Assembly: GCA_903642225.1 (NCBI GenBank)
Contig: CAHJWI010000020.1
Span: forward strand, 1-64,000
From: Acidobacteriaceae bacterium
GTDB taxonomy: Bacteria > Acidobacteriota > Terriglobia > Terriglobales > Acidobacteriaceae
Direction of reading: 5' to 3'
Length of the DNA: 64,000 nucleotides
The translations under genes and the position numbers were made by a program. Positions 1 to 64,000 of this stretch are shown one piece after another (positions within the stretch are counted from its first letter, which is position 1; the number at the start of each line of letters is the position of its first letter). The notes below the pieces were generated by a model, which made no database searches, was not told where the DNA came from, and was given only the letters and a program-made list of their open reading frames with translations.

Positions 1-1040
<1,040 letters not shown>

Positions 1041-1130
1041 GGTAGCCAGTGTAGATGGTGTGCGGGTGACGGGGGCATGCTGCCGTTGGGGGACGGCAGC
1101 ATCCTGGGTGACGGGGCTGGTGTGCCGGCG

Positions 1131-1907
1131 TTACTTTTTGGCGACGGCGCGGTGGGCGATGTGGGTGACGGAGCCGTCGGGCATGACGATGTACTTATCT
1201 CCGGTGACTTCCTCAATGTAGGAGTTGGTGGTGCCGACGCGGGTGACCTCGCGAGCGTCGGACTGGCCGGGTGCGACGAGGACGAAGTGCTTGCCGTCAC
1301 CGGTGTCCTGGACGGGAGATTTGCCGGTTGGTGCGGCGGCGGGTGGGGCGGAGGCTGCGGCAGCGACAGCGGCCTGGGTGGGAACAGCGGGCGGGGTTGC
1401 GCCGGTGAAGGCCTCCATGCGGCCGGTCTGGCGGAAGTGGATGTATTCGGGTCCCTTGATGCCGGCGATGCACTGGGAGTAGGCGTCGAGGCCGACCTGC
1501 TGGCTGGTGCCGGTGGTGCTGGCGACGGCTTCGCTGTTGCGCTCGGTACGCTGGGTGGCGCCGGTCGCGGCAGCGGTCTCAGCACCATTGTTGTTGTGGC
1601 CGTAGTTCCACCAGCCGTAGCCGGTGTTTTTGCGGGAGATGGCGCTGGTGGCAGCGCCGGTGATGCCGGTGACCGCGCCCTGCTTCATCTTGTCGTTGTC
1701 CTGGCCGTGTTCGCGCTTGTGCAGGGTGTCCTGCTCGGTGGCGAGCTGGGAGCTGGCCTGGTCGCGGCAGGTGGCGATTTGCTGGGGGGTGATGGGCATC
1801 ATCTCCATGGTGATGCCGTCGGCGGGGGCCGCCGCGGGGGCCTGTGCATGGACGGAGAGAAGAGCTGGAGAGAGAACGAATGCGAGAGAAAGGGGAATGC
1901 GAGCCAC
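1131..1907 (-). CDS. Hypothetical secreted protein
   Basis: I do not recognise the family. From the chosen start the 258-aa protein has a Sec-type signal peptide (ARIPLSLAFVLSPALLSVHA, cleavage after AQA), then a helical acidic/basic stretch, an Asn/Gly-rich patch (GYGWWNYGHNNNG), an Ala/Pro-rich linker and a C-terminal beta-rich tail. The tail includes KHFVLVAPGQ, YIEEVTGDKYIVMPDG and a basic AKK end. The GTG at 1905-1907 is chosen because a strong AGGAGG lies just upstream and the signal peptide begins there; an in-frame upstream ATG at 2105 would put about 66 unlikely residues in front. It is likely periplasmic or surface-associated. The gene lies directly downstream of glmS on the opposite side of its start and may be transcribed separately. 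Confidence 0.75.
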   Translation of the reverse strand: MARIPLSLAFVLSPALLSVHAQAPAAAPADGITMEMMPITPQQIATCRDQASSQLATEQDTLHKREHGQDNDKMKQGAVTGITGAATSAISRKNTGYGWWNYGHNNNGAETAAATGATQRTERNSEAVASTTGTSQQVGLDAYSQCIAGIKGPEYIHFRQTGRMEAFTGATPPAVPTQAAVAAAASAPPAAAPTGKSPVQDTGDGKHFVLVAPGQSDAREVTRVGTTNSYIEEVTGDKYIVMPDGSVTHIAHRAVAKK

Positions 1908-2386
1908 AAGGCCTCCTGAATCACTGCGTGCGGAACGGAGCTGCTCCAAGTGCAAAGTTAAACGTTTTGGAACGCGACTGCCGGGGAAAAGGGGAGCGCC
2001 AACAAGATAGAACCGAATTTGGGGGAGCGCAATGATTTTCACCGGCAATTGGTTAGATTGCACAAGGAATGCCGCAGCGCCGGCCGACGCACGCGGACGA
2101 CCCAACGACTCCGGTGGAGATCGACCTGCTACTGGTGACCGGTAGCTGCGTCGGCCAATTCAGCCCCGGGCGCATACCGTTTCTGGATTTTCTGCGGCGG
2201 TGTTTGGCGGTGCAAAGCTACCTTTGTATGCAGAGTTTGATGTATATGTGCGCGTACATTGCATAGTTATGCAGCAAGGTGTCTCTGGCGTTAATTCCCG
2301 GGATGTTTGCTGGACTTTGTATGTGCTCACGGCAGAGACTTAGAAGATTGGCAGCAGATTGCAGATTGCTGCGGTAAAGGTATGTC
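1908..2386. other. Intergenic region between divergent genes, 479 bp
   Basis: It separates the leftward secreted protein from the rightward small membrane protein and must hold both promoters. AGGAGG for the left gene is at its left end. The right half is AT-richer than its surroundings (around 2210-2390). No gene, RNA fold or clear -35/-10 pair was found. Confidence 0.5.
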
Positions 2387-2731
2387 ATGTTTTCTAAGAA
2401 GGTTACTGATTTACTACAGGACGGGGTAAGGCTTTCGACGGAGTTGGAACGGCATGCGCCATTAGCGCTTGTGCCGCGCGGCACTCAAGAAAGACGCCAA
2501 AGGGCAAAGGCCTGGCCCGAGCTTGTTCGCATCAGTGCGCGGCGGTGCTCTGCCTTTTTTGCAGAAGCTGCAGTCCTGGTGCTTGTGTTTGGAGTGCTGG
2601 ACTTCTTTATGCAGCACGGCCACATTGAGGGTGGGTGGGTGGCAGGTGCTCTGCTGATCAGCGTGGGCCTATTGGCGGCGAGCGTAACAACAGAGTTCAG
2701 CGCGCGGCGCTGGCTTGGAGCGCAACCTTAG
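2387..2731 (+). CDS. Small membrane protein of unknown function
   Basis: 114 aa. The N-terminal half (to about residue 55) is charged and helical, and a segment with Lys-Lys, Glu-Arg and several Arg-Arg pairs would face the cytoplasm. Two hydrophobic segments follow, at about 57-76 (FFAEAAVLVLVFGVLDFFMQ) and 82-103 (GGWVAGALLISVGLLAA), with a short polar turn between, so a two-pass inner membrane hairpin is likely. A weak AAAGG lies upstream of the ATG. It faces egtD convergently and is followed by a small terminator-like hairpin. No family recognised; the coherent membrane topology supports a real gene. Confidence 0.6.
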   Translation: MFSKKVTDLLQDGVRLSTELERHAPLALVPRGTQERRQRAKAWPELVRISARRCSAFFAEAAVLVLVFGVLDFFMQHGHIEGGWVAGALLISVGLLAASVTTEFSARRWLGAQP

Positions 2732-2776
2732 CTTTGCCGATGAGGAGCAGGAAGCTGGATGCGAGTGAGTTCGGAT

Positions 2777-2793
2777 CCTGCTTCGCAGGTTTT
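2777..2793 (+). terminator. Small hairpin plus T-run after the membrane protein gene
   Basis: CCTGC-TTC-GCAGG followed by TTTT. The stem is only 5 bp but is GC-rich, and it sits exactly between two convergent genes, just before the egtD stop codon. Weak but well placed. Confidence 0.5.
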
Positions 2794-2794
2794 A

Positions 2795-3787
2795 TCAGGC
2801 TGCGGCAAGGTTTACGGCGAAATAGTCGTTGGCATCGGTAAAGGTCTCCGCGACGGAAAATCCGCTCGCTTTGAGTAAGTCCGCGATACTTTCGCAGGTG
2901 AATTTGTAACTGTTTTCGGTATGGATGGATTCGTTCGGCTGAAACAGCACACTTAAGCCGAGTGCGGGGATGCGTACAGTTTGACGGCGCGTGCTGCGTA
3001 GGTGCATTTCGATGCGGGAGTGTGCGGTGTTGAAGTGGGCGGCGTGGCTGAAGTGTGCAAGGTCGAAGTTGGCGTGGAGTTCGTGATTGAGGCGGTGGAG
3101 CAGGTTGAGGTTGAAGGCTTCGGTGACGCCTTCGGAGTCGCAGTAGGCGCGCTCGAGAACGGCGGTGTCCTTGACGAGATCTGTACCGAGGAGGAGGGTG
3201 TCGCCGGGCTGTAGTTGGTCGCGCAGTTTTCGCAGGATAGCCGCGGCTTCAGAGGGCGCAAAATTGCCGATGGATGACCCGATGTAGAGGGCGAGGGTTG
3301 GGCCGTTGTGGGTGGGGACGTCGAGGGTGCCGGTGACGTAATTGGCGATCTGCGGCTCGACGGTGACTTGTGGTTGTGTTGCGGCGATGGAGTCGCAGGC
3401 CTCATTGATGGCGGAAGCGGAAACGTCGATGGGGAGGTAACTTGTGGGACCCTGGGCGCGGGTGGCTGCGGCGAGCAGGATGCCGGTTTTGCTGGCGGTT
3501 CCGGCGCCGAGTTCGAGGATGCGGAGTGCCGGGACCTGTGTGATGCCGATGTTTGCGTTGCGCCAGATTTGCAGGGAGGCAGCGATGATGCTGTCAGCGT
3601 GCTGCTGGAAGATGGCGCGTTCGGTGCGGGTGAGATAGTACTCCGGCAGTCTGGTAATGCGCTCGAAGAGCTGAGAACCCTTTTCATCGTAGAAGAGCCA
3701 GGCGGGGAGGTATTTGCGGTCTGCGGTGAGGCCGGCGTAGACGGCCTGGGCTACCGGGTTTTTCAGGGCTTGTTCAGTGAGGGGCAT
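2795..3787 (-). CDS. egtD: L-histidine N-alpha-methyltransferase EgtD
   Basis: EgtD trimethylates histidine with SAM to give hercynine, the first step of ergothioneine synthesis, in the cytoplasm. The 330-aa length is normal. Family marks include LPAWLFYDEKGSQLFERIT and LPEYYLTRTER near the N-terminus, the SAM-binding LELGAGTASKT (about residue 85), YIGSSIGNF, LLLGTDLVKD, and a C-terminal NDYFAVNLA strand. The start MPLTEQAL matches homologues; the open frame runs on upstream through the repeat-bearing gap but shows no coding likeness there. It lies downstream of egtB on the same strand, 343 bp away. Together egtB and egtD can give ergothioneine precursors; no egtA, egtC or egtE is in the window. 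Confidence 0.95.
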   Translation of the reverse strand: MPLTEQALKNPVAQAVYAGLTADRKYLPAWLFYDEKGSQLFERITRLPEYYLTRTERAIFQQHADSIIAASLQIWRNANIGITQVPALRILELGAGTASKTGILLAAATRAQGPTSYLPIDVSASAINEACDSIAATQPQVTVEPQIANYVTGTLDVPTHNGPTLALYIGSSIGNFAPSEAAAILRKLRDQLQPGDTLLLGTDLVKDTAVLERAYCDSEGVTEAFNLNLLHRLNHELHANFDLAHFSHAAHFNTAHSRIEMHLRSTRRQTVRIPALGLSVLFQPNESIHTENSYKFTCESIADLLKASGFSVAETFTDANDYFAVNLAAA

Positions 3788-4130
3788 GGATCTCTGTTTA
3801 CGTGAAGTGCTGGTCGGGAAGTGGGTTGGGCGACCTTGGCGTTGTTGGCGACTTGACTGTCGGCGGGTTGGGGTGGAGTGGGTCGAGCTTCGCTCGATGA
3901 AGCGCCGATGGCACTGAATCCACCCTTCCACGATGGGCCGTGAAAAGAATGGGGCCCCGGCTTTCCGTCTGCTTCGTTGGCGGCTTGAACCCGGGTTGCT
4001 TTGGCTTAAACGACGGGTGGTCGGGCGAGGCTTGTTTGAGTGGGAGAGAAAAGCGGGTTCCCCACCGCGGGCGAACGATGAAGCTTTGGCCTCCGGTCGA
4101 GGTGACACGCTTTCAGGAGGGCGGCGGCAA
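3788..4130. other. Repeat-bearing gap between egtB and egtD, 343 bp
   Basis: An open minus-strand frame crosses the gap but has the composition of a shadow. The gap holds a palindromic repeat at 3919-3957 and a second GC-rich stretch around 4050-4080 (CCCACCGCGGG, next to GTTCC) that looks like part of another dispersed element. The gap separates two genes of one pathway that would normally be adjacent, and may split or attenuate their transcription. Confidence 0.5.
3919..3957. repeat. Palindromic repeat, intergenic copy
   Basis: Read on the minus strand it starts GGCCCCATTCTTTTCACGG and ends CGTGGAAGGGTGGAT. The stem is built of CCATTCTTTTCACG against CGTGGAAGGGTGG with mismatches. The GCCCCATTCTTT end is shared with the half-copy inside rel at 63302-63318, and the AGGGTGG end with the glmS copy. 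Confidence 0.65.
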
Positions 4131-5450
4131 TCATTGCTGAAAGGCTTTGGCGAGGCGGATGCCGGAGAATTGCCAGCGGGTGCCGGGCGAGAAGAAGTTG
4201 CGGTAGCTGGTGCGGATATGGGTGGATGGCGTGACGACGGAACTACCGCGCAGGATGACCTGGGAGGACATGAATTTGCCGTTGTATTCGCCGAGGGCAC
4301 CGGGAAGGGCACGGTAGCCGGGATAGCCGGTGTAGGGCGAGGCGGTCCATTCCCAGACGCCGCCGTGAATTTGGGTAAGGTCGCGAGATGATGCAGGGAC
4401 GGGGTGGAGAGCGCTGGTTTCGAGGAGGTCGTCAGTCGTTGCGGGTGGTGTGACGGATTCGGCGGCATGTTCCCATTCAGGTTCAGTGGGGAGTCGACAA
4501 CCAGCCCAGCGGGCGTAGGCATCGGCCTCAAAGAGGCTGACGTGGCAGACGGGAGTCTGGAGTAGATCGTCGAGGTTCTTCCAGCCGGAGAGGGTGAAGA
4601 TACGCCAGCCGTTGGGGTCGTCGACGTGGCGCTGCCAATAGAGGGGCGCCTGCCAGCCTTCACGCTCCACGGTGTCCCAGCCCTCGCTGAGCCAGAGTTC
4701 CGGGCGGGAGTAGGCATTGCTGTTCATGAATGCGAGGTATTCCGCCGCGGTGATGAGGCGGTTGGCGAGGTCATACGGCTGTAGGTAGACGGTGTGGCGA
4801 GGGGACTCATTGTCGAAGGCAAAGGCGAGCGGGTCGTGGAGGTCGGGGTCGATGCCGATATGCTGGAGACCGCCTTCGAAGCTGATCCATTGCTGCGGCT
4901 GGGGAAGGCGAGAGATGGGTGCCATCGCCTGGCGGTAGACGGGATGGAGCGGGTTGGTGAAGAAGGCGTGTTTGATGTCTGTGAGAGCGAGCTCAAGGTG
5001 CTGCTGCTCGTGATGCAGGCCGAGGGTAATGCGGGCCATGGCGTCGTGCGGAACGTCGGCACGCTGCAGCAGGCGGGCCATGGCGGTGTCGACGTGGATG
5101 CGGTAGCTGAGGACCTGATCGAGCGATGGGCGGGAGAAGGAGGCGCGGAGTTTCTTCTCAGGAATCTCTCCGCCGAGGCTTTTGTAATAGCTGTTAAAGA
5201 GCCAGTGAAAGTCGGGGTGGAAGGCCTTGTAGTCCGGGAGAAAGGGGGTGAGAACGAAAGTTTCAAAGAACCAGGAGGTGTGGGCCTGATGCCATTTGGT
5301 GGGGCTTGCCTCGGCGCAGGACTGGACCATCTGGTCTTCAGCGGAGAGAGAGGCGCAGGCGGAGCTGGTTTGCTGACGGACGGCCTGATAGCGGTGCAAA
5401 AGCTGGGTTGCGACGGGCGTGGCAGTGGGCGCGGGCAGTGTGGTGCTCAT
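4131..5450 (-). CDS. egtB: Ergothioneine biosynthesis sulfoxide synthase EgtB
   Basis: A non-haem iron enzyme that oxidatively joins a thiol donor (gamma-glutamylcysteine or cysteine, depending on subtype) to the hercynine imidazole ring. 439 aa from the chosen start. An N-terminal DinB-like helical bundle supplies the iron ligands: WHQAHTSWFFE (about residue 55) and HHEQQHLE (about 145). The C-terminal formylglycine-enzyme-like (SUMF1) domain shows LPTEPEWEHAA, GGVWEWTASPY and the closing SGIRLAK. The ATG at 5448-5450 is chosen because GGAGAG lies upstream; the 29 codons before it have no homologue-like content. The donor thiol cannot be told from sequence by eye. Confidence 0.95.
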   Translation of the reverse strand: MSTTLPAPTATPVATQLLHRYQAVRQQTSSACASLSAEDQMVQSCAEASPTKWHQAHTSWFFETFVLTPFLPDYKAFHPDFHWLFNSYYKSLGGEIPEKKLRASFSRPSLDQVLSYRIHVDTAMARLLQRADVPHDAMARITLGLHHEQQHLELALTDIKHAFFTNPLHPVYRQAMAPISRLPQPQQWISFEGGLQHIGIDPDLHDPLAFAFDNESPRHTVYLQPYDLANRLITAAEYLAFMNSNAYSRPELWLSEGWDTVEREGWQAPLYWQRHVDDPNGWRIFTLSGWKNLDDLLQTPVCHVSLFEADAYARWAGCRLPTEPEWEHAAESVTPPATTDDLLETSALHPVPASSRDLTQIHGGVWEWTASPYTGYPGYRALPGALGEYNGKFMSSQVILRGSSVVTPSTHIRTSYRNFFSPGTRWQFSGIRLAKAFQQ

Positions 5451-5627
5451 GCAGGCTCTCCGGGGTAGGACGTGAGCAATAACAGAGTTAGGATGCAGGT
5501 TTTGCTGTTTGGTGCCAACCTGACGCGCCTGAAGCAAACTCTGGCTCTATGGATGAAAGTACGCCGCCTTTGAAGCAGCAGGTTTGCAGGCGGGAGCTGT
5601 GCGTATAAACTGCGTGTAAAGCGTTGA

Positions 5628-6605
5628 GTGCTCAGATGGGGTGCCCAGGCTGAACGGCGAGCGAGGTGCGTCTTCCAACAGGCGTTTGACCGGAATCTCG
5701 GCGGTGGGAAGGTGCTTTCGGCACCCAGGGATAGTTACGGTTTCCGTTTTACACAAGCGCTTGGGCAAACCTGGCTTGGTGCGGCAGCCGCTCTACTTGC
5801 ACCGGCGGAGTGCCGCCTGTGTGCGTTGCCGTTGGTGCGCATTGGGCTGTTTCCCGTGTGTGACGGTTGCGTTGCCGGGCTGACGACCTTTGCAGTTGGG
5901 GGGTGTTCACGATGTGGCGAGGCACTTGCGATGGAGTCGGCGCGGGCAGCGGGACTATCGCGCAACGATGACGTGCTTTGCGACGAGTGCACGCAGGAGC
6001 TACCGCCGTTTGAGCGTGCGGCGGCGTTCGGGAACTATGGCGGCGGTCTGCGTTCGCTGCTCCACCTGTACAAGTTTGACGGTGTTCGTGCTTTACGGAA
6101 GCCGCTGGGCTTGCGGCTGGCAGATGCAATGGAGCGCGCCTGCGAGGGCCTGTCGGGTCCGGTGCAGGTGGTAGCGGTGCCTTTGTATCGAGGCAAGCGG
6201 GTTTTTAACCAAAGTGCAGAGATGGCGGATGAGGCCGTGCGGCTGCTGAGTGGCACGGCGCGGCAGTTCACCCTGCATAGGGCGCACGGGCTGCTGAAGC
6301 GGACACGACGGACCGAAAGCCAGGCGCACCTAAGCCCCAAGCAGCGGCGCAGGAATGTGCTGGGTGCCTTCGCGGTGCGGGGTGAGGTGCGTGGCGCGCA
6401 GGTGTTGCTGGTGGACGATGTGTACACGACGGGCGCAACCGTTGTGGAATGCACGCGGGTGCTGCTGCGAGCGGGTGCGTCGAGCGTTCGTGTGGCGACG
6501 CTGGCGCGCACGCAGCGAGGTTTGTTTGCGACCTGGGACGCGGCTGATCGGGATACTGCCGGGTGGGACGCGGCTGGTTGGGATTTGCCGAAAGCGGGGG
6601 CATAG
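5628..6605 (+). CDS. comF: ComF family phosphoribosyltransferase-like protein
   Basis: ComF-type proteins are needed for uptake of single-stranded DNA in naturally transformable bacteria. The C-terminal half is a type I phosphoribosyltransferase fold with the PRPP loop VLLVDDVYTTGAT at about residue 262. The N-terminal half has four Cys pairs (CRLC, CDGC, CSRC, CDEC) expected to bind zinc. After the canonical end (VATLARTQRG) there is a 25-residue tail rich in Trp-Asp-Ala repeats. The first 45 residues look unlike the family, which usually opens close to the GQTWLGAAAALLAPAECRLC stretch, so the true start may be later than 5628. It is divergent from egtB and followed by an HNH gene 40 bp on. 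Confidence 0.85.
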   Translation: MLRWGAQAERRARCVFQQAFDRNLGGGKVLSAPRDSYGFRFTQALGQTWLGAAAALLAPAECRLCALPLVRIGLFPVCDGCVAGLTTFAVGGCSRCGEALAMESARAAGLSRNDDVLCDECTQELPPFERAAAFGNYGGGLRSLLHLYKFDGVRALRKPLGLRLADAMERACEGLSGPVQVVAVPLYRGKRVFNQSAEMADEAVRLLSGTARQFTLHRAHGLLKRTRRTESQAHLSPKQRRRNVLGAFAVRGEVRGAQVLLVDDVYTTGATVVECTRVLLRAGASSVRVATLARTQRGLFATWDAADRDTAGWDAAGWDLPKAGA

Positions 6606-6645
6606 CAGCTCGGCAGGCATGTTTCTGAATGGGGGATGAAGGCTG

Positions 6646-7260
6646 ATGATGTCCGCAAAGATTCGCAAGCAGAAGTCACTGGTTCGTTGCCATGCGATGG
6701 GCTCGCCAAATGAGAGTGCACGGCCACGCAACGTGTCTACACTGCAGACGCCGGTACTTGTACTGAATGCCAGCTATGAGCCGATCAACATCTGCGGTGC
6801 GCGGCGGGCGCTGGTGCTGGTGCTGAAGGGCGTGGCGCGGACCGAGGAGGAGCAAGGCGCGACGCTGCACGCCAGCCGGGTGAAGATGCCGCTGCCCAGC
6901 GTGATTCGCCTGCTGGAATATCGGCGGATTCCACACCAGACGCGTGCACTGAGCCGGAAAAATATTTTGCTGCGGGACAGGAATACCTGCCAGTACTGCG
7001 GGGACGTGCTGTGTGCGAACGAAATGACACTGGATCACGTGCTGCCACGGTCAAGGGGCGGTACAAGCACGTGGGAGAACCTGGTGGCATGCTGCCATGA
7101 ATGCAACCGCAGGAAGGGAAGCCAGTTGCTGCACGAGCTGACGGACATGAAGCTGGCGCGAGAGCCCCGGCCATTTTCGCTTCATACGTCGCGGCACATC
7201 ATGCGTATGCTTGGTTCCGGGGATGCGAATTGGCGCAAATACCTGTATTTTGAGGCCTAA
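6646..7260 (+). CDS. HNH endonuclease family protein
   Basis: 204 aa. The core is an HNH domain: zinc pair [16 protein letters not shown] carrying the catalytic His, then [14 protein letters not shown] with the second zinc pair and the Asn-Arg of the motif. The front part ([24 protein letters not shown]) is typical of the stand-alone chromosomal HNH family found widely in Acidobacteria, Cyanobacteria and Actinobacteria, whose role is not settled. AAGG upstream supports ATG 6646 or 6649. It is probably co-transcribed with comF, which could tie it to DNA uptake or processing, but that is inference from spacing only. Confidence 0.88.
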
Positions 7261-7490
7261 TGTCGATGCGTGTTCAGCTGTTGAGTGGAAGGATGGAGTA
7301 GTTTGGTGGAGTTTTGTTTAAAATAGCGGATTAGTCAAACGGGAGATTGCTGGATAAGTCAAGCAGGTACGACAGTAATAATGGTTGGCTGTCAGTAACA
7401 TGAAGAAACGCATTTACTGGACTTAAAAAGTGGGGTCACTTAGTGTGAATCTTGTCCTGGTGAGGTGATTGCCAGATGGGAGAAACACAC

Positions 7491-7667
7491 ATGAAGAACA
7501 TCCTTCGCAATGCCGCCGTCGCCCTTACCGTTCTCAGCCTCAGCTTCGGCTTCGCCGTTGCGCGCCCCGTTTCCGGCCAGCTGGGTTCCGGCAATAACAG
7601 CGTGAACGCCTGCCCGATCCCGACCTGCCCCATGAGCGATCCGAACGGCTGCGGAATCTACCGCTAG
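7491..7667 (+). CDS. Small secreted Cys-containing peptide
   Basis: 58 aa with a clear Sec signal peptide (basic MKNILR, hydrophobic core AAVALTVLSLSFGFAVA) and a mature part of about 34 residues rich in Gly, Asn, Ser and Pro. The mature part has three cysteines near the end (CPIPTC and GCG). The ATG at 7491 is chosen because GGAGAA lies 7 bases upstream; an earlier ATG at 7476 gives a worse signal. Not recognised. It lies about 80 bp upstream of a seven-helix membrane protein on the same strand, which could be its partner. Three cysteines leave one unpaired, hinting at a dimer, metal site or thioether. Confidence 0.65.
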   Translation: MKNILRNAAVALTVLSLSFGFAVARPVSGQLGSGNNSVNACPIPTCPMSDPNGCGIYR

Positions 7668-7748
7668 AAGCAATTTAGGATAGCGCTCCCCAAAAGGTGA
7701 ATCGCAGGGCAGCATGAAGTTGAGTATCCTCAAGTAGGGGACTTCCAC

Positions 7749-8705
7749 GTGCTGCCTGGGCTGTTGTCGAATACATTCAGCGGATTAGAAATCCTCTTAA
7801 CGATAGCGGCTATTTACCTGGTCATAAAGGCGAGACAACTGAGGGTGTACTGGCCAATGTTGCCAGTGGAGTTGTGGCGCATCATCCCTTACTGCATGCT
7901 TTGGGTGTTGCGCTCTTCCCGTGTACTCTCCGCAAACCGGGCCTACCAGGTGTATTTTTTAACATTCTGGGTGAGTTATAGCGTCGCCGCTTTATGCTCC
8001 GTCGTCCTGACGTACACGATTTTTGAAGAGGCGATGCGTCCGCTCAAGGGCCTGAAACGTTTGGGCACCATCATCTATCGATGGGCCGCGTTTGTCTCTG
8101 TCGCACTTGCAATCAGTGCGTTGCTGTACCGGGACCCGACGATCAAAGATACCACCGCCTTTGCCGCGGTTCAGGTGCAGCGAAGCAGTTCGATCATTGT
8201 TTTGAGCCTGATCGTTTTTGTTGGCTTCTCGCTTCGGCCTCTGGGCCTGTCCGCGCGGAGCAGGGTCTTTGGCTTGAGTGTTGGTCTGACATTCATTACG
8301 CTGGTGTCATTGATCGGTTCAAGCTCCTTCTTTCACCAGCGCGACCTGTTCTCCACCGGATCGACAACGTGGACCGCTGCGCAATGTATCGCGCTGTCTG
8401 TGTGGGTGTACTACCTCTACGTTCCGGAGCCGAAGCGGCGGTTTATCCTGCTGCCGACGACGTCGCCATTTCATGCCTGGAACCAGATCTCGGAGATTCT
8501 GGGGCATGATCCGGGGTATGTTGCCATTGCTGGAATCCCGCCAGAGTCGTTCGCGCCGGCGGAGCTGGATATCTTTGGCAAGGCTTCTGCGAACATGGCC
8601 AAGGTGGATGCCGGGGAGATGCCGCCTACACGGCCGGCCGCGTATTACATCAACCTGAATGGACAGAAGCTGGAGGACAGCTACAAGCCATTGAAGGAGT
8701 CGTAA
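7749..8705 (+). CDS. Orphan membrane protein with about seven transmembrane helices
   Basis: 318 aa starting at GTG with GGGGA upstream. Hydrophobic segments near residues 10-27, 42-56, 67-92, 106-125, 148-163, 175-197 and 210-232 predict about seven helices, followed by a soluble tail of about 80 residues (PEPKRRFILLPTTSPFHAWN onward). The tail ends with a strand carrying NLNGQKLED. I recall similar 7-TM orphans occurring in many copies in Acidobacteria, without known function. No enzyme or transporter motif is visible. It may be transcribed with the secreted peptide gene just upstream. Confidence 0.75.
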   Translation: MLPGLLSNTFSGLEILLTIAAIYLVIKARQLRVYWPMLPVELWRIIPYCMLWVLRSSRVLSANRAYQVYFLTFWVSYSVAALCSVVLTYTIFEEAMRPLKGLKRLGTIIYRWAAFVSVALAISALLYRDPTIKDTTAFAAVQVQRSSSIIVLSLIVFVGFSLRPLGLSARSRVFGLSVGLTFITLVSLIGSSSFFHQRDLFSTGSTTWTAAQCIALSVWVYYLYVPEPKRRFILLPTTSPFHAWNQISEILGHDPGYVAIAGIPPESFAPAELDIFGKASANMAKVDAGEMPPTRPAAYYINLNGQKLEDSYKPLKES

Positions 8706-8796
8706 AACGAGGCATCGATGGGGGCGAGTTACCTCAGGCGGCTATTCTGAGATTGCTTGGGGAAGCACTTTGTCTTCCCAAACGATGTGGATACAC

Positions 8797-8829
8797 GGCA
8801 GAGGGCCACTCCAGGAGTGGCCCTCTGCC
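8797..8829 (-). terminator. Perfect 16-bp inverted repeat after rpsA
   Basis: GGCAGAGGGCCACTCC and its exact reverse complement are separated by one base. The repeat lies 20 bp beyond the rpsA stop codon and 92 bp beyond the stop of the convergent membrane protein gene. There is no T-run on either side, so it may act as a bidirectional or protein-assisted terminator, or protect mRNA ends. Confidence 0.65.
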
Positions 8830-8848
8830 ATTGGTGCTGTACTGCGGT

Positions 8849-10825
8849 TTAGCGGTCGGAGCGCTTCCAGTTGAGCAGGTCGCCAAGCGTTGTGCTGCCG
8901 GAGTTGCCACTGTTGGAGTTACTGTCAGTATTGCCGCGACTGGGCTGCTTGTAGCTCTCGACCTCCTCGCGGCTGGCTTCTTCGCCGACGCCACGGAGGC
9001 TGAGACCGACCTTTTTCTCGTCGGGGCTCATCTTCACGATCTTGAACTCGTGCTCTGAACCGACCTCGAGAGTGGTCTGCTTGCCGGTTTCATCGACTGC
9101 TTCCGACACGTGGCAGAGACCCTCGACACCCTCGGCGAGCTCGACAAAGGCGCCGAACTGTGCGGTGCGGAGAACCTTGCCCTTGATGACGTCGCCGGCA
9201 CGGTGCTGCGCGAAGAAGGTATCCCAGACATCGGGCTCGAGCTGCTTGACGCCGAGGGAGAGGCGACGGTTTTCCGGCTCGACGCCAAGAACGATGGCGC
9301 GGACTTTCTCGCCCTTCTTCAGCACTTCAGACGGGTGCTTGATGCGCTTGGTCCAGCTGAGGTTGGAGACGTGGACAAGGCCGTCGATGCCATCTTCAAT
9401 CTCGATGAACGCGCCAAAGTCGGTGAGGTTGCGAACGCGACCCTCGACGGTTGCGCCGATGGGATACTTGTTCTCAAGCTGCTCCCAGGGGTTGTCCTGG
9501 AGCTGCTTCATGCCGAGCGAGATGCGACGGTCGTTCGGGTTCACGGCGAGGATGATGGTATCGACTTCGTCGCCGGGCTTGACCATCTTTGATGGATGCT
9601 TCATCCGCTTGGACCAGGTCATCTCCGAGACGTGGACGAGGCCTTCGATGCCCTGCTCGAGCTCGACGAATGCGCCGTAGTCCGTGACAGAAAGGATGCG
9701 GCCTTTGACCTGTGCGCCGATGGGGTAACGCTCGATGGCGTCGAGCCACGGGTCAGGCGTGAGCTGCTTGAAGCCGAGCGAGACGCGCTGCTTGTCCTTG
9801 TCAAACTTGAGAACCTTGACCTGGATCTCGTCGCCGACGCCGACGAGGTCCCGGGGATGGGTGAGGCGTCCCCAGCTCATGTCGGTGATGTGGAGGAGGC
9901 CGTCGAGGCCGCCGAGGTCGACGAACGCGCCGTAGTCGGTCAAGTTCTTGACGACGCCGGTGAGGATCGCGCCCTCTTCAAGGGTCTGCAGGGTGACATC
10001 CTTGCGGCTGTTCTGCTCCTCTTCCAGGATCTCCTTACGGGAGATAACAACGTTGCCGCGCTTTTTGTTGAGCTTGATGACGCGGACGTCGATCGGCTGG
10101 CCGAGGTAGGTGTCGAGGTTGCGCACTGGACGAATCTCAACCTGCGAACCGGGGAGGAATGCCTTGACGCCGATGTCGACGGTGAGGCCACCCTTGACGC
10201 GGGAGAGCACGGTGCCGGTGACGGGGGTCTTGTCGGCAGCTGCCTTCTCAAGCTGGTCCCACAGGCGGTGGCGCTGGGCCTTCTCGTACGAGACGAGATA
10301 TCCGCCCTCCTGCTCCTCACGCTCGACGACGACTTCAACGGCATCGCCAACGGCAAGCTTAGGCTCGCCGGTGTGATCCAGCACCTGATCCTTGGGGATG
10401 AGGCCTTCGCTCTTGAGACCGATGTCGACCACGACATACTTGTCGGTGATCTTGATGACAGTGCCGGTAACGACCTTATCCTCTTCCATGGCGGCTGCGG
10501 CGGTGGCCTTATCTTCAGCCTGCTCGCGGTCGAAGCTCTCGAGCGCAGCGGCGAAGTCGGCCATGTCGTAGTCCACGTCGTCCGCGCCAGTGGCTGCTTC
10601 CAGGTGGGAGGCGAAGCCCTTCACGGGCTGCGTAGCTACCTGGGGGTCCGGTGTGACGAGGTGGTTTGCACCCACTTCAGGGGTGCTGACCACGTCGGTC
10701 ACGGGTCCATTGGCCTCGGTGGCAGGAACTGTCGCCGCTGTCGTGCCCGCGGGGATGGTGGTCTCTGTGCTGGTCTCAGGGGCGTTGGGGGTTGCGGTGG
10801 TGTCGACCGCGTCGGAGGTGGGCAT
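8849..10825 (-). CDS. rpsA: 30S ribosomal protein S1
   Basis: S1 binds mRNA leaders and helps unfold them on the 30S subunit. 658 aa, longer than E. coli S1 (557) because of a roughly 110-residue acidic, Thr/Ala-rich N-terminal extension. Six S1 (OB-fold) domains follow in order: VVTGTVIKITDKYVVVDIG, PVTGTVLSRVKGGLTVDIG, ILTGVVKNLTDYGAFVDLG, VKGRILSVTDYGAFVEL, VEGRVRNLTDFGAFIEI and IKGKVLRTAQFGAFVEL. The first two are the degenerate ribosome-docking type and the rest are canonical. The tail (QPSRGNTDSN, GDLLNWKRSDR) is polar. A consensus-like promoter lies about 215 bp upstream of the start codon. Confidence 0.97.
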   Translation of the reverse strand: MPTSDAVDTTATPNAPETSTETTIPAGTTAATVPATEANGPVTDVVSTPEVGANHLVTPDPQVATQPVKGFASHLEAATGADDVDYDMADFAAALESFDREQAEDKATAAAAMEEDKVVTGTVIKITDKYVVVDIGLKSEGLIPKDQVLDHTGEPKLAVGDAVEVVVEREEQEGGYLVSYEKAQRHRLWDQLEKAAADKTPVTGTVLSRVKGGLTVDIGVKAFLPGSQVEIRPVRNLDTYLGQPIDVRVIKLNKKRGNVVISRKEILEEEQNSRKDVTLQTLEEGAILTGVVKNLTDYGAFVDLGGLDGLLHITDMSWGRLTHPRDLVGVGDEIQVKVLKFDKDKQRVSLGFKQLTPDPWLDAIERYPIGAQVKGRILSVTDYGAFVELEQGIEGLVHVSEMTWSKRMKHPSKMVKPGDEVDTIILAVNPNDRRISLGMKQLQDNPWEQLENKYPIGATVEGRVRNLTDFGAFIEIEDGIDGLVHVSNLSWTKRIKHPSEVLKKGEKVRAIVLGVEPENRRLSLGVKQLEPDVWDTFFAQHRAGDVIKGKVLRTAQFGAFVELAEGVEGLCHVSEAVDETGKQTTLEVGSEHEFKIVKMSPDEKKVGLSLRGVGEEASREEVESYKQPSRGNTDSNSNSGNSGSTTLGDLLNWKRSDR

Positions 10826-11041
10826 GGTTTCCAGTTCGGTGCTCAGGGGTTTGCTCTCGGTTTCGGGATTGAAGTTGTGATCCGTAGATCAGACGCGGGA
10901 GCCGGGCCTTGGGTCGCGTGCTCTCCGGTGGCATTTCGTTTGGCGGACAACCCGGCGCGGCCTATGAGGCCACGTGGACAAATCACGACGAGATGTGCGG
11001 AGTAGCTGGCGGCCGGTGCGGTCCTGCTCAAGCTCAAACAC

Positions 11042-11071
11042 AGTATAGCCCTGTTGAAAAGAAAGGGTCAA
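11042..11071 (-). promoter_or_regulatory. Sigma-70-type promoter of rpsA with a long leader
   Basis: On the minus strand TTGACC and TATACT are separated by 18 bases, close to consensus for both boxes. Transcription would start near 11035, leaving a leader of about 210 nt before the rpsA ATG. A long leader fits autogenous control of S1, but no fold was confirmed. Confidence 0.7.
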
Positions 11072-11133
11072 CGCGGCCATTGCCTACCTGCTTGCGCCAG
11101 AAGAGGACATTGCGCGGTGTCTATACTGCGGGG

Positions 11134-11709
11134 ATGGATCGGCTGTGGACACCGTGGCGTTACGCGTATGTGACGAAGGCAAAGCTGGAAATGCGGAAGG
11201 GCGTGCCGGAAGCGCTGGCCGGGTATCCGGACGACCATGACTCCGTGTTTTTGAACCTGATCGGCGCGGTGCAGTGGGCTTCGGCTGCGGGTGGTTTTAG
11301 CCAGCTAGCGGCAGAGAAGGCGGGACACGTGCTGCTGCAGGGCGAGTATCAGTTCGCCGTGTTGAATGCCTTTCCGTATAACAGCGGACACCTGATGATT
11401 GTGCCGTACGAGCAGACCGACAGCCTGGCGAAGTTATCGTCAGAGAGCGCCGCGGAGATGATGCACCTGTCGCAGAGGATGGAGACGGCGCTGCGTGCCG
11501 TGTATACACCGGACGGCGTGAACATGGGCATGAACATGGGGGAGGCGGCGGGCGCTGGTGTGGCGGAGCACCTGCACATGCACCTGCTGCCGCGGTGGTA
11601 CGGCGACACGAACTTTATGACGGCTGTATGCGAGACGCGCATGCTGCCGGAGACGCTGGATGTGACGTGGGAGCGGATGCGGGCAGCCCTGGGGCTGGCT
11701 GTGGACTAG
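11134..11709 (+). CDS. HIT family hydrolase, Ap4A phosphorylase/hydrolase-like
   Basis: 191 aa. The histidine triad HLHMHLLPR (about residue 149) supplies the nucleotidyl-transferring His. LNAFPYNSGHLMIVPYEQ and VNMGMNMGEAAGAG are typical of the bacterial branch that acts on diadenosine polyphosphates or nucleotide monoesters. The N-terminus (MDRLWTPWRYAYV) is the usual one for this subfamily, so the ATG at 11134 is preferred over the open frame running 75 codons further upstream through the rpsA leader. Substrate cannot be assigned from sequence. Confidence 0.92.
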   Translation: MDRLWTPWRYAYVTKAKLEMRKGVPEALAGYPDDHDSVFLNLIGAVQWASAAGGFSQLAAEKAGHVLLQGEYQFAVLNAFPYNSGHLMIVPYEQTDSLAKLSSESAAEMMHLSQRMETALRAVYTPDGVNMGMNMGEAAGAGVAEHLHMHLLPRWYGDTNFMTAVCETRMLPETLDVTWERMRAALGLAVD

Positions 11710-11713
11710 GCCT

Positions 11714-11744
11714 TGCAGGCGCAAGTACATTTTTGCGACCTGCA
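11714..11744. other. Inverted repeat between HIT gene and toxin-antitoxin operon
   Basis: TGCAGGCGCAA and TTGCG-A-CCTGCA form an 11-bp stem with one bulge and an 8-base loop (GTACATTT). It starts 5 bp after the HIT stop and ends about 30 bp before the antitoxin start. It may be the HIT terminator, or the operator bound by the Xre antitoxin, which commonly autoregulates its operon. Confidence 0.5.
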
Positions 11745-11774
11745 TAGTGGCATACTGTACTTAGGAGCTTGATG

Positions 11775-12188
11775 ATGTCATTTTCCGAGGAGTACGCCCA
11801 CTACTTTGATGTCCCACCTGCCTCAGAGCTTGAACTTGCGGAGTTGACGCAAAGCGGTGTTGAGACGGACCGGATCGGGCGTTTGCGCGAGCAGGGGTTG
11901 ACGTTTGCGGAGGTGGGCAACCTCGTAATCTCTGCTCGAACGCTGAAGCATCGCCGTGCGCGTGGAGAGCGACTGTCGCGAGAGGAAACCGATCGCCTTT
12001 TGCGGGTGGTACGCGTGCTGGCGTTTGCATCGCATGTGTTTGGGGAGCAGGCGAAGGCTGTTCGTTGGCTGCGTATGGAGGACGATCGTCTGCACGGGCG
12101 TGCACCGCTGCAGTTGCTGGCCACGGAAGCAGGAGGACGAGTCGTCGAAGGCTTGCTGTGGCAGATTGATGAAGGCGTTTACGCCTGA
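11775..12188 (+). CDS. Type II antitoxin, Xre/MbcA/ParS family
   Basis: 137 aa from the ATG best spaced to AGGAG; a TTG and another ATG lie in frame just upstream. The middle part (LREQGLTFAEVGNLVISARTL, then HRRARGERLS) fits the degenerate Xre-like HTH of this family. The C-terminal half is the ParS-type toxin-binding domain: an ETDRLLRVVRVLAFASHVFG helix, AVRWLRMEDDRLHGRAPLQLL, and a closing GLLWQIDEGVYA where the C-terminus plugs the toxin active site in known structures. Its stop overlaps the start of the RES toxin gene (TGATG), so the two are translationally coupled. Confidence 0.9.
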   Translation: MSFSEEYAHYFDVPPASELELAELTQSGVETDRIGRLREQGLTFAEVGNLVISARTLKHRRARGERLSREETDRLLRVVRVLAFASHVFGEQAKAVRWLRMEDDRLHGRAPLQLLATEAGGRVVEGLLWQIDEGVYA

Positions 12189-12661
12189 TGGTGGAAGCGG
12201 GGCTGGTGTTGTGGCGGATCAGTAACCACGGCGACCTGGATGGATTCGGCGGGGAGCGAACCAGCGGACGTTGGCACACGGCGACGCGGGGCAAGCGTAT
12301 TGTGTACCTGTCAGAAAACGCGGCCACAGCGTTGCTGGAGGTGCTGGCTAATCTGAAGGGTGACCCGCTGTTGTTCCCCTCAAACTATCAACTGCTTAAG
12401 GTGGTGTCGGAGCGGCCTGTTTCGATGATCGCGCCGGATGTGACAGCGCTGAAGACGATGGAAGAGACGCAGGCGTTTGGCGATGCATGGCTTGCAGGGG
12501 CAGAGTCGGCGCTGCTGCGGGTGCCCTCTGTTCCGGCGCCTGAATCAGCGAACTATGTACTGAATCCACGTCACGCACACGCGGCACAATTGCGCATTGA
12601 AACAGCGAGACGAATTGCATTCGATAAACGACTGTTCCATGTAGAGAACCGCACCCCGTAG
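12188..12661 (+). CDS. RES domain toxin
   Basis: 157 aa. RES toxins related to ADP-ribosyltransferases degrade NAD+ and stop growth unless the partner antitoxin is bound. Family marks are visible: VLWRIS with the first Arg near residue 10, GRWHT, RIVYLSENAATALLEVLANL with the conserved Tyr and Glu, and the closing SVPAPESANYVLNPRH with the conserved Ser and Asn. It is coupled to the upstream antitoxin by a TGATG overlap. It appears intact, so this is probably a working chromosomal toxin-antitoxin pair. Confidence 0.92.
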   Translation: MVEAGLVLWRISNHGDLDGFGGERTSGRWHTATRGKRIVYLSENAATALLEVLANLKGDPLLFPSNYQLLKVVSERPVSMIAPDVTALKTMEETQAFGDAWLAGAESALLRVPSVPAPESANYVLNPRHAHAAQLRIETARRIAFDKRLFHVENRTP

Positions 12662-12676
12662 TAGCGGCGGCGAAGG

Positions 12677-13216
12677 CTAGTGGCGGACGGGGATGCCGCG
12701 GTTGAGGTCGCCGTTATCTTTCAGGCCGGAGACGCGGGTGGCTTCGAAGTTGATGACCTTCCAGGTGCCGCTGGGCTGGCGGGCGTACACGCGGGTGTAG
12801 CGGAAGATTCCGGCAATGGGTGTGCCATCAAGCTTGCCGAGCACGTTGACCGTCGTGGTCACGATGGCAGTCGAGGGTTGGATACGGATTTTGCGGTCGA
12901 TGGTGTCAACACGGGTGAACTGGTGCTCGTGCTTGCCGATGCGGCGCATGTATTGCTGCTTGTCGGAAAGGGTGCCGTTTGCGCTAATCCCAAGGAAGTC
13001 ATCGGCGAGAACCCTGTCGAGGATGCCGCTGTCGCCGGTGAGTATGGCGGTGCGGATCTGATCTTCAATGCCGGCGATGGCCTGCTGGTCTGCCTTGCCT
13101 GTTCGGTGTGGCTTGATGCTGAAAGCGTGCAGCTGCGGCACCGCGCCGACGCAGAGCGCACCGGTGAGACAGACGGCGAGCAGGAGTCGTGCCGGGGAGC
13201 AAAGGCGCATGCGCAT
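12677..13216 (-). CDS. Secreted SnoaL/NTF2-like protein (DUF4440 type)
   Basis: About 179 aa. A signal peptide (RLLLAVCLTGALCVGAVPQLHA) precedes a cone-fold domain with the DUF4440 pattern: an I-x-x-Q-I-R-T-A helix, the GDSGILDRVLADDFLGIS turn, then antiparallel strands (TAIVTTTVNVLG, FRYTRVYARQ, WKVINFEATRV). Such proteins are small-molecule binding or enzymatic, with no fixed reaction. Start choice is uncertain: ATGs at 13255, 13228, 13216 and 13210 are in frame. 13216 gives the most normal signal peptide. It converges on the RES toxin gene. Confidence 0.78.
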   Translation of the reverse strand: MRMRLCSPARLLLAVCLTGALCVGAVPQLHAFSIKPHRTGKADQQAIAGIEDQIRTAILTGDSGILDRVLADDFLGISANGTLSDKQQYMRRIGKHEHQFTRVDTIDRKIRIQPSTAIVTTTVNVLGKLDGTPIAGIFRYTRVYARQPSGTWKVINFEATRVSGLKDNGDLNRGIPVRH

Positions 13217-13430
13217 AGCGTACCGCATCCTACGCCGCACGCGGTGTGTGGTCAAAGTACGACTTTTGTGTTGCGTACGGGCAGTTGTTACGCCACTGCA
13301 GCGGGCTTGCGCAGGAGGAAATGCAGTGGAAGAGTCAGCCTTACATTCGTGCGGGGTCCAGCGCTGAAGGCTGCCTGGAACGGTGTGCCGTTATGGAAGA
13401 CCTGCGCTGGGCAGTGTTGCGCGTGGACGG

Positions 13431-15380
<1,950 letters not shown>

Positions 15381-17234
15381 ATGATCCGCTTTCGTTTAAC
15401 CGGCCGCCTTCTCCTTGCGCTGGCTGCCGTTGCTTCTGTTTCATCAGGAGCACTTTCTGCCCAGGCCCCATTGGATCCAAACGTGGTCAAACAGATGAAA
15501 GAGATTTACAGCTTCAAGGCATCGCTTACCCCGGTGGAAGCAAAGCTCTCCACCAACCTTGTGCTGCTGACGCGATTTGCGAAGGGCACACTGCCTGCCA
15601 ACATGAAGCGCTATGTGCCGCAGGCTACACGGGACAGCAGCGGCAAGTTCATTGTTGAGGTAAACGGCTTGAAGACGTCGGCGTTTGTGGACAGCGTGTC
15701 CAAAGCCGGCGTTGCAATGAGCGACTCGTCGACACCGTTGTCGGCAGTGCGTTCTGGCCGGTTCCATACGCGAGTGACTGAGTCTGAGTTGCTGAAGTTG
15801 GCGGAGCAGGCGGACGTGACGTCTGTGCGTGAGGCGATTCGTCCGCAGACCAACGCCGGTTCCGTTACATCGCAGGGCTATGTGGCGATGGGTGCGAACA
15901 AGGTGATTCCGACGGGTGTGACAGGCAGCGGGATCCGCGTTGGCGTGTTGTCAGACAGCGCGTACCCGGCGCAGGTGGCAAGCCTGATTGCATCCGGCGA
16001 TCTGCCGGCGGACACGACGATTGTGCCCGGGCAGGCTGGCCCATCCGACAACAGCGGCGAGAACGAAGGCACGGCGATGATGGAGATAGTCCACGACATG
16101 GCACCCGGCGCAAAGCTGTTCTTCGCCACAGCCTTTGACGGTGAAGACAGTTTTGCAAACAACATTCGCACGTTGCGCAATGTTTACGGCTGCGACATTA
16201 TCGTGGATGACGTCAGCTACTCCGACGAACCCGCGTTCCAGGACGGCGAAATTGCGCAAGCCGTGAACGATGTAACTTCGTCCGGGGCGCTGTACTTCAG
16301 CTCCGCTTCAAATTCGGGCAATCTCAGCTCCGGCACGTCGGGCACATGGGAGGGCGACTTTACCTCTGGTGGCACCAACCCGGTCATCACGACGTTTGAA
16401 GGGCGGCCTGTTCATCTATTGAACTTCGGGACTACAGCGGCTCCGCAGACATACGACGTGCTGACATCGGCGGCCTCGTTCATCGGCCTGCATTGGTCTG
16501 ACCCGGTCGGTGCCGCAAGCAATGACTACGACATCTTTTCATTAAGCCCCGACGGCAAGAACATCACGGCATATGGCGCGGACCCGCAAACTGGAACGCA
16601 GGACCCGTTTGAGTATCTGCACACGGGCCATACGATCCCGGCGAACTCGCGCATTGTTGTGGCCCTGTACAAGGGTGCAGCACGCGCCATGCACATTGAC
16701 ACGGAGCGGGCAACGTTGAGCATTGCCACATCCGGTGCGACGTTTGGCCATGAGGCCGGCGCGAGCACGTTTTCAACCGCGGCTGTGTATTGGCAGGCCG
16801 CGCACAAGGGTGTAACGGCGTTCACCGGTGGAGCGACCAACCCGGATGAAACGTTCAGTTCCGACGGTCCACGCAAGATTTTTTACTCTCCGGATGGGTC
16901 GCCGATCACACCGGGGAACTACCTGTTCAGGACTCGAGGCGGCAAAACGCTGGTGAAGCCTGACGCCGCGGCTGCGGACGGTGTGGTGACCAGGACGGTC
17001 GGGTTCAACCCGTTCTTTGGAACGTCGGCTGCGGCGCCTCACGCGGCAGGTGTGGCGGCGCTGATCAAGTCCGCCAATCCGACGCTGACGAACACCCAGA
17101 TCCGCAACATTATGACCGGAACGACGCTGGACAACATGGCGGCGGGTGTCGATCGTGACAGCGGCTACGGGATCATAAGTGTTCCTGCTGCTGTAAATGC
17201 CGCGAAGGCCGCGGCTGTGCCGGCAAAGAACTAA
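15381..17234 (+). CDS. Secreted subtilisin-like (S8) serine protease
   Basis: 617 aa, exported by a Sec signal peptide (FRLTGRLLLALAAVASVSSGALSAQA). The catalytic triad can be placed: Asp in GVLSDS (about 191), His in EIVHDMAPGA (about 238), Ser in FFGTSAAAPHAAGVAAL (about 549). A domain of about 250 residues between His and Ser (GTWEGDFTSGG to FSTAAVYWQAAHKG) resembles the beta-sandwich insert of large secreted subtilases. Residues 30-150 look like a propeptide plus linker. The ATG at 15381 has GAGG 6 bases upstream and begins the signal peptide, so the frame upstream to 15246 is not used. A PEP-CTERM protein gene follows. Confidence 0.92.
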   Translation: MIRFRLTGRLLLALAAVASVSSGALSAQAPLDPNVVKQMKEIYSFKASLTPVEAKLSTNLVLLTRFAKGTLPANMKRYVPQATRDSSGKFIVEVNGLKTSAFVDSVSKAGVAMSDSSTPLSAVRSGRFHTRVTESELLKLAEQADVTSVREAIRPQTNAGSVTSQGYVAMGANKVIPTGVTGSGIRVGVLSDSAYPAQVASLIASGDLPADTTIVPGQAGPSDNSGENEGTAMMEIVHDMAPGAKLFFATAFDGEDSFANNIRTLRNVYGCDIIVDDVSYSDEPAFQDGEIAQAVNDVTSSGALYFSSASNSGNLSSGTSGTWEGDFTSGGTNPVITTFEGRPVHLLNFGTTAAPQTYDVLTSAASFIGLHWSDPVGAASNDYDIFSLSPDGKNITAYGADPQTGTQDPFEYLHTGHTIPANSRIVVALYKGAARAMHIDTERATLSIATSGATFGHEAGASTFSTAAVYWQAAHKGVTAFTGGATNPDETFSSDGPRKIFYSPDGSPITPGNYLFRTRGGKTLVKPDAAAADGVVTRTVGFNPFFGTSAAAPHAAGVAALIKSANPTLTNTQIRNIMTGTTLDNMAAGVDRDSGYGIISVPAAVNAAKAAAVPAKN

Positions 17235-17299
17235 CGAGGGTCTCCTGCTACTTGCAGGGCAATGAACTTCACGCGCTTCAAAACTTTCCAGGAACCCAC

Positions 17300-17947
17300 A
17301 TGTCCCCGTTTCGCGCATACCTTGTTGCAGTGGCACTCTTCTTTTCCTTTGCTTGCGTGGCGAAGGCCGACCCCTTCAATACCATCTCTTTCACCTACCA
17401 GCTGACTGCAGCCGACCATACACAGATGGGCCGTACGAGCCGCTCAGAGGGTATCCCACAGACCTATGCCGGTACGGAAACCTTTCCCGGGACGGTGAAC
17501 ACGGGAATCGCGTACCTCTATCAGACCTTCAGCTACGACTCGGCCATCTTCGCGGGAGCACCGTATATCGATGTTTCAACCTTCGATGAAGCAAACGGCT
17601 TCAGCTATTTCCTGAGCGCGTATGCAAACTCCTACGACCCCACGAACCAGAGCGCCAAGTGGCTTGGCGATGTAGGCTTCAGCGGAAATTACCAGACGAA
17701 CGACGGCGGTGCGTTCAGCCTGACACTGCCCGCCGGGGACGACCTGGTGCTCGTGCTGAACTCGACGCTGGCCGGGGGCGTGCCTCCAAACTACGCCTTT
17801 TCCGTGAACGTGCAGGGGTTCGGCGACACCAATTACGGTGATCCGGTTGCTGCTGCTGCGACGCCAGAACCCTCATCGCTGATCCTGGCGGGTTCGGGCT
17901 TGCTGGGCATGGCGGGGGCGTTTGTGCGCCGACGGTTCGCCGTGTAG
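17300..17947 (+). CDS. PEP-CTERM sorting domain protein
   Basis: 215 aa. A signal peptide (FRAYLVAVALFFSFACVAKA) is followed by a beta-rich domain of about 160 residues with no recognised function. It ends in a textbook PEP-CTERM signal: TPEPSSL, hydrophobic ILAGSGLLGMAGAF and basic VRRR. The signal is cut by an exosortase (EpsH-type), usually tied to exopolysaccharide export; no exosortase gene is in this window. The ATG at 17300 has AGGA upstream. It lies 65 bp after the subtilase and may share its transcript. Confidence 0.9.
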   Translation: MSPFRAYLVAVALFFSFACVAKADPFNTISFTYQLTAADHTQMGRTSRSEGIPQTYAGTETFPGTVNTGIAYLYQTFSYDSAIFAGAPYIDVSTFDEANGFSYFLSAYANSYDPTNQSAKWLGDVGFSGNYQTNDGGAFSLTLPAGDDLVLVLNSTLAGGVPPNYAFSVNVQGFGDTNYGDPVAAAATPEPSSLILAGSGLLGMAGAFVRRRFAV

Positions 17948-18046
17948 GTGTTGTCATTCATAACGAAATGAGTTTCGTGGCGCGCCGGGAATACCGGTGC
18001 GCCAAATCCCTTTTTGCGAAGGCATTGATTCTGCCAAGGTGAGTGT

Positions 18047-18376
18047 GTGACTGACGCAGAGCTTGGACTGGAACTGTACGTTGTGGTGGGGAATGCGTTG
18101 AACCTGCTGCTGCGGGGCATGCCGGCAGAGGCGCGCACAACGATCGGTGTGGATGTGCAACGGGTGGAACGCCTGGATGATGTGCTGAGCCCGGCCGCGC
18201 CAACGGCCATGCTTGAAGCTGTGCGAACGTTGTCGGCAGCCGATCGCGCGGCACTAGCAGAGGCTCTGTTGTTCTGCACCGCGTATGCCGGTGATGGGAC
18301 GGAGACCGTGCTGGGTGCGCCGGAGAGGGTAGTTCGAGAGCTGGCAGCCAGGGTGGTAACCATGTCCGGGGACTAG
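18047..18376 (+). CDS. Small hypothetical protein
   Basis: 109 aa from GTG, with AAGGTGAG just upstream. It is helical, with LELYVVVGNALNLLLRGMP, VDVQRVERLDDVL and LSAADRAALAEALLFCTAY segments, and has no signal or membrane helix. Not recognised. It overlaps the end of the convergent P450 gene by 4 bp. Regular heptad-like hydrophobics and an acceptable ribosome site support it, but it could still be an artefact of GC-rich sequence. Confidence 0.5.
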   Translation: MTDAELGLELYVVVGNALNLLLRGMPAEARTTIGVDVQRVERLDDVLSPAAPTAMLEAVRTLSAADRAALAEALLFCTAYAGDGTETVLGAPERVVRELAARVVTMSGD

Positions 18377-19833
18377 CGGTGGTCGACGCGGACGGACAAA
18401 CCACCCTTTGGGCGAAGGCTGATGGCAGGGTCAAGATTGGGTTGAGCAGGGGTGTTGGGGGCTGGGGAGAGTCGCCAGTCGCGCGCGATGATGGCGAGGC
18501 AAAGGGTGCCCTCCATCCAGGCCAGGCCCTCTGCGATGCACTGGCGGGAGCCGCCGCCAAAGGGGAAATAGCTGTTGCGTGGGCGGGTGGCCTTCGCGGC
18601 TTCGGTGAAGCGTTCGGGGTCGAAGAGGTCGGGGTCGGGCCACCAGCGGGGGTCACGATGCACGGCGTACTGGGGCGCCATGAGCGATGCGCCTTTGGGG
18701 ATGGTGTAGCCGGCAATCTGGTAGGTCTCCGCGACCAGACGACCGGTGATCCAGACGGGCGGATACAGGCGCATGGTTTCGGCAAAGACCTGGGTGCTGT
18801 AGCTGAGCGCCGGGTAATCTGCGGCGGTGGGGGCGCGGGTTGGCCCCAGGACACGGACGGCCTCGTCGTGCAGGCGCTGCTGGACGTCACCGTGCTGGGC
18901 GAGCAGGTGCACGGCAAAGGTGAGAGCATTCGCCGTGGTTTCGTGGCCGGCGAGGATGACGGTGACGCACTCGTCGCGCAGCTGCTGGTCAGACATGGTC
19001 TGGACGGTGCCCGGTGTACTGCCGCTTCCCTGCTGCGCTGTGGCGGTGGTGTGTTCGCCACTTTGGGCTGAGCCAGCAGAGCCGTCGTCGGTTGCGTTGA
19101 GCAGCATGCTCAGCAGGTCGCCGCGGTCGGTGGGGTCGGCGCGGCGTTCCGCGATGAGCCGGTAGATGAGCTCGTCGAGGTAGCGCTGGCCCTTGCGCAG
19201 CTTGCGCATGCTGGGCAGAGGGCTGGCCTGCACGATGCGCGAGAAGGGCAAAAAGGCGAGCGGCAGAAAGGCCATGAAGCTGCCAACGGCCGACTCCATG
19301 GCGTGCAGATCGTCGAACTCGTCCAGGTCGAAGAGGCACTTGCTGACGATGCGGAGGGCAAGCTCCATCATTTGTGCGTGCATCTCGACAACGGTGCCGG
19401 ATTGCCATTTCGAGATCTGGGCGAGGGTCTTGTCGGCGATGACGTCGCCGTAGCCGGCGATGCGGTTGCGCAGGAAGGCGGGGCCGGCGAGGCGGCGCTG
19501 GCGCATGTGCAACGGCTCTTCGCTGGTGAGCAGGCCGGTACCCAGCACGTCGCGGGAGCGCTGCATGACCAGGTTGCGGTGATGTGAGGGTGTGTCTTTG
19601 CCGAAGAAATCGGCGATGAGCTGGGGGTGGCAGAGCAGGAAGATCGTGTGATTGCCGACGCGGTAGCGCACCAGATCGCCGTACTGTTGCGCAGCGGAAA
19701 GCATGAACTCCGCCGGATTCTGCCGGAGCCGACTGCCGAAAAGCTGGCGAGTGATGAGGCGGAAGAGCAGCACCGGACCGGCGGGTTGGCCGGGTTTGCG
19801 GCCAGGTCGGATGTCGGGCGGTGGAATCACCAC
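18373..19833 (-). CDS. Cytochrome P450
   Basis: 486 aa haem monooxygenase. Signatures in order: I-helix ILAGHETTANAL (about residue 287), K-helix ETMR within AETMRLYPPVW, the PERF-like FDPERF, and the haem loop FPFGGGSRQCIAEGLAWME with the Cys ligand near 436. The layout is that of soluble bacterial P450s of the CYP102/CYP4-like class, without a membrane anchor. A Ser/Thr/Gln-rich linker (about 245-275) is inserted before the I-helix. No ferredoxin or reductase gene is nearby, so redox partners must be elsewhere. Substrate unknown. Confidence 0.95.
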   Translation of the reverse strand: MVIPPPDIRPGRKPGQPAGPVLLFRLITRQLFGSRLRQNPAEFMLSAAQQYGDLVRYRVGNHTIFLLCHPQLIADFFGKDTPSHHRNLVMQRSRDVLGTGLLTSEEPLHMRQRRLAGPAFLRNRIAGYGDVIADKTLAQISKWQSGTVVEMHAQMMELALRIVSKCLFDLDEFDDLHAMESAVGSFMAFLPLAFLPFSRIVQASPLPSMRKLRKGQRYLDELIYRLIAERRADPTDRGDLLSMLLNATDDGSAGSAQSGEHTTATAQQGSGSTPGTVQTMSDQQLRDECVTVILAGHETTANALTFAVHLLAQHGDVQQRLHDEAVRVLGPTRAPTAADYPALSYSTQVFAETMRLYPPVWITGRLVAETYQIAGYTIPKGASLMAPQYAVHRDPRWWPDPDLFDPERFTEAAKATRPRNSYFPFGGGSRQCIAEGLAWMEGTLCLAIIARDWRLSPAPNTPAQPNLDPAISLRPKGGLSVRVDHR

Positions 19834-19907
19834 ATCAGTGTAGGCGGGGACGTTGCGTGCGATGAAGCAGACTGGCGGCTTTGACGTGCGGCGTGCAAGC
19901 GGCAGGT

Positions 19908-20114
19908 TCAGGGGTGCAAGGCAGTAGCCTGAGACTCTTCTTCGGCCGCGTCCGCTTCAGTCGCGGCACGTACTTGCGAAGCCTGCGCAAAGGCATCGCT
20001 TTTTTCCGCACAGTCAATCACGTCCTGCTCATTAAGCAGGGCTTCCCGACCGTCCTTCAGCGTAACGAACAGGCCGTCGGGAACAACGTCTGCATGTTTG
20101 ATCTGATAGCTCAT
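19908..20114 (-). CDS. Small soluble protein of unknown function
   Basis: 68 aa. The first half (HADVVPDGLFVTLKDGREAL) reads as two beta strands with a DG turn, like the small DUF2442-type fold, followed by LNEQDVIDCAEKSDAFAQA and an acidic, Gln/Ala-rich tail. GGAAG lies upstream of the ATG. Not firmly assignable. It lies between the P450 gene and a small membrane protein gene on the same strand. Confidence 0.6.
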   Translation of the reverse strand: MSYQIKHADVVPDGLFVTLKDGREALLNEQDVIDCAEKSDAFAQASQVRAATEADAAEEESQATALHP

Positions 20115-20184
20115 GGGACAGGACTTCCTTTCGGCACGATGGCTGTTGAATCGATGACATCCAGAGAAATCTTACGCCAAAAGT

Positions 20185-20454
20185 TCACGGGCGCTGCACG
20201 ATGTCCCGATGATGGGCCAACCACGTATAGGTGGGGATGGCGCCAGTGGAGAAGACGCGGCGATTGCAGAGGCGGGATTGCACGTCGGGTTCGCCGTAAT
20301 CCTCTTTCTGGCCCTTCAATTCCATCACGGTGAAGACGTTGATGTCCACCTGGCCCGTGGGAAAGCCGCGCGCTGCCCAGACGAGGTAGTCGAGGGCAAG
20401 CACGGTCGCCGGGATGAGAACGAGCGCGAGCAGGATGCGGCCAGCCCAGGTCAC
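20185..20454 (-). CDS. Small membrane-anchored protein
   Basis: 89 aa starting at GTG. One N-terminal membrane helix (ILLALVLIPATVLALDYLVWAA, about 7-28) precedes a soluble domain with FPTGQVDINVFTVMEL, two cysteine-free strands and an IPTYTWLAHHRD end. The GTGA start overlaps the TGA stop of the DUF5666-type gene upstream, so it is co-translated with it and may help anchor or export that protein. Function unknown. Confidence 0.7.
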   Translation of the reverse strand: MTWAGRILLALVLIPATVLALDYLVWAARGFPTGQVDINVFTVMELKGQKEDYGEPDVQSRLCNRRVFSTGAIPTYTWLAHHRDIVQRP

Positions 20455-21278
20455 GGCTGTTGCGGCGGAGGGCCACCGGCGGGCGCACCGGCCGGGCTTG
20501 CGGGGCGTGGGCGCGGCGTGTTGATGTGGAGCTCTGTGGGGGTAAAGGCGCCGGCCTTGATGGACCCAAGGCCAGCCACGTTGTCCCCCACCTTTACGTC
20601 GGCGAGGGTGATGGACTCACCGTCGTTGCCGGAGCCGGGGTTGCCGCCGGAGGTTTCGTTAGGCTGACCACCCTGCTGGCCTCGCCTGCCGCCGCCACCG
20701 CCACCAAAGCCGCCGCCAGTGCCCATGCCGCTGAACTCTGCAGGCAGGCGACCGCCGCGCTTGATGGATGTTGTTTCGTCGAGAGCCATCGTTTGGGCGA
20801 CCTTATCGGGCCGCAGAACGGTCAGTCTGGTGTCTTCAATCGAGGTGATTTTGCCGACGATGTACGTTTTGCCGAGGTTGGCCTTGAGTTTGGCCACTTG
20901 CGCCGCCGAGACACCGGCGATCATCATGGCGTGAATCTCGTGCTTGTTACCGTCGGGCATGCCCATGACGCCAACTTCGTCACCGGCCTTCAGGTCAGCA
21001 ATTTTGACGGGCTGTCGGTCGATGTTGATCCGGGTATTGTCGGTGGAAAACACGGTCCAGGTGTCACCAGCCTCAGCCTTAATGGTGACGTTTGCACCAC
21101 TGGTGGCGACGACGGTGCCACGGATGCCGCGGCCCCGTCCCATGCCGGGGATGCGCTCACCGTTCTGCCGGGGCGTGCCAGCCGTGTCGTCCTGCGCGTG
21201 CAGAACTGCGGTGGATGGGCCGGCAATTGCGATGAGAACGGCAAGGTGGGCGAGCGAACGTATGATGGCGCGGTTCAT
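20451..21278 (-). CDS. Secreted DUF5666-type protein
   Basis: 275 aa. A signal peptide (LAHLAVLIAIAGPSTAVLHAQ) is followed by repeats of a small beta-barrel module with the DUF5666 pattern: GTVVATSGANVTIKAEAGDTW, then IADLKAGDEVGVMG, and a second copy VGKITSIEDTRLTVLRPD with a late VKVGDNVAGLGSI. A glycine- and arginine-rich spacer (GTGGGFGGGGGGRRGQQGG) separates the modules, and the end is Pro/Ala-rich. Such proteins are periplasmic or extracellular with unknown ligands. It forms an operon with the small membrane protein downstream. Confidence 0.82.
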   Translation of the reverse strand: MNRAIIRSLAHLAVLIAIAGPSTAVLHAQDDTAGTPRQNGERIPGMGRGRGIRGTVVATSGANVTIKAEAGDTWTVFSTDNTRINIDRQPVKIADLKAGDEVGVMGMPDGNKHEIHAMMIAGVSAAQVAKLKANLGKTYIVGKITSIEDTRLTVLRPDKVAQTMALDETTSIKRGGRLPAEFSGMGTGGGFGGGGGGRRGQQGGQPNETSGGNPGSGNDGESITLADVKVGDNVAGLGSIKAGAFTPTELHINTPRPRPASPAGAPAGGPPPQQP

Positions 21279-21472
21279 GGGTCTGTCCCCGGGAGCTTCG
21301 TCTGTTCAGACGCGGCCCCATCGGAAAAGACGCGTTGGAGGCTGCGGCCCGGCGCATGGACGAGCGCCGTTTGAGGCGACAGGTGGACGGGCCAGTCAGT
21401 CCTATGTGCGGCAAACTTCGCCGGCAACCGTGGGCAGACACCGGAGTCCCGGCGTCCGCCCACATCCCGCAG

Positions 21473-21862
21473 CTACGACAGGAGTGGAAGCTGGATGGTA
21501 GTGCCGACGGGGATGTTATTGGCGTCGGCGTGGTTTGCTTCTGCGACCTTGGGATAGAGGTTGGCGTGGCCATAAAAGCGAAGACAAACAGCGCTGAGCG
21601 TATCGCCGGACTTGATGGTGTAGGGCTGAGCGTCTCCGCCAGTCACTTGCATTTGGATATCGAAATCGGAGTAGGACGGATCGACCCGCTTGATGATGTC
21701 CCAGATGCGATTGGAGACGACCTTGGAGGGCACGCTGCACTTGAGGGCAAGCTTGTCGCCCTCCATGAAAATGCCTTCCATCTTTGCGCCTACATCACTG
21801 AAGCTGGTGAGTTCCGCGCCCACCGGGGCGTACTTCTGTTCCAACGCTGCCTGATCTGCCAT
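21473..21862 (-). CDS. LysM domain protein
   Basis: 129 aa without a signal peptide. A front domain (LKCSVPSKVVSNRIWDIIKRV, FDIQMQVTG) resembles the BON-like part of the E. coli potassium-binding protein Kbp/YgaU. The C-terminal 50 residues are one LysM module: YTIKSGDTLSAVCLRFYG, LYPKVAEANH and VGTTIQLP. LysM binds GlcNAc-containing polymers such as peptidoglycan. The Kbp-like order BON-LysM suggests an intracellular ion-sensing role instead, but this is inference. Confidence 0.85.
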   Translation of the reverse strand: MADQAALEQKYAPVGAELTSFSDVGAKMEGIFMEGDKLALKCSVPSKVVSNRIWDIIKRVDPSYSDFDIQMQVTGGDAQPYTIKSGDTLSAVCLRFYGHANLYPKVAEANHADANNIPVGTTIQLPLLS

Positions 21863-21981
21863 GTGTGTTTCCCTCGTGTTCGGGCAGGTGCTGCAGTCGT
21901 ATGTTCGACGTGCGCCCCGCTTGCCAGACCGTTGGATGCAGACAGTGTGACAAGGTGGGCGGGGAAGATGATCGAACAGGT

Positions 21982-24552
21982 TTATTTTGCGGAAGCCGTC
22001 GGAGTGCCGAGAGCAAGCTCGATGAGGGCGCGCTCTTCAAGCTCATGCGCCTTGGCAGAGCCGGTGGCGGGGCTGGCGGCGGCGGACCGCTTGATGCTGA
22101 GGACGCGCTTGCTGCCGGCTGCGCGTTTAAGCAGGGGGAAGACAAAGGTGAAAGCACCCATGTTGGCCGGCTCCTCCTGCACCCAGACGATCTCCTCCGC
22201 GTGCGGGTAGTGGGCCAGGGCGGCTTCGACCTCTTTTGCGGGCCAGGGGTAGAGTTGCTCCACAAAGACGATGGCGGTGGAATAGTCCCCGCGCTTTGCC
22301 CGTTCCACGCGCAGGTTGTGGCCGATTTTGCCGGTGCAGATCAGCACGCGGCGCGGGTCAGTGGCTTCCGTGTCGACAAGCACCTTGTGGAAGCGAGGGA
22401 CGGTGAAGTCGGCCAACGGCGAGATGGCGTCCGGGTGGCGCAGCATGCTTTTGGGCGTGAAGACGATCAGCGGCTTGCGGAAAGGCGACATGGCTTGGCG
22501 GCGTAGCAGGTGGAAGTATTGCGCGGCGTTTGAGGGCTGGGCGACGATCATGTTGTCGGTGGCGCAGAGCTGCAGGTAACGTTCGATGCGGGCGGAGGAG
22601 TGCTCCGGACCCTGACCTTCGTAGCCGTGGGGGAGAAGAAGTGTGAGGCCGGATTGCAGGCCCCACTTGGCCTCGCCGGCGGCGATGAACTGGTCGATGA
22701 TGATCTGCGCGCCGTTGGCGAAGTCGCCGAACTGGGCCTCCCACAGGACGAGGGCCTCGGGAAAGTCGCGGGAGAAGCCGTACTCAAAGCCGAGGACGCC
22801 GGCTTCGCTGAGCATGGAGTTGTAAACCTCGAAGCGAGCCTGGTCCGGCTGCAGGTTGGCGAGTGGCGAGTAGCGGAATTCGGTTTCGGTATCGACCCAA
22901 ACAGCGTGACGCTGGTTGAAGGTGCCGCGCTGGGTGTCCTGGCCGCTGAGGCGGACGGGGGTGCCGGTGGTGAGCAGCGACGCGTAGGCGAGCAGCTCGG
23001 CCATGCCGTAGTCGAAGGGCCGGGTTCCCTCGCCCATTTCCTCGCGCTGTTTCAACAGGCCTCTGACTTTGGGGTGGATGTGAAAGTCTGGAGGGACCGC
23101 GACGAGGCCGCTGACGAGCTGCTGGATCTTTTCGGCGGAGAGGCCGGTCGCCACGTCGAGTTCGCCGGTGAGGCGACCCGGCTTGTAGGGATGCCAGTAC
23201 TCCGGCAGTTCGCTCAGCACGGGTGCGTGCTCAGCCTCTTTGCTGTGGGACTGGTCGTCAAGCAGTTGCTTCTGGATGGCGGCGATCTGTGCCGCTGCGT
23301 CCGTGCCGATGCGGGCAGCGTAGCTTTTGTACAGCGCTGGCGTTTGCTTGATGCGGGCGTAGCGGCGGGGCTGGGTGACGGTGGGGTCGTCGACTTCGGA
23401 GTGGCCGTGGCGACGGTAGCCGACCAGGTCGATGACGACGTCAGAGGCGAAGGCGGCGCGATACTCCGCGGCGATTTTTGCGACGCGCATGACTGCGTCC
23501 GGATCTTCAGCATTGACGTGGAAGATGGGGATTGGCAGGCGCTTGGCGATATCTGTGGAGAAGCGAGAGGAGTTGGATTCCTGCGGTTCCGCGGTGAAGC
23601 CGAGCAGGTTGTTGACGACGACCTGGATCGTGCCGCCGACCTCGTAGCCGGCGATGGTGGCAAGGTCCAGCGTCTCTGCCCAGATGCCCTGACCGGCGAA
23701 GGCGGCATCGCCGTGGATGATGAGCGGCAGCACACGGGCCTGGCCGCCCTTGTCTTTCCCGCCGCTGTTCAGGCGCATCTGGCGCGCTCGTGCACGACCC
23801 ATCACGACGGGATCCACGGCCTCAAGGTGCGAGGGATTGCTGGCGAGGTGAAGCGCGATCTGACCTCCGCCGGGAGCGGTGTAAGTACCAGTCGCGCCCT
23901 GGTGGTACTTGACGTCGCCGCCGCCCAGGTGCGAGCGCGGATCGACATCCTCAAACTTGGTGAAAATCTCCGTGGCGCTGCGGCCCACGGTGTTGACCAT
24001 GACGTTTAGCCGGCCGCGGTGGCTCATGGCAAAGGTGCAGCGCTCTACGCCCAGGCCGGCGGATGTCTCGAAGATGCGATCCAGGAACGGGATGAGCACG
24101 GTGAGGCCCTCAAGCGAAAAGCGCTTGGTGCCGAGGTAGCGCTGCTGGATGGTCTGCTCGAAGAGGTCCGCACGGATCAGTTCCGTGAGCGTGTGCGCCT
24201 GCTGTGCCGGCGTCTCGGTATGCACCTGCTCCATGGCGTTCTGAAGCCATTCGCGGCGCTCGGGGCTGGCAATGTGGCTGAACTCCAGCGCGATGGTGCC
24301 GCAGTAAAAGGCACGCGCCTCGGCGGCTATGGTGTCCGAACCCTCAGGCAGATCGACGGGGAAAGGCTCGGGCGGAAGGTACTGCTCCAGCGGATCGAGC
24401 GAAGCCTGCAGGTAGCCCCAGCGGCGGAAGATTTCAAAGACCGTGGTGCGTAGTTGCCCATCAGCGTTCTGTGGTGGAACGAAGTTTTCGACGGAAATTG
24501 CTACTTCTTTGTCACTTGCAGGCTTGCCCTGCACCTTTGCCCTGGTGGCCAT
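21982..24552 (-). CDS. sucA: 2-oxoglutarate dehydrogenase E1 component
   Basis: The thiamine-diphosphate subunit that decarboxylates 2-oxoglutarate in the TCA cycle. About 856 aa. Typical blocks: VLIPFLDRIFETSAGLG, FAMSHRGRLNVMVN, KYHQGATG, LASNPSHLEAVDPVV, IIHGDAAFAGQGIWAETL, FHVNAEDPDAV, DLVGYRRHGHSEVDDP, GQDTQRGTFNQRH, and EAQFGDFANGAQIIIDQF. The start ATG at 24552 has GAGGAT just upstream; an in-frame ATG lies 6 codons earlier. The N-terminal E2-binding segment of proteobacterial SucA is short here. No sucB or lpd is adjacent. Confidence 0.96.
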   Translation of the reverse strand: MATRAKVQGKPASDKEVAISVENFVPPQNADGQLRTTVFEIFRRWGYLQASLDPLEQYLPPEPFPVDLPEGSDTIAAEARAFYCGTIALEFSHIASPERREWLQNAMEQVHTETPAQQAHTLTELIRADLFEQTIQQRYLGTKRFSLEGLTVLIPFLDRIFETSAGLGVERCTFAMSHRGRLNVMVNTVGRSATEIFTKFEDVDPRSHLGGGDVKYHQGATGTYTAPGGGQIALHLASNPSHLEAVDPVVMGRARARQMRLNSGGKDKGGQARVLPLIIHGDAAFAGQGIWAETLDLATIAGYEVGGTIQVVVNNLLGFTAEPQESNSSRFSTDIAKRLPIPIFHVNAEDPDAVMRVAKIAAEYRAAFASDVVIDLVGYRRHGHSEVDDPTVTQPRRYARIKQTPALYKSYAARIGTDAAAQIAAIQKQLLDDQSHSKEAEHAPVLSELPEYWHPYKPGRLTGELDVATGLSAEKIQQLVSGLVAVPPDFHIHPKVRGLLKQREEMGEGTRPFDYGMAELLAYASLLTTGTPVRLSGQDTQRGTFNQRHAVWVDTETEFRYSPLANLQPDQARFEVYNSMLSEAGVLGFEYGFSRDFPEALVLWEAQFGDFANGAQIIIDQFIAAGEAKWGLQSGLTLLLPHGYEGQGPEHSSARIERYLQLCATDNMIVAQPSNAAQYFHLLRRQAMSPFRKPLIVFTPKSMLRHPDAISPLADFTVPRFHKVLVDTEATDPRRVLICTGKIGHNLRVERAKRGDYSTAIVFVEQLYPWPAKEVEAALAHYPHAEEIVWVQEEPANMGAFTFVFPLLKRAAGSKRVLSIKRSAAASPATGSAKAHELEERALIELALGTPTASAK

Positions 24553-24657
24553 GAATCCTCGCATATCCATGGTATGCCTGAGCGTTGGTCATTCCAACCC
24601 CAAAGCGGAGCATATGGACGAACGTGCTTTCCCATACGCGAACACGGCAACCAGTGC

Positions 24658-25008
24658 CTACTTGGCCGTGACCTGCAGAGTGAATGTCGTCGGCAGCGTG
24701 GCGGCACCTGCAAGGCCGCCCTCATTGTCGTAGATGGCGATGGCGTAGGTGCCGACGGGGAGGTTTGCAGGCGCGTTCGTCGTGAGCGTTGTGGACGACA
24801 CAAAGGTTGTGGGCTGCCCTACGCCGTTCAGCGTAACACTCATATTCTTGTTGAACTGCGTTCCGGCGACGGTGATGGGCGTTGCCGAGGCGCTGGCTAC
24901 GATCGTGCTGGGTGTGACTGCCGTTACGGAAAGCAGTTGCAGGCTGCTGGAACAACCGGTGAAGATTAGAAGACCGCCCAGTGCCACGGCAGGACGCAGA
25001 GATTGCAT
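24658..25008 (-). CDS. Lipoprotein with an IPT/TIG-like domain
   Basis: 116 aa. The signal ends in a lipobox (LIFTGC), so the mature N-terminal Cys would be lipidated. The rest is a single Ig-like IPT/TIG domain: VTAVTPSTIVASASATPITV, GTQFNKNMSVTLNGVGQ, TTLTTNAPANLPVGTYAIAI. Such domains are structural or binding modules on the cell surface. It is probably a stand-alone gene upstream of sucA. Confidence 0.85.
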   Translation of the reverse strand: MQSLRPAVALGGLLIFTGCSSSLQLLSVTAVTPSTIVASASATPITVAGTQFNKNMSVTLNGVGQPTTFVSSTTLTTNAPANLPVGTYAIAIYDNEGGLAGAATLPTTFTLQVTAK

Positions 25009-25144
25009 GGCGGTAGTGTAGCTCCCGCCGATGTTCGCCGAAAAAAGGCTTCAGGCAGAAGGCCGGGAGACAACGTCATTGCAGGGCTACGCGTCCTAGC
25101 TTATGAAGCGAAGAAACAGCGAATACAATTTGCTTGAGGATCCC

Positions 25145-25816
25145 ATGTCAGAACGTACCGTGGAACTGGATGCACCCGTACTTACCGACGAGACTGCCGA
25201 TGCCCTGCGTGCGGCAACCGACCGCGCAGAACGCGCAGAAACCGAGCTGGCACACCTGAAAGCGGCTGCATCACATAACCCGTCGGCTCCGAAAGATGCT
25301 CCTGACGCGGCTGTGCATACCGATGACCTGAAGCAGCCGCCGACTCCAAGCACAGCGCGCAATGCTGCTGGCTATGACAACGCAACAGCCGTGACCGAAC
25401 GTGGATCAGCAGGCCGTGCCGAGCAGGAGGGAGATGGCGTAGACGAGCTGCGCAAGGACCCCATGATGGCGCACCTATTAGACAGTCTGGACGCGGGTAC
25501 CGACGTTGGCCACTATGGCCGGTTGGTCTTTGCCATGGTGGCGCGGCACTTCTTGCCGCACGCCGACGTGATTGCCTGGATGACCAAGGACAGCGACTTC
25601 AATGAAGAGCAGGCGCAGCAGATGCTGCAGCAGGTGGAGGGACGTGATTACACCCCGCCTCGGCGAGAGCGTTTGCTGCAGTGGCAGAAGGAACAGGAGT
25701 TCGCGTTCATGGACGTGCACGATCCGGACAGCGGCAACCTATACCGCAACCTGGAGTTCCCGAAAGAGGTGTACGACCACATCGGACACTACCAGGGCGC
25801 GAAGGCGTCAGAGTAA
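25145..25816 (+). CDS. Hypothetical cytoplasmic protein
   Basis: 223 aa from the ATG preceded by GAGGA; an in-frame ATG at 25103 is less likely. The N-terminal 100 residues are Ala/Thr/Asp-rich with a likely coiled coil (ALRAATDRAERAETELAHLK). The C-terminal 120 residues look folded and conserved: DPMMAHLLDSLDAGTDVGHY, GRLVFAMVARHFL, DVIAWMTKDSDFNEEQAQQM, PPRRERLLQWQ, then GNLYRNLEFPKEVYDHIGHY. I recall similar DPMMAHLLDSL proteins from other Acidobacteria, function unknown. Confidence 0.72.
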   Translation: MSERTVELDAPVLTDETADALRAATDRAERAETELAHLKAAASHNPSAPKDAPDAAVHTDDLKQPPTPSTARNAAGYDNATAVTERGSAGRAEQEGDGVDELRKDPMMAHLLDSLDAGTDVGHYGRLVFAMVARHFLPHADVIAWMTKDSDFNEEQAQQMLQQVEGRDYTPPRRERLLQWQKEQEFAFMDVHDPDSGNLYRNLEFPKEVYDHIGHYQGAKASE

Positions 25817-25878
25817 GCCTGACATTCCAGCTCGGAGCATGCCACACCTGCTGCGGGGTATGGCAAGTTCGTTTCAAG

Positions 25879-26667
25879 CTAGCCGGTCTTCGCTGTTCGA
25901 ACCATGGTGACCAACTGCTGGCGGACCTCCGCGGCGGAACGCGCCGGTTCGGGGTAGTTGATGCGGGCGCCTTTCATGCCCTCCGCAGTTGTCAGGCGGA
26001 GGGTGAAGCCGAGGCGATCGACGGAGGTCATGGCAGCTTGCGTGGCGTCGATGTGCGTGTGCGTGTGCGCCAGCAGGATCATGCTTTCGACGTGGTCGGC
26101 ATTCATGTGAGCAAGGATGCCGGCGGCGCTGTCCATGAGCGGGTCCGGATGCGCGTGCATGTAGTCCTCTGCGGTGACCCAGCCCATGACGCCGAAGCCG
26201 CCCACGTAGTACACGTCGATCGGGTTGAGGCGGAAGAAGTGGAAGTCGGAGAAGCTGACCCAGTTGCGGCTGTTCTGGTGGCGGGCAAGATAGCTGTCGC
26301 GGGCTGCGGGTGCGTCCGACTCCGGTACCGGCAGGGCCTCGCCGACGAGCGTGGCGCGGGCTGCGCCGAGCGGCTCGCCGTCGGTGCTAGGCTGGGTGAG
26401 GAAGAGGCTGCATCGTGGATCGGCGCGTAGGTTGTGGGTGTGCATCGCCATGTTGCTGATGAGAAAGATGGGGCGGCCATGGATGTCAAGCGCATATGGC
26501 ATGAGCGATCCGAAGGGGAAGCCGGGCTGCTTCTTCGACACTGTAGAAAGCATGGCGGTGCTGCCCTGGGCGGCAAGGGTACGGACGCGTTCGGCGTACG
26601 TGGGCTCTTCAAGAACCGGCAACGGCGGGCCGGTGTAGGCGTGCTGGCGGGGCGCGGTGGTGGACAT
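25879..26667 (-). CDS. HugZ-like haem-binding / flavin-reductase-fold protein
   Basis: 262 aa. The first 160 residues are a split-barrel (pyridoxamine-phosphate-oxidase-like) domain: AERVRTLAAQGSTAMLSTV, GFPFGSLMPYALD, IFLISNMAMHTHNL, RCSLFLTQP. The C-terminal 80 residues are a DUF2470-type domain (AAGILAHMNADHVESMILLA and DRLGFTLRLTTAEG). This pair occurs in HugZ-type haem-degrading enzymes and in plant glutamyl-tRNA reductase-binding proteins. The His in MNADH is the usual haem-contact region. Actual haem cleavage cannot be judged by eye. Confidence 0.85.
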   Translation of the reverse strand: MSTTAPRQHAYTGPPLPVLEEPTYAERVRTLAAQGSTAMLSTVSKKQPGFPFGSLMPYALDIHGRPIFLISNMAMHTHNLRADPRCSLFLTQPSTDGEPLGAARATLVGEALPVPESDAPAARDSYLARHQNSRNWVSFSDFHFFRLNPIDVYYVGGFGVMGWVTAEDYMHAHPDPLMDSAAGILAHMNADHVESMILLAHTHTHIDATQAAMTSVDRLGFTLRLTTAEGMKGARINYPEPARSAAEVRQQLVTMVRTAKTG

Positions 26668-26696
26668 GGGTCCCTCTATCGCATTCTATGACTCTC

Positions 26697-26736
26697 AAGG
26701 CGGCGGCTCCGACTTGTAGAAGCCACACCGCCGCCT
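26697..26736 (-). terminator. GC-rich hairpin downstream of pgm
   Basis: AAGGCGGCGG and CCGCCGCCTT form a perfect 10-bp stem around a 20-base loop, 72 bp after the pgm stop. No T-run follows. Placement suggests a terminator for pgm, or insulation of the following leftward gene. Confidence 0.5.
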
Positions 26737-26807
26737 TCTTCAGGCCATCACTAAAGCGGGCGAAGTATTTCTTCGGTCGCTTGGGAGCGGGCGCACGTTA
26801 CACCGCA

Positions 26808-28529
26808 TCACGCCTTAAGCGCGGCATCGACCAAGGCTTTGGCTTCCTGCTGTATTTGTTTCAGGTGGTCTTCGCCTTGGAAGCTTTCAGCGTAGATTTT
26901 GTAGACGTCCTCTGTTCCTGACGGGCGGGCGGCGAACCAGCCGTTGGCGGTGGCGACTTTGAGGCCGCCGATGGGAGCGTTGTTGCCGGGTGCGTTGGTG
27001 AGGACGGCGGTGATGGGCTCGTCGGCGAGTTCCTTTGTAGTGACCTGCGACGGGCTGAGCTTTGCCAGCCTTGCCTTCTGGTCCTTGGTGGCGGCTGCGT
27101 CGATGCGCTGGTAGACGGGGTTGCCGTATTTTTCAGTGAGGGTTTTGTAGCGCTCGCCGGGGTCCTTGCCGGTGCGTGCGGTGATCTCGGCGGAGAGCAG
27201 GCCCATGATGGGGCCGTCCTTGTCGGTGGACCAGCTGCCGCCATTGAACTTGAGGAAGGACGCGCCTGCGCTCTCTTCGCCGCCGAAGCCGAGGGAGCCG
27301 TCGGACAGGCCGCTGACGAACCACTTGAAGCCGACGGGGACTTCGAGGACCTTGCGGCCGATGCCGGCGGCGACGCGGTCGATCATGCTGGAGGAGACGA
27401 GGGTTTTGCCGACGGCTGCGTCGTTGCGCCACTGCGGGCGGTTCTCGAAGAGGTATTCGATGGCGACGGAAAGGTAGTGGTTGGGGTTGAGCAGACCGAC
27501 GGATCTGGCGACGATGCCGTGACGGTCGTGGTCGGTGTCGCAGGCCCAGCTGACGGTGTATTTGTCCTTGTTGGCGATCATGCCGGCCATGGCGAAGGGG
27601 CTGGAGCAGTCCATGCGGATCTTGCCGTCCCAGTCGATGTGCATGAAGCGGAAGGTGGCGTCGACGGTGGTGGAGAGGACGGTGAGAGGGAGCTTCCACT
27701 GGTCGGCGATGCGCGGCCAGAACTCGACGCCGGCGCCGCCGAGAGGGTCGACGGCAAAGGTGAGGCCGGAGTTGCGGATGGCTTCCATGTCGATGATCCC
27801 GTCGAGGTCGCCGACGTATTCGCCGATGTAGTCGTGGGGTTTTGTGGTTTCCGCCTTCAGGGCCTGGGCGAAGGGGACGCGCTTGACGCCGCTGAGCTTT
27901 GCGGCAAGGATTGCGTTGGCGCGGTCCTGCACGGTTTTGGTGACGTCGGTGTCTGCGGGGCCGCCGTTGGGCGGGTTGTACTTGAAGCCGCCGTCCTCTG
28001 GCGGGTTGTGCGAGGGTGTGATGACGATGCCGTCGGCGAGGCCGGGGCCGGCGAGGTCCTTGCCGGCGTTGTAGACGAGGATGGCGTGGGAGAGCGCGGG
28101 CGTGGGGGTGTAGCCGTAGTTGCCGGCAGTTCCCTGCACCTGCGTTCCCTGCTCGGTGCCGCTGCCTGCGTCGATGCGGGTTTCGACGTTGTTGGCTGCG
28201 AGGACCTCGAGCGCTGTGCGGAAGGCTGGCTCGGACAGGCCATGGGTGTCCATGGCGAGAAAGAGGGGGCCGGTGTAGCCCTTGCTGGTGCGGTATTCGA
28301 CGATGGCCTGGGTGATGGCCAGGATGTGGTCCTCGTTAAACGCAGCGTTAAAGGCCGACCCGCGGTGACCGCTGGTGCCGAAGCTGACCTTCTGGGCGGG
28401 GTCGGCGGGGTCGGGGTGCAGCGTGTAGTAGGCGGAGATGAGGCGGGGCAGGTCGACGAGCGAGTGCAGGCCGGGCAGCTGGCCGGGCTGGTTGGCGGGG
28501 CTGGTGGCTGGGTTCGGAAGTGTGCTCAT
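26808..28529 (-). CDS. pgm: Phosphoglucomutase (alpha-D-glucose phosphate-specific)
   Basis: 573 aa, close to E. coli Pgm in length and order. The phosphoserine loop FGTSGHRGS lies near residue 50, [15 protein letters not shown] follows, then [21 protein letters not shown] and the metal-binding CDTDHDRHG (near 310). The sugar-binding GFGGEESAG and the C-terminal phosphate-binding [14 protein letters not shown] close the set. It interconverts glucose-1- and glucose-6-phosphate, linking glycolysis to glycogen and sugar-nucleotide synthesis, and so could feed the glycan operon at 46-56 kb. Confidence 0.97.
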
Positions 28530-28766
28530 GAAGAGTTTGCTCCTGGAAATTGGCTATTGCGGGCGGATACGGCTGCCGGGAAGTCGACCTGAGTGTATCG
28601 CGCAGCAAGGGACGTGGATTGTGTCAATACGAAAGTTGCACGGAGGCTGGTGAAGTTTTCTACAATGGGAGTCTCCCTTGGCACCGCATGCCGAGCGTGG
28701 GTCCGGACAGCACAGAGACCGCGCAGGCCGGCACCGCAAGACCTGTGTCCGCGTTTTGAGGACGTG

Positions 28767-31700
28767 GTGAGGCCGTCGCTTCGACCCATCAATGGGAAGC
28801 CGTTCTTACGGTTTGCTGCCGTGCTGCCGGTTGCGGGGGCCGCCTTCTGCTGCACGCAGGCGCATGCGTCCGAGAGCACGCTACTGGCCGACACCTATGT
28901 GACGACGGCACGGCCCAGCACCAACTACGGCGCGTTGAGCAACCTGTATGTAAATAGCGCGGGAACAGCCCTGCTGCGCTTTGACCTGACGGCCGTACCG
29001 ACGGGAACCACGAGTGCGCAGGTGGGCCGCGCGACGCTGCGCGTGTACGTCAACCGGGTAAATGTGCCGGGTACGCTTGCCGTTTCGCCGGTGTCTGCGG
29101 CATGGAATGAGGAGGCTGTTACCCAGCAGACGCTGCCGCCACTGGGGAACGCCGTGGACGTGGAAGCGGCAGCGGATGAGGGCATGTTCATCGCTTTTGA
29201 CGTCACGGCGCTGGTCAAGACGTGGATCGACGCACCTTCTACAAACTTCGGATTTGCGCTGACCGCCACATCGACAGACGTCGTATTGGACAGCAAGGAA
29301 AGTGACACGACGGCGCACCCGGCGACGCTGGACATCACGCTGGCCGCGGGTGCTGGAACGGGGCCGGTAGGACCGCAGGGGGCCAAGGGAGACAAGGGCG
29401 ACACGGGTGCGCAGGGGCCTGCGGGGGTAGCCGGGGTAGGCGGCGCGCAGGGACCCGCCGGACCTTCGGGTGTGCCGGGGCCAAAGGGCGATGCCGGCGG
29501 CCTGGTGTATCGCGGCAGCTACTCCGCTGTTCTCACGTACGCTGCGGAGGATCTGGTGAGTTATGCCGGTGCGGCATGGGTGTCGCTGCTGGCCGGAAAT
29601 GCGGGCGTGACGCCGGGCACCAACGATAGTGCATGGGGTCTGCTTGTGCCTGCAGCCGCGAGCAGCGGTGGTGGTGGAACCACAACCACCGCGGCCAGCC
29701 TGGGTTACAAGGGCGTCTACAGCTCTGCTGCGGTGTACGGCACCAACGATGTTGTGACATTTGCCAATGCGGCATGGGTGTCGATTTCAACCGGGAATGC
29801 GAATAACGAGCCGGATACAAGTCCCCTGTTCTGGGCGGTGCTGGTGCCTGCGGCGACGACCACTACTACTGGTACAGGCACGGGGACAGGCACCGGGACC
29901 AGCCTGGGTTACAAGGGCGTGTACGCGTCCACGGCAAACTACGGTACGAACGACGTGGTGACGTATGCCTCCGCCGCATGGGTGTCGCTGGTGGCGGGCA
30001 ACCACGGCAATACGCCGGATGTGTCGCCGGTGGACTGGGCGGTGCTTGTGCCGGCAGCGGCGACGGGTACCGGTGGAACGCCTGTTATCACCCGCAATCT
30101 GGCGTTTGAGGGCGGGTACATATCCACTACCAACTACGCCATGAACGACGTGGTCACGTGGCAGAACACGGCCTGGATCTCGCTTGGGGACGGCAACCAT
30201 GGCAACGCGCCGGACACGTCGACGACGTTCTGGGCGACGCTGGTGCCGGCGGCGGTGGGGCTGACCGGTGCCACTGGCGCTACCGGTGCGGCGGGCGTGC
30301 AGGGTCCGCAGGGGGAGCGCGGCTATATCGGCCCTACCGGTCTGCAGGGCGACACGGGTGCCACCGGCGCAACGGGTCGACCCGGGTTCGTCTACCAGGG
30401 GGCGTACAGCTCCGTCTCAAACTACGCTGCCGGGGATGTCGCGCTGTGGCAGGGCAGCAGCTACAGCAGCTTGCACGATAGCAATCATGGCAACACGCCG
30501 AGTGAGTCGCCGCTGGACTGGGGCCTGCTGACAAGCACGGGACCCAAAGGGGACACGGGGAGCACCGGCGCAACCGGGCCGCAGGGCATCCAGGGAGTGC
30601 CGGGGGAGTTCGGGCCGGCCGGGCCGCAGGGGCTCACCGGGCCCGTGGGTTCCACCGGGCCGCAGGGGCAAGCCGGCCGCGACGGCACGCAGGGGCCGCA
30701 GGGCGATACCGGTCCCGCAGGTGTCACGGGTGCACCTGGACCTGTGGGCATCGCCTTTCGCGGTAGTTACGCTTCCGGCACCAACTATGCGCAGAACGAC
30801 GCCGTTAAGTGGCAGGGGCAGACATGGTTGTCGCTGGTGAACGGCAACGTAGGCCAGACACCGGATGCGAGCCCAGCGTACTGGACGCTGCTGGCGGCGC
30901 AGGGTGCAACCGGACCGCAGGGTGTGCAGGGATTTACCGGTCCGCAGGGTCTGCAGGGCATCACTGGCGCCCAGGGACCGCAGGGTTCGACCGGTGCAAT
31001 CGGGGTAACAGGGCAGACGGGGGAGCCGGGGTCGATCTTTCAGGGGGCGTACAGCTCCGGTACGAACTACGCGCTGCACGACGCAGTGGCCTACGCCGGG
31101 GGCACGTGGCTCTCCGTGTCTGCAAACAACCACGGCAACACGCCGGGACTCACCGTGGACTGGGCGCAGATGGCGGCACCGGGCGCCGCCGGACCGCAGG
31201 GCCTTGCAGGTGCGCAGGGCGCGGTGGGGCAGCAGGGCGCTGCGGGGCCGCAGGGTGCGGCTGGCACACAAGGGTTGGCGGGTCCAGCAGGGCCGCAAGG
31301 GCAGCCGGTCGCCTTTCGTGGCGCGTGGAACGGCGGTTCCGCGTATGTGACCGGCGACGCCGTTTTTTATAACGGCTCTGCCTATATCGCGACGTCAGCC
31401 ATCAGCGGAACACCGCCGGGGTCGGCCGCGCAGTGGTCGCTGCTTGCGCAGGCGGGAGCGGCGGGTTCGACGGGGCCACAGGGCCAAAACGGCGCCACCG
31501 GGCAGACTGGCGCGTCTGGCCCGATTGGTGCCACGGGAGCGCAGGGCGACCCCGGCCTGCTGTGGCGCGGCGACTACAACAGTGGCACCAACTATGCCGC
31601 CCGCGATGCCGTGGCTTACAACGGCGCAAGCTATGTGTCGCTTCTGACCGGCAATGTCGGCAACACGCCGGGTGCCGTCGGCAGCACGCAGTGGGCGTTA

Positions 31701-32936
31701 CTGGCGGCCGCAGGTGTGCCGGGACCGCAGGGTACGGCGGGCAGCAACGGGGCCGCCGGAATGGCAGCGACCGTTGCCGTGGACACCGTCACCACCGGCG
31801 CCGCAGGCACAGCAGCCGCCGTGCAGAATGTGGGCACGGGCAGCGCCGCGCGGTTCAGCTTTACCATTCCGCAGGGTGCCGCGGGTACAGCCGGAGCGGC
31901 CGGCACACCTGGCTTGGTCTACCGCGGCACATGGAGCAATGCCACCGGCTACCGCGCGAACGACACGGTCTTTTACGGCGGCAACTCCTACATTGCACGC
32001 GTGGCAAACACCACGACTAACCCCGCCACCGACGTGGCCAATAGCGGCGGCACCTGGGCTTTGCTGGCGCAGCAGGGAGCGCCGGGAGCGGCGACCGTCA
32101 CCATTGGCAGCGTTGCGACAGGCACAACGGCGAGTGTGACCAACAGCGGCACGCAGAGTGCGGCCACGCTGAACTTTGTGCTGCCGCAGGGGCCACAGGG
32201 CCCCGCGGGACTCACGTGGAGGTCTGCCTGGGACAGCACCGTGCAGTATGCGGCCAACGACGCGGTGAGCTACGGCGCAAGCTCGTACATCGCGATTGCC
32301 AGCAGCCGGGGGACGGCTCCGGTGGGGAATAACTTCAGCTCGTCGGCATGGGCGCTGCTTGCTGCGCAGGGTGCAACCGGCAGCACAGGCGCTACCGGAC
32401 CGACGGGACCCACCGGGGCCAACGGAACCACGCCGGTATTTACCGTGAGGCAGACAACAACACTAGCGGCGGGGTCATCTGCCACGGTCACTATCGACAA
32501 CACCAATTCGGCAGCTCCAGCGTTGAGCTTCGGCATACCGCAGGGGGCCGCGGGTACCGGCTCAGGTGTCGGCACGGGTGGTGCCACCTTCACGACGCTC
32601 CACACGGTCGCTGCAAACAGCGACAACTTTTATGGCGTCAACTCCACGGCGGCCAGCAGCGCGGCAGGTGTAACGATCTACACGCTCATGCCAGCCAGCT
32701 GCAGCGTGTCGTCCATTCACAGCTACAACACGTCCGGCACGCCCGCTGTAATTACGCTATGGTCGTCCACCAGCACAAGCGGGTTTGCGTCGGTGCTCAG
32801 TTGCACGACGGCTGCAACCGGCGCGTCGAGTTGCACGGCGCAGGCTGCGGATGTGGGAGGCAAGCTGGTGTATTTCGACATCCGTTCACAGGCATCATCC
32901 GTTGGGTATGTTTACACGACGATCGCGTGCCAGTGA
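28767..32936 (+). CDS. Giant secreted collagen-like protein with alternating carbohydrate-binding-like modules
   Basis: About 1389 aa. GTG at 28767 is chosen: GAGG lies 5 bases upstream and a signal peptide ([15 protein letters not shown] to QAHA) follows; the open frame upstream to 28593 is not convincing. Order: signal; a DNRLRE/CBM96-like beta-sandwich (about 33-190, with [17 protein letters not shown]); then Gly-X-Y collagen runs alternating with about 11 copies of a 45-residue module (Y-x-G-x-Y-x4-Y-x2-N-D-x-V, then W-x-S-L-x2-N-x-G-x-T-P and W-x-L-L). The copies look like chitin-binding CBM5/12. A cysteine-containing beta-rich end domain (about 110 residues) closes the protein. Likely a surface fibre or adhesin. 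No anchor motif was seen. Confidence 0.85.
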
Positions 32937-33338
32937 GTCCTCTTGTGGAGAGCCCGGCTGTTTGGGTCTACTCGCTAACCACCCCGCACCGGGTCAACAG
33001 ACACGTATTTTGCAGTAGCCAAACCGGCTATAGGCGATGTAACGTCATCACTGTCCGCTGGCACCCCGGTCACGTGTACCCGAAATGGCAGGTCTCTCGC
33101 CCAATCGCGACCACGTGAAATGGAAGGTGCTACGGCCGCATTGCAGAGGGTGAGAAGCCGCTCTGCCTGAATTTCGCGCAGCACTGCACACCACCTTTAC
33201 AGGACGGGAAAAGGGCTTGGAGAACAATCTGCAGCACGGTGTGCAACGTACAACGATAGGAAGCCTGACCGTCTCATACTTCTTGTCAATTTCCTCTGTT
33301 CCTTCACGCTCGTTTACAACCATTCAGGGAGACCACCA
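32937..33338. other. Intergenic region upstream of the ferritin-like pair, 402 bp
   Basis: No gene supported: a 69-codon minus-strand frame (32975-33184) has no family likeness. The stretch is AT-richer near 33240-33320 and must hold the promoter of the two ferritin-like genes. GGGAG is just upstream of the first start. Confidence 0.4.
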
Positions 33339-34343
33339 GTGGTAGATCAACTTGTAGACAAACTCACGCAGAAAGCGCTATCACGGCGCGGCTTTCTCGC
33401 CAGCGCTGGTGCCGTCACGGCTGCCACCATGGTGGGTTGCGGCAACGATACGACGTTTACGCCCGTCCAGCCCACAGCTCCCACACCGGCGGTGACGATT
33501 GGCGACTCCGACGTCCTCAACTTTGCGTTGAACCTCGAGTACCTTGAGGCGACGTTCTACCTGTACGCATCCACGGGTGCCGGCCTTTCCAGCGCAGACA
33601 GCCTGGGTGGCGGTGCGGTCACGATCAAGACCGGTGCTGCTGTGCCATTTGTCACCCCCCTCTATAAACAGATTGCAGCCGAGCTGGCGCAAACCGAACT
33701 CCAGCACGTACGCGCCCTGCAGGCAGCCATCAAGCTCATCGGCGGAACGCCGGTAGCGGCACCCGCAATTGATCTGGAGAATTCCTTCAACGCGGTCGCC
33801 AAGCTTGCCGGTCTCGGCACATTCGACCCGTTTGCAAGCGAGCTGGCATACCTTGTGGGTGCGCTTGTATTTGAAGATGTGGGTGTAACGGCCTACACAG
33901 GTGCAGCCCCGCTATTCAGCGCCGCAGCAAAAACCAATGGCGTTCTAAGCGCCGCCGCAGGCATTCAGGCAGCAGAAGCGTACCACGCAGGATCGCTGCG
34001 CACGCTGCTTTCAGGCAATGCCGCTGCGACGGGTACCTACACCTACCTGAACGACTTCAACTCCATTGTGGCAGTGCGCGCGTCGGTCGGCGGTGGCAAT
34101 GAAACCCCCGTCCTCTCCGGCACCTCCTCTGGTGGAGCTACGGCGCAGTCAGGACCCACGCCTCCCGTTTACACCGGCCCCAGCAGCATCGTTGCGGCAG
34201 ACTCCACCAACGCACTCGGCTACGCACGTACCGTTGATCAGGTCCTGCACATTGTGTATGGCACAGGCGGCGCGGCTGGCGTCAGCAGCGGCGGCTTCTT
34301 CCCCTCTGGCCTGAATGGCCTTGTAAAAACGACCACGGCATAA
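33339..34343 (+). CDS. Tat-exported ferritin-like domain protein (first copy)
   Basis: 334 aa. A twin-arginine signal (LSRRGFLASAGAVTAATMV, then GC as a possible lipobox) directs export of a folded protein. The ferritin-like four-helix domain (PF13668 type) carries Glu/His ligand helices: LNFALNLEYLEATFY, ELAQTELQHVRALQAAI, FASELAYLVGALVFEDVGVTAY and EAYHAGSLRTLL. A low-complexity loop (about 240-285) precedes a final conserved helix (ARTVDQVLHIVYG). It would bind a di-metal site in the periplasm or on the surface; oxidase or storage roles are possible. The next gene is a paralogue 21 bp away. Confidence 0.9.
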   Translation: MVDQLVDKLTQKALSRRGFLASAGAVTAATMVGCGNDTTFTPVQPTAPTPAVTIGDSDVLNFALNLEYLEATFYLYASTGAGLSSADSLGGGAVTIKTGAAVPFVTPLYKQIAAELAQTELQHVRALQAAIKLIGGTPVAAPAIDLENSFNAVAKLAGLGTFDPFASELAYLVGALVFEDVGVTAYTGAAPLFSAAAKTNGVLSAAAGIQAAEAYHAGSLRTLLSGNAAATGTYTYLNDFNSIVAVRASVGGGNETPVLSGTSSGGATAQSGPTPPVYTGPSSIVAADSTNALGYARTVDQVLHIVYGTGGAAGVSSGGFFPSGLNGLVKTTTA

Positions 34344-34364
34344 GCGACGGACACGGAGAACATA

Positions 34365-35399
34365 ATGGCAACCCTTGAAACACAGAAACTTGATTCCATC
34401 ATCGCCAGCCGCCGCTCGATGCTTCTTGGTGGAGCTGCTGTAGCGGCAGCGGCCGTCGTCGGCACCGGCATGGCGTCTGCTGCGATCCCGACCACCCTCG
34501 GCGATGGCGATATCCTCAATTTCGCCCTCAACCTGGAGTACCTTGAAGCGCAGTTCTACACGCTCGCAACGGAAGGAGTCACTGCCGACCTGGCTGCAAC
34601 CTCACCCATCTCCATTGCCAGCACTGCCAGCACACCCGTTGCTGGGGGAACAGTTACCTACAAACCCACCCCGGCTGTCACATTCGCCAATGCCTCCATC
34701 AAGGCCTATGCCTTTGAAACGGCAGCGGAAGAGCGCAAACACGTTAACTTCCTGCGGGGTGCGCTCGGCGGCGGTGCCGTACAACAGCCGAACATCGACT
34801 TGTTAAACAGCTTTCACGCTGTGGGCGGAGCAGCCGGCGTTAGTGCCACCTTTGATCCGTTTGCCAGCGAGCTTAATTTCCTGCTGGGCGCCTTCATTTT
34901 TGAGGACGTAGGTGTCACTGCCTACCATGGCGGCGCGGCGTACCTGTCGGCAGCCAACCTGGTTCCGGCGCTTGAAATCCACGCTGTCGAGGCCTATCAC
35001 GCCGGCCTCATCCGCGCGTCGCTCTATGCAATCGATCAGGGCTTGCTTGTGGCCACAGGTGGTGGTGTGGGTACGGCAGCTTCAATCGCAACGCAGATTG
35101 CAAACGCGCGTGCAACGCTGGACGGCACTTTTGGCACGGCACCAACGGATGCTTTTGGCCTCACCGGTCAGGACGACTTTGGGTTGAACCTGATCCAGGT
35201 TCCGCTGAATGGTGTGGCGCAGACAGCGACCACCATTATGGACGCCGGCAAGGTAGTCGCTGGCACCACGTTGCCCACGTACAACTACTACATCGGCTTT
35301 GCACGCACGCTGGCACAGGTACTGAGCATTGTGTACGGTGGTTCCAGCAGCACGCCGGGAGCGTTCTTCCCAAATGGCCTCACCGGCACCATCAGCTAA
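34365..35399 (+). CDS. Tat-exported ferritin-like domain protein (second copy)
   Basis: 344 aa paralogue of the gene upstream, with the same order: Tat signal (ASRRSMLLGGAAVAAAAVV, no lipobox), LNFALNLEYLEAQFYTLA, ETAAEERKHVNFLRGAL, FASELNFLLGAFIFEDVGVTAY, EIHAVEAYHAGLIRASLY and the closing ARTLAQVLSIVYGG. Ligand Glu and His positions are kept in both. The pair lies in one operon with a shared terminator at 35418-35453. One copy possibly lipid-anchored and one free suggests a hetero-oligomer, which is inference. Confidence 0.9.
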   Translation: MATLETQKLDSIIASRRSMLLGGAAVAAAAVVGTGMASAAIPTTLGDGDILNFALNLEYLEAQFYTLATEGVTADLAATSPISIASTASTPVAGGTVTYKPTPAVTFANASIKAYAFETAAEERKHVNFLRGALGGGAVQQPNIDLLNSFHAVGGAAGVSATFDPFASELNFLLGAFIFEDVGVTAYHGGAAYLSAANLVPALEIHAVEAYHAGLIRASLYAIDQGLLVATGGGVGTAASIATQIANARATLDGTFGTAPTDAFGLTGQDDFGLNLIQVPLNGVAQTATTIMDAGKVVAGTTLPTYNYYIGFARTLAQVLSIVYGGSSSTPGAFFPNGLTGTIS

Positions 35400-35417
35400 C
35401 TCGACTCACTACGTCAC

Positions 35418-35453
35418 AGAAAAGAGGGCGACCCAAACCGGTCGTCCTTTTCT
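35418..35453 (+). terminator. Rho-independent terminator of the ferritin-like operon
   Basis: AGAAAAGAGGGCGACC pairs with GGTCGTCCTTTTCT across a CAAACC loop, with small mismatches, and is followed by more T and C. It starts 18 bp after the second ferritin-like stop codon. Confidence 0.85.
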
Positions 35454-35518
35454 CTTGCTGTTGAAGCACTGGGGCGAGGTCGCCGCGCAGATTTCGTCCA
35501 TCACAGAGCCTGGACGTC

Positions 35519-35695
35519 GATGCCTGCCAGCCTTTAGCCACTTGATCCCGTACTGTACCGCCTGGCCTACCTGCAGGCTTCTGTAGCCGCTGCTGTTTAT
35601 GGCCTGGGTAGTGGACAAAGACGTCCTCGCCATCGGCGCGGCTCACAAACCGAACCCTTCGCGTTGTTGAACCACCTTACGGTTGCCTGTTCTAT
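35519..35695 (-). pseudogene. Decayed cold-shock protein gene (CspA family), multiple frameshifts
   Basis: Pieces of one CspA-type protein lie in order in three frames. Frame one gives I-EQATVRWFNNAKG (normal M-EQGTVKWFNNAKG); the start codon is now ATA. A 2-base loss moves to SRADGEDVFVHY in frame two. A 1-base gain then moves to INSSGYRSLQVGQAVQY in frame three, and another shift precedes KGWQA. RNP1 (KGFGF) is destroyed. Intact members bind single-stranded RNA as one OB fold of about 67 residues. No ATG and at least three frameshifts rule out function. An intact copy presumably exists elsewhere. Confidence 0.88.
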
Positions 35696-35907
35696 ACAGC
35701 CCCCCCGAGCCCAAAGCTCCGGCCCTGAAGTGCAGCATGGAAAGGCTCTACAGAGTGCTTTGCCCGATGCCGGGTGCAATTACGGTTTTTGTCGCACGAC
35801 GGAGAGGCGCGCAATGGGTGTTCGCGTTTGCACAAGTTGTGGGCAACTACTGCCGCTGCTTCAAACCCGGCGAGGCTTAGCCCAGGGAAGGCGTGAAGTG
35901 TTGTCGC

Positions 35908-36678
35908 TTAGGGCGCCATCGCGCTGCGGACCAGTGTCGTCGCTCTCTCCAACACGGTTTCGAGCGGCATGCCGGTGGTGTCGAGGATCACCGCATCCGC
36001 TGCGGGCAGCAGCGGACTGGCCTCGCGATTGCGATCACGGCTATCACGCTCGGCGATCTCTTGCGTGATGCGCTCGCGTGATTCACCACCCTTTAAAGGT
36101 GCTTGCTGGTCAAATCTGCGTTCTCCCCGTGCCTCGATTGATGCTTCGAGAAAGATCTTGACGGTCGCCTCTGGGAAAACAACGGTACCGATGTCGCGGC
36201 CTTCCATCACCACGCCGCATGCGGAGCGCAGGCCCATGGCACGCTGCGCCTGCACCATCCAAGCCCGCACGGCGGGGTGCACAGACACCCGTGACGCAGC
36301 CGCTGTCACCTCCGGCGTACGCAGCAGAACGGTAACGTCGATGCCATCCAGCCAGACACTGTTGCCGGTTTCTCCCGCTTCCAGGTGCATGCTCGTCCTC
36401 GCGGTAACAGCTTCCACCGCAGGCGCGTCGTCTAACGCAATGCCCTGCCGTAAAGCTTTGAGCGCCAGCGCGCGATACATGGCCCCGGTCTCGAGATTCA
36501 GCAGGCCGAAGGTCTTTGCAAGATGGGCCGCAACCGTGCTTTTACCGGCACCCGCCGGACCGTCGATGGCAACGATAGGACCGGACGGATGGACACCCTG
36601 AGGATCGGTTGAAGGTGCGCTGTCGATGACGACTTGGGCTGTTCTTCCTTCTGCCATCTTTGGTTTCGTATCCGCCAC
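35908..36678 (-). CDS. cmk: Cytidylate kinase
   Basis: Phosphorylates CMP and dCMP. 256 aa. The P-loop IDGPAGAGKSTVA is at about residues 39-51, followed by LNLETGAMYRALAL, the CMP-binding insert, GVVMEGRDIGTVVFPEA, KIFLEAS, ERITQEIAERDSRDRNREASPL and DAVILDTTGM. About 30 extra N-terminal residues precede the usual start; a later start is possible, but no better ATG precedes the P-loop. It lies 105 bp downstream of the FTPR-repeat gene on the same strand. Confidence 0.95.
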   Translation of the reverse strand: MADTKPKMAEGRTAQVVIDSAPSTDPQGVHPSGPIVAIDGPAGAGKSTVAAHLAKTFGLLNLETGAMYRALALKALRQGIALDDAPAVEAVTARTSMHLEAGETGNSVWLDGIDVTVLLRTPEVTAAASRVSVHPAVRAWMVQAQRAMGLRSACGVVMEGRDIGTVVFPEATVKIFLEASIEARGERRFDQQAPLKGGESRERITQEIAERDSRDRNREASPLLPAADAVILDTTGMPLETVLERATTLVRSAMAP

Positions 36679-36783
36679 TCGCCAAGCCTCAACCTTTGCG
36701 ATATTTTAAGCCTGCTGCGTCCGCACCAGGCTTCTTGTTGCGCTCATGGTTTGTGGGAGGCACCGAAGCACCGCCCACGACCG

Positions 36784-39630
36784 TTACTCCGGACGGCGCT
36801 TGGGAGCACCGCCACGGCCCGGACCCGAACCTGGACCACGGAATGCCGGTCGCCCACCCGGTTTGCCGAAGCCGCCGGGTTTGCCACCACGATCGCTGCC
36901 AAAGCCGCTGCCGCCGAAGCGTGCGCCGCCGGGACCGGCAGAGTGCCCACCTGACTTGAACGCCGGTCGACCCTCGCCGGGTGCACCGGAAAAGCTGCTC
37001 CGGTTCGGCCGGTCAAAGCCACCGGGACGGGGCGCAAAACCACGTCGCTCCCCATCTCCGCTCGGAGTAAATGGACGACGCTCGCCATCTCCACGCGGTG
37101 TGAAGGGTCGGTCCCCACGGGGCGCAAACGGCTTGCGGTCGCCACCTTCACGCGGTGTGAACGGACGACGCTCGCCATCTCCGCGCGGCGTAAACGGACG
37201 GTCCCCACGTGGTGCGAACGGCTTCCGGTCCCCACCCTCACGTGGTGTGAATGAACGACGTTCGCCGTCTCCACGCGGTGTGAACGGACGGTCGCCACGA
37301 GGTGCGAACGGCTTGCGATCTCCACCCTCTCGCGGTGTGAACGGACGACGCTCGCCGTCTCCACGCGGTGTGAAGGGTCGGTCCCCACGGGGCGCGAACG
37401 GCTTGCGGTCGCCACCCTCACGCGGCGTGAATGGACGACGTTCGCCGTCCCCACGCGGTGTGAACGGACGATCACCACGCGGCGCGAACGGCTTCCGGTC
37501 TCCACTGTCACGCGGTGTGAATGGACGGCGTTCGCCATCTCCACGCGGTGTGAACGGACGATCCCCACGAGGTGCGAACGGTTTGCGGTCTCCACCTTCA
37601 CGCGGTGTGAATGGGCGACGTTCGCCATCTCCACGCGGTGTGAACGGACGATCCCCACGCGGCGCGAACGGTTTGCGGTCTCCACCTTCACGCGGTGTGA
37701 ATGGGCGACGTTCGCCATCTCCACGAGGCGTAAACGGCCGGTCCCCACGAGGTGCGAACGGCTTGCGGTCTCCGCCCTCACGCGGTGTGAACGGACGTCG
37801 CTCGCCGTCGCTACGCGGCGTGAACGGTCGGTCACCCTGTGGGCGTGCGGAGCGCTCCTCATCCCACGGACGTGCGAAGGACGGGCGATCGCTTCCACCA
37901 TCGCGCGGTGCATCGTCGCGGGCGATCGGACGGCGCTCACGGTCTGCGCCTCCTCCACCGAACGCGGGGCGTGCACCGCTGGAGCGATCACCTCGATTGA
38001 AAGCAGGAAGTCCGCCACCGCCGAAGCCGGGGCGACCGCCACGGTCGTTGCTGCGATCACGATCGCGCGCGCCGGCTGGCTTGCGAACCGGGTAGGCACC
38101 CGGACGACGCTCAGTCCCGGCCGACTCACCGCGCGTAGCACGCTCGTCCATGTCGGCTCGGCGATCGTCGGTCTCATACCGCGAGCGCTGCGCGGGGCGC
38201 GCCTGCGGAACGGTGTCATCCCCCGGCATTTCCGGCAGCGCTCCCGTGATGTGCAGCAGGGTCTTGCCTTCCATCACTAATGGCTCGAGCTGCCGTGTGG
38301 CGGACAGGCCGTTTACCACCTCACGCACGCGCGAACGCGCCGCCAGGGGCGACAGGAAAATTTCCATTTCGTCGCTGGTGGCCGCGACCGCCTGCGACAG
38401 ATACAGGCTGAGCAGGGCGCTGAGCGCGGTGGGTTGGCCGGCGTTCGCTCCCGCCTTCATATGCCGAACGAACCGGCCGGCCATCAACTCCCATTTTGCC
38501 GGCGCACCGTCCGCATCGGGCAGCGGGATCACGCGCTGGATGGCCCAAAGCTCCGTCAGCGCACGAAGAGTTGCAGAGTCCGTGATGCCCTGGCCCAGCT
38601 CCTGCGTGATCTCGTGCGGTGCCTGCGCGCCCTTGTCCTTTAGTATCTCGCACACCTTCACGGCGAGCGGAGACACACGCATGGGGCCGGTGGTAGAAGG
38701 TTCTGCCTTCCAGTTTTTATCGCCGCGCAGGGTGTACACGAAAGAGAATGCGCTCGCTGGCACCAGGAAATCCGGCTCACCGGTCGTCGATCCCAGCAGG
38801 TTCAGCGGAACAGCGGAACCGTCCTCAACAAGTCGCGCCAGGGTGCGGTGCACAGTCTCGCGCTCTTCCGCCGAAAAGCCGCTGATGGGCTCCGCCTCTG
38901 GTGCTGTCTCTTCGGCGGCGGCGGCAATGCGGTCTTCCTCGGCAATTTCATCGCCTTCGTCTTCCGCCAGCTCGTCATCGTTCGACAGCATGGTTTCGCG
39001 ATCAGACGGAATGTTGCCATCGCCGGCAAGCATGGCTTCGTCGCCTTCAGCGGTCGCGGGCTCGTCTTCGTCCTCGCTGTCATCGTCGTCTTCGGCGTCT
39101 TCCAGCTCGCCGTCCTCGCCTTCTACGCCGTCCTCATCATCGGAGCCATCATCTTCCGCGTCTTCGCCGGAAGGCTCGTCAGTTGCCTCTTCGTCTAAAC
39201 CTTCGTCAGAGTCTTGTTCCAGTTCTCCGTCTTCATCGTTCTCTTCGTCGTCTTCGGCGTCATCGTTCTCCTCGTCCTCGTCCTCGTCGTCGGAGTCCTC
39301 TTCGTCGTCCGAGTCTTCGTCGTCCAAACCATCCTCATCCAGATCGCCAACGGCGTAGGAGCTCTCTCCGCTCTCATCGAATGCCGTGGTCGCGCCAGCG
39401 GACTTCTTCGGCTTCGGCACCCAGTTGTTCTGCGGCCGGCCGAGCACGGCCTCTGCAAAGCTGGGCGCGGGTGTGGCGAACTGCGCGTGCGGATACAGCG
39501 GCACAAGGCCGGCCTCGTTCAGCCACGTGCGTACGCTGTCGGTGGTGCGGAGGGCGTCGCCGTTCTGGTGCCAAAGGGCCTTGCGAGCCAGTTCAAGTTG
39601 TCGGGGGGTTACGTTCTGTTGCGTTGCCAT
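36784..39630 (-). CDS. 948-aa protein with acidic tract, helical core and Arg-rich FTPR tandem repeats
   Basis: Not a known family as a whole. Residues 1-85 are a small folded-looking domain (TPRQLELARKALWHQNGDAL). About 90-225 are nearly all Asp/Glu/Ser/Gly. About 255-480 are a helical core with winged-helix flavour (ERETVHRTLARLVEDG, SPLAVKVCEILKDKGAQAP, HEITQELGQGITDSATLRAL, VREVVNGLSATRQLEPLV). From about 490 the protein is Arg/Gly/Pro-rich, including nine 30-residue repeats of GDRPFTPRGDGERRPFTPR plus EGGDRKPFAPR. It ends in RGG-like sequence (GGPRGRGG class, basic). Opposite charges at the two ends suggest self-association or RNA binding. The start ATG at 39630 fits the folded N-terminus. 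Confidence 0.85.
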   Translation of the reverse strand: MATQQNVTPRQLELARKALWHQNGDALRTTDSVRTWLNEAGLVPLYPHAQFATPAPSFAEAVLGRPQNNWVPKPKKSAGATTAFDESGESSYAVGDLDEDGLDDEDSDDEEDSDDEDEDEENDDAEDDEENDEDGELEQDSDEGLDEEATDEPSGEDAEDDGSDDEDGVEGEDGELEDAEDDDDSEDEDEPATAEGDEAMLAGDGNIPSDRETMLSNDDELAEDEGDEIAEEDRIAAAAEETAPEAEPISGFSAEERETVHRTLARLVEDGSAVPLNLLGSTTGEPDFLVPASAFSFVYTLRGDKNWKAEPSTTGPMRVSPLAVKVCEILKDKGAQAPHEITQELGQGITDSATLRALTELWAIQRVIPLPDADGAPAKWELMAGRFVRHMKAGANAGQPTALSALLSLYLSQAVAATSDEMEIFLSPLAARSRVREVVNGLSATRQLEPLVMEGKTLLHITGALPEMPGDDTVPQARPAQRSRYETDDRRADMDERATRGESAGTERRPGAYPVRKPAGARDRDRSNDRGGRPGFGGGGLPAFNRGDRSSGARPAFGGGGADRERRPIARDDAPRDGGSDRPSFARPWDEERSARPQGDRPFTPRSDGERRPFTPREGGDRKPFAPRGDRPFTPRGDGERRPFTPREGGDRKPFAPRGDRPFTPRGDGERRPFTPREGGDRKPFAPRGDRPFTPRGDGERRPFTPRDSGDRKPFAPRGDRPFTPRGDGERRPFTPREGGDRKPFAPRGDRPFTPRGDGERRPFTPREGGDRKPFAPRGDRPFTPRGDGERRSFTPREGGDRKPFAPRGDRPFTPRGDGERRPFTPREGGDRKPFAPRGDRPFTPRGDGERRPFTPSGDGERRGFAPRPGGFDRPNRSSFSGAPGEGRPAFKSGGHSAGPGGARFGGSGFGSDRGGKPGGFGKPGGRPAFRGPGSGPGRGGAPKRRPE
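37027..37836 (-). repeat. Nine tandem 90-bp coding repeats
   Basis: Nine units of exactly 90 bp encode 30 residues each, read in one frame of the 948-aa protein. Each unit is itself three runs of about 8-11 residues ending in PF(T/A)PR. Units differ mostly at third codon positions while residues stay constant, apart from single changes (Ser for Gly or Pro, Asp-Ser for Glu-Gly, and a degenerate last unit). That pattern points to selection on the protein. Confidence 0.95.
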
Positions 39631-39969
39631 TTTCAGGCCTTTCCGTGTGGGCGGCGTGTGCCGGGATGTTACCCCTGGATGCCACGCCTGCCGGTTCGGG
39701 CAGGAACAACCCTGCCGTCCATCGCAGTCCGGGCGCCGCGGAGACTACCCCCGGCCGCCTGCTGCCAATTGCTTCTCTCATGTGTTGGATGGGAGTCCGC
39801 CTGAAACGGCTGGCACCGTTTCGCGAATCTCTCTGGCCCGGTGTGTCCCCTGGTGCGACACGGCCTGCATCATCCTGGTGGTTCGTCGCCGGGGGAGTCC
39901 GCCCCGGTCAAGCTACAGTGCCCCTGTCTGTCTCGCGGAACAGCTTTATGCAGGGCTTGCCCGCCCGCT
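39631..39969. other. Intergenic region upstream of the FTPR-repeat gene, 339 bp
   Basis: No gene supported. GGGAGTCCGCC occurs twice in the same orientation (39791-39801 and 39893-39903), 102 bp apart. A GTGTC/GACAC stem lies near 39843-39861. These could be operator sites or parts of a structured leader for the repeat protein gene. Confidence 0.4.
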
Positions 39970-42171
39970 CTAAATCCGCTGGAAGGCTCGCTGAATCTCC
40001 TTATGAGCATACCGCAACGCGATGGGCCTGCCATGCGGACAGGCCATGGGGTTCTCCGTTTTGCCCAGTTCGTCGAGCAGCCACTGCATCTTGCTGATCT
40101 CCAGCGGCATGTGGATCTTGACCGCCGCGTGGCACGCAATGCTCGCTGCGATGCGGCGGCGGCGCACCTCCATGTTGTCGGCCTGGGCGGCGTCGTCCTC
40201 GACCTGAAGCAATTCCGCCAGCGCCAGCTCCAGCTCCTTGCCCTCCAGGCCTACCGGCGCTGCCTTCACCGCCAGCGTGCGCGGCCCAAACGGCTCCGCC
40301 TCAAACCCGTTGCGCGCCAGTTCCGCTGCCATGCCGGCAAAGTTCGCCATCTGCGCCGGCATCAGGTCAATCAGCAGCGGCATCAGCAGGCGTTGTCGTT
40401 GCACGCGCTCCGTCTGACGCTCGCGCAGAACCTTCTCAAACAGGATGCGCTCATGCGCCACGTGCTGGTCAATGATCCACAGCCCCTCTTCGTTCACCGC
40501 CAGAATGAAGGAGTCCTGCACCTGGCCCAGGGGCCGCAGACCAGCCAGCCCATTCAGGTTTGCCGTGTCCTCAATGCGTTCGGCTATGGGTGCAATGGCA
40601 AGCGTGCCGGGCGGCAGGTGCGTTCGACTATGCGCATCCGGCAGCATCATCCTGCCTTCCACACCTCGGTTGTCCCACGCCTCGCTTCTGAGACGTGGGG
40701 CGTCCGCTGAACGGAAGTCCGCAAATGCAGCAACGGAACCTGCACTCTCACTGCCGATCAACAACGGATCGGGTGAATCCCCCAACCGCATCCCGTCAGA
40801 GAATGCCAGCCTCCCCGGAATCGCCGCCTCGCGTCTCGGTGCCAACGAAAAACTCTCTGCGTCGCCGGCGTCCACGACGTCGCTCACCCGCGCCAGCTCC
40901 CGTGCCTCGCGCTCACGCTCCTCCGCCGACATGGCTTCGCGAATCTGGTGCTCGCTCCACGGCGCATCGCTGCCCGGGCCGGGCCCGCGAAGTATTGGGT
41001 CCATGTCGATGCCGTCGCTCCGGCCGTCCAGCAGTGAGTCCCCGGCCTGTGGCGTATCGGCACCGGCCTCCCCACCGAAGCTCAGCGCCTGCAAGAAGCT
41101 CGCTGCGGGCCGCGCCTTCATCACCGTGTTGCGCACCGCGTCCCGCACAAAGTCGTGCACAAAGCTCGACTGACGAAACCGCACCTCCGTTTTGGCCGGG
41201 TGCACGTTCACATCCACTTCACCCGGCGGCATCTCCAAAAACAGCAGAACAACAGGAAATGACGTGGGCGGCAGGATGTTCCGGTAGGCCTCCGTCAGCG
41301 CATGCAGAATCAGTCGGTCGCGCACCTGCCGTCCGTTCACAAACACGTAAATCGAACCGCGATTCAGCTTCTGCAGCTCCGGCTTTGACACAAAACCGCG
41401 CACCCGTAGAAAGCCAGGCTCCGGCTTCTCGTAGTCGGCTTCCCTGCGCCACGGTGGCGGCTCCGGTATGCCCACTCGCGCAAAGTCCAGCTCCGCCGCG
41501 CAAGGCAGCATGTCTTTGCTCACGTCGTGGCCCAGCACCTGGAAGAGCCGCTCGCTTGCATCCCGCACCGCCGGCGCCACGAGCAAGGCCTGGGTCGACG
41601 AGTGCAGCTCAAAGTGCTTCTCAGGGTGTGCCAGCGCGTAGTGCGTCACCAGCGCGGCGATGTGGCTCAACTCCGTCGGCTCACTCTTCAGAAATTTGCG
41701 CCGCGCCGGCACGTTAAAGAAGAGGTCGCGGATGGCCAGCGTGGTCCCCGCGGGTGCGCCTGTGTCCTCTACCCGCGTCATCTTGCCGCCAACGATTTCA
41801 ATCCGCGTGCCCACCTCGTCGTCTGCCGCACGCGTCTCCAATTCCACCCGCGCAACGGACGCGATGGAGGGGAGCGCCTCCCCGCGAAATCCCAGCGTCG
41901 CAATGTGCAACAGGTCGTCCGCGGTCCTTAGCTTGCTCGTTGCATGCCGTTCGAACGCCAGCATCGCGTCATCCCGGCCCATGCCGCAGCCATTGTCCAC
42001 GATGCGGATCAGCTTGCGGCCGCCACCTTCGACTTCCACCCGGATGCGCGTCGCACCCGCATCGACGGAGTTCTCCAGCAGCTCTTTCACCACGCTGGCC
42101 GGCCGCTCCACCACCTCGCCCGCGGCAATCTGGTTCGCGACCTGGTCACTCAACACCCGAATACGGCCCAT
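39970..42171 (-). CDS. mutL: DNA mismatch repair protein MutL
   Basis: 733 aa. The N-terminal GHKL ATPase domain shows IAAGEVVERPASVVKELLEN, DNGCGM, ATLGFRGEALPSIASVA and the DVNVHPAKTEVRF strand. The C-terminal dimer domain has the endonuclease motif DQHVAHERILFE (DQHA(x)2E(x)4E type) and closing CPHGRP, so this is the nicking type of MutL found outside methyl-directed repair bacteria. A long linker (about 350-540) joins them and carries an in-frame palindromic repeat. The ATG at 42171 begins MGRIRVLSDQVANQI, the family start; the 31 codons upstream are not coding-like. No mutS nearby. Confidence 0.96.
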   Translation of the reverse strand: MGRIRVLSDQVANQIAAGEVVERPASVVKELLENSVDAGATRIRVEVEGGGRKLIRIVDNGCGMGRDDAMLAFERHATSKLRTADDLLHIATLGFRGEALPSIASVARVELETRAADDEVGTRIEIVGGKMTRVEDTGAPAGTTLAIRDLFFNVPARRKFLKSEPTELSHIAALVTHYALAHPEKHFELHSSTQALLVAPAVRDASERLFQVLGHDVSKDMLPCAAELDFARVGIPEPPPWRREADYEKPEPGFLRVRGFVSKPELQKLNRGSIYVFVNGRQVRDRLILHALTEAYRNILPPTSFPVVLLFLEMPPGEVDVNVHPAKTEVRFRQSSFVHDFVRDAVRNTVMKARPAASFLQALSFGGEAGADTPQAGDSLLDGRSDGIDMDPILRGPGPGSDAPWSEHQIREAMSAEEREREARELARVSDVVDAGDAESFSLAPRREAAIPGRLAFSDGMRLGDSPDPLLIGSESAGSVAAFADFRSADAPRLRSEAWDNRGVEGRMMLPDAHSRTHLPPGTLAIAPIAERIEDTANLNGLAGLRPLGQVQDSFILAVNEEGLWIIDQHVAHERILFEKVLRERQTERVQRQRLLMPLLIDLMPAQMANFAGMAAELARNGFEAEPFGPRTLAVKAAPVGLEGKELELALAELLQVEDDAAQADNMEVRRRRIAASIACHAAVKIHMPLEISKMQWLLDELGKTENPMACPHGRPIALRYAHKEIQRAFQRI
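40674..40699. repeat. Palindromic repeat read in frame within the mutL linker
   Basis: On the minus strand CCCACGTCTC and GAGGCGTGGG enclose a 6-base loop, giving a 10-bp stem with one G-T pair. Flanks GACGCC and ACAACC extend the likeness to the glmS element. The GAC-GCC-CCA end encodes Asp-Ala-Pro (Ala near residue 491), followed by RLRSEAWDNRG, which has no counterpart in typical MutL linkers. Confidence 0.7.
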
Positions 42172-42328
42172 GGAGCAAGTGTAGGGCTTCCATTTATAAG
42201 GACGAGACCCGCACGCCTGAATCGGTGACGCGAAATGTCGCGCAACAGACAAGGCTTGTGTCAACAGCCGCGCATAGACGGTGTCGGCTAACGGACATTA
42301 TAATTTCTGATCTCAGAAGTGGTGGCCT

Positions 42329-42739
42329 ATGCGCAATTTTTCGACAGTGATTTGCGTTGGACAGGAAATTCGACTTCTCGACGTCCGTTCTCAGGTGCTC
42401 CGCACGCGTTTCGCCACAGTCCTGTATGGAGGGCCCGCCGACCTGTACAGACTTCTGGCACAGCATCCGTTCGACTTGCTAGTGCTCTGTCACACGCTGT
42501 CTGAAGAGGAAAGCCATGAGGCCGCAGCGCGGTTTCTCGCATGCAATCCGGGCGGAGCCATTCTTGCGATGTATACGCACCATACAACGTTCTCTCTGAA
42601 AGAAGCGGATGCCTCTGTTCCTGCCCTGGCGGGTCCGCAACGCATGTTCCACGCTGTAGACGGCCTGCAGCAACATGGCATGCCACGCTTTGCCCTTTCA
42701 CCATACTTGCAGGCCGCTCCGCCGCCTCACCCGCGATAA
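42329..42739 (+). CDS. Pseudo-receiver domain protein (first of a tandem pair)
   Basis: 136 aa, a single alpha/beta domain with the rhythm of a response-regulator receiver: strand VICVGQEIRLLDVRSQVL, TVLYGGPADLYRLL, strand DLLVLCHTLSEEESHEAA, and strand GAILAMYTHH. The phospho-acceptor Asp expected after the third strand is Cys-His here, and the acidic pocket in the first loop is Gly-Gln-Glu, so phosphorylation is unlikely. It would act as a phosphorylation-independent binding module. Start chosen by alignment with its paralogue. Confidence 0.75.
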   Translation: MRNFSTVICVGQEIRLLDVRSQVLRTRFATVLYGGPADLYRLLAQHPFDLLVLCHTLSEEESHEAAARFLACNPGGAILAMYTHHTTFSLKEADASVPALAGPQRMFHAVDGLQQHGMPRFALSPYLQAAPPPHPR

Positions 42740-42913
42740 CCCGGTCCCCGACCTGGCTCAACACTGCATACGACCAATATCGAGGCTTACACAGCAAGGC
42801 TGAATGATGGACGTAACACTACGGCCTGAAACGCCGCATGGCCTATATTGCGCACGTGGCTGCAGCAATTTGAGCGGTTACCCATACTCAACACAGCTGC
42901 ACGACGGTGCCCT

Positions 42914-43297
42914 ATGCAGGACTTCTCAGCAGTGCTTTGCGTTGGACACGACATTGACCTTCTCAACGTGCGTTCCGCAGTGCTTCGCACTCGCTTTCTA
43001 ACGGTATCCAGCGGGGTGCCGGCCGATGTACAAAGACTCTTGCCGGAACGGGCTTTCGCTCTGATGGTGCTTTGCCACACACTCAGCCAGGTGCAGTGCA
43101 AGGAAGCGGTTAAGCAATTCCACGGCGCCAACCCGGATGGAGCGGTCCTTGCAGTGTGCACACTACATACGACCTTCTCTCTGGAAGAGGCGGATGTGTC
43201 TGTTGCCGCCCTGGCAGGTCCACAATGCATGTTCGACGCCGTTGAAGGGCTGCAGCACAGGGGTATGGCTCGTTTTGGGCGAGTCCTGCCCACATAG
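42914..43297 (+). CDS. Pseudo-receiver domain protein (second of a tandem pair)
   Basis: 127 aa, paralogue of the gene just upstream: VLCVGHDIDLLNVRSAVLRTRF, SSGVPADVQRLLPERAFALMV, LCHTLSQVQCKEAV, GAVLAVCTLHTTFSLEEADVSV and LAGPQCMFDAVEGLQ. It keeps the Leu-Cys-His in place of the phospho-Asp. Aligning the two copies sets this start at the ATG 42914, although the frame opens at 42848. The 174-bp spacer between the copies shows no gene. The shared CVG-LRTRF-LCHTLS blocks and similar DNA around both starts show a tandem duplication. Confidence 0.75.
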   Translation: MQDFSAVLCVGHDIDLLNVRSAVLRTRFLTVSSGVPADVQRLLPERAFALMVLCHTLSQVQCKEAVKQFHGANPDGAVLAVCTLHTTFSLEEADVSVAALAGPQCMFDAVEGLQHRGMARFGRVLPT

Positions 43298-43442
43298 CAG
43301 ACGTATTTAGTTGATGTACGCCGACTTATGCACTTCCAGCATGTCACGTCAAGAGACGAGCAGCGTCGCTACACCATGCGTGCCAGAGCTGAACGCTACC
43401 GACACAGCCGTTAAGTACGTTTTGCAGACGACCCGGCATTGT

Positions 43443-45929
43443 CTACCTCACAGTGGTGGTCGAGGCTGAATACGGCAGACGTTCCAACCCCCACGACTTA
43501 TTTGGCAATGCTCCCATCACGAATCGCAACTCCCCACCACGACTTACTTCTTCCTGCGTCAGGAAAGTCCGATTTATGAGCTTCCCATTGAAGGTCACCG
43601 ACTGCACATACCCATTCGCCGCACTCAGCTCCGGCGCACTTACTGTTAGTGCCTTTCCATTTCCCAAGTGCACCTCTGCATAGCGAACAAATGGTCGACC
43701 GATGACATACTGATTTGCACCCGGCGCCACCGGGTAAAACCCCAGCGATGTAAACAGCAACCACGCCGACATCTGTCCCAGGTCATCGTTCCCGACCAGA
43801 CCATCCGGTGTCGGCTTGTACTGCGACTCCACAACCTGTTTCAGCCGCTCCTGCGTGCGCCAAGGCTCACCGGCGTAGTCATACAGATAGGCTAAATGGT
43901 GGCTTGGCTCGTTGCCGTGAATGTACTGGCCGATCATGCCGCTAATGTCCTCCACATCCGCATAGCGCGCCATGTCTACCTTCTGGTCAAACATCTCGTC
44001 CAGCTTCTTGACCAGCGCACGCGGCCCGCCCAGCGCGGTAATCAGGCCTGCCTCGTCCTGCGGCTCATACCAGCTGTACTGCCACGCATTGCCCTCGGTA
44101 AAGCCGCTTCCGCTGCCCGCCGCCGCAGGGTCAAACGGCTCGCGCCACGTACCGTCCGCTGTGCGTGGCCGTACAAAGCCCACCTTTGTATCGAAGACGT
44201 TCTTCCAGTTCCCCGCACGCTTCTCAAACCGGGACGCGACGTCAGCCCGTCCCAGCTTCCGCGCCACCTGCGCAATGCACCAGTCGTCAAACGCATACTC
44301 CACCGTCTGCGACACCGCCTCGTCGTGACTCGCATCCCCCACTGGCACGTACGCCAGCTTCATGTACTCGCCCAGGTGCCCGTACGGTTCATAGTCCGCG
44401 CTCGCCACCATCGCATCCAGCGCTGCGTTGGCGTCAAAGCCGGTACCTTTGCCGATGGGTTTATCCAACCCCTTCATCACCGCATCTGCAATCACCGGAA
44501 TGCTGTGATAGCCGATCATGCACCACGTCTCGATGCCCTGAAACTGCCACACCGGCAGCACCCCAAACGGACTCTCGCGGTAGGACGCAAGCATCGACTG
44601 CACCAGATCATCGGTAAACTGCGGCGGCTCCAACAGGGTCATCAGCGGCTGCTCTGCGCGGTACGTATCCCACAGCGATAATGACGACACAAACGTCCAC
44701 GCCGGTTTGCCATCCTTGCCCACCGGCACCCGGTGCACCTGGTTATCCGGTCCGCGGTACTCCCCGTCCACGTCCATGCTCACCGTCGGCGCCAGCAGCG
44801 AGTGATACAGCGCGGTATACAGATTTCGGCGCATCGAATCGTCGGCATCGATCCTCATCACGCCCAGCGCGGAACGCCACTTCTCGGCCGCCGCAGCTCG
44901 CACCGCGTCGAAGTCGAATCCCGGCACCTCCGCGTCAAGGTTCGCAATCGAGTTCTCCTCGCTTACCGGAGAGATCGCCACCTTTACCACAACTTCCATC
45001 GTCGGCCTGCCGTCCGCCGGCCGCCACTGCGCCGCGCATTCAGGACGGCCTGCCTTGCAAGCACGCGACACCTGGTCGTACCCCGACCGTGCAAAGTCAA
45101 AGATCCCCACCAGGCCACGACCTTCAATTGACTGTGTATTCGCCGGTCCATCCCCCGGCGTCTTGAACCCGCCGTAGAGTACTGGCTGATCCTCGCGGTC
45201 ATACAGGTGCGTACCAGCTACCGGCGCAGAAAACCGCAGCGCAAAGTAGAGCTGCCGTCCCTTTGCCCATCCCCGCGTCTCCCGCATGCCCGTTACTGTC
45301 ACCACACCCGCTCCAGTATCTCGACGCACACGCATACGCGACCAAAGTACCTTGCCCGGGTAGTTGTAAATGGAAGACCGTAAATCCACGAGTAAGTGCG
45401 CCGGTTTGTCCGCCGAAAAGGTATACCGGTGCACACCCACGCGCGTCGTCGCCGTAAGTTCGGCACGCACGCGGTAATCATCCAGCGTTACGGCATAGTA
45501 CCCAGGCTTCGCTGTCTCTGTGGCATGCGAGAATTTTGACCTGTACCCGCTGCCGGGCTTGTCGATCTCACCCGGATCGAGCCGGACATCTCCACTTATC
45601 GGCTGCACCAGCACATCGCCCAGGTCACTATGCCCCGCGCCGGAAAAGTGTGTGTGACTGAAGCCGAGGATCGTTGTATCGGAATACCTGTACCCCGCAG
45701 CCCACTTATAACTCTGCTTGAACGGCCGTATCTGCGTATCCGGAGAGAGCTGCACCATGCCGAACGGCACCGTCGCACCCGGATAGGTGTGCCCCTCCGC
45801 ACCCGTCCCCACCATTGGATCTACCGCGTCATATCCGTTCATCTGTCCAGAAGCTTGCGCAAGCGTTCGCGAAGAGCTTACAGACAGCAAGGCAACAAGC
45901 AGAAGGGCAGAGAAGTGGCGAAAAGGCAT
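43443..45929 (-). CDS. GH92 family glycoside hydrolase (alpha-mannosidase type)
   Basis: About 828 aa, secreted (FRHFSALLLVALLSVSSSRTLA). GH92 enzymes are calcium-dependent exo-alpha-mannosidases. Typical marks: VDPMVGTGAEGHTYPGATVPFGMVQLSPD at the front, YRYSDTTILGFSHTHFSGAG, then ALYHSLLAPT, LSLWDTYRAEQPL, the GIETWCMIGYHSIPVIADA block, GNAWQYSWYEPQD and the GNEPSHHLAYLYDY-GQMSAWLLFTSLGFYPV region with the catalytic acids. ATG 45929 begins the signal peptide; a frame opens 6 codons earlier. It follows the glycan operon on the same strand and may process a product of it or host glycans. Confidence 0.93.
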   Translation of the reverse strand: MPFRHFSALLLVALLSVSSSRTLAQASGQMNGYDAVDPMVGTGAEGHTYPGATVPFGMVQLSPDTQIRPFKQSYKWAAGYRYSDTTILGFSHTHFSGAGHSDLGDVLVQPISGDVRLDPGEIDKPGSGYRSKFSHATETAKPGYYAVTLDDYRVRAELTATTRVGVHRYTFSADKPAHLLVDLRSSIYNYPGKVLWSRMRVRRDTGAGVVTVTGMRETRGWAKGRQLYFALRFSAPVAGTHLYDREDQPVLYGGFKTPGDGPANTQSIEGRGLVGIFDFARSGYDQVSRACKAGRPECAAQWRPADGRPTMEVVVKVAISPVSEENSIANLDAEVPGFDFDAVRAAAAEKWRSALGVMRIDADDSMRRNLYTALYHSLLAPTVSMDVDGEYRGPDNQVHRVPVGKDGKPAWTFVSSLSLWDTYRAEQPLMTLLEPPQFTDDLVQSMLASYRESPFGVLPVWQFQGIETWCMIGYHSIPVIADAVMKGLDKPIGKGTGFDANAALDAMVASADYEPYGHLGEYMKLAYVPVGDASHDEAVSQTVEYAFDDWCIAQVARKLGRADVASRFEKRAGNWKNVFDTKVGFVRPRTADGTWREPFDPAAAGSGSGFTEGNAWQYSWYEPQDEAGLITALGGPRALVKKLDEMFDQKVDMARYADVEDISGMIGQYIHGNEPSHHLAYLYDYAGEPWRTQERLKQVVESQYKPTPDGLVGNDDLGQMSAWLLFTSLGFYPVAPGANQYVIGRPFVRYAEVHLGNGKALTVSAPELSAANGYVQSVTFNGKLINRTFLTQEEVSRGGELRFVMGALPNKSWGLERLPYSASTTTVR

Positions 45930-45953
45930 GAAGCGATTGTCTCTCAAACTTCG

Positions 45954-46055
45954 TCAGCGTGGACTGCCATACGCCACGGCAAACCCCACCAGCACAGCAG
46001 CAACAATCCCCACCGCCAGCACCACTACCCACCGTGCGTACATGTCGTTATTCAT
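45954..46055 (-). CDS. 33-residue single-pass membrane peptide
   Basis: Starts MNNDMYARW, followed by one hydrophobic helix of about 20 residues (VVVLAVGIVAAVLVGFAVAY) and a short GSPR tail. The ATG overlaps the TGA of the glycosyltransferase gene upstream (ATGA), a classic coupling arrangement, and the stop lies 24 bp before the GH92 start. The charged, short N-terminus suggests inside-to-outside insertion. No homologue recognised. It is the last small gene of the glycan operon and may anchor or regulate its enzymes. Confidence 0.65.
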   Translation of the reverse strand: MNNDMYARWVVVLAVGIVAAVLVGFAVAYGSPR

Positions 46056-47134
46056 AAGCTCACTGCTGCTACCCGCTCCACAACTCGCTCAAACTCCTCC
46101 GCACGTCTTCGAGCAGTGTGGTTCGCCAGCGTTCGGGCCTGCGCAGCTTCGCCCATCCGCCGAGCTTCCGCCTCGCTCATCTCCGTCAGCACGCGCACCA
46201 CCTCATCGCGCGTTGTGGCCACGGCAATCTCCTCGCCCGGCGTAAAAAAATCCTCCAGCCCCGGCCACACATCGCTTACCATCGCCGCCGCGCATGCACT
46301 TGCCTCAAACAACCGTACCGACGGCGACCAACCGGCCGCAACCATGTCCGCCCGCGTCAGGTTCAGCACAAACCGCGATGACGAATATAGCCCCGCATGG
46401 TCCGCAGGCGGTAAGTGCGGATGTGTCACCACGTTAGTAGCCCATTCCGTCCCCGCAGGATACATCGGCCCTGCCACCAGAAATCGCTCGTCCGCCAACT
46501 GTCCAGCGGGAGCGTTCAATAACTCCATCAACTTCGTCTGCCGGTCCGCCGCATACGTTCCCAGGTAACTCAAAACGCACGCAAACTCCCGCCGCACCGG
46601 CATGCGCCTGTATAAGTCAGGGTCTACCGAGCAGTAGAACGGCACCGCCATGGGCGACCTGAAGCGATCCTCTAACTCCCGCAGAACCGGCCCGCCAGTA
46701 AATGAAAGGTACGCCGCGTATCCCGGTATATCTTCCGCTCGCAGATACTCGCACTGGCCGTGGAGCCGCAACGCCGCCAGCGTAATGGGAGTGTCGATGT
46801 CATAAAACAATATGGGCCCGGCAAACTCCTGTCTCAGAAATTCCGTTGCTTTGATCGCATCGGGAAAGTAACTTCCCACGACTACCACGTCAGCACCGGC
46901 AAGCGCCGCACGCACCACCGCTGCACCGTCCTGTGCCCAATCCGTATATAGCCGCAGAGAAACGTACTCCGGCTGCGGCAAGTCGCGATTACTGCGGTAC
47001 CACTCCACGTCCTTTTCCACGAATACAACAGTGTGACGGCGTCGCCGCAACTCACGGCAAAGTGCACGGTACGTCGTCGCATGCCCATTGCCCCACGACG
47101 ACGTAATCGATAAACCAAGAATCACTATCTTCAT
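46052..47134 (-). CDS. CgeB-like glycosyltransferase
   Basis: 360 aa with a GT-B fold. The front domain begins MKIVILGLSITSSWGNGHATT, with a nucleotide-free Rossmann pattern. LFYDIDTPITLAAL and the later YCSVDPDLYRRMP are typical of the DUF3880/CgeB group. The C-terminal glycosyltransferase half shows LSYLGTYAADRQTKL, FVLNLTRADMVAAGWSPSVRLFEASAC and then AAMVSDVWPGLEDFFTPGEEI, the donor-binding region. Sugar and acceptor unknown. Its start codon overlaps an inverted repeat, and its stop overlaps the 33-residue peptide gene. Confidence 0.88.
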   Translation of the reverse strand: MKIVILGLSITSSWGNGHATTYRALCRELRRRRHTVVFVEKDVEWYRSNRDLPQPEYVSLRLYTDWAQDGAAVVRAALAGADVVVVGSYFPDAIKATEFLRQEFAGPILFYDIDTPITLAALRLHGQCEYLRAEDIPGYAAYLSFTGGPVLRELEDRFRSPMAVPFYCSVDPDLYRRMPVRREFACVLSYLGTYAADRQTKLMELLNAPAGQLADERFLVAGPMYPAGTEWATNVVTHPHLPPADHAGLYSSSRFVLNLTRADMVAAGWSPSVRLFEASACAAAMVSDVWPGLEDFFTPGEEIAVATTRDEVVRVLTEMSEAEARRMGEAAQARTLANHTARRRAEEFERVVERVAAVSL

Positions 47135-47158
47135 TGAGCTTCATTGTAGAAGCTCAAT
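47133..47158 (-). promoter_or_regulatory. Inverted repeat overlapping a glycosyltransferase start codon
   Basis: ATTGAGCTTC and GAAGCTCAAT, perfect 10-bp arms with a 6-base loop, lie between the DinB-fold gene stop and the ATG at 47132-47134. The last two bases of the second arm are the A and T of the start codon. In RNA this would hide the ribosome site, so it may throttle translation of the downstream glycosyltransferase. Confidence 0.65.
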
Positions 47159-47160
47159 GT

Positions 47161-47670
47161 TTATTGCTGACGCGCAGCGGCCCGCTTTTCCAGCCCGGCC
47201 AGGTGGTGCAGGTCATGACCGGCCGCAATCTCCACCAGCGTCCACAGCGTAATCGGCCCGGCAGAGGGGTGCATCGCGGGCCGGGCCTTGTCCTCCGCGC
47301 TGAAGGTTTCAACCAACGCCAGGTTCCACATGCGCACCGTACGCCACGTTGTCAGCGCAGCCTCCGTCGTGTACCTCACGCCGTCATAGGCACGCGCCCA
47401 CGGGTCCTGCTCAAACGACTGCAGCGTCGGATTGCTTTCGCCGTATACCTGCCGCAGTCGCCACGCCCACGCGATCTCGCAGTCTGCCATGTGGCACAGC
47501 AACTCGCGCAGGCTCCATTTGTCCGGCGACGGTCGCGTCGTGATCTCCTCCGCCGTAAACCTTGCCAGCAACGCATTCAGCGCTGTTGGCGTGGTGCGCA
47601 TGACCTCGTCAGGGGCGCGCCCGTCCAGCAGGTGCACATAGGGGGTTATGTTTGCAGTCTCTTCGCTCAT
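47161..47670 (-). CDS. DinB family protein
   Basis: 169 aa helical bundle of the DinB/YfiT type. Metal-ligand His positions are visible in SLRELLCHMADCEIAWAWR and in AGHDLHHLAGLEK near the end; the third ligand is less clear. Such proteins are thiol-dependent transferases or hydrolases, and EgtB's own N-terminal domain is related. It sits inside the glycan operon, 3 bp after the CgeB-like gene and 26 bp before the next, so it is probably part of the pathway. The acceptor could be a thiol-linked intermediate, which is inference. Confidence 0.88.
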   Translation of the reverse strand: MSEETANITPYVHLLDGRAPDEVMRTTPTALNALLARFTAEEITTRPSPDKWSLRELLCHMADCEIAWAWRLRQVYGESNPTLQSFEQDPWARAYDGVRYTTEAALTTWRTVRMWNLALVETFSAEDKARPAMHPSAGPITLWTLVEIAAGHDLHHLAGLEKRAAARQQ

Positions 47671-47673
47671 GCG

Positions 47674-48798
47674 TTATAGGATGCACGCGACTGCCTTCAT
47701 CTGCCGCAAGGCCGCATCGGCTTGCGCCGCCCGTTGCGCATACGTGTGGTCCCGCAACGCCCGCGCGTGGAACGCCTGCCCGATGCGCTTTGTCGCCGCA
47801 GCATCGTGCGTGCGCAGGTGCCGCACCACATCTTCTGCGGTGCGCACCACAAGAATCTCATCATCGATCGCGAAGCAATCGTCGATGCCGGCCCAGTCGT
47901 CACACAGTAGGCAGGCCGCCGCGCCTGCGGCTTCAAACACCCGCGTGGGTGGCGAAAACCCACTCACTGCCATGCTTGCCCGGTTGATGTTCAGCACCGT
48001 CCGCGCGCTTGAGTTCAACACGTTGTGCACCGCCGTTGGCACATGGCCGATGTAGCGAACGTTGGCAGGCATCGCTTTGTCGCCCCAGCCTTCGCCGCCC
48101 AGCAAAAACGTCTGCTCCGGCGCAAGCTCCGCAGCGCGCAGAAACAGCTCTTCCACCCGCGCCTCGCGGTCCGGCAGGCGGTTTCCCAGAAACGCCAGGT
48201 CGCACGCGTATGCCGGGTCTGGCGCAACGGGAAAGTGGGTTTCCGGGTCAAGCCCGTTGTATGCCTGCAGGTAGTTTCGTACGCCGTACCGCGCAAAGCC
48301 GTCCCTGCACATGGGCCCGCCGCCGTAGCTGAAAACCGCATCCAGCCGGGGCACCACTGCACGGAATGAGTCAGAGGGGTCCGCGTCCATGCGCGCCAGT
48401 GTCGCAGGCGAATCCACGTCCCAGTAGACGGCAAGGGAGTGCGGCTGCGCCTCCAGGATCAGGCTCTCCGTCAGGGCATCATCCACGCCAATGCCGCTGT
48501 GCTTCACCACCACATCAGCCTTGCGTGCCTGCTCAAAGACCTCGGCCAGCGTCGGTAGATCGGCATAGTTGTCCCCATGCCCAAAGTCACCTTGAGTGCC
48601 GACCGGCTTGTACGTCACCAGATTTGCAAACGATAAGTCGACAGCATCCTTGTGCGTCTGCCGGCCGTACGCATCCGGCTCCGCAAAGGTAATGTCATAC
48701 CCCAGGCGAGCGAGGTACTTGTAACATCCGCGATAGTAAGTCGCCGCACCATTCCAGTAACTCGAGACCAGCGACGACCCGAACGCAAAAATCTTCAT
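47674..48798 (-). CDS. CgeB-like glycosyltransferase
   Basis: 374 aa. Starts MKIFAFGSSLVSSYWNGAATYYRG, with the same GT-B arrangement as the enzyme at 46052-47134. Shared group marks are LAVYWDVDSPATLARM, DAVFSYGGGP, YNGLDPETHFPV, LAFLGNRLPDREARVEELFL, RYIGHVPTAVHNVLNSSA and the donor site NINRASMAVSGFSPPTRVFEAAGAAA, then LLCDDWAGIDDCF. It is the third glycosyltransferase in transcription order. The two CgeB-like copies are distant paralogues, not recent duplicates. Confidence 0.9.
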   Translation of the reverse strand: MKIFAFGSSLVSSYWNGAATYYRGCYKYLARLGYDITFAEPDAYGRQTHKDAVDLSFANLVTYKPVGTQGDFGHGDNYADLPTLAEVFEQARKADVVVKHSGIGVDDALTESLILEAQPHSLAVYWDVDSPATLARMDADPSDSFRAVVPRLDAVFSYGGGPMCRDGFARYGVRNYLQAYNGLDPETHFPVAPDPAYACDLAFLGNRLPDREARVEELFLRAAELAPEQTFLLGGEGWGDKAMPANVRYIGHVPTAVHNVLNSSARTVLNINRASMAVSGFSPPTRVFEAAGAAACLLCDDWAGIDDCFAIDDEILVVRTAEDVVRHLRTHDAAATKRIGQAFHARALRDHTYAQRAAQADAALRQMKAVACIL

Positions 48799-48802
48799 AC
48801 GA

Positions 48803-49927
48803 CTAACTCACAACCTCATCCACTATCCGCGTAAGCTGGGCCGCCCGGTGTGCACATGTATGCCGCTGGAGCAGCGTATCCAGCCCCCGCTCCACCTGCG
48901 CCTCAGCGTACAGTGGATCGTCCAGCACCCGCCGCATCGCGGCTTCGGCCTCCGCGCCATTGCGCACCCATGTGAAATCTCCGTCGCGGAACAGGTCCTC
49001 GGTGTCCTCCCACGGCGCACTCAGCAGCGGGATTCCGCTTGCCAGCGCCTCAAACACGCGAATCGTCGGAATACCTTGTAGTGCGTTGTTATATTGCTGG
49101 CGCGGCACATGCATCGTCATGTGGCTGCGCGCGTACACGTCCGGCGCGGCAAGGTTCGGCAGATACCCGCCATACCTCACGCCTGCCAAGGCCAATGCCT
49201 CCTGCCCATCCTGCGGGTACCGTACCCCATAAATGGTCGCGCGAAACTCTGATTCGGGCGAGCTGCGCAGCCTTCCCGCCGGCCCGATCAGGAATTCACG
49301 CAGCTCTGCAGACCGCTCCCCATCGCCCCAGTTCCCCACCCACACAAGCTCGTTCTGGGCAGGTGCCTCGCGCGGAAAAAACACCGAGGTATCCGCCGCC
49401 TCATGCAGAGTCCAGCACGCATCCATGCCGAAACGCTCCTTGTAGATCGCCGTGAGCGCGTCGCCAAAGGTCAGCACACCGTCAAACTCGTGTACGCGCT
49501 GCAACCGAATGCTCTCCGGCGACGACGACGCGCGGTGGTGCGTGTCATGAAAGACCGCTTTGAACCCAAGCTCCGCACGCAGCCCAAGCAACACTGCGAT
49601 CAGCGCCGGCTCGTTCCACTCATGCACGATTACCAGGTCCACGTCATGCAGCGCACGGCGCAGTTCATCCTCAAGCGCCGGGTCTACCGGGTCATACAGC
49701 CGCAACACGATATCGGGATAGGTGGCTGCAAACTGATCGAGTGAGGCCTGGCCGCCGGCTTCCATCAACAGGTTTTCGTAGCTCCATCCGAATGCCGGCT
49801 CATACACCGCAACGGTGTGGCCTAACGATCCCATCTCCCGCACCAGTCCCCGCAAGAAGTGAGCGTTTCCGTTGTTCCAGTCAGACCGCAGCGTATGCAG
49901 AAAGAAGGCAATCCTAAGCACGCGCAC
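48803..49927 (-). CDS. Glycosyltransferase (GT-B fold)
   Basis: 374 aa. The front domain (RIAFFLHTLRSDWNNGNAHF) is followed by DLVIVHEWNEPALIAVLLGL and VFHDTHHRASSSPESI. The C-terminal half shows ELVWVGNWGDGERSAELREFL, GVRYGGYLPNLAAPDVYARS, and MTMHVPRQQYNNALQGIPTI plus RVFEALASGIPLLSAPWEDTEDLF, where the E-A-L-A-S-G-I-P block is the donor-binding motif. It overlaps the upstream GT4 gene by 14 bp and is 4 bp from the next gene, so translation is tightly linked. Confidence 0.9.
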   Translation of the reverse strand: MRVLRIAFFLHTLRSDWNNGNAHFLRGLVREMGSLGHTVAVYEPAFGWSYENLLMEAGGQASLDQFAATYPDIVLRLYDPVDPALEDELRRALHDVDLVIVHEWNEPALIAVLLGLRAELGFKAVFHDTHHRASSSPESIRLQRVHEFDGVLTFGDALTAIYKERFGMDACWTLHEAADTSVFFPREAPAQNELVWVGNWGDGERSAELREFLIGPAGRLRSSPESEFRATIYGVRYPQDGQEALALAGVRYGGYLPNLAAPDVYARSHMTMHVPRQQYNNALQGIPTIRVFEALASGIPLLSAPWEDTEDLFRDGDFTWVRNGAEAEAAMRRVLDDPLYAEAQVERGLDTLLQRHTCAHRAAQLTRIVDEVVS

Positions 49928-51041
49928 CGGCCAGGTTTTTACCGCATACCTCGTCGTACAGCCGCAGGTACTCCGCCGTCATGCGGCCGCGACTGTACTG
50001 CGAGCGTGCGCGCACCGCAGCACGGCTCTGCATCTCATGCAGACGGCCCTCTTTCGCGGAAAGCTTCTCCAGCGCGACGCACAGCGAATCCGCATCGCTA
50101 AAGTACACGGCGTCGTCCCCCCACACCTCGCGCTGCGAGTGGATGTCTCGCGCCACGATCGCACAACCACACTGCGCCGCTTCCACCGCACTCAAACCAA
50201 AGGGCTCATACACGCTCGTAACCAGATACACGGCGCTTTCTGCAAACAGGTGAATCATTGCAGATTCCGGCAGTTTGCCCAGCAGCACCCGCCGCCGCAG
50301 AAGCGCCGCGTCGTACGTCGCGTCGGGTGAGGTCGTCTCCCCTGCCACAAGTACAGGCATAGGGCTCATGCAATTTTCCAGCACAGCCATGCCCTTGGCG
50401 CTGTCCCACACCCGCCCGGCCGTTACCGCCTGCAGCTTTTTTGCTATGCGTGGCGTGTCCACACTGCGCCCGTTTGCAATCACCTTGCTATGCGGCAGCT
50501 TGCCATTGAAGTGAGATCCGAAGCCGCGCCGAAGCTCACCCATCATCCAATGCGTGGGTGCCACGACCGCCGTCGCGCCCATCAGGCCATCCGTCACCAG
50601 CATGCGATATGTCGCCAACCATTCCGACTCCGGCAAGCCCACATCCCCGTGCATTGCCCGCGCCCATCCCAGCACATCGCTGTGCGCGACCACGATCTTT
50701 GGGCACTGGAGCGGCAGTGCGCCAAAGCAGAACTGGTTGCTGTGCAACACGTCAGGGACAAACTGCTTCGCGATGCGGCGTAACAGCGGCTCCGCATAGA
50801 TGTAGGCCTTGCTGTTCTCGCCCTGCCACTCCAGCGGCAACGTTGTCGACTCAAACGTAAAGCGCTTGCGATACCGGCCCGACACACCGCGCAACCAGGT
50901 TGTCTGCTCATCAGATGCGGCGCTGCCGAAGCTCACCAGCAGAACCTGCACATCTGCCCGCGCATCCAGCAGACCCAGCACCAACTCGCGAGTGTAGGTC
51001 CACACACCGCCAACGGTATCGGTCGTCATCAGGATGCGCAT
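49914..51041 (-). CDS. GT4-like glycosyltransferase
   Basis: 375 aa. The glycosyltransferase family 4 layout is clear: RILMTTDTVGGVWTYTRELVLGLL at the front (the G-G-V-W-x-Y acceptor loop), DVLHSNQFCFG, APTHWMMGELRRGFG, then VIANGRSVDTPRI, and VYLVTSVYEPFGLSAVEAAQCGCAIVA, where the E-P-F-G-L-x-x-x-E-A motif binds the sugar nucleotide. It is a retaining enzyme by family. First glycosyltransferase downstream of the radical SAM gene, with a 9-bp spacer. Confidence 0.93.
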   Translation of the reverse strand: MRILMTTDTVGGVWTYTRELVLGLLDARADVQVLLVSFGSAASDEQTTWLRGVSGRYRKRFTFESTTLPLEWQGENSKAYIYAEPLLRRIAKQFVPDVLHSNQFCFGALPLQCPKIVVAHSDVLGWARAMHGDVGLPESEWLATYRMLVTDGLMGATAVVAPTHWMMGELRRGFGSHFNGKLPHSKVIANGRSVDTPRIAKKLQAVTAGRVWDSAKGMAVLENCMSPMPVLVAGETTSPDATYDAALLRRRVLLGKLPESAMIHLFAESAVYLVTSVYEPFGLSAVEAAQCGCAIVARDIHSQREVWGDDAVYFSDADSLCVALEKLSAKEGRLHEMQSRAAVRARSQYSRGRMTAEYLRLYDEVCGKNLAGARA

Positions 51042-51050
51042 GGAAGACCT

Positions 51051-52379
51051 CTATCCTAGGGCGAGTTCAAGTTCCGGCAAAGGCACCGGCTGCTGGTCTT
51101 GAATGTCAGAAAAGCCCTTGTCTGCGAACAGGCTTAAATAAAAAGCATGCGCGCGTTCCCACGCCTGCTCATCGGGCTGCGCGCCAAACGTGGTCACATA
51201 CTCCGGCGAGCCAGGGAACGGGAACATCGGCACCGGCTCACTGACCCACACGCCGTTTGCCTTCAGGTTGTCCTGAAACGCCCTCACGGCCACTGGATCG
51301 TCATGGTCTGTCTTGATGAGATTGGCCTGCACCCACGGGATCCGGCCCTTTGCGTAAATGAGCAGATCGGTGATGCGCTCCGTCGTGTACTTGCAGTTCT
51401 TGTTCATGTCTGCACGGCCCTGCTCGGTAATGCTTTCGACGCCGCACTCCATGCTGATGCAGTGTGCCCGCCCCAGCAGGTCAAAACCGGCCTCGTCCCA
51501 CAAATCAATACGTGTTTGGAAGCCGATGGACAGTGTCGGGCGCTTCGCTATCTCTTCCAGCAGTACGCGTACGTTCTTGCCGACCCCGAAGATCTCGTCG
51601 ATGAAATAGATGTACGTGACGCCACGCGACATCAGTTTGTCGATTTCGGCGACAACCTCCACCACGTCCCGTTCGCGATACTTGTTGCGGAACTGCGTTT
51701 TGTTGCAGAAGGTGCACGCATAGGGACATCCACGTGCAAACTCCAGTTCCGCGCCCAAACCTTCGACCGGCGTAAAAATATGGTGCTTGTGCGTGTGCAG
51801 CTCCACGGGGTAGTCGCTGAAGTCCAGTCGGGTGACGAACTTCATCTCCACCGCAGCCAGCGGCTCGCTGGCCTGCATCACGCGGCCCGGTACCTCGCCT
51901 GTCACGTCGCGCCACACGCAGCCGGGAATCGCGAACCGCGGCGTATTGGCAAGTAGAGGGAGCACCTGATCCGGCTCACCGCGCAGCACCACGTCCGCAC
52001 CGGTCTTGGTCAGCGTTGCTACGGGCGTGGAAGAGCCGTGCGGCCCGATAACGACCGTTGTTGGCTGCTTAGTGCGGCAGGTCGTTAGAGCGCGCAGCCA
52101 CATCTGCGGTACACGCAACTCCGGCTGTGGACACCGCCAGAACAGGTACGAATTCGCCGTGGGCAGAACCAGGAAATCCTCGCCGAAGGCCTCCAGCTTG
52201 GCCTTCACCTCGTCCGGCGTCAGCTTCAGCAGAAAGGCATCGACCAGCAAAACCTCATGGCCGGCGCGGCGCAAGAATTCCCGCGCGCCCAACAGCTCCA
52301 GCGGCACCACCGGCTGCTGGGAGCCGAAGTACGTCGAGCCTTCCCACGTCCAGAACGGATTGACCAGCGCAAACTTCAT
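51051..52379 (-). CDS. B12-binding domain radical SAM protein
   Basis: 442 aa. The front 150 residues are a B12-binding-like Rossmann domain (LVNPFWTWEGSTYFG, LGAREFLRRAGHEVLLVDAF, TTVVIGPHGSSTPVA). The radical SAM core carries the 4Fe-4S motif GCPYACTFCNK (CxxxCxxC, about residues 217-224), TYIYFIDEIFGVGKN, and GFQTRIDLWDEAGFDLLGRA. The C-terminal part shows MECGVESITEQGR, plus PWVQANLIKTDHDDP and EPVPMFPFPGSPEY. Class B-type enzymes of this kind often methylate or rearrange unactivated carbon. It resembles the B12-type radical SAM proteins found in oligosaccharide clusters. It overlaps the upstream epimerase by 4 bp. Confidence 0.92.
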   Translation of the reverse strand: MKFALVNPFWTWEGSTYFGSQQPVVPLELLGAREFLRRAGHEVLLVDAFLLKLTPDEVKAKLEAFGEDFLVLPTANSYLFWRCPQPELRVPQMWLRALTTCRTKQPTTVVIGPHGSSTPVATLTKTGADVVLRGEPDQVLPLLANTPRFAIPGCVWRDVTGEVPGRVMQASEPLAAVEMKFVTRLDFSDYPVELHTHKHHIFTPVEGLGAELEFARGCPYACTFCNKTQFRNKYRERDVVEVVAEIDKLMSRGVTYIYFIDEIFGVGKNVRVLLEEIAKRPTLSIGFQTRIDLWDEAGFDLLGRAHCISMECGVESITEQGRADMNKNCKYTTERITDLLIYAKGRIPWVQANLIKTDHDDPVAVRAFQDNLKANGVWVSEPVPMFPFPGSPEYVTTFGAQPDEQAWERAHAFYLSLFADKGFSDIQDQQPVPLPELELALG

Positions 52380-53521
52380 CGCGCATCTCCGGCCATGGCG
52401 CGAGTCAAGCCAAGCACACTGGCCATTACCCCTGCGTCCTTCAGATCGTCCTCTGCGTCGTCGTTCGCCTCTGCCCCGGCACGCTGCACAATCTGCGCAC
52501 GGTTGCTGGCGTAAAACCCCACAATGCTGTCCAGAATGTCATCGATTGAGCGCGTCGGCCGCCATCCAGTGTCACCTGTGATCCGGTCCAGCGCCGACAC
52601 ATACAGCGGCTGATCCCCGGGTCGAGTCTCGCTCGAGTCCAGCCTGGCTTGCCGGCCCACCCGCGCTTCAATACGCTGCAGCAATTCACGAATCGACACG
52701 GCACGATCCATACCGCCGCCAACGTTGTACACCTGCCCGGCGGTACCGCCAATCGCCAAGCGCACGGCCCCAAACGCATCCATCAGGTCATCCACGTGCA
52801 ATACGTCGCGCACCTGCAGGCCATCGCCGTACACGGTGATGCGCCGGCCGGCAAGCACGCTGTACACAAAGTGCGCCACCCATCCCTGATCCTCGTTACC
52901 GAACTGCCGCTGACCCGCAATGCAGCTCATGCGGAGCACGACCGTCGGCAGATTGTAGATCCGGGCGTAGTCCCGCACATACTGGTCGGCCGCACCCTTG
53001 CTGCACCCGTACGGGGAGTGAAAATCCAGCGGCGTCTCCTCGTCTGCGCCGTTCCACTCGCGGTTCACCGACCGGTACCGCGACCCCGCCTTTTCGACAG
53101 GCACCGTCTCTAGCGATCCATAGACCTTGTTGGTCGATGTAAACACCACCAGCGGCTGCCGGCCGTGACGCCGAGCAGCTTCAAGCACGTTGAATGTACC
53201 CGCGGCATTTGTATCGAAGTCACGCTGCGGGTCGGCGATGGACGTCGTGACAGCAACCTGTGCAGCCAAGTGGTAGATCTCGTCCGCGTGTCGCGCGGCA
53301 TCGCTTACCTGCTTGCTGTTCCGCACGTCACCATGGATGTAGCGCAAGTTTTTAGCAGCCGGCAGCGTGCGCAGCCATGCCAGGTTGTGCTCCGTCCCGC
53401 GTCGAGACAGATTGTCGAAAACGGTCACATGGGTACCCGGTTCGCTCAGAATCCGTGCTGCAAGATTGGCTCCCACAAATCCTGCACCGCCGGTGATCAA
53501 TATCTCGCGCACACTTCCCAT
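52376..53521 (-). CDS. SDR-type NAD-dependent epimerase (CDP-paratose 2-epimerase-like)
   Basis: 381 aa. The Rossmann motif ILITGGAGFVGANLA is at the front, followed by YHLAAQVAVTTSIADPQRDFDTNAAGTFNVLEAA. The TSTNKVYG block is characteristic of CDP-paratose/tyvelose 2-epimerase relatives; the catalytic YGCSKGAADQYVRDYAR gives Tyr and Lys. The end is typical extended-SDR (QVRDVLHVDDLMDAF, YNVGGG). Start set at ATG 53521; a GTG 8 codons earlier and a GTG 3 codons later are alternatives. It overlaps the radical SAM gene by ATGA. Exact substrate uncertain. Confidence 0.9.
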   Translation of the reverse strand: MGSVREILITGGAGFVGANLAARILSEPGTHVTVFDNLSRRGTEHNLAWLRTLPAAKNLRYIHGDVRNSKQVSDAARHADEIYHLAAQVAVTTSIADPQRDFDTNAAGTFNVLEAARRHGRQPLVVFTSTNKVYGSLETVPVEKAGSRYRSVNREWNGADEETPLDFHSPYGCSKGAADQYVRDYARIYNLPTVVLRMSCIAGQRQFGNEDQGWVAHFVYSVLAGRRITVYGDGLQVRDVLHVDDLMDAFGAVRLAIGGTAGQVYNVGGGMDRAVSIRELLQRIEARVGRQARLDSSETRPGDQPLYVSALDRITGDTGWRPTRSIDDILDSIVGFYASNRAQIVQRAGAEANDDAEDDLKDAGVMASVLGLTRAMAGDAR

Positions 53522-53846
53522 TCGTCCGGTCCACGACCCTTTCACAATCTTGCATGGCCGCTAAAGCCACAAAACGAATGTACCTGTTCTAAGTACCCTG
53601 CGGAAAGAGAGATGCGCGCAAACTTGTACGCGGTGGTACGGCCGCCCATCTTCTTCGGCAACTTCAACAAGCCGCCTTCCTCACACACCCTCCGGTTTTG
53701 AATGGGAACGGGCTCACGGAGCCGGAATGCGAGCCAACAGCGTCAGGATGGCGCTGCTTAAAGATCGTCCAGCGGACCCTGGCTGAGCTAACCGGGCAAC
53801 CTGAAGATCTGGTTACCAACAACGCGCTTTCCACGACCCACCATCT
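53522..53846. other. Gap between the two epimerase genes, 325 bp
   Basis: No gene supported on either strand. It is the only large break within the glycan operon, so a second promoter for the radical SAM half is plausible. A small stem (GGGCTC/GAGCC-type) lies near 53708-53722. No repeat of the palindromic family was recognised here. Confidence 0.4.
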
Positions 53847-55004
53847 CTACGCCGTCAGCCCATGGGCGGCTAACTGCTGCAGCATCGTATCGGCCTTGTC
53901 CTCCGCCTCCTGGCTCTCCAGCCAATGCGCCAGCTCCCCGAACCCCTCCTCATGCGTCACCTGCGGCTCATATCCCAACAGCGCGCGCGCCCGAGAGATG
54001 TCCGCGTAGCAGTGCCGAATGTCTCCCGCGCGGTATTTCCCGGTAACGACCGGGTCTAGTCCCTTGTCGCCCAGCGCACCTGCCAGCAGCTCCGCGATTC
54101 GCCGAATCGACACGGGGCGTCCCGACCCGATGTTGATCACCTGGCCGTTACTGGAAGGAGCATCCATGGCCAGTATGTTCGCCCGCACGATGTCATGGAT
54201 CGACACAAAGTCCCGCTGCTGCTCGCCATCCTCAAAGATCAGCGGCTGCTTGCCGTTCAGCATGCGCGAGGCAAATACCGCCGCCACGCCGGTATACGGG
54301 TTGCTCAGCGCCTGCCGCGTCCCATAGATGTTGAAGAACCGCAGCGCCGTTACCGGCAGCCCATACGTGCGGCCGTAGATCATGCACAGCTCTTCCTGGT
54401 CGCGCTTGCTCAGCGCATACATGCTGTTGATCTCACTCGGCTTGTCCTCATCTGTCGGCACAGGCTGCAGCGGTCCGCTGTCGCCGACTGAAACCTCCCA
54501 CTCACCGCGCTTCAGCTGCTCCGTTGACCGCACCGGCGGCGCATAGCTGCGGCCATCCGCGCCCACATAACGGCCTTCACCGTAGATGGACATACTGGAC
54601 GCCACCACGATCTTCTCGACCGGCGACTTGGTATCGAGCACGGCCTGCAGCAGTTCGGCGGTGCCCTGCGTATTCACGCTCATGTACCGGCTGATCTCGT
54701 ACATGCTCTGGCCCACGCCCACCGTTGCGGCAAAGTGATAGATCACGTCCACGCCGTCCAGCACAGTCTTCAACAGGTTCGGGTCGCGCACGTCCCCGCG
54801 CACTAGTTCGACGTCGGTCGAAAGATACTCTGGCCGCTCGCTACCCGGATGCACCTGCGGCGTGAGATCGTCCAGCACACGCACCGCGTGCCCCTGCCGC
54901 AGAAGACCATCGGCCAAATGCGACCCTACAAATCCCGCCCCACCCGTGATTAAGACCTGCCGCTTGCGCGACGCCGGCAAACTCTGTGCGCTCTGGATAC
55001 TCAA
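53847..55004 (-). CDS. SDR-type NAD-dependent epimerase/dehydratase
   Basis: 385 aa. The Rossmann motif VLITGGAGFVGSHLADGLL is at about residues 17-35, followed by YHFAATVGVGQSMYEISRYM and KIVVASSMSIYGEG. The catalytic pair is in SMYALSKRDQEELCMIYG; RFFNIYGTRQALSNPYTGV and REFVSIHDIVRANILA-like QRDFVSIHDIVRA follow. It is of the UDP-glucose/NDP-sugar epimerase class, distinct from its neighbour at 52376-53521. It overlaps the upstream glycosidase-like gene by 4 bp. Confidence 0.92.
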   Translation of the reverse strand: MSIQSAQSLPASRKRQVLITGGAGFVGSHLADGLLRQGHAVRVLDDLTPQVHPGSERPEYLSTDVELVRGDVRDPNLLKTVLDGVDVIYHFAATVGVGQSMYEISRYMSVNTQGTAELLQAVLDTKSPVEKIVVASSMSIYGEGRYVGADGRSYAPPVRSTEQLKRGEWEVSVGDSGPLQPVPTDEDKPSEINSMYALSKRDQEELCMIYGRTYGLPVTALRFFNIYGTRQALSNPYTGVAAVFASRMLNGKQPLIFEDGEQQRDFVSIHDIVRANILAMDAPSSNGQVINIGSGRPVSIRRIAELLAGALGDKGLDPVVTGKYRAGDIRHCYADISRARALLGYEPQVTHEEGFGELAHWLESQEAEDKADTMLQQLAAHGLTA

Positions 55005-56005
55005 GCTGTAGCAACCTCGATTTCATTCTCGTTCTGCACTAGAAGTTCCTCGCGCCGCCGCACCATCTGCGGCAGGTCGTACAGCGACCCCGCAGCATAG
55101 TTCACCGGCCCGACCTGCCCCGGCGACGCATACCGCGCCACACCCCAGGCGGCAAATTCCGCAAAATCTGCAACGTCCCTCGGCGGACTTGTATGGTGGT
55201 CCTCCAAGCCAAGGTGCCCCGGCGTAAAGCACAGCGTCATGGCCACCTCAAACTCCGCCAGCGCCGTAAAGACACGGTCGAACCACGCCTCCGCGTTCTC
55301 GCGGTATGCGTCCGCCCAGCTCAGCCCTGTGCGCAAATAGCGCACACCATGCGCCCTCATCCACGCCGCGGCGTCGTCCAGTCGGTGGTCCTGCCAGTGA
55401 AACCACTGGCACAAACCCACGGTGCCATCCATCGGGAAATCACGCGCCGCCAGCTTCGGCGTGCCGTCATGCTGCAGCAAACCAAGGTAGTAGTGCCGGT
55501 AGTAGCTTGACCCCTCGGCCTCTTTGTGTCGCGTCTCCGCAGGCCAGCTTGGCGGCAGGTCATACAGGCTGTACCAGTGCACGCGCGGCGTCTTGCCGGT
55601 AATCAGCTGCAGCGTCTTTACCATGCCCATCTGTGCTACTTCCTGCATGCCAAAGCTCGAGCAGCCAACCTCTGTCACCCACACCGGCTTGCTGCTCACG
55701 GCACCCGCTTCGGCGATCTTGTCCGGCCACTCCGAGAGCTGCCAGTGGTTCCAGTCCAACGGGAACCCATGGATCGCCACGGCATCCACAGCGTCCATCA
55801 CCCCGTGCGATCGCTGCAACCGCAGCCAGTCCGGGTCGCCACTGCTTACGCCGCCAAGCACCATTGGCAGTGACGGGTTGACCCGGCGCATCGCCGCGGT
55901 GCCCAGCTTCACCATCGCCGCAAACGTTTCCCACTGCGGGTCCAGGTGAAAGTTCCAGTGCGACAGATTGTTTGGTTCGTTCCACACCACAACTGCTTCG
56001 ACCAT
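55001..56005 (-). CDS. Glycosidase-like TIM-barrel protein with apparent circular permutation
   Basis: 334 aa. The acid/base motif VVVWNEPNN stands at the very N-terminus (residues 6-14), where GH clan A enzymes have it halfway. Then come the later barrel strands: DAVAIHGFPLDWNHWQ, the nucleophile region KPVWVTEVGCSSFGMQE, and VHWYSLYDLPP. After about residue 215 the sequence restarts like the first half of such a barrel: WMRAHGVRYLRTGLSWAD, EVAMTLCFTPGHL and DFAEFAAWGVARYA, which normally leads straight into the NEP strand. Both catalytic Glu are present. ATG 56005 has GGTGATG upstream; a longer form from 56062 is possible. First gene of the operon. Confidence 0.82.
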   Translation of the reverse strand: MVEAVVVWNEPNNLSHWNFHLDPQWETFAAMVKLGTAAMRRVNPSLPMVLGGVSSGDPDWLRLQRSHGVMDAVDAVAIHGFPLDWNHWQLSEWPDKIAEAGAVSSKPVWVTEVGCSSFGMQEVAQMGMVKTLQLITGKTPRVHWYSLYDLPPSWPAETRHKEAEGSSYYRHYYLGLLQHDGTPKLAARDFPMDGTVGLCQWFHWQDHRLDDAAAWMRAHGVRYLRTGLSWADAYRENAEAWFDRVFTALAEFEVAMTLCFTPGHLGLEDHHTSPPRDVADFAEFAAWGVARYASPGQVGPVNYAAGSLYDLPQMVRRREELLVQNENEIEVATA

Positions 56006-56310
56006 GCGTCTTGCATCACCTTTGAACGTTCGTTGCGCAACTGCGTGGAGGACACACAACAATGTGCGTGCTTCCTGACGCGCAAGCTAAGTAGATGCTC
56101 AGGTTAGTACGAATGGTCGCTTCCTGTCTCGCCGTAGTGCCCTCTTCGCGACGGAATAGTCCTATAGCGTTTGTTTTCCCAACAAAGCTGCCGCTTCCCT
56201 TGAACCGGCAGAAACGGGCTGCTCCGCACAGGCCAGCGGCTTTGCCGGTGTACACTAACCCCTGTACGAGATCCGCCGTGGGGCTCCCCGCCACCGCGTG
56301 GTTCTTTCGT

Positions 56311-56387
56311 CGGGACGTGGCTCAGCCTGGTAGAGCGCACCCTTGGGGTGGGTGAGGTCGCAAGTTCGAATCTTGTCGTCCCGACCA
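56311..56387 (+). tRNA. tRNA-Pro (anticodon GGG)
   Basis: 77 nt with encoded CCA. Acceptor stem CGGGACG/CGTCCCG; D-arm region GTGGCTCAGCCTGGTAGAGC; anticodon stem ACCC/GGGT around loop TTGGGGT, anticodon GGG; T-arm AGTTCGAATCTTG with TTCGAAT. Discriminator A then CCA. It is followed 82 bp on by an alpha/beta hydrolase gene. Confidence 0.97.
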
Positions 56388-56468
56388 ACAAACCCCGTAA
56401 CACCTGCATTCGCCCCACGCGCAAGGAGCATCCCTCGCCGGGTAGAGTATTCTTCAGCTATTCCCCGC

Positions 56469-57725
56469 ATGTCCCTGGTTCCACACACACCGCAGGTGCG
56501 ATCTTCCCCGCAAGGGCAACACTCGCCAAAGGTGCAACACGCGCCGCACGGGCATGTGCAGCTCCGCCGGTTTGCCTGGCTGCTTGTACCCGTTGTTCTC
56601 GGCCTCTCCGTGGTGACCGCCGCGCGCGCCCAGGCCACACGCACGCCTTCCGCGGAACCGGAGGTTCTGCAGACCTCCGCTGGCACCACAGAAGTCGGCG
56701 TCCTTGACAGCGCCGAGTACCGCATCGACATCCCCGGCAACTGGAACCACGACCTCGTCGTCTTCTACCACGGCTACTCCGAGCGGCCCTTCCGCTACCG
56801 GCTTGACAGCAGCATCGGCATTCAGACCGAACCCATGCTGCGCCGCGGCTATGCCGTCATCCAGAGCGGCTACTCCCAGACCGGCTGGGCTCTGCAGGTC
56901 GCCTATCCCGAAACCGAAGATCTGCGCCTGTACTTCATCCGCAAGTACGGCACGCCGCGCGAAACCATCGCCGCCGGCGGCAGCATGGGCGGCGCTCTTG
57001 TCATGATCACCATGGAGCTGAACCCCAAAAACACCTACACCGCCGGCCTGGACCTGTGCGGTGCCGTGGGCCCAAGCTACATTCACCTGAACCGCCGCTT
57101 CCTGTGGCGTGCCGCGTTTGACTACTATTTCCCCGGCATCATGGGCTCGCTCGACCCCGTTCCCCCCAATTTCGAAGAAAGCGACGCCTTGCGCGCACGC
57201 GTCGTCGCCGCCATGAAGGCGAAGCCGGAGGGTGCCGCCGCCATGCGCAACCTGACCGGTCTGCACACCGACATCGAGGTCGCGCGCGCCGTGGGCTACT
57301 ACACCTATGTCATTGCCGACCTGCAGCACAAGGCCGGCGGCAACCCCTTTAACAATCACAATTTCATCTACACCGGCTCCAGCACCGACAGCAAAACCGA
57401 TTACGCCCTGAACGACGGCGTACGCCGCTACAACGCAGACCCCCGTGCCCGCGCCTACCTGCTGGCCCACTACTCACCCTCGGGCCGGCTCACCCGCCCC
57501 ATGCTTGCGCTGCACACCGTCTACGATCCGCTCATCCCGGCAAGCTCGCTGGCCCTGTATGACGCGGAGGTCACCGCCGCTGGGTACGGCCCCAACCTCG
57601 TTCAGCAATACGTTCACCGCGAAGGCCACTGCACCTTTTCTTCAGACGAGGTCGGCCGCGCCTTTGACGAACTCATCCACTGGGCCCACACCGGCGTTGC
57701 GCCGCTGCCAGGCCTGCTCAAGTAA
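56469..57725 (+). CDS. Secreted alpha/beta hydrolase
   Basis: 418 aa. A long N-terminal stretch (His/Gln/Pro-rich) precedes a membrane-type signal (FAWLLVPVVLGLSVVTAARA). The hydrolase fold then shows LVVFYHGYSERPF (oxyanion region), the nucleophile elbow IAAGGSMGGALVM, MLALHTVYDPLIPASSLALY with the acid Asp, and QQYVHREGHCTFS with the catalytic His. The order fits an esterase or peptidase of the S9/S28/tannase-like kind; substrate not assigned. ATG 56469 is chosen because the frame upstream runs through the tRNA. Confidence 0.85.
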   Translation: MSLVPHTPQVRSSPQGQHSPKVQHAPHGHVQLRRFAWLLVPVVLGLSVVTAARAQATRTPSAEPEVLQTSAGTTEVGVLDSAEYRIDIPGNWNHDLVVFYHGYSERPFRYRLDSSIGIQTEPMLRRGYAVIQSGYSQTGWALQVAYPETEDLRLYFIRKYGTPRETIAAGGSMGGALVMITMELNPKNTYTAGLDLCGAVGPSYIHLNRRFLWRAAFDYYFPGIMGSLDPVPPNFEESDALRARVVAAMKAKPEGAAAMRNLTGLHTDIEVARAVGYYTYVIADLQHKAGGNPFNNHNFIYTGSSTDSKTDYALNDGVRRYNADPRARAYLLAHYSPSGRLTRPMLALHTVYDPLIPASSLALYDAEVTAAGYGPNLVQQYVHREGHCTFSSDEVGRAFDELIHWAHTGVAPLPGLLK

Positions 57726-57878
57726 GCGCCATAGGCACTCCCGGTGCCGCGGTCAAGTGCAAACCACGTGCGCTCCACGTTCAAAAAAAGTGCGCTCCCG
57801 TCGCGTCAGACGGTATGCGTTTCATCGCCAGGCACAAACGTCTTCCCAGACACTTTCCGGTCCCGGTATGCTGACGGC

Positions 57879-59186
57879 ATGCTTGCCCCAAGCCGGCCTT
57901 CCACCGACAGCCCGGTCCAGCGTTGGCGGATACCACCTCTGTGGATTTCCACCATCCCATCCGCCTTCTGGCTGCTGTGGGGCATCACCCTTGCGCTCGA
58001 TGTCTGTGCCCTCGTCGTCGGCTATGTCACCGCACATACGCAGCATTTGCAAGTCAGCACCGCCATCCTGCCTGCCCTTCATCGCTACGCCGATCTTTTA
58101 GGTTTCTACCGCCGTATCGGCGATTACGGAACCGCAGCGTTCTTCTCGCAAACGATCACGACCGACCTCTTCAATTACCCAGCGCTCATGGCCGTGCCGC
58201 TCCACTGGCTCTTCGCGGCACACACACCCCTACAGCGCTACAGCACCTGCTTCGCCCTCTGGATAGCGCTGCTCCTCTTCATCAGCGTGCGCGCCCTCAG
58301 CCGCAACGGTCTACCGACTGCCACCGCCCTTGGCATTACAGCCCTCGTGCTGGCTACCAACTTTCCCATCCATCTGCTCTACTTCACCAATAACCTTGAG
58401 CTCTTTGTGTGGGCCGTCGTGGCCCTCGGGGTCTGCAGCTACTGCATGGGCTATCCATGGCTCGCAGCGGCCTGTTTCGGCGTGGGCGCCGCGCTCAAGT
58501 ACTACCCGCTCGCGCTGCTTGGCCTGTTTCCTTTCCGCCGCAACTGGTTAAAGATCCTGCTCGGTCTCGTTACTGCCTTCCTCGCCAACCTGCTTGGCCT
58601 CGCGCTCATGGGACCCACCATTACGGAGGCACACAATGGCTTACAGGCCAGCAGGGAGGTCTTCGCCGAGCAATACCTCAGCCAGTGGCGCCCCATCGAT
58701 AGCACCTACGATCACTCCCTCTTCGGCCTGTTGAAGTCGGCTATCATCCACAGCACCCACCACCCCGCACCATGGCTGCTCGCCTGGTATATCGCAGTCG
58801 CGCTACCCCTTCTGCTGCTGCTGTACTTCTTGCGTATCCAGTTCCTTCCCACACCGCAGCGCCTGCTTGCACTCTCCGTCATCGCCGTCTGGGTCATGCC
58901 CATATCGCAGGATTACACGCTGGTCCTCCTGCTCGCACCCGTGCTCGTACTCCTGCTCAACACCCTGCGCCGCGGTGACGGCCCTGCCCCAGACCTTTCA
59001 CGTCCGTTCCGCGTCGCACTCCTCTGCCTGGGGATTGTCTTCGGCGCACTCACCTTCCTAACGGTAGGTCTGAGCGGCTTCGGCGGCTACATCCGCGCAG
59101 TTCTCCTCGGCGTCATTCTTGCCTGCAGTCTCCGCCGCGACTTTCTAGCCACCGCCGGCCATAACGGGGAGCCGGTCTCCGCATAA
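57879..59186 (+). CDS. GT87-like integral membrane glycosyltransferase (DUF2029 type)
   Basis: 435 aa with about ten membrane helices (IPSAFWLLWGITLALDVCAL, IALLLFISVRAL and LEIFVWAVVALG-type segments onward to the tail). The first outer loop with RRIGDYGTAAFF and LFNYPALMAVPLHW, and the GAALKYYPLALLGLFPFRR block, are typical of GT-C enzymes that use polyprenyl-phosphate sugars. Start ATG 57879 lies just before the first basic segment; the frame upstream to 57744 is not membrane-like. It may extend lipid-linked glycans in the inner membrane, possibly with products of the operon to its left. Confidence 0.85.
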   Translation: MLAPSRPSTDSPVQRWRIPPLWISTIPSAFWLLWGITLALDVCALVVGYVTAHTQHLQVSTAILPALHRYADLLGFYRRIGDYGTAAFFSQTITTDLFNYPALMAVPLHWLFAAHTPLQRYSTCFALWIALLLFISVRALSRNGLPTATALGITALVLATNFPIHLLYFTNNLELFVWAVVALGVCSYCMGYPWLAAACFGVGAALKYYPLALLGLFPFRRNWLKILLGLVTAFLANLLGLALMGPTITEAHNGLQASREVFAEQYLSQWRPIDSTYDHSLFGLLKSAIIHSTHHPAPWLLAWYIAVALPLLLLLYFLRIQFLPTPQRLLALSVIAVWVMPISQDYTLVLLLAPVLVLLLNTLRRGDGPAPDLSRPFRVALLCLGIVFGALTFLTVGLSGFGGYIRAVLLGVILACSLRRDFLATAGHNGEPVSA

Positions 59187-59258
59187 TCTCTGCCGTACAC
59201 AGCAGAGAACCCTGCAATCCATGCGTCCACATCAAAGCGTGACGAGTACCCTGAACCC

Positions 59259-59921
59259 ATGCCGGCAGAGTCGCTCCACGCCATCCTCGCTTTCACTCTC
59301 GAAACCGACCGCCTTAAAACCGTCACGCGCAAGATCCGCGTCCGGCACACCGCCGCGCAGGCCGCCGAACAACGCGCGGGCCGGCTCTCGGAAGCAACCA
59401 CCGGCCCCATCGCCGACCGCCTGGAAAACTCCGCCGAGCACTCGTGGCAGCTCGCCCTCTTCGCACTCTCGCTCGAGCCCTTCGCCGCACAGCCTGTCCG
59501 CATGCAGCATGTGCTTGAAATGCTGCTCATCCATGACCTGGGCGAGATCGACACCGGCGACACCATGGCCTTTGTCGAAGGCGGCTGGGAACAGCGAAAG
59601 CAGGACGAACTCGCCGCCGTCCAGCGCATCTTCGGCCTGCTGCCACCCGCACAAGCAAGCTATTACGAGCAGCTCTGGCAAGAGTTCGAGCACGGCGACA
59701 CCCCCGAATCCCGCTTCGCCAACGCGGTCGACCGTGCCATGCCACCTCTGCTCAACCTGGCCAACAACGGCGGCAGCTGGGTCGAGCACAGCATCTCCCA
59801 CGATCGCGTCGTCGCCCGCATCCGCGACCAGGTCTACGCCGGCAGCCCAGCCCTTTGGGCACACCTGCAAGCCGAGCTCCAAGCCGCCCAGAACGCCGGC
59901 TGGTTCGGCACCATCGCCTAG
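59259..59921 (+). CDS. HD domain phosphohydrolase (YfbR-like)
   Basis: 220 aa. Metal-binding HD residues: RLENSAEHSWQLALFAL (His in EHSW), LLIHDLGEIDTGD (the HD pair), and FANAVDRAMPPLLNL (the last Asp). This pattern is shared with the 5-prime-deoxynucleotidase YfbR and related tRNA/nucleotide hydrolases. The ESLHAILAFTLETDRLKTVTR front is usual for the group. Likely a cytoplasmic nucleotide or nucleotide-sugar phosphatase. Confidence 0.88.
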   Translation: MPAESLHAILAFTLETDRLKTVTRKIRVRHTAAQAAEQRAGRLSEATTGPIADRLENSAEHSWQLALFALSLEPFAAQPVRMQHVLEMLLIHDLGEIDTGDTMAFVEGGWEQRKQDELAAVQRIFGLLPPAQASYYEQLWQEFEHGDTPESRFANAVDRAMPPLLNLANNGGSWVEHSISHDRVVARIRDQVYAGSPALWAHLQAELQAAQNAGWFGTIA

Positions 59922-59987
59922 ATCCTTAAGGTGGGCTGCTCTAGATTCGGCTTGCACGCAAACGTTTCGGCTATAGAATCGGCGATC

Positions 59988-60668
59988 ATGTGTGAGCACA
60001 TTCTGTTCCGCCAGTCGGCCCTGGCATTGCTGTTCTTCTCGGGAGCACTCGCTGCGCGACCGCAGGCGGAACCACAGCCGCAGCCCCAGAAGCTGGAAAG
60101 CTGCAAACCGGTCAGTGAGCGCACCACACCTGAGGGCTGCTGGATCCTTGCAAGCAAGCCGCTGGGCAGGCTGCCGGCGAAGGAACTCTTCTGGACGCTG
60201 GACGTCTACCCCGATCACGGCAGCGCCCAGGCCGCGTCCGGAAACGGCAGCACCGTTCTTGACGCGCTCGGTCGTGTATGGCTGCTGACTGTCGGCGACA
60301 AACCCGCCCTGCCATCCAACGGCAAGCGCATCACACAAATAGGACCGCTGCCCGTAAAGGCCGACGAGGAGTACACCGCACAGTATCGCGAGTCGATGAT
60401 GAACCCCGGTGCGGTAAGCCGCACGCATCTGCATTCCGGTCCGGAGATCTTCTACACCGAAGCAGGAGAGACGTGCCTGGAGACACCGTCAGGCAAACAG
60501 GTGAGCCGACCGGGACAGGACGTGATTGTGCCGGAAGGCGAGCCGATGGAGCTGATGGCAACGGGCACCGAACCCCGCCGCGGACTCGTCCTTGTGCTCC
60601 ACTCTTCCTCAAAGCCGCACACCACCCTCGTCACGGACTGGCATTCAAGCGGACTCTGCAGGACCTAA
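59988..60668 (+). CDS. Secreted cupin domain protein
   Basis: 226 aa. A signal peptide (RQSALALLFFSGALAA) is followed by a Pro/Gln-rich stretch, a domain with a conserved CWILASKPLG motif and LYFTLDVYP-type strand, and a C-terminal cupin. The cupin shows SRTHLHSGPEIFYTEAGETCLETP, with metal-ligand His, His and Glu, and closing EPMELMATGTEPRRGLVLVLH. The metal-binding residues are intact. ATG 59988 starts the signal peptide; a frame runs 19 codons upstream. Substrate unknown. Confidence 0.82.
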   Translation: MCEHILFRQSALALLFFSGALAARPQAEPQPQPQKLESCKPVSERTTPEGCWILASKPLGRLPAKELFWTLDVYPDHGSAQAASGNGSTVLDALGRVWLLTVGDKPALPSNGKRITQIGPLPVKADEEYTAQYRESMMNPGAVSRTHLHSGPEIFYTEAGETCLETPSGKQVSRPGQDVIVPEGEPMELMATGTEPRRGLVLVLHSSSKPHTTLVTDWHSSGLCRT

Positions 60669-60850
60669 TAGCAGCGCAATACTGCCCCGCTGCAATGCAC
60701 TCTGCGCATGCTCCATCGGCTCGGCGGGTTGCTAATACCCACGCTTGTTCTGCCGCTACGTCTCGCAAAATTCTGGGATAGCTTTTGAAAGCCGAACCTC
60801 CTGCCGCACTGATGAGCACGGAACCCGGATCGACCACGCTAGAATAGGAC

Positions 60851-63751
60851 ATGCCTCCAGAGGGGACCATTGTCCCGTCCGCTGCAGACCCCGCGCTCAT
60901 CCTCACCTCCGACTCCGGACGCAATCTGGAAGCCGCCGTGCCCCCGCCTGCGCCCATGAAGCCACAGGACAGCGTTCGCCGGCCGCAGCCGCTTACGCAG
61001 GACACGGACGACCTCGCCGAGCCCAGCGGCCTGCTCACTCCCATCGCGCCCGCAACCGACCTCGACCCCGTTCCCTCGGCCGATTACCTGCCCAATAGCT
61101 CCGGCGAACAGACCCACAGCATCGACGAGAAGTTCGAGCACCTCCTCAGCACCCTGCACGCAAACCGTCCCGCCGACGACCTCAACATGGTCCGCGATGC
61201 CTGGCAGTTCTGCATGCAGCAGCACGAGGGGCAGAAGCGCGCCTCGGGCGAGCCCTACATCATCCACCCGCTTGAAGTCGGCCAGGTGCTTGCCGAGATG
61301 AAGATGGATTCCACCGCCATCGCCGCCGGCCTGCTGCACGACGCCGTCGAAGACACCGACGTCACCAGCCCCGAAATCGCCAAGCGCTTCGGCGAGCAGG
61401 TCGCCCACATCGTCGAAGGCGTCACCAAGCTCGACAAGATCAAGTTCGCCAACAAGGAAGACCACCAGGCCGAAAACATCCGCAAAATGCTTCTCGCCAT
61501 GGTCACCGACATCCGCGTCGTCCTCATCAAGATGGCCGACCGCCTGCACAATATGCGTACCCTCGGCGCCCTCCGCCCCGACAAGCAAACCCGCATCGCC
61601 CGCGAAACCCTCGACATCTATGCCCCGCTCGCTCACCGCCTCGGCATGGGTAAACTGCGCGGCGAATTCGAAGATCTCGCCTTTCGCTACGTCGACCCCG
61701 ATGCCTATGAGCACCTCTCCGCCGAAGTCGAAAAAATCCGTGAAAAAGGCGGCGAAGACTTCCTCACTACCGTCGTCCGCAAGCTCGAAACCGAGCTGGA
61801 GCGCCACGGCCTCCCCGGCCGCGTAGAGTTCCGCACCAAGCGCCTCTACAGCATCCAGCAAAAACTCCCCGCCGCCGCAGCCGGCGCAGAAATCGACGTC
61901 GCCCAGGTCCACGACCTCTACGCCGTCCGCATCATCACCGAAACCATGCAGGACTGCTACGCCCTGCTTGGCCTCGTCCAGAACCTCTGGCGTCCCGTCC
62001 CCGGCCGCATCAAGGACTTCATCGCCATGCCGCGCCCCAACGGCTACAAATCCCTCCACACCACCCTCGTCGCGGAGGGCGGCCACCAGTTCGAAGTCCA
62101 GATCCGCACGGAGGAGATGCACCGCATCGCCGAGGACGGCATCGCCGCCCACTGGAAGTACAAGGCCAACGAATCTGTCAGCGCCAAGGACGAGCAGCGC
62201 CTCGCCTGGGTCCGCCAGCTCATGGAGTGGCAGCGCGAAATGTCCGACCCCAACGAGTTCATGTCGACCCTCAAAATCGACCTGTACCCCGAAGAGGTCT
62301 ACACCTTCACACCCAAAGGCAAGGTCGTCGTCCTGCCCAAAGACGCCACACCCATCGACTTCGCCTACACCATCCACACCGACGTCGGCCACACAACGAC
62401 AGCGGCAAAGGTGAACGGCCGCATTGTCCCCCTGCGCCATCGCCTGCGCAACGGCGACATCGTCGAAATCACCACCCAGGCCGGCCACACCCCCTCGCGC
62501 GACTGGCTTACCTTCGCCAAGTCCTCCCGCGCCCGCAACAAAATCAAGCACTGGCTCAACGAGCACCAGCGCGAGCGCGCCATTGAAATCGGCACCAAGC
62601 TGCTCGAGCGCGAAGCCCGCAAATTCGACGTCTCGCTCAAAAAACTCACCGACGCCGACTACCTCCGCGTCGCCAACGAGTACGGCCTCGGCTCGCAGCC
62701 AGATCTCGTCGCCGGCATCGGCTTCGGCAAGTACTCCGCCCGCCAAACCCTCAACCGTCTCGTCCCCGGCTCCACCGCCCCCGGCAACGAGCAGGACCCC
62801 AACACTGCCGACGTCGGCGTCCCCAAGCCCGGCACCGTCACTGCCACCTCCTCGCTCACCGCCATGCCAGAGGAAGCGCGCAAAATCTACTTCGGCAAAG
62901 GCTCCGAATCCCTCCAGGTCGAGGGCCAGAACGACCTCCTCATCTACCGCGCACGCTGTTGTAACCCCATCCGCGGCGAAGACATCGTCGGCTACGTCAC
63001 CCGCGGCAAAGGCGTCGCCGTCCACGCCCGCACCTGCTCCAACGTCCAGAACCTCCTCTACGAATCCGACCGCCGCATCGCCGTCGACTGGTCCCCCACC
63101 GCCGAAGATCTCGCCGAACATCTCCGCCGCTCCCAAACCACCAGCAAAGCCGCCCGCTTCACCACACCGCATGCCGCGCCCGCAAGCGCCACCGACCCGA
63201 ACGCCCCGGCAGCTCTGCCGTCAGAAAAAGTGGCGCTCACAGCCAAAGGCAACGGACTTTTCTCTCATCCCGCCACTCCCCCAGGCACCGCCAACGATCC
63301 GGGTGCCCCATTCTTTCCAACAGCTTCACCGCTGAACAGTGCGGTTTCCGAGTCCTCAGGACATCAACAGGTTCCCGGCGTCCAGACAACCCCGATCTCC
63401 TCCAACGCCCACTCCACCGTCAAGCCTGAAGCAGACATCGCCCGCCCGCCCCGCACATCCGGCATCTCCGAGGTCCGCCAGGCCCCCGCCGCACCCAAAT
63501 CCACCCGCTTCCCCGTCCGCCTCGTCATCACCTGCGACGACCGCAGTGGCATGCTCAAACAACTCACCGCCACCATCTCCGACGACGACACCAACATCCG
63601 CTCCGTCGACTCCAAATCCAACCCAGACGGCATCACCGCCAACGTCGAATTCGTCATCGAGACCCTCGACCTCGGCCACCTCACCAAACTCACCGCAAAC
63701 CTCCGCCGCCTCCCCGGCGTAAGAGATGTTCACAGGGTCTCGAAACTTTGA
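60851..63751 (+). CDS. rel: Bifunctional (p)ppGpp synthetase/hydrolase (RelA/SpoT family)
   Basis: 966 aa, longer than the usual 700-750. A 90-residue Pro/Ala-rich N-terminal extension precedes the HD hydrolase domain (EPYIIHPLEVGQVLAEMK, AGLLHDAVEDT, KMADRLHNMRTLGAL), the synthetase domain (RIKDFIAMPRPNGYKSLHTTLV, EMHRIAEDGIAAHWKYK), the TGS domain (EEVYTFTPKGKVVVLPKDAT, FAYTIHTDVGHTT), a helical part, and the CCNP zinc-finger-like region near 700. After this, residues about 755-880 are an extra disordered Pro/Ser/Thr segment, then a C-terminal ACT domain (RLVITCDDRSGMLKQLTA). Both catalytic sites look intact. The disordered segment carries half of the palindromic repeat. Confidence 0.95.
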   Translation: MPPEGTIVPSAADPALILTSDSGRNLEAAVPPPAPMKPQDSVRRPQPLTQDTDDLAEPSGLLTPIAPATDLDPVPSADYLPNSSGEQTHSIDEKFEHLLSTLHANRPADDLNMVRDAWQFCMQQHEGQKRASGEPYIIHPLEVGQVLAEMKMDSTAIAAGLLHDAVEDTDVTSPEIAKRFGEQVAHIVEGVTKLDKIKFANKEDHQAENIRKMLLAMVTDIRVVLIKMADRLHNMRTLGALRPDKQTRIARETLDIYAPLAHRLGMGKLRGEFEDLAFRYVDPDAYEHLSAEVEKIREKGGEDFLTTVVRKLETELERHGLPGRVEFRTKRLYSIQQKLPAAAAGAEIDVAQVHDLYAVRIITETMQDCYALLGLVQNLWRPVPGRIKDFIAMPRPNGYKSLHTTLVAEGGHQFEVQIRTEEMHRIAEDGIAAHWKYKANESVSAKDEQRLAWVRQLMEWQREMSDPNEFMSTLKIDLYPEEVYTFTPKGKVVVLPKDATPIDFAYTIHTDVGHTTTAAKVNGRIVPLRHRLRNGDIVEITTQAGHTPSRDWLTFAKSSRARNKIKHWLNEHQRERAIEIGTKLLEREARKFDVSLKKLTDADYLRVANEYGLGSQPDLVAGIGFGKYSARQTLNRLVPGSTAPGNEQDPNTADVGVPKPGTVTATSSLTAMPEEARKIYFGKGSESLQVEGQNDLLIYRARCCNPIRGEDIVGYVTRGKGVAVHARTCSNVQNLLYESDRRIAVDWSPTAEDLAEHLRRSQTTSKAARFTTPHAAPASATDPNAPAALPSEKVALTAKGNGLFSHPATPPGTANDPGAPFFPTASPLNSAVSESSGHQQVPGVQTTPISSNAHSTVKPEADIARPPRTSGISEVRQAPAAPKSTRFPVRLVITCDDRSGMLKQLTATISDDDTNIRSVDSKSNPDGITANVEFVIETLDLGHLTKLTANLRRLPGVRDVHRVSKL
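63302..63318. repeat. Half-copy of the palindromic repeat within rel
   Basis: GGTGCCCCATTCTTTCC matches the start of the intergenic element at 3919-3957 (GCCCCATTCTTT) but lacks the AGGGTGG partner arm. It is read as GGT-GCC-CCA (Gly-Ala-Pro), the same frame as in glmS. The likeness is short and could be chance, but the matching frame and its place in a family-atypical insert support kinship. Confidence 0.45.
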
Positions 63752-63761
63752 GCTGGCAGCG

Positions 63762-64000
63762 ATGATTCGGAATTTAGCCATCCAAATTCGTCAAAGTGAC
63801 TCGGCTAGTTTTGAAAACCTCGTTGATCTGGCGCTAAAAGCCAAATTCCCGGGTTCCGGCATCAGGAAAGTCGAAGGTGCTGGTGGAGATAAAGGCCTTG
63901 ATAGTTTTTCTGGCTCACTCATCGATGGACCCGCTATATGGCAGGCCAAGGCGTTTGCATCCGGTCGACTAGGCCCGTCTCAGAAAAAACAAGTTCTAAA
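63762..64000 (+). CDS. PD-(D/E)xK nuclease-like protein, N-terminal part (cut by window edge)
   Basis: 79 codons visible. MIRNLAIQIRQSDSASFENLV is followed by a GGDKGLDSFSGSL stretch and GPAIWQAKAFASGRLG, then PSQKKQVL. The Gly-Gly-Asp-x-Gly-Leu-Asp then W-Q-A-K pattern matches the D...(E/Q)xK core of Mrr-like restriction nucleases and of nuclease domains in defence effectors. Its DNA is visibly more AT-rich than rel, suggesting horizontal gain. It starts 10 bp after the rel stop; any upstream start in frame would be CTG. The remainder lies outside. Confidence 0.7.
   Translation, partial: MIRNLAIQIRQSDSASFENLVDLALKAKFPGSGIRKVEGAGGDKGLDSFSGSLIDGPAIWQAKAFASGRLGPSQKKQVL

Follow-up and report, generated by a model that had tools for sequence, protein, structure and literature searches.

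What does a compact run of sugar-related genes in an Acidobacteriaceae genome make, and do these genes form one system? In the window, a stretch of 64,000 nucleotides of contig CAHJWI010000020.1, we found ten open reading frames between 56005 and 45954, all on the minus strand, in agreement with the ten leftward genes of an earlier sequence-only reading. The operon is real. The first gene, a glycosidase-like protein (GHp), overlaps the first of two epimerases (SDRa) by 4 nt (TTGA), and the second (SDRb) overlaps the following radical SAM gene by 4 nt (ATGA). Then come four glycosyltransferases (GT1 to GT4), with 9 bp between the radical SAM gene and GT1, a 14-nt overlap of GT1 and GT2, and 4 bp between GT2 and GT3; a DinB-type gene lies 3 bp after GT3 and 26 bp before GT4, which joins a gene for a 33-aa peptide through an ATGA overlap. 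Of the repeated ATGA overlaps claimed before, two are thus present, and one further overlap is TTGA. The single 325-bp gap, between SDRa and SDRb, was confirmed for the ATG start of SDRb at 53521, and measures 301 bp from a GTG start. A GH92 mannosidase (45947-43443) on the same strand starts 6 bp past the peptide.

The earlier domain calls stand, namely the radical SAM protein (PF04055, TIGR04295), two extended SDRs, DinB_2 and a weak Glyco_hydro_cc match. GHp (55001..56005, minus strand, 334 aa) is a clan-A-type (beta/alpha)8 glycosidase that matched PF11790 with 26.7 bits (cut-off 21) and no NCBIfam model. In clan-A glycosidases the two catalytic glutamates stand after strands beta-4 and beta-7. 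In the AlphaFold2 model of GHp (pLDDT 90.4) the catalytic pair E10 (in WNEPN) and E112, both invariant in an alignment of 31 sequences, follows model strands 1 and 4, and the chain starts at strand beta-4 and stops after beta-3, which departs from the canonical strand order. GHp is therefore a circular permutation of the glycosidase barrel, as 'permuted glycosidase-like' had implied. Rotating the sequence back raised the score against the PDB (29.9 bits against 23.1 for the native order), but gave no gain against Pfam (26.3 against 26.7 bits). Foldseek gave no clean full-length match to GHp, which is expected of a permutation and is weak evidence. In some species an unpermuted relative of GHp is fused to a C2 epimerase of the SDRb type; the three such domains that were put to Pfam (from loci L050, L104 and L056) matched no family, and that of L104 had only a chance match in the PDB.

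SDRa (53847..55004, minus strand) is an extended SDR of the NDP-sugar 4-epimerase/dehydratase type. It matched PF01370 in two stretches, carries an insertion at about residues 145-182, and its PDB relatives also align in two stretches. SDRb (52376..53545, minus strand) resembles CDP-tyvelose 2-epimerase, with PDB matches to 1orr (270.6 bits) and 9rl0 (268.5 bits) and the next at only 127.5 bits. The motifs TNK.Y, Y-x3-K and DQGW are kept in all 71 SDRb proteins that adjoin a radical SAM protein. Among the four glycosyltransferases, GT2 (48803..49927), GT3 (47674..48798) and GT4 (46052..47134), all on the minus strand, are of the CgeB type, matching PF13524 with 104.5, 116.1 and 129.6 bits (cut-off 25). 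GT1 (49914..51041, minus strand) also passed this cut-off (26.7 bits), but is better fitted by the GT4-family models PF00534 and PF13439, so the earlier count of four transferases holds as three CgeB-type enzymes and one of the GT4 family.

The B12-binding-domain radical SAM protein (51051..52379, minus strand) had been recognised as such from the sequence; that assignment is right, but the family is already modelled, as NCBIfam TIGR04295 ("B12_rSAM_oligo", with 'oligo' in its very name), which it matched over model positions 1-422 with 568.5 bits (curated cut-off 400). The CxxxCxxC motif (C218-x3-C222-x2-C225) and two extra cysteines, C83 and C329, are invariant across an alignment of 39 sequences. 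By fold, the whole chain matched TsrM, MgmA, AprD4, OxsB, TokK and CysS, and the match to TsrM, OxsB, MgmA and TokK revealed an N-terminal B12-binding Rossmann domain; the Pfam B12-binding family was not among the matches at E 0.001. The enzyme would work with a [4Fe-4S] cluster, AdoMet and probably cobalamin. Its best PDB sequence match is AprD4 (33.5 bits), which acts on paromamine and would fit a secreted aminoglycoside-like natural product. We regard such a product as very improbable, since the AprD4 match is weak, the best match by fold is TsrM, a tryptophan methylase, and the recurrent neighbour clusters that we ran against Pfam include no aminotransferase, resistance or export gene.

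To decide whether these genes belong together, we compared 87 related loci with flanks of at most 10-14 kb, the counts resting on the best 80 of 160 matches. Among the 76 loci with enough downstream DNA, GT1, GT2, GT3 and GT4 follow the radical SAM gene in the same order in 57, and this order occurs in Acidobacteriota, Alphaproteobacteria and "Deltaproteobacteria". The labels of two loci, L006 ('Rhodanobacteraceae') and L007 ('Verrucomicrobia'), were not used, because both fall inside the Acidobacteriaceae rows of the tree and look misbinned. Seven core genes are one-to-one orthologous with a Bradyrhizobium plasmid, with the order kept and identities of 34-51% (SDRa 51%, GT1 34%, and GT2, GT3 and GT4 47% each). 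Four of the 34 full-flank clusters lack a stand-alone glycosidase: in L102 and L104 it occurs solely as the fused form, and in L070 and L076 all that is left is a fused domain in decay, although the L070 genome has a glycosidase elsewhere. In L061 the gene is cut by the locus end and in L058 it is in two pieces. A methyltransferase is missing in two of the 34 (L001 and L070) and SDRb in three.

In 16 loci the transferases are not beside the radical SAM gene: seven are SDRb-radical SAM pairs, and in nine a methyltransferase adjoins the radical SAM gene, with SDRb found in seven of these. All 16 genomes turned out to hold GT3 at another place, and 15 of them the permuted glycosidase, which identifies these loci as split pathways and led us to reject the idea of a stand-alone sugar-nucleotide module. 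The methyltransferase was likewise found in 15, and the sixteenth (L062) has a match adjoining the radical SAM gene. GT3 and the glycosidase share a contig, at most 4 kb apart as judged by eye, in 13 of these genomes.

The DinB-fold protein (47161..47670, minus strand; PF12867, 67.2 bits) and the 33-aa peptide (45954..46055, minus strand), a real ORF with one hydrophobic helix, had been counted as pathway members. This part of the sequence-only reading falls: judged by the related loci, both are outside the conserved system, since neither has a counterpart within the flanks of the 87 loci, where only chance matches appeared (E 0.41 for DinB; E 0.51 for the peptide, in L001 at a different place). 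A link from DinB to bacillithiol- or mycothiol-type chemistry was considered and dropped, as DinB occurs in the window only.

The set is also wider than the window, whose genome holds only part of it here. At least five further members lie at two other, unlinked places: a further transferase (GTx) and a nucleotidyltransferase at C21, and a TIGR04290 methyltransferase (369.9 bits, cut-off 300), a GT9-like transferase and a HAD phosphatase at G000:C10. The system that had been proposed is thus real, but its list of members was short. When 297 genomes from the phylum were sampled, five had a radical SAM protein above the TIGR04295 cut-off, and the TIGR04290 methyltransferase and the glycosidase occurred together in these and one more, six in all; the remaining genome (G286) has both without a radical SAM protein above the cut-off. 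Such patchiness might suggest a chance adjacency of unrelated sugar genes, but among the loci compared the gene order is kept in 57 of 76, and this, with the near-perfect co-occurrence even of unlinked members, is enough to refute this reading and leave it with practically no probability. The genes are not scattered singly in relatives; across phyla, both the permuted glycosidase and the CgeB-type enzymes recur together with the radical SAM protein. The pathway is a patchy but strongly conserved set, shared with other phyla.

As to the product, the radical-modified glycan proposed earlier is borne out in its system part, while the glycan itself stays a prediction. From the observed gene set, its order, its joint retention even where it is split, the folds and the conserved catalytic residues we infer the reactions, their sequence, the product and its cytosolic location. 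The nucleotidyltransferase would activate a sugar, and SDRa and the C2-epimerase-type SDRb would convert NDP-sugars to rarer epimers. The TIGR04295 enzyme could then change an unactivated carbon of that sugar, most likely by C-methylation, with radical epimerisation or diol dehydration also possible. Six glycosyltransferases (GT1 to GT4, GTx and the GT9-like one) would link the sugars in turn, the TIGR04290 enzyme would attach an O-methyl group, and a HAD or histidine phosphatase would remove phosphate from an intermediate or acceptor, which in some Alphaproteobacteria might be inositol phosphate. Trimming or recycling of the chains may fall to the permuted glycosidase. On these sequence-based grounds we lean, by little more than an even chance, towards a cytosolic multi-enzyme pathway for a methylated hetero-oligosaccharide or glycoside with a radical SAM-modified sugar, of which the window holds the core. 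We put forward more tentatively, as a possibility below even chance, that it represents an undescribed class of cytosolic oligosaccharide with a reshaped sugar, made in Acidobacteriota, Alphaproteobacteria and Deltaproteobacteria by one pathway of about 13 enzymes that spreads laterally, with the permuted glycosidase trimming or transglycosylating. Full-text searches of main texts found no paper on the system, in line with the earlier failure to match it to a named pathway.

A cytosolic product is favoured because we saw no exporter or polymerase in the conserved set. Of 25 recurrent neighbour clusters, 16 were put to Pfam, and no exporter, flippase or polymerase was among these; several of the remaining nine are antisense ORFs. 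A hydropathy scan of one representative per gene gave no clear membrane segment, only one borderline stretch each in GT2 and the GT9-like protein. Against a cytosolic product, three plasmid regions of Azospirillum carry MFS transporter genes, some 7-8 kb past GT4. A surface glycan (an exopolysaccharide, an O-antigen or a glycan like that of spore crusts or cyst coats) with export genes elsewhere is suggested by the CgeB-type transferases, by PslG, the closest solved relative of GHp, which serves an exopolysaccharide, and by GH92, an alpha-mannosidase with a start that by eye looks signal-peptide-like, directly downstream in the window and in L001. Yet besides the window GH92 adjoins the cluster in that one of the 87 loci, the glycosidase has no membrane segment and the Pfam run on 16 of the 25 neighbour clusters gave no flippase, polymerase or exporter, so we consider a surface glycan unlikely.

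Some recurrent neighbours do point to the membrane: a PLD-like protein in 6 and a YgaP-like protein with a Polyketide_cyc 'lipid transport' domain in 5 of the 87 loci, mostly in deltaproteobacterial clusters. A membrane lipid, for example a hopanoid, decorated with an oligosaccharide head group would agree with them, with the many hopanoid makers in the host taxa and with the next NCBIfam models of the radical SAM protein, which include BchE, a ladderane-type radical SAM protein, HpnR and HpnJ. However, these models scored far below cut-off (27-71 bits against 360-650) and the lipid-like neighbours are missing from most clusters; no hpn gene was noticed in passing. Moreover, the accessible part of a hopanoid survey describes no such cluster (PMC12583986), and we judge a lipid head group to be rather improbable.

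The proposed pathway brings together the orphan model names TIGR04295 and TIGR04290 and gives them a defined list of parts. It also adds members that no family model seen by us links to it, namely the permuted glycosidase, the GT9-like transferase, the HAD phosphatase, GTx and the nucleotidyltransferase. The product should be findable, because the cluster is borne by named, culturable hosts (Terriglobus albidus, Azospirillum, Skermanella and Bradyrhizobium). Enzymologists would be interested both in novel sugar chemistry by a radical SAM enzyme and in a glycosidase barrel permuted by nature, for which the unpermuted form serves as an internal control.

Compared with known systems, both family models were passed (568.5 bits against 400 for TIGR04295, 369.9 against 300 for TIGR04290), and both are 'hypothetical equivalogs' whose names give neither reaction nor product; neither name turned up in the main texts searched. 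The radical SAM protein shares its full-length fold and CxxxCxxC motif with the cobalamin-type enzymes TsrM, MgmA, AprD4, OxsB, TokK and CysS, but differs in its low identity to them (14-19%) and its invariant C83 and C329; AprD4 has the same architecture and is not known to bind B12. GHp has the WNEPN acid/base and second glutamate in common with GH39-like clan-A glycosidases such as PslG, which we take to belong to GH39, and matches the PslG profile, but is circularly permuted, with no membrane segment seen. Like CDP-tyvelose 2-epimerase (TyvE; 1orr, 9rl0), SDRb has the DQGW loop and, as catalytic residues, Thr-Asn, Tyr and Lys. In the accessible part of the report on TaTyvE, this enzyme converts CDP-glucose to CDP-mannose and its Tyr203 closes over the cytosine (PMC13098431). 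All 71 SDRb sequences have Glu at this position, so the base may be other than cytosine, and we name SDRb no more closely than a TyvE-like C2 epimerase. The mycobacterial 3-O-methylmannose polysaccharide cluster (ManT, MeT1, MmpH) makes one polymer rather than a multi-transferase oligosaccharide, and the accessible part of its description names neither a radical SAM enzyme nor an epimerase; by that description it works like the present cluster in being compact and in combining a glycosyltransferase, a methyltransferase and a chain-recycling hydrolase (PMC9883506).

All ten leftward ORFs of the operon (56005-45954, - strand) were found where the sequence-only reading had placed them, and we conclude that the gene set forms a genuine pathway, of the familiar general type that assembles oligosaccharides. 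The DinB-fold protein and the 33-residue peptide, which that reading had counted as members, are to be removed from it. The radical SAM protein with a B12-binding domain (rSAM) belongs to NCBIfam TIGR04295 (568.5 bits against a cut-off of 400), and PF13524 covered three of the transferases (GT2, GT3 and GT4, CgeB-type), while the fourth, GT1, matched GT4-family models better. Full-text searches found no description of the pathway, and two family names pre-exist for it, TIGR04295 and the methyltransferase family TIGR04290, but they are empty. The genome carrying the window comprises 3.66 Mb in 62 contigs.

A scan of genome contigs gave 160 rSAM relatives; the 80 best-scoring ones (L001-L080) were retained and supplemented with seven plasmid clusters (L101-L107); the resulting 87 loci include near-duplicates and are skewed towards the window's own family. 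Among the best 80 of the 160 relatives the closest rSAM was that of an uncultured Terriglobus (L001, 86%). The seven core genes, namely the two SDRs (SDRa and SDRb), rSAM and GT1-GT4, have one-to-one orthologues with 34-51% identity in a Bradyrhizobium plasmid cluster, ordered as in the window. When the count was limited to the 76 loci whose sequence extends 4.6 kb or more downstream of rSAM, GT1-GT2-GT3-GT4 stood in order in 57, in a variant in three and were missing from 16. Partner genes were counted in the 34 ordered loci that have flanks of 9.6 kb or more in both directions: SDRa was present in all 34, the methyltransferase in 32, SDRb in 31, a further transferase (GTx) and a nucleotidyltransferase in 19 each, a histidine phosphatase in nine, a UDP-xylose-synthase-like SDR in six, inositol-phosphate synthase in five, phosphopentomutase in two and GH92 in one. 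A stand-alone glycosidase was found in 30 of these loci (intact in 28, split into two pieces in L058 and truncated at the end of the locus in L061) and a fused form only in L102 and L104, with no match in L070 and L076. Named hosts include Azospirillum, Tistrella, Bradyrhizobium, Skermanella, Terriglobus albidus, Occallatibacter and a Geminicoccaceae bacterium, and the cluster also occurs in MAGs of 'Deltaproteobacteria', one cyanobacterium and one Nitrospirae.

The same 297 genomes of the phylum were sampled for three families. TIGR04295 was above cut-off in five and TIGR04290 in six, a seventh (G188) having a sub-cut-off match. The permuted glycosidase was present in the same six as TIGR04290, and the five rSAM genomes all fall within them; by automated count the six span five genera. 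Hypergeometric estimates of 3e-10 (five within six) and 1e-12 (identical six) are too small owing to genome kinship.

The possibility that the 16 transferase-less loci form a separate module was rejected, as partner genes were found elsewhere in their genomes: GT3 in 16/16, the permuted glycosidase in 15/16 and the methyltransferase in 15/16, the sixteenth (L062) having a match beside rSAM. Nine of the 16 loci carry the methyltransferase and form one clade in the tree. The window's genome is likewise split: one contig (C21:198-2071) carries GTx and the nucleotidyltransferase, and another (C10) carries the methyltransferase along with a GT9-like transferase and a HAD phosphatase. Matches to the GT9-like protein and the phosphatase occur in 24 and 17 related loci, respectively; PF01075 matched 15 of 19 GT9-like members, weakly (best E 4.2e-5). 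The nucleotidyltransferase match (G000:C21:1301-2071, L115) contains one in-frame TAA within the aligned range, and this protein may simply end before its relatives do.

Residues 3-60 of the permuted glycosidase align with residues 132-189 of PslG, which makes the start of the protein equivalent to the middle of a clan-A barrel. When the window's protein was rearranged to the ordinary order, PslG scored 29.9 bits instead of 23.1, and the alignment crossed the joint. Against a permutation, Pfam did not prefer the rotated over the native form, and Foldseek gave only partial or poor barrel matches. In clan A the catalytic glutamates follow beta-4 and beta-7. The AlphaFold2 model (pLDDT 90.4) shows eight strands; E10 follows strand 1 and E112 follows strand 4, matching these positions. 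The enzyme should be active, because both glutamates are invariant in 31 aligned sequences. In seven loci (L050, L056, L070, L076, L078, L102, L104) SDRb carries a related domain fused to its N-terminus. Both halves could be matched in L050, L056, L102 and L104 and stand in the ordinary order, with residues of about 190-294 preceding the N-terminal part, which extends to residue 188 (217 in L056); the first half in L050 was matched by the Bradyrhizobium protein only. L056 has the stand-alone permuted glycosidase as well. As read from the sequences, L050, L102 and L104 retain the glutamate pair and L056, L070, L076 and L078 have lost it; the fused barrel domain is apparently a glycosidase on the way to becoming a non-catalytic part.

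On the same strand as the 33-residue peptide and 6 bp behind it lies a GH92 alpha-mannosidase (43443-45947), common to the window and L001 only among the 87 loci; by eye, its start resembles a signal peptide. A tRNA-Pro (GGG) gene (56311-56387) precedes the operon by about 300 bp, and clusters of patchy occurrence adjoining tRNA genes may have arrived by integration. The interval between mutL and GH92 (42327-43347) looks like a local duplication: in the ORF list, two similar short + strand ORFs (42329-42739 and 42848-43297) look by eye like one receiver-like protein repeated in tandem, and they are accompanied by a - strand ORF with one stretch (VIAGEAAERPASMVKG) resembling the MutL start. Upstream of the L001 cluster (L001:1647-4408) is a second sugar cassette with an SDR, a putative GT2-type glycosyltransferase, judged by eye, and an SDRb-like SDR (44% to Bradyrhizobium SDRb).

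We favour a cytosolic location for the product, which would be a modified, methylated hetero-oligosaccharide. A hydropathy scan of one representative per core gene gave no clear membrane segment and two borderline stretches, one in GT2 and one in the GT9-like protein. Twenty-five neighbour clusters were common to at least four of the 87 loci, and the 16 analysed with Pfam contained no flippase, polymerase or exporter. Some neighbours speak against a purely cytosolic location: a PLD-like protein (6/87 loci), a YgaP-like membrane protein carrying a 'lipid transport' domain (5/87) and, in three Azospirillum plasmid regions, MFS transporter genes located 7-8 kb past GT4. Other recurrent neighbours were UDP-glucose dehydrogenase (11/87), a zinc alcohol dehydrogenase family (8/87), two clusters of sensor kinases (5/87 each), CheB/CheR-PAS proteins (4/87) and DUF892 (4/87). 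Some plasmids also bear genes for catalase, Ku/LigD and oxidase; all this hints at stress physiology, no more.

The rSAM model (pLDDT 90.3) matched the folds of TsrM (2.5e-19), MgmA, AprD4 (1.2e-15), OxsB, TokK and CysS. C218, C222 and C225 are invariant in 39 sequences, as are C83 and C329, and neither folds nor cysteines reveal the reaction. The best solved matches of SDRb were CDP-tyvelose 2-epimerase (270.6 and 268.5 bits; next solved SDR 127.5), with which all 71 SDRb beside an rSAM share the catalytic Thr-Asn, Tyr and Lys and the DQGW loop. However, the residue that covers the cytosine in TaTyvE (Tyr203; PMC13098431) is Glu in 71/71. The closest working analogy to the pathway is the mycobacterial methylmannose polysaccharide system, in which a hydrolase recycles the chain for a transferase, beside a methyltransferase (PMC9883506).
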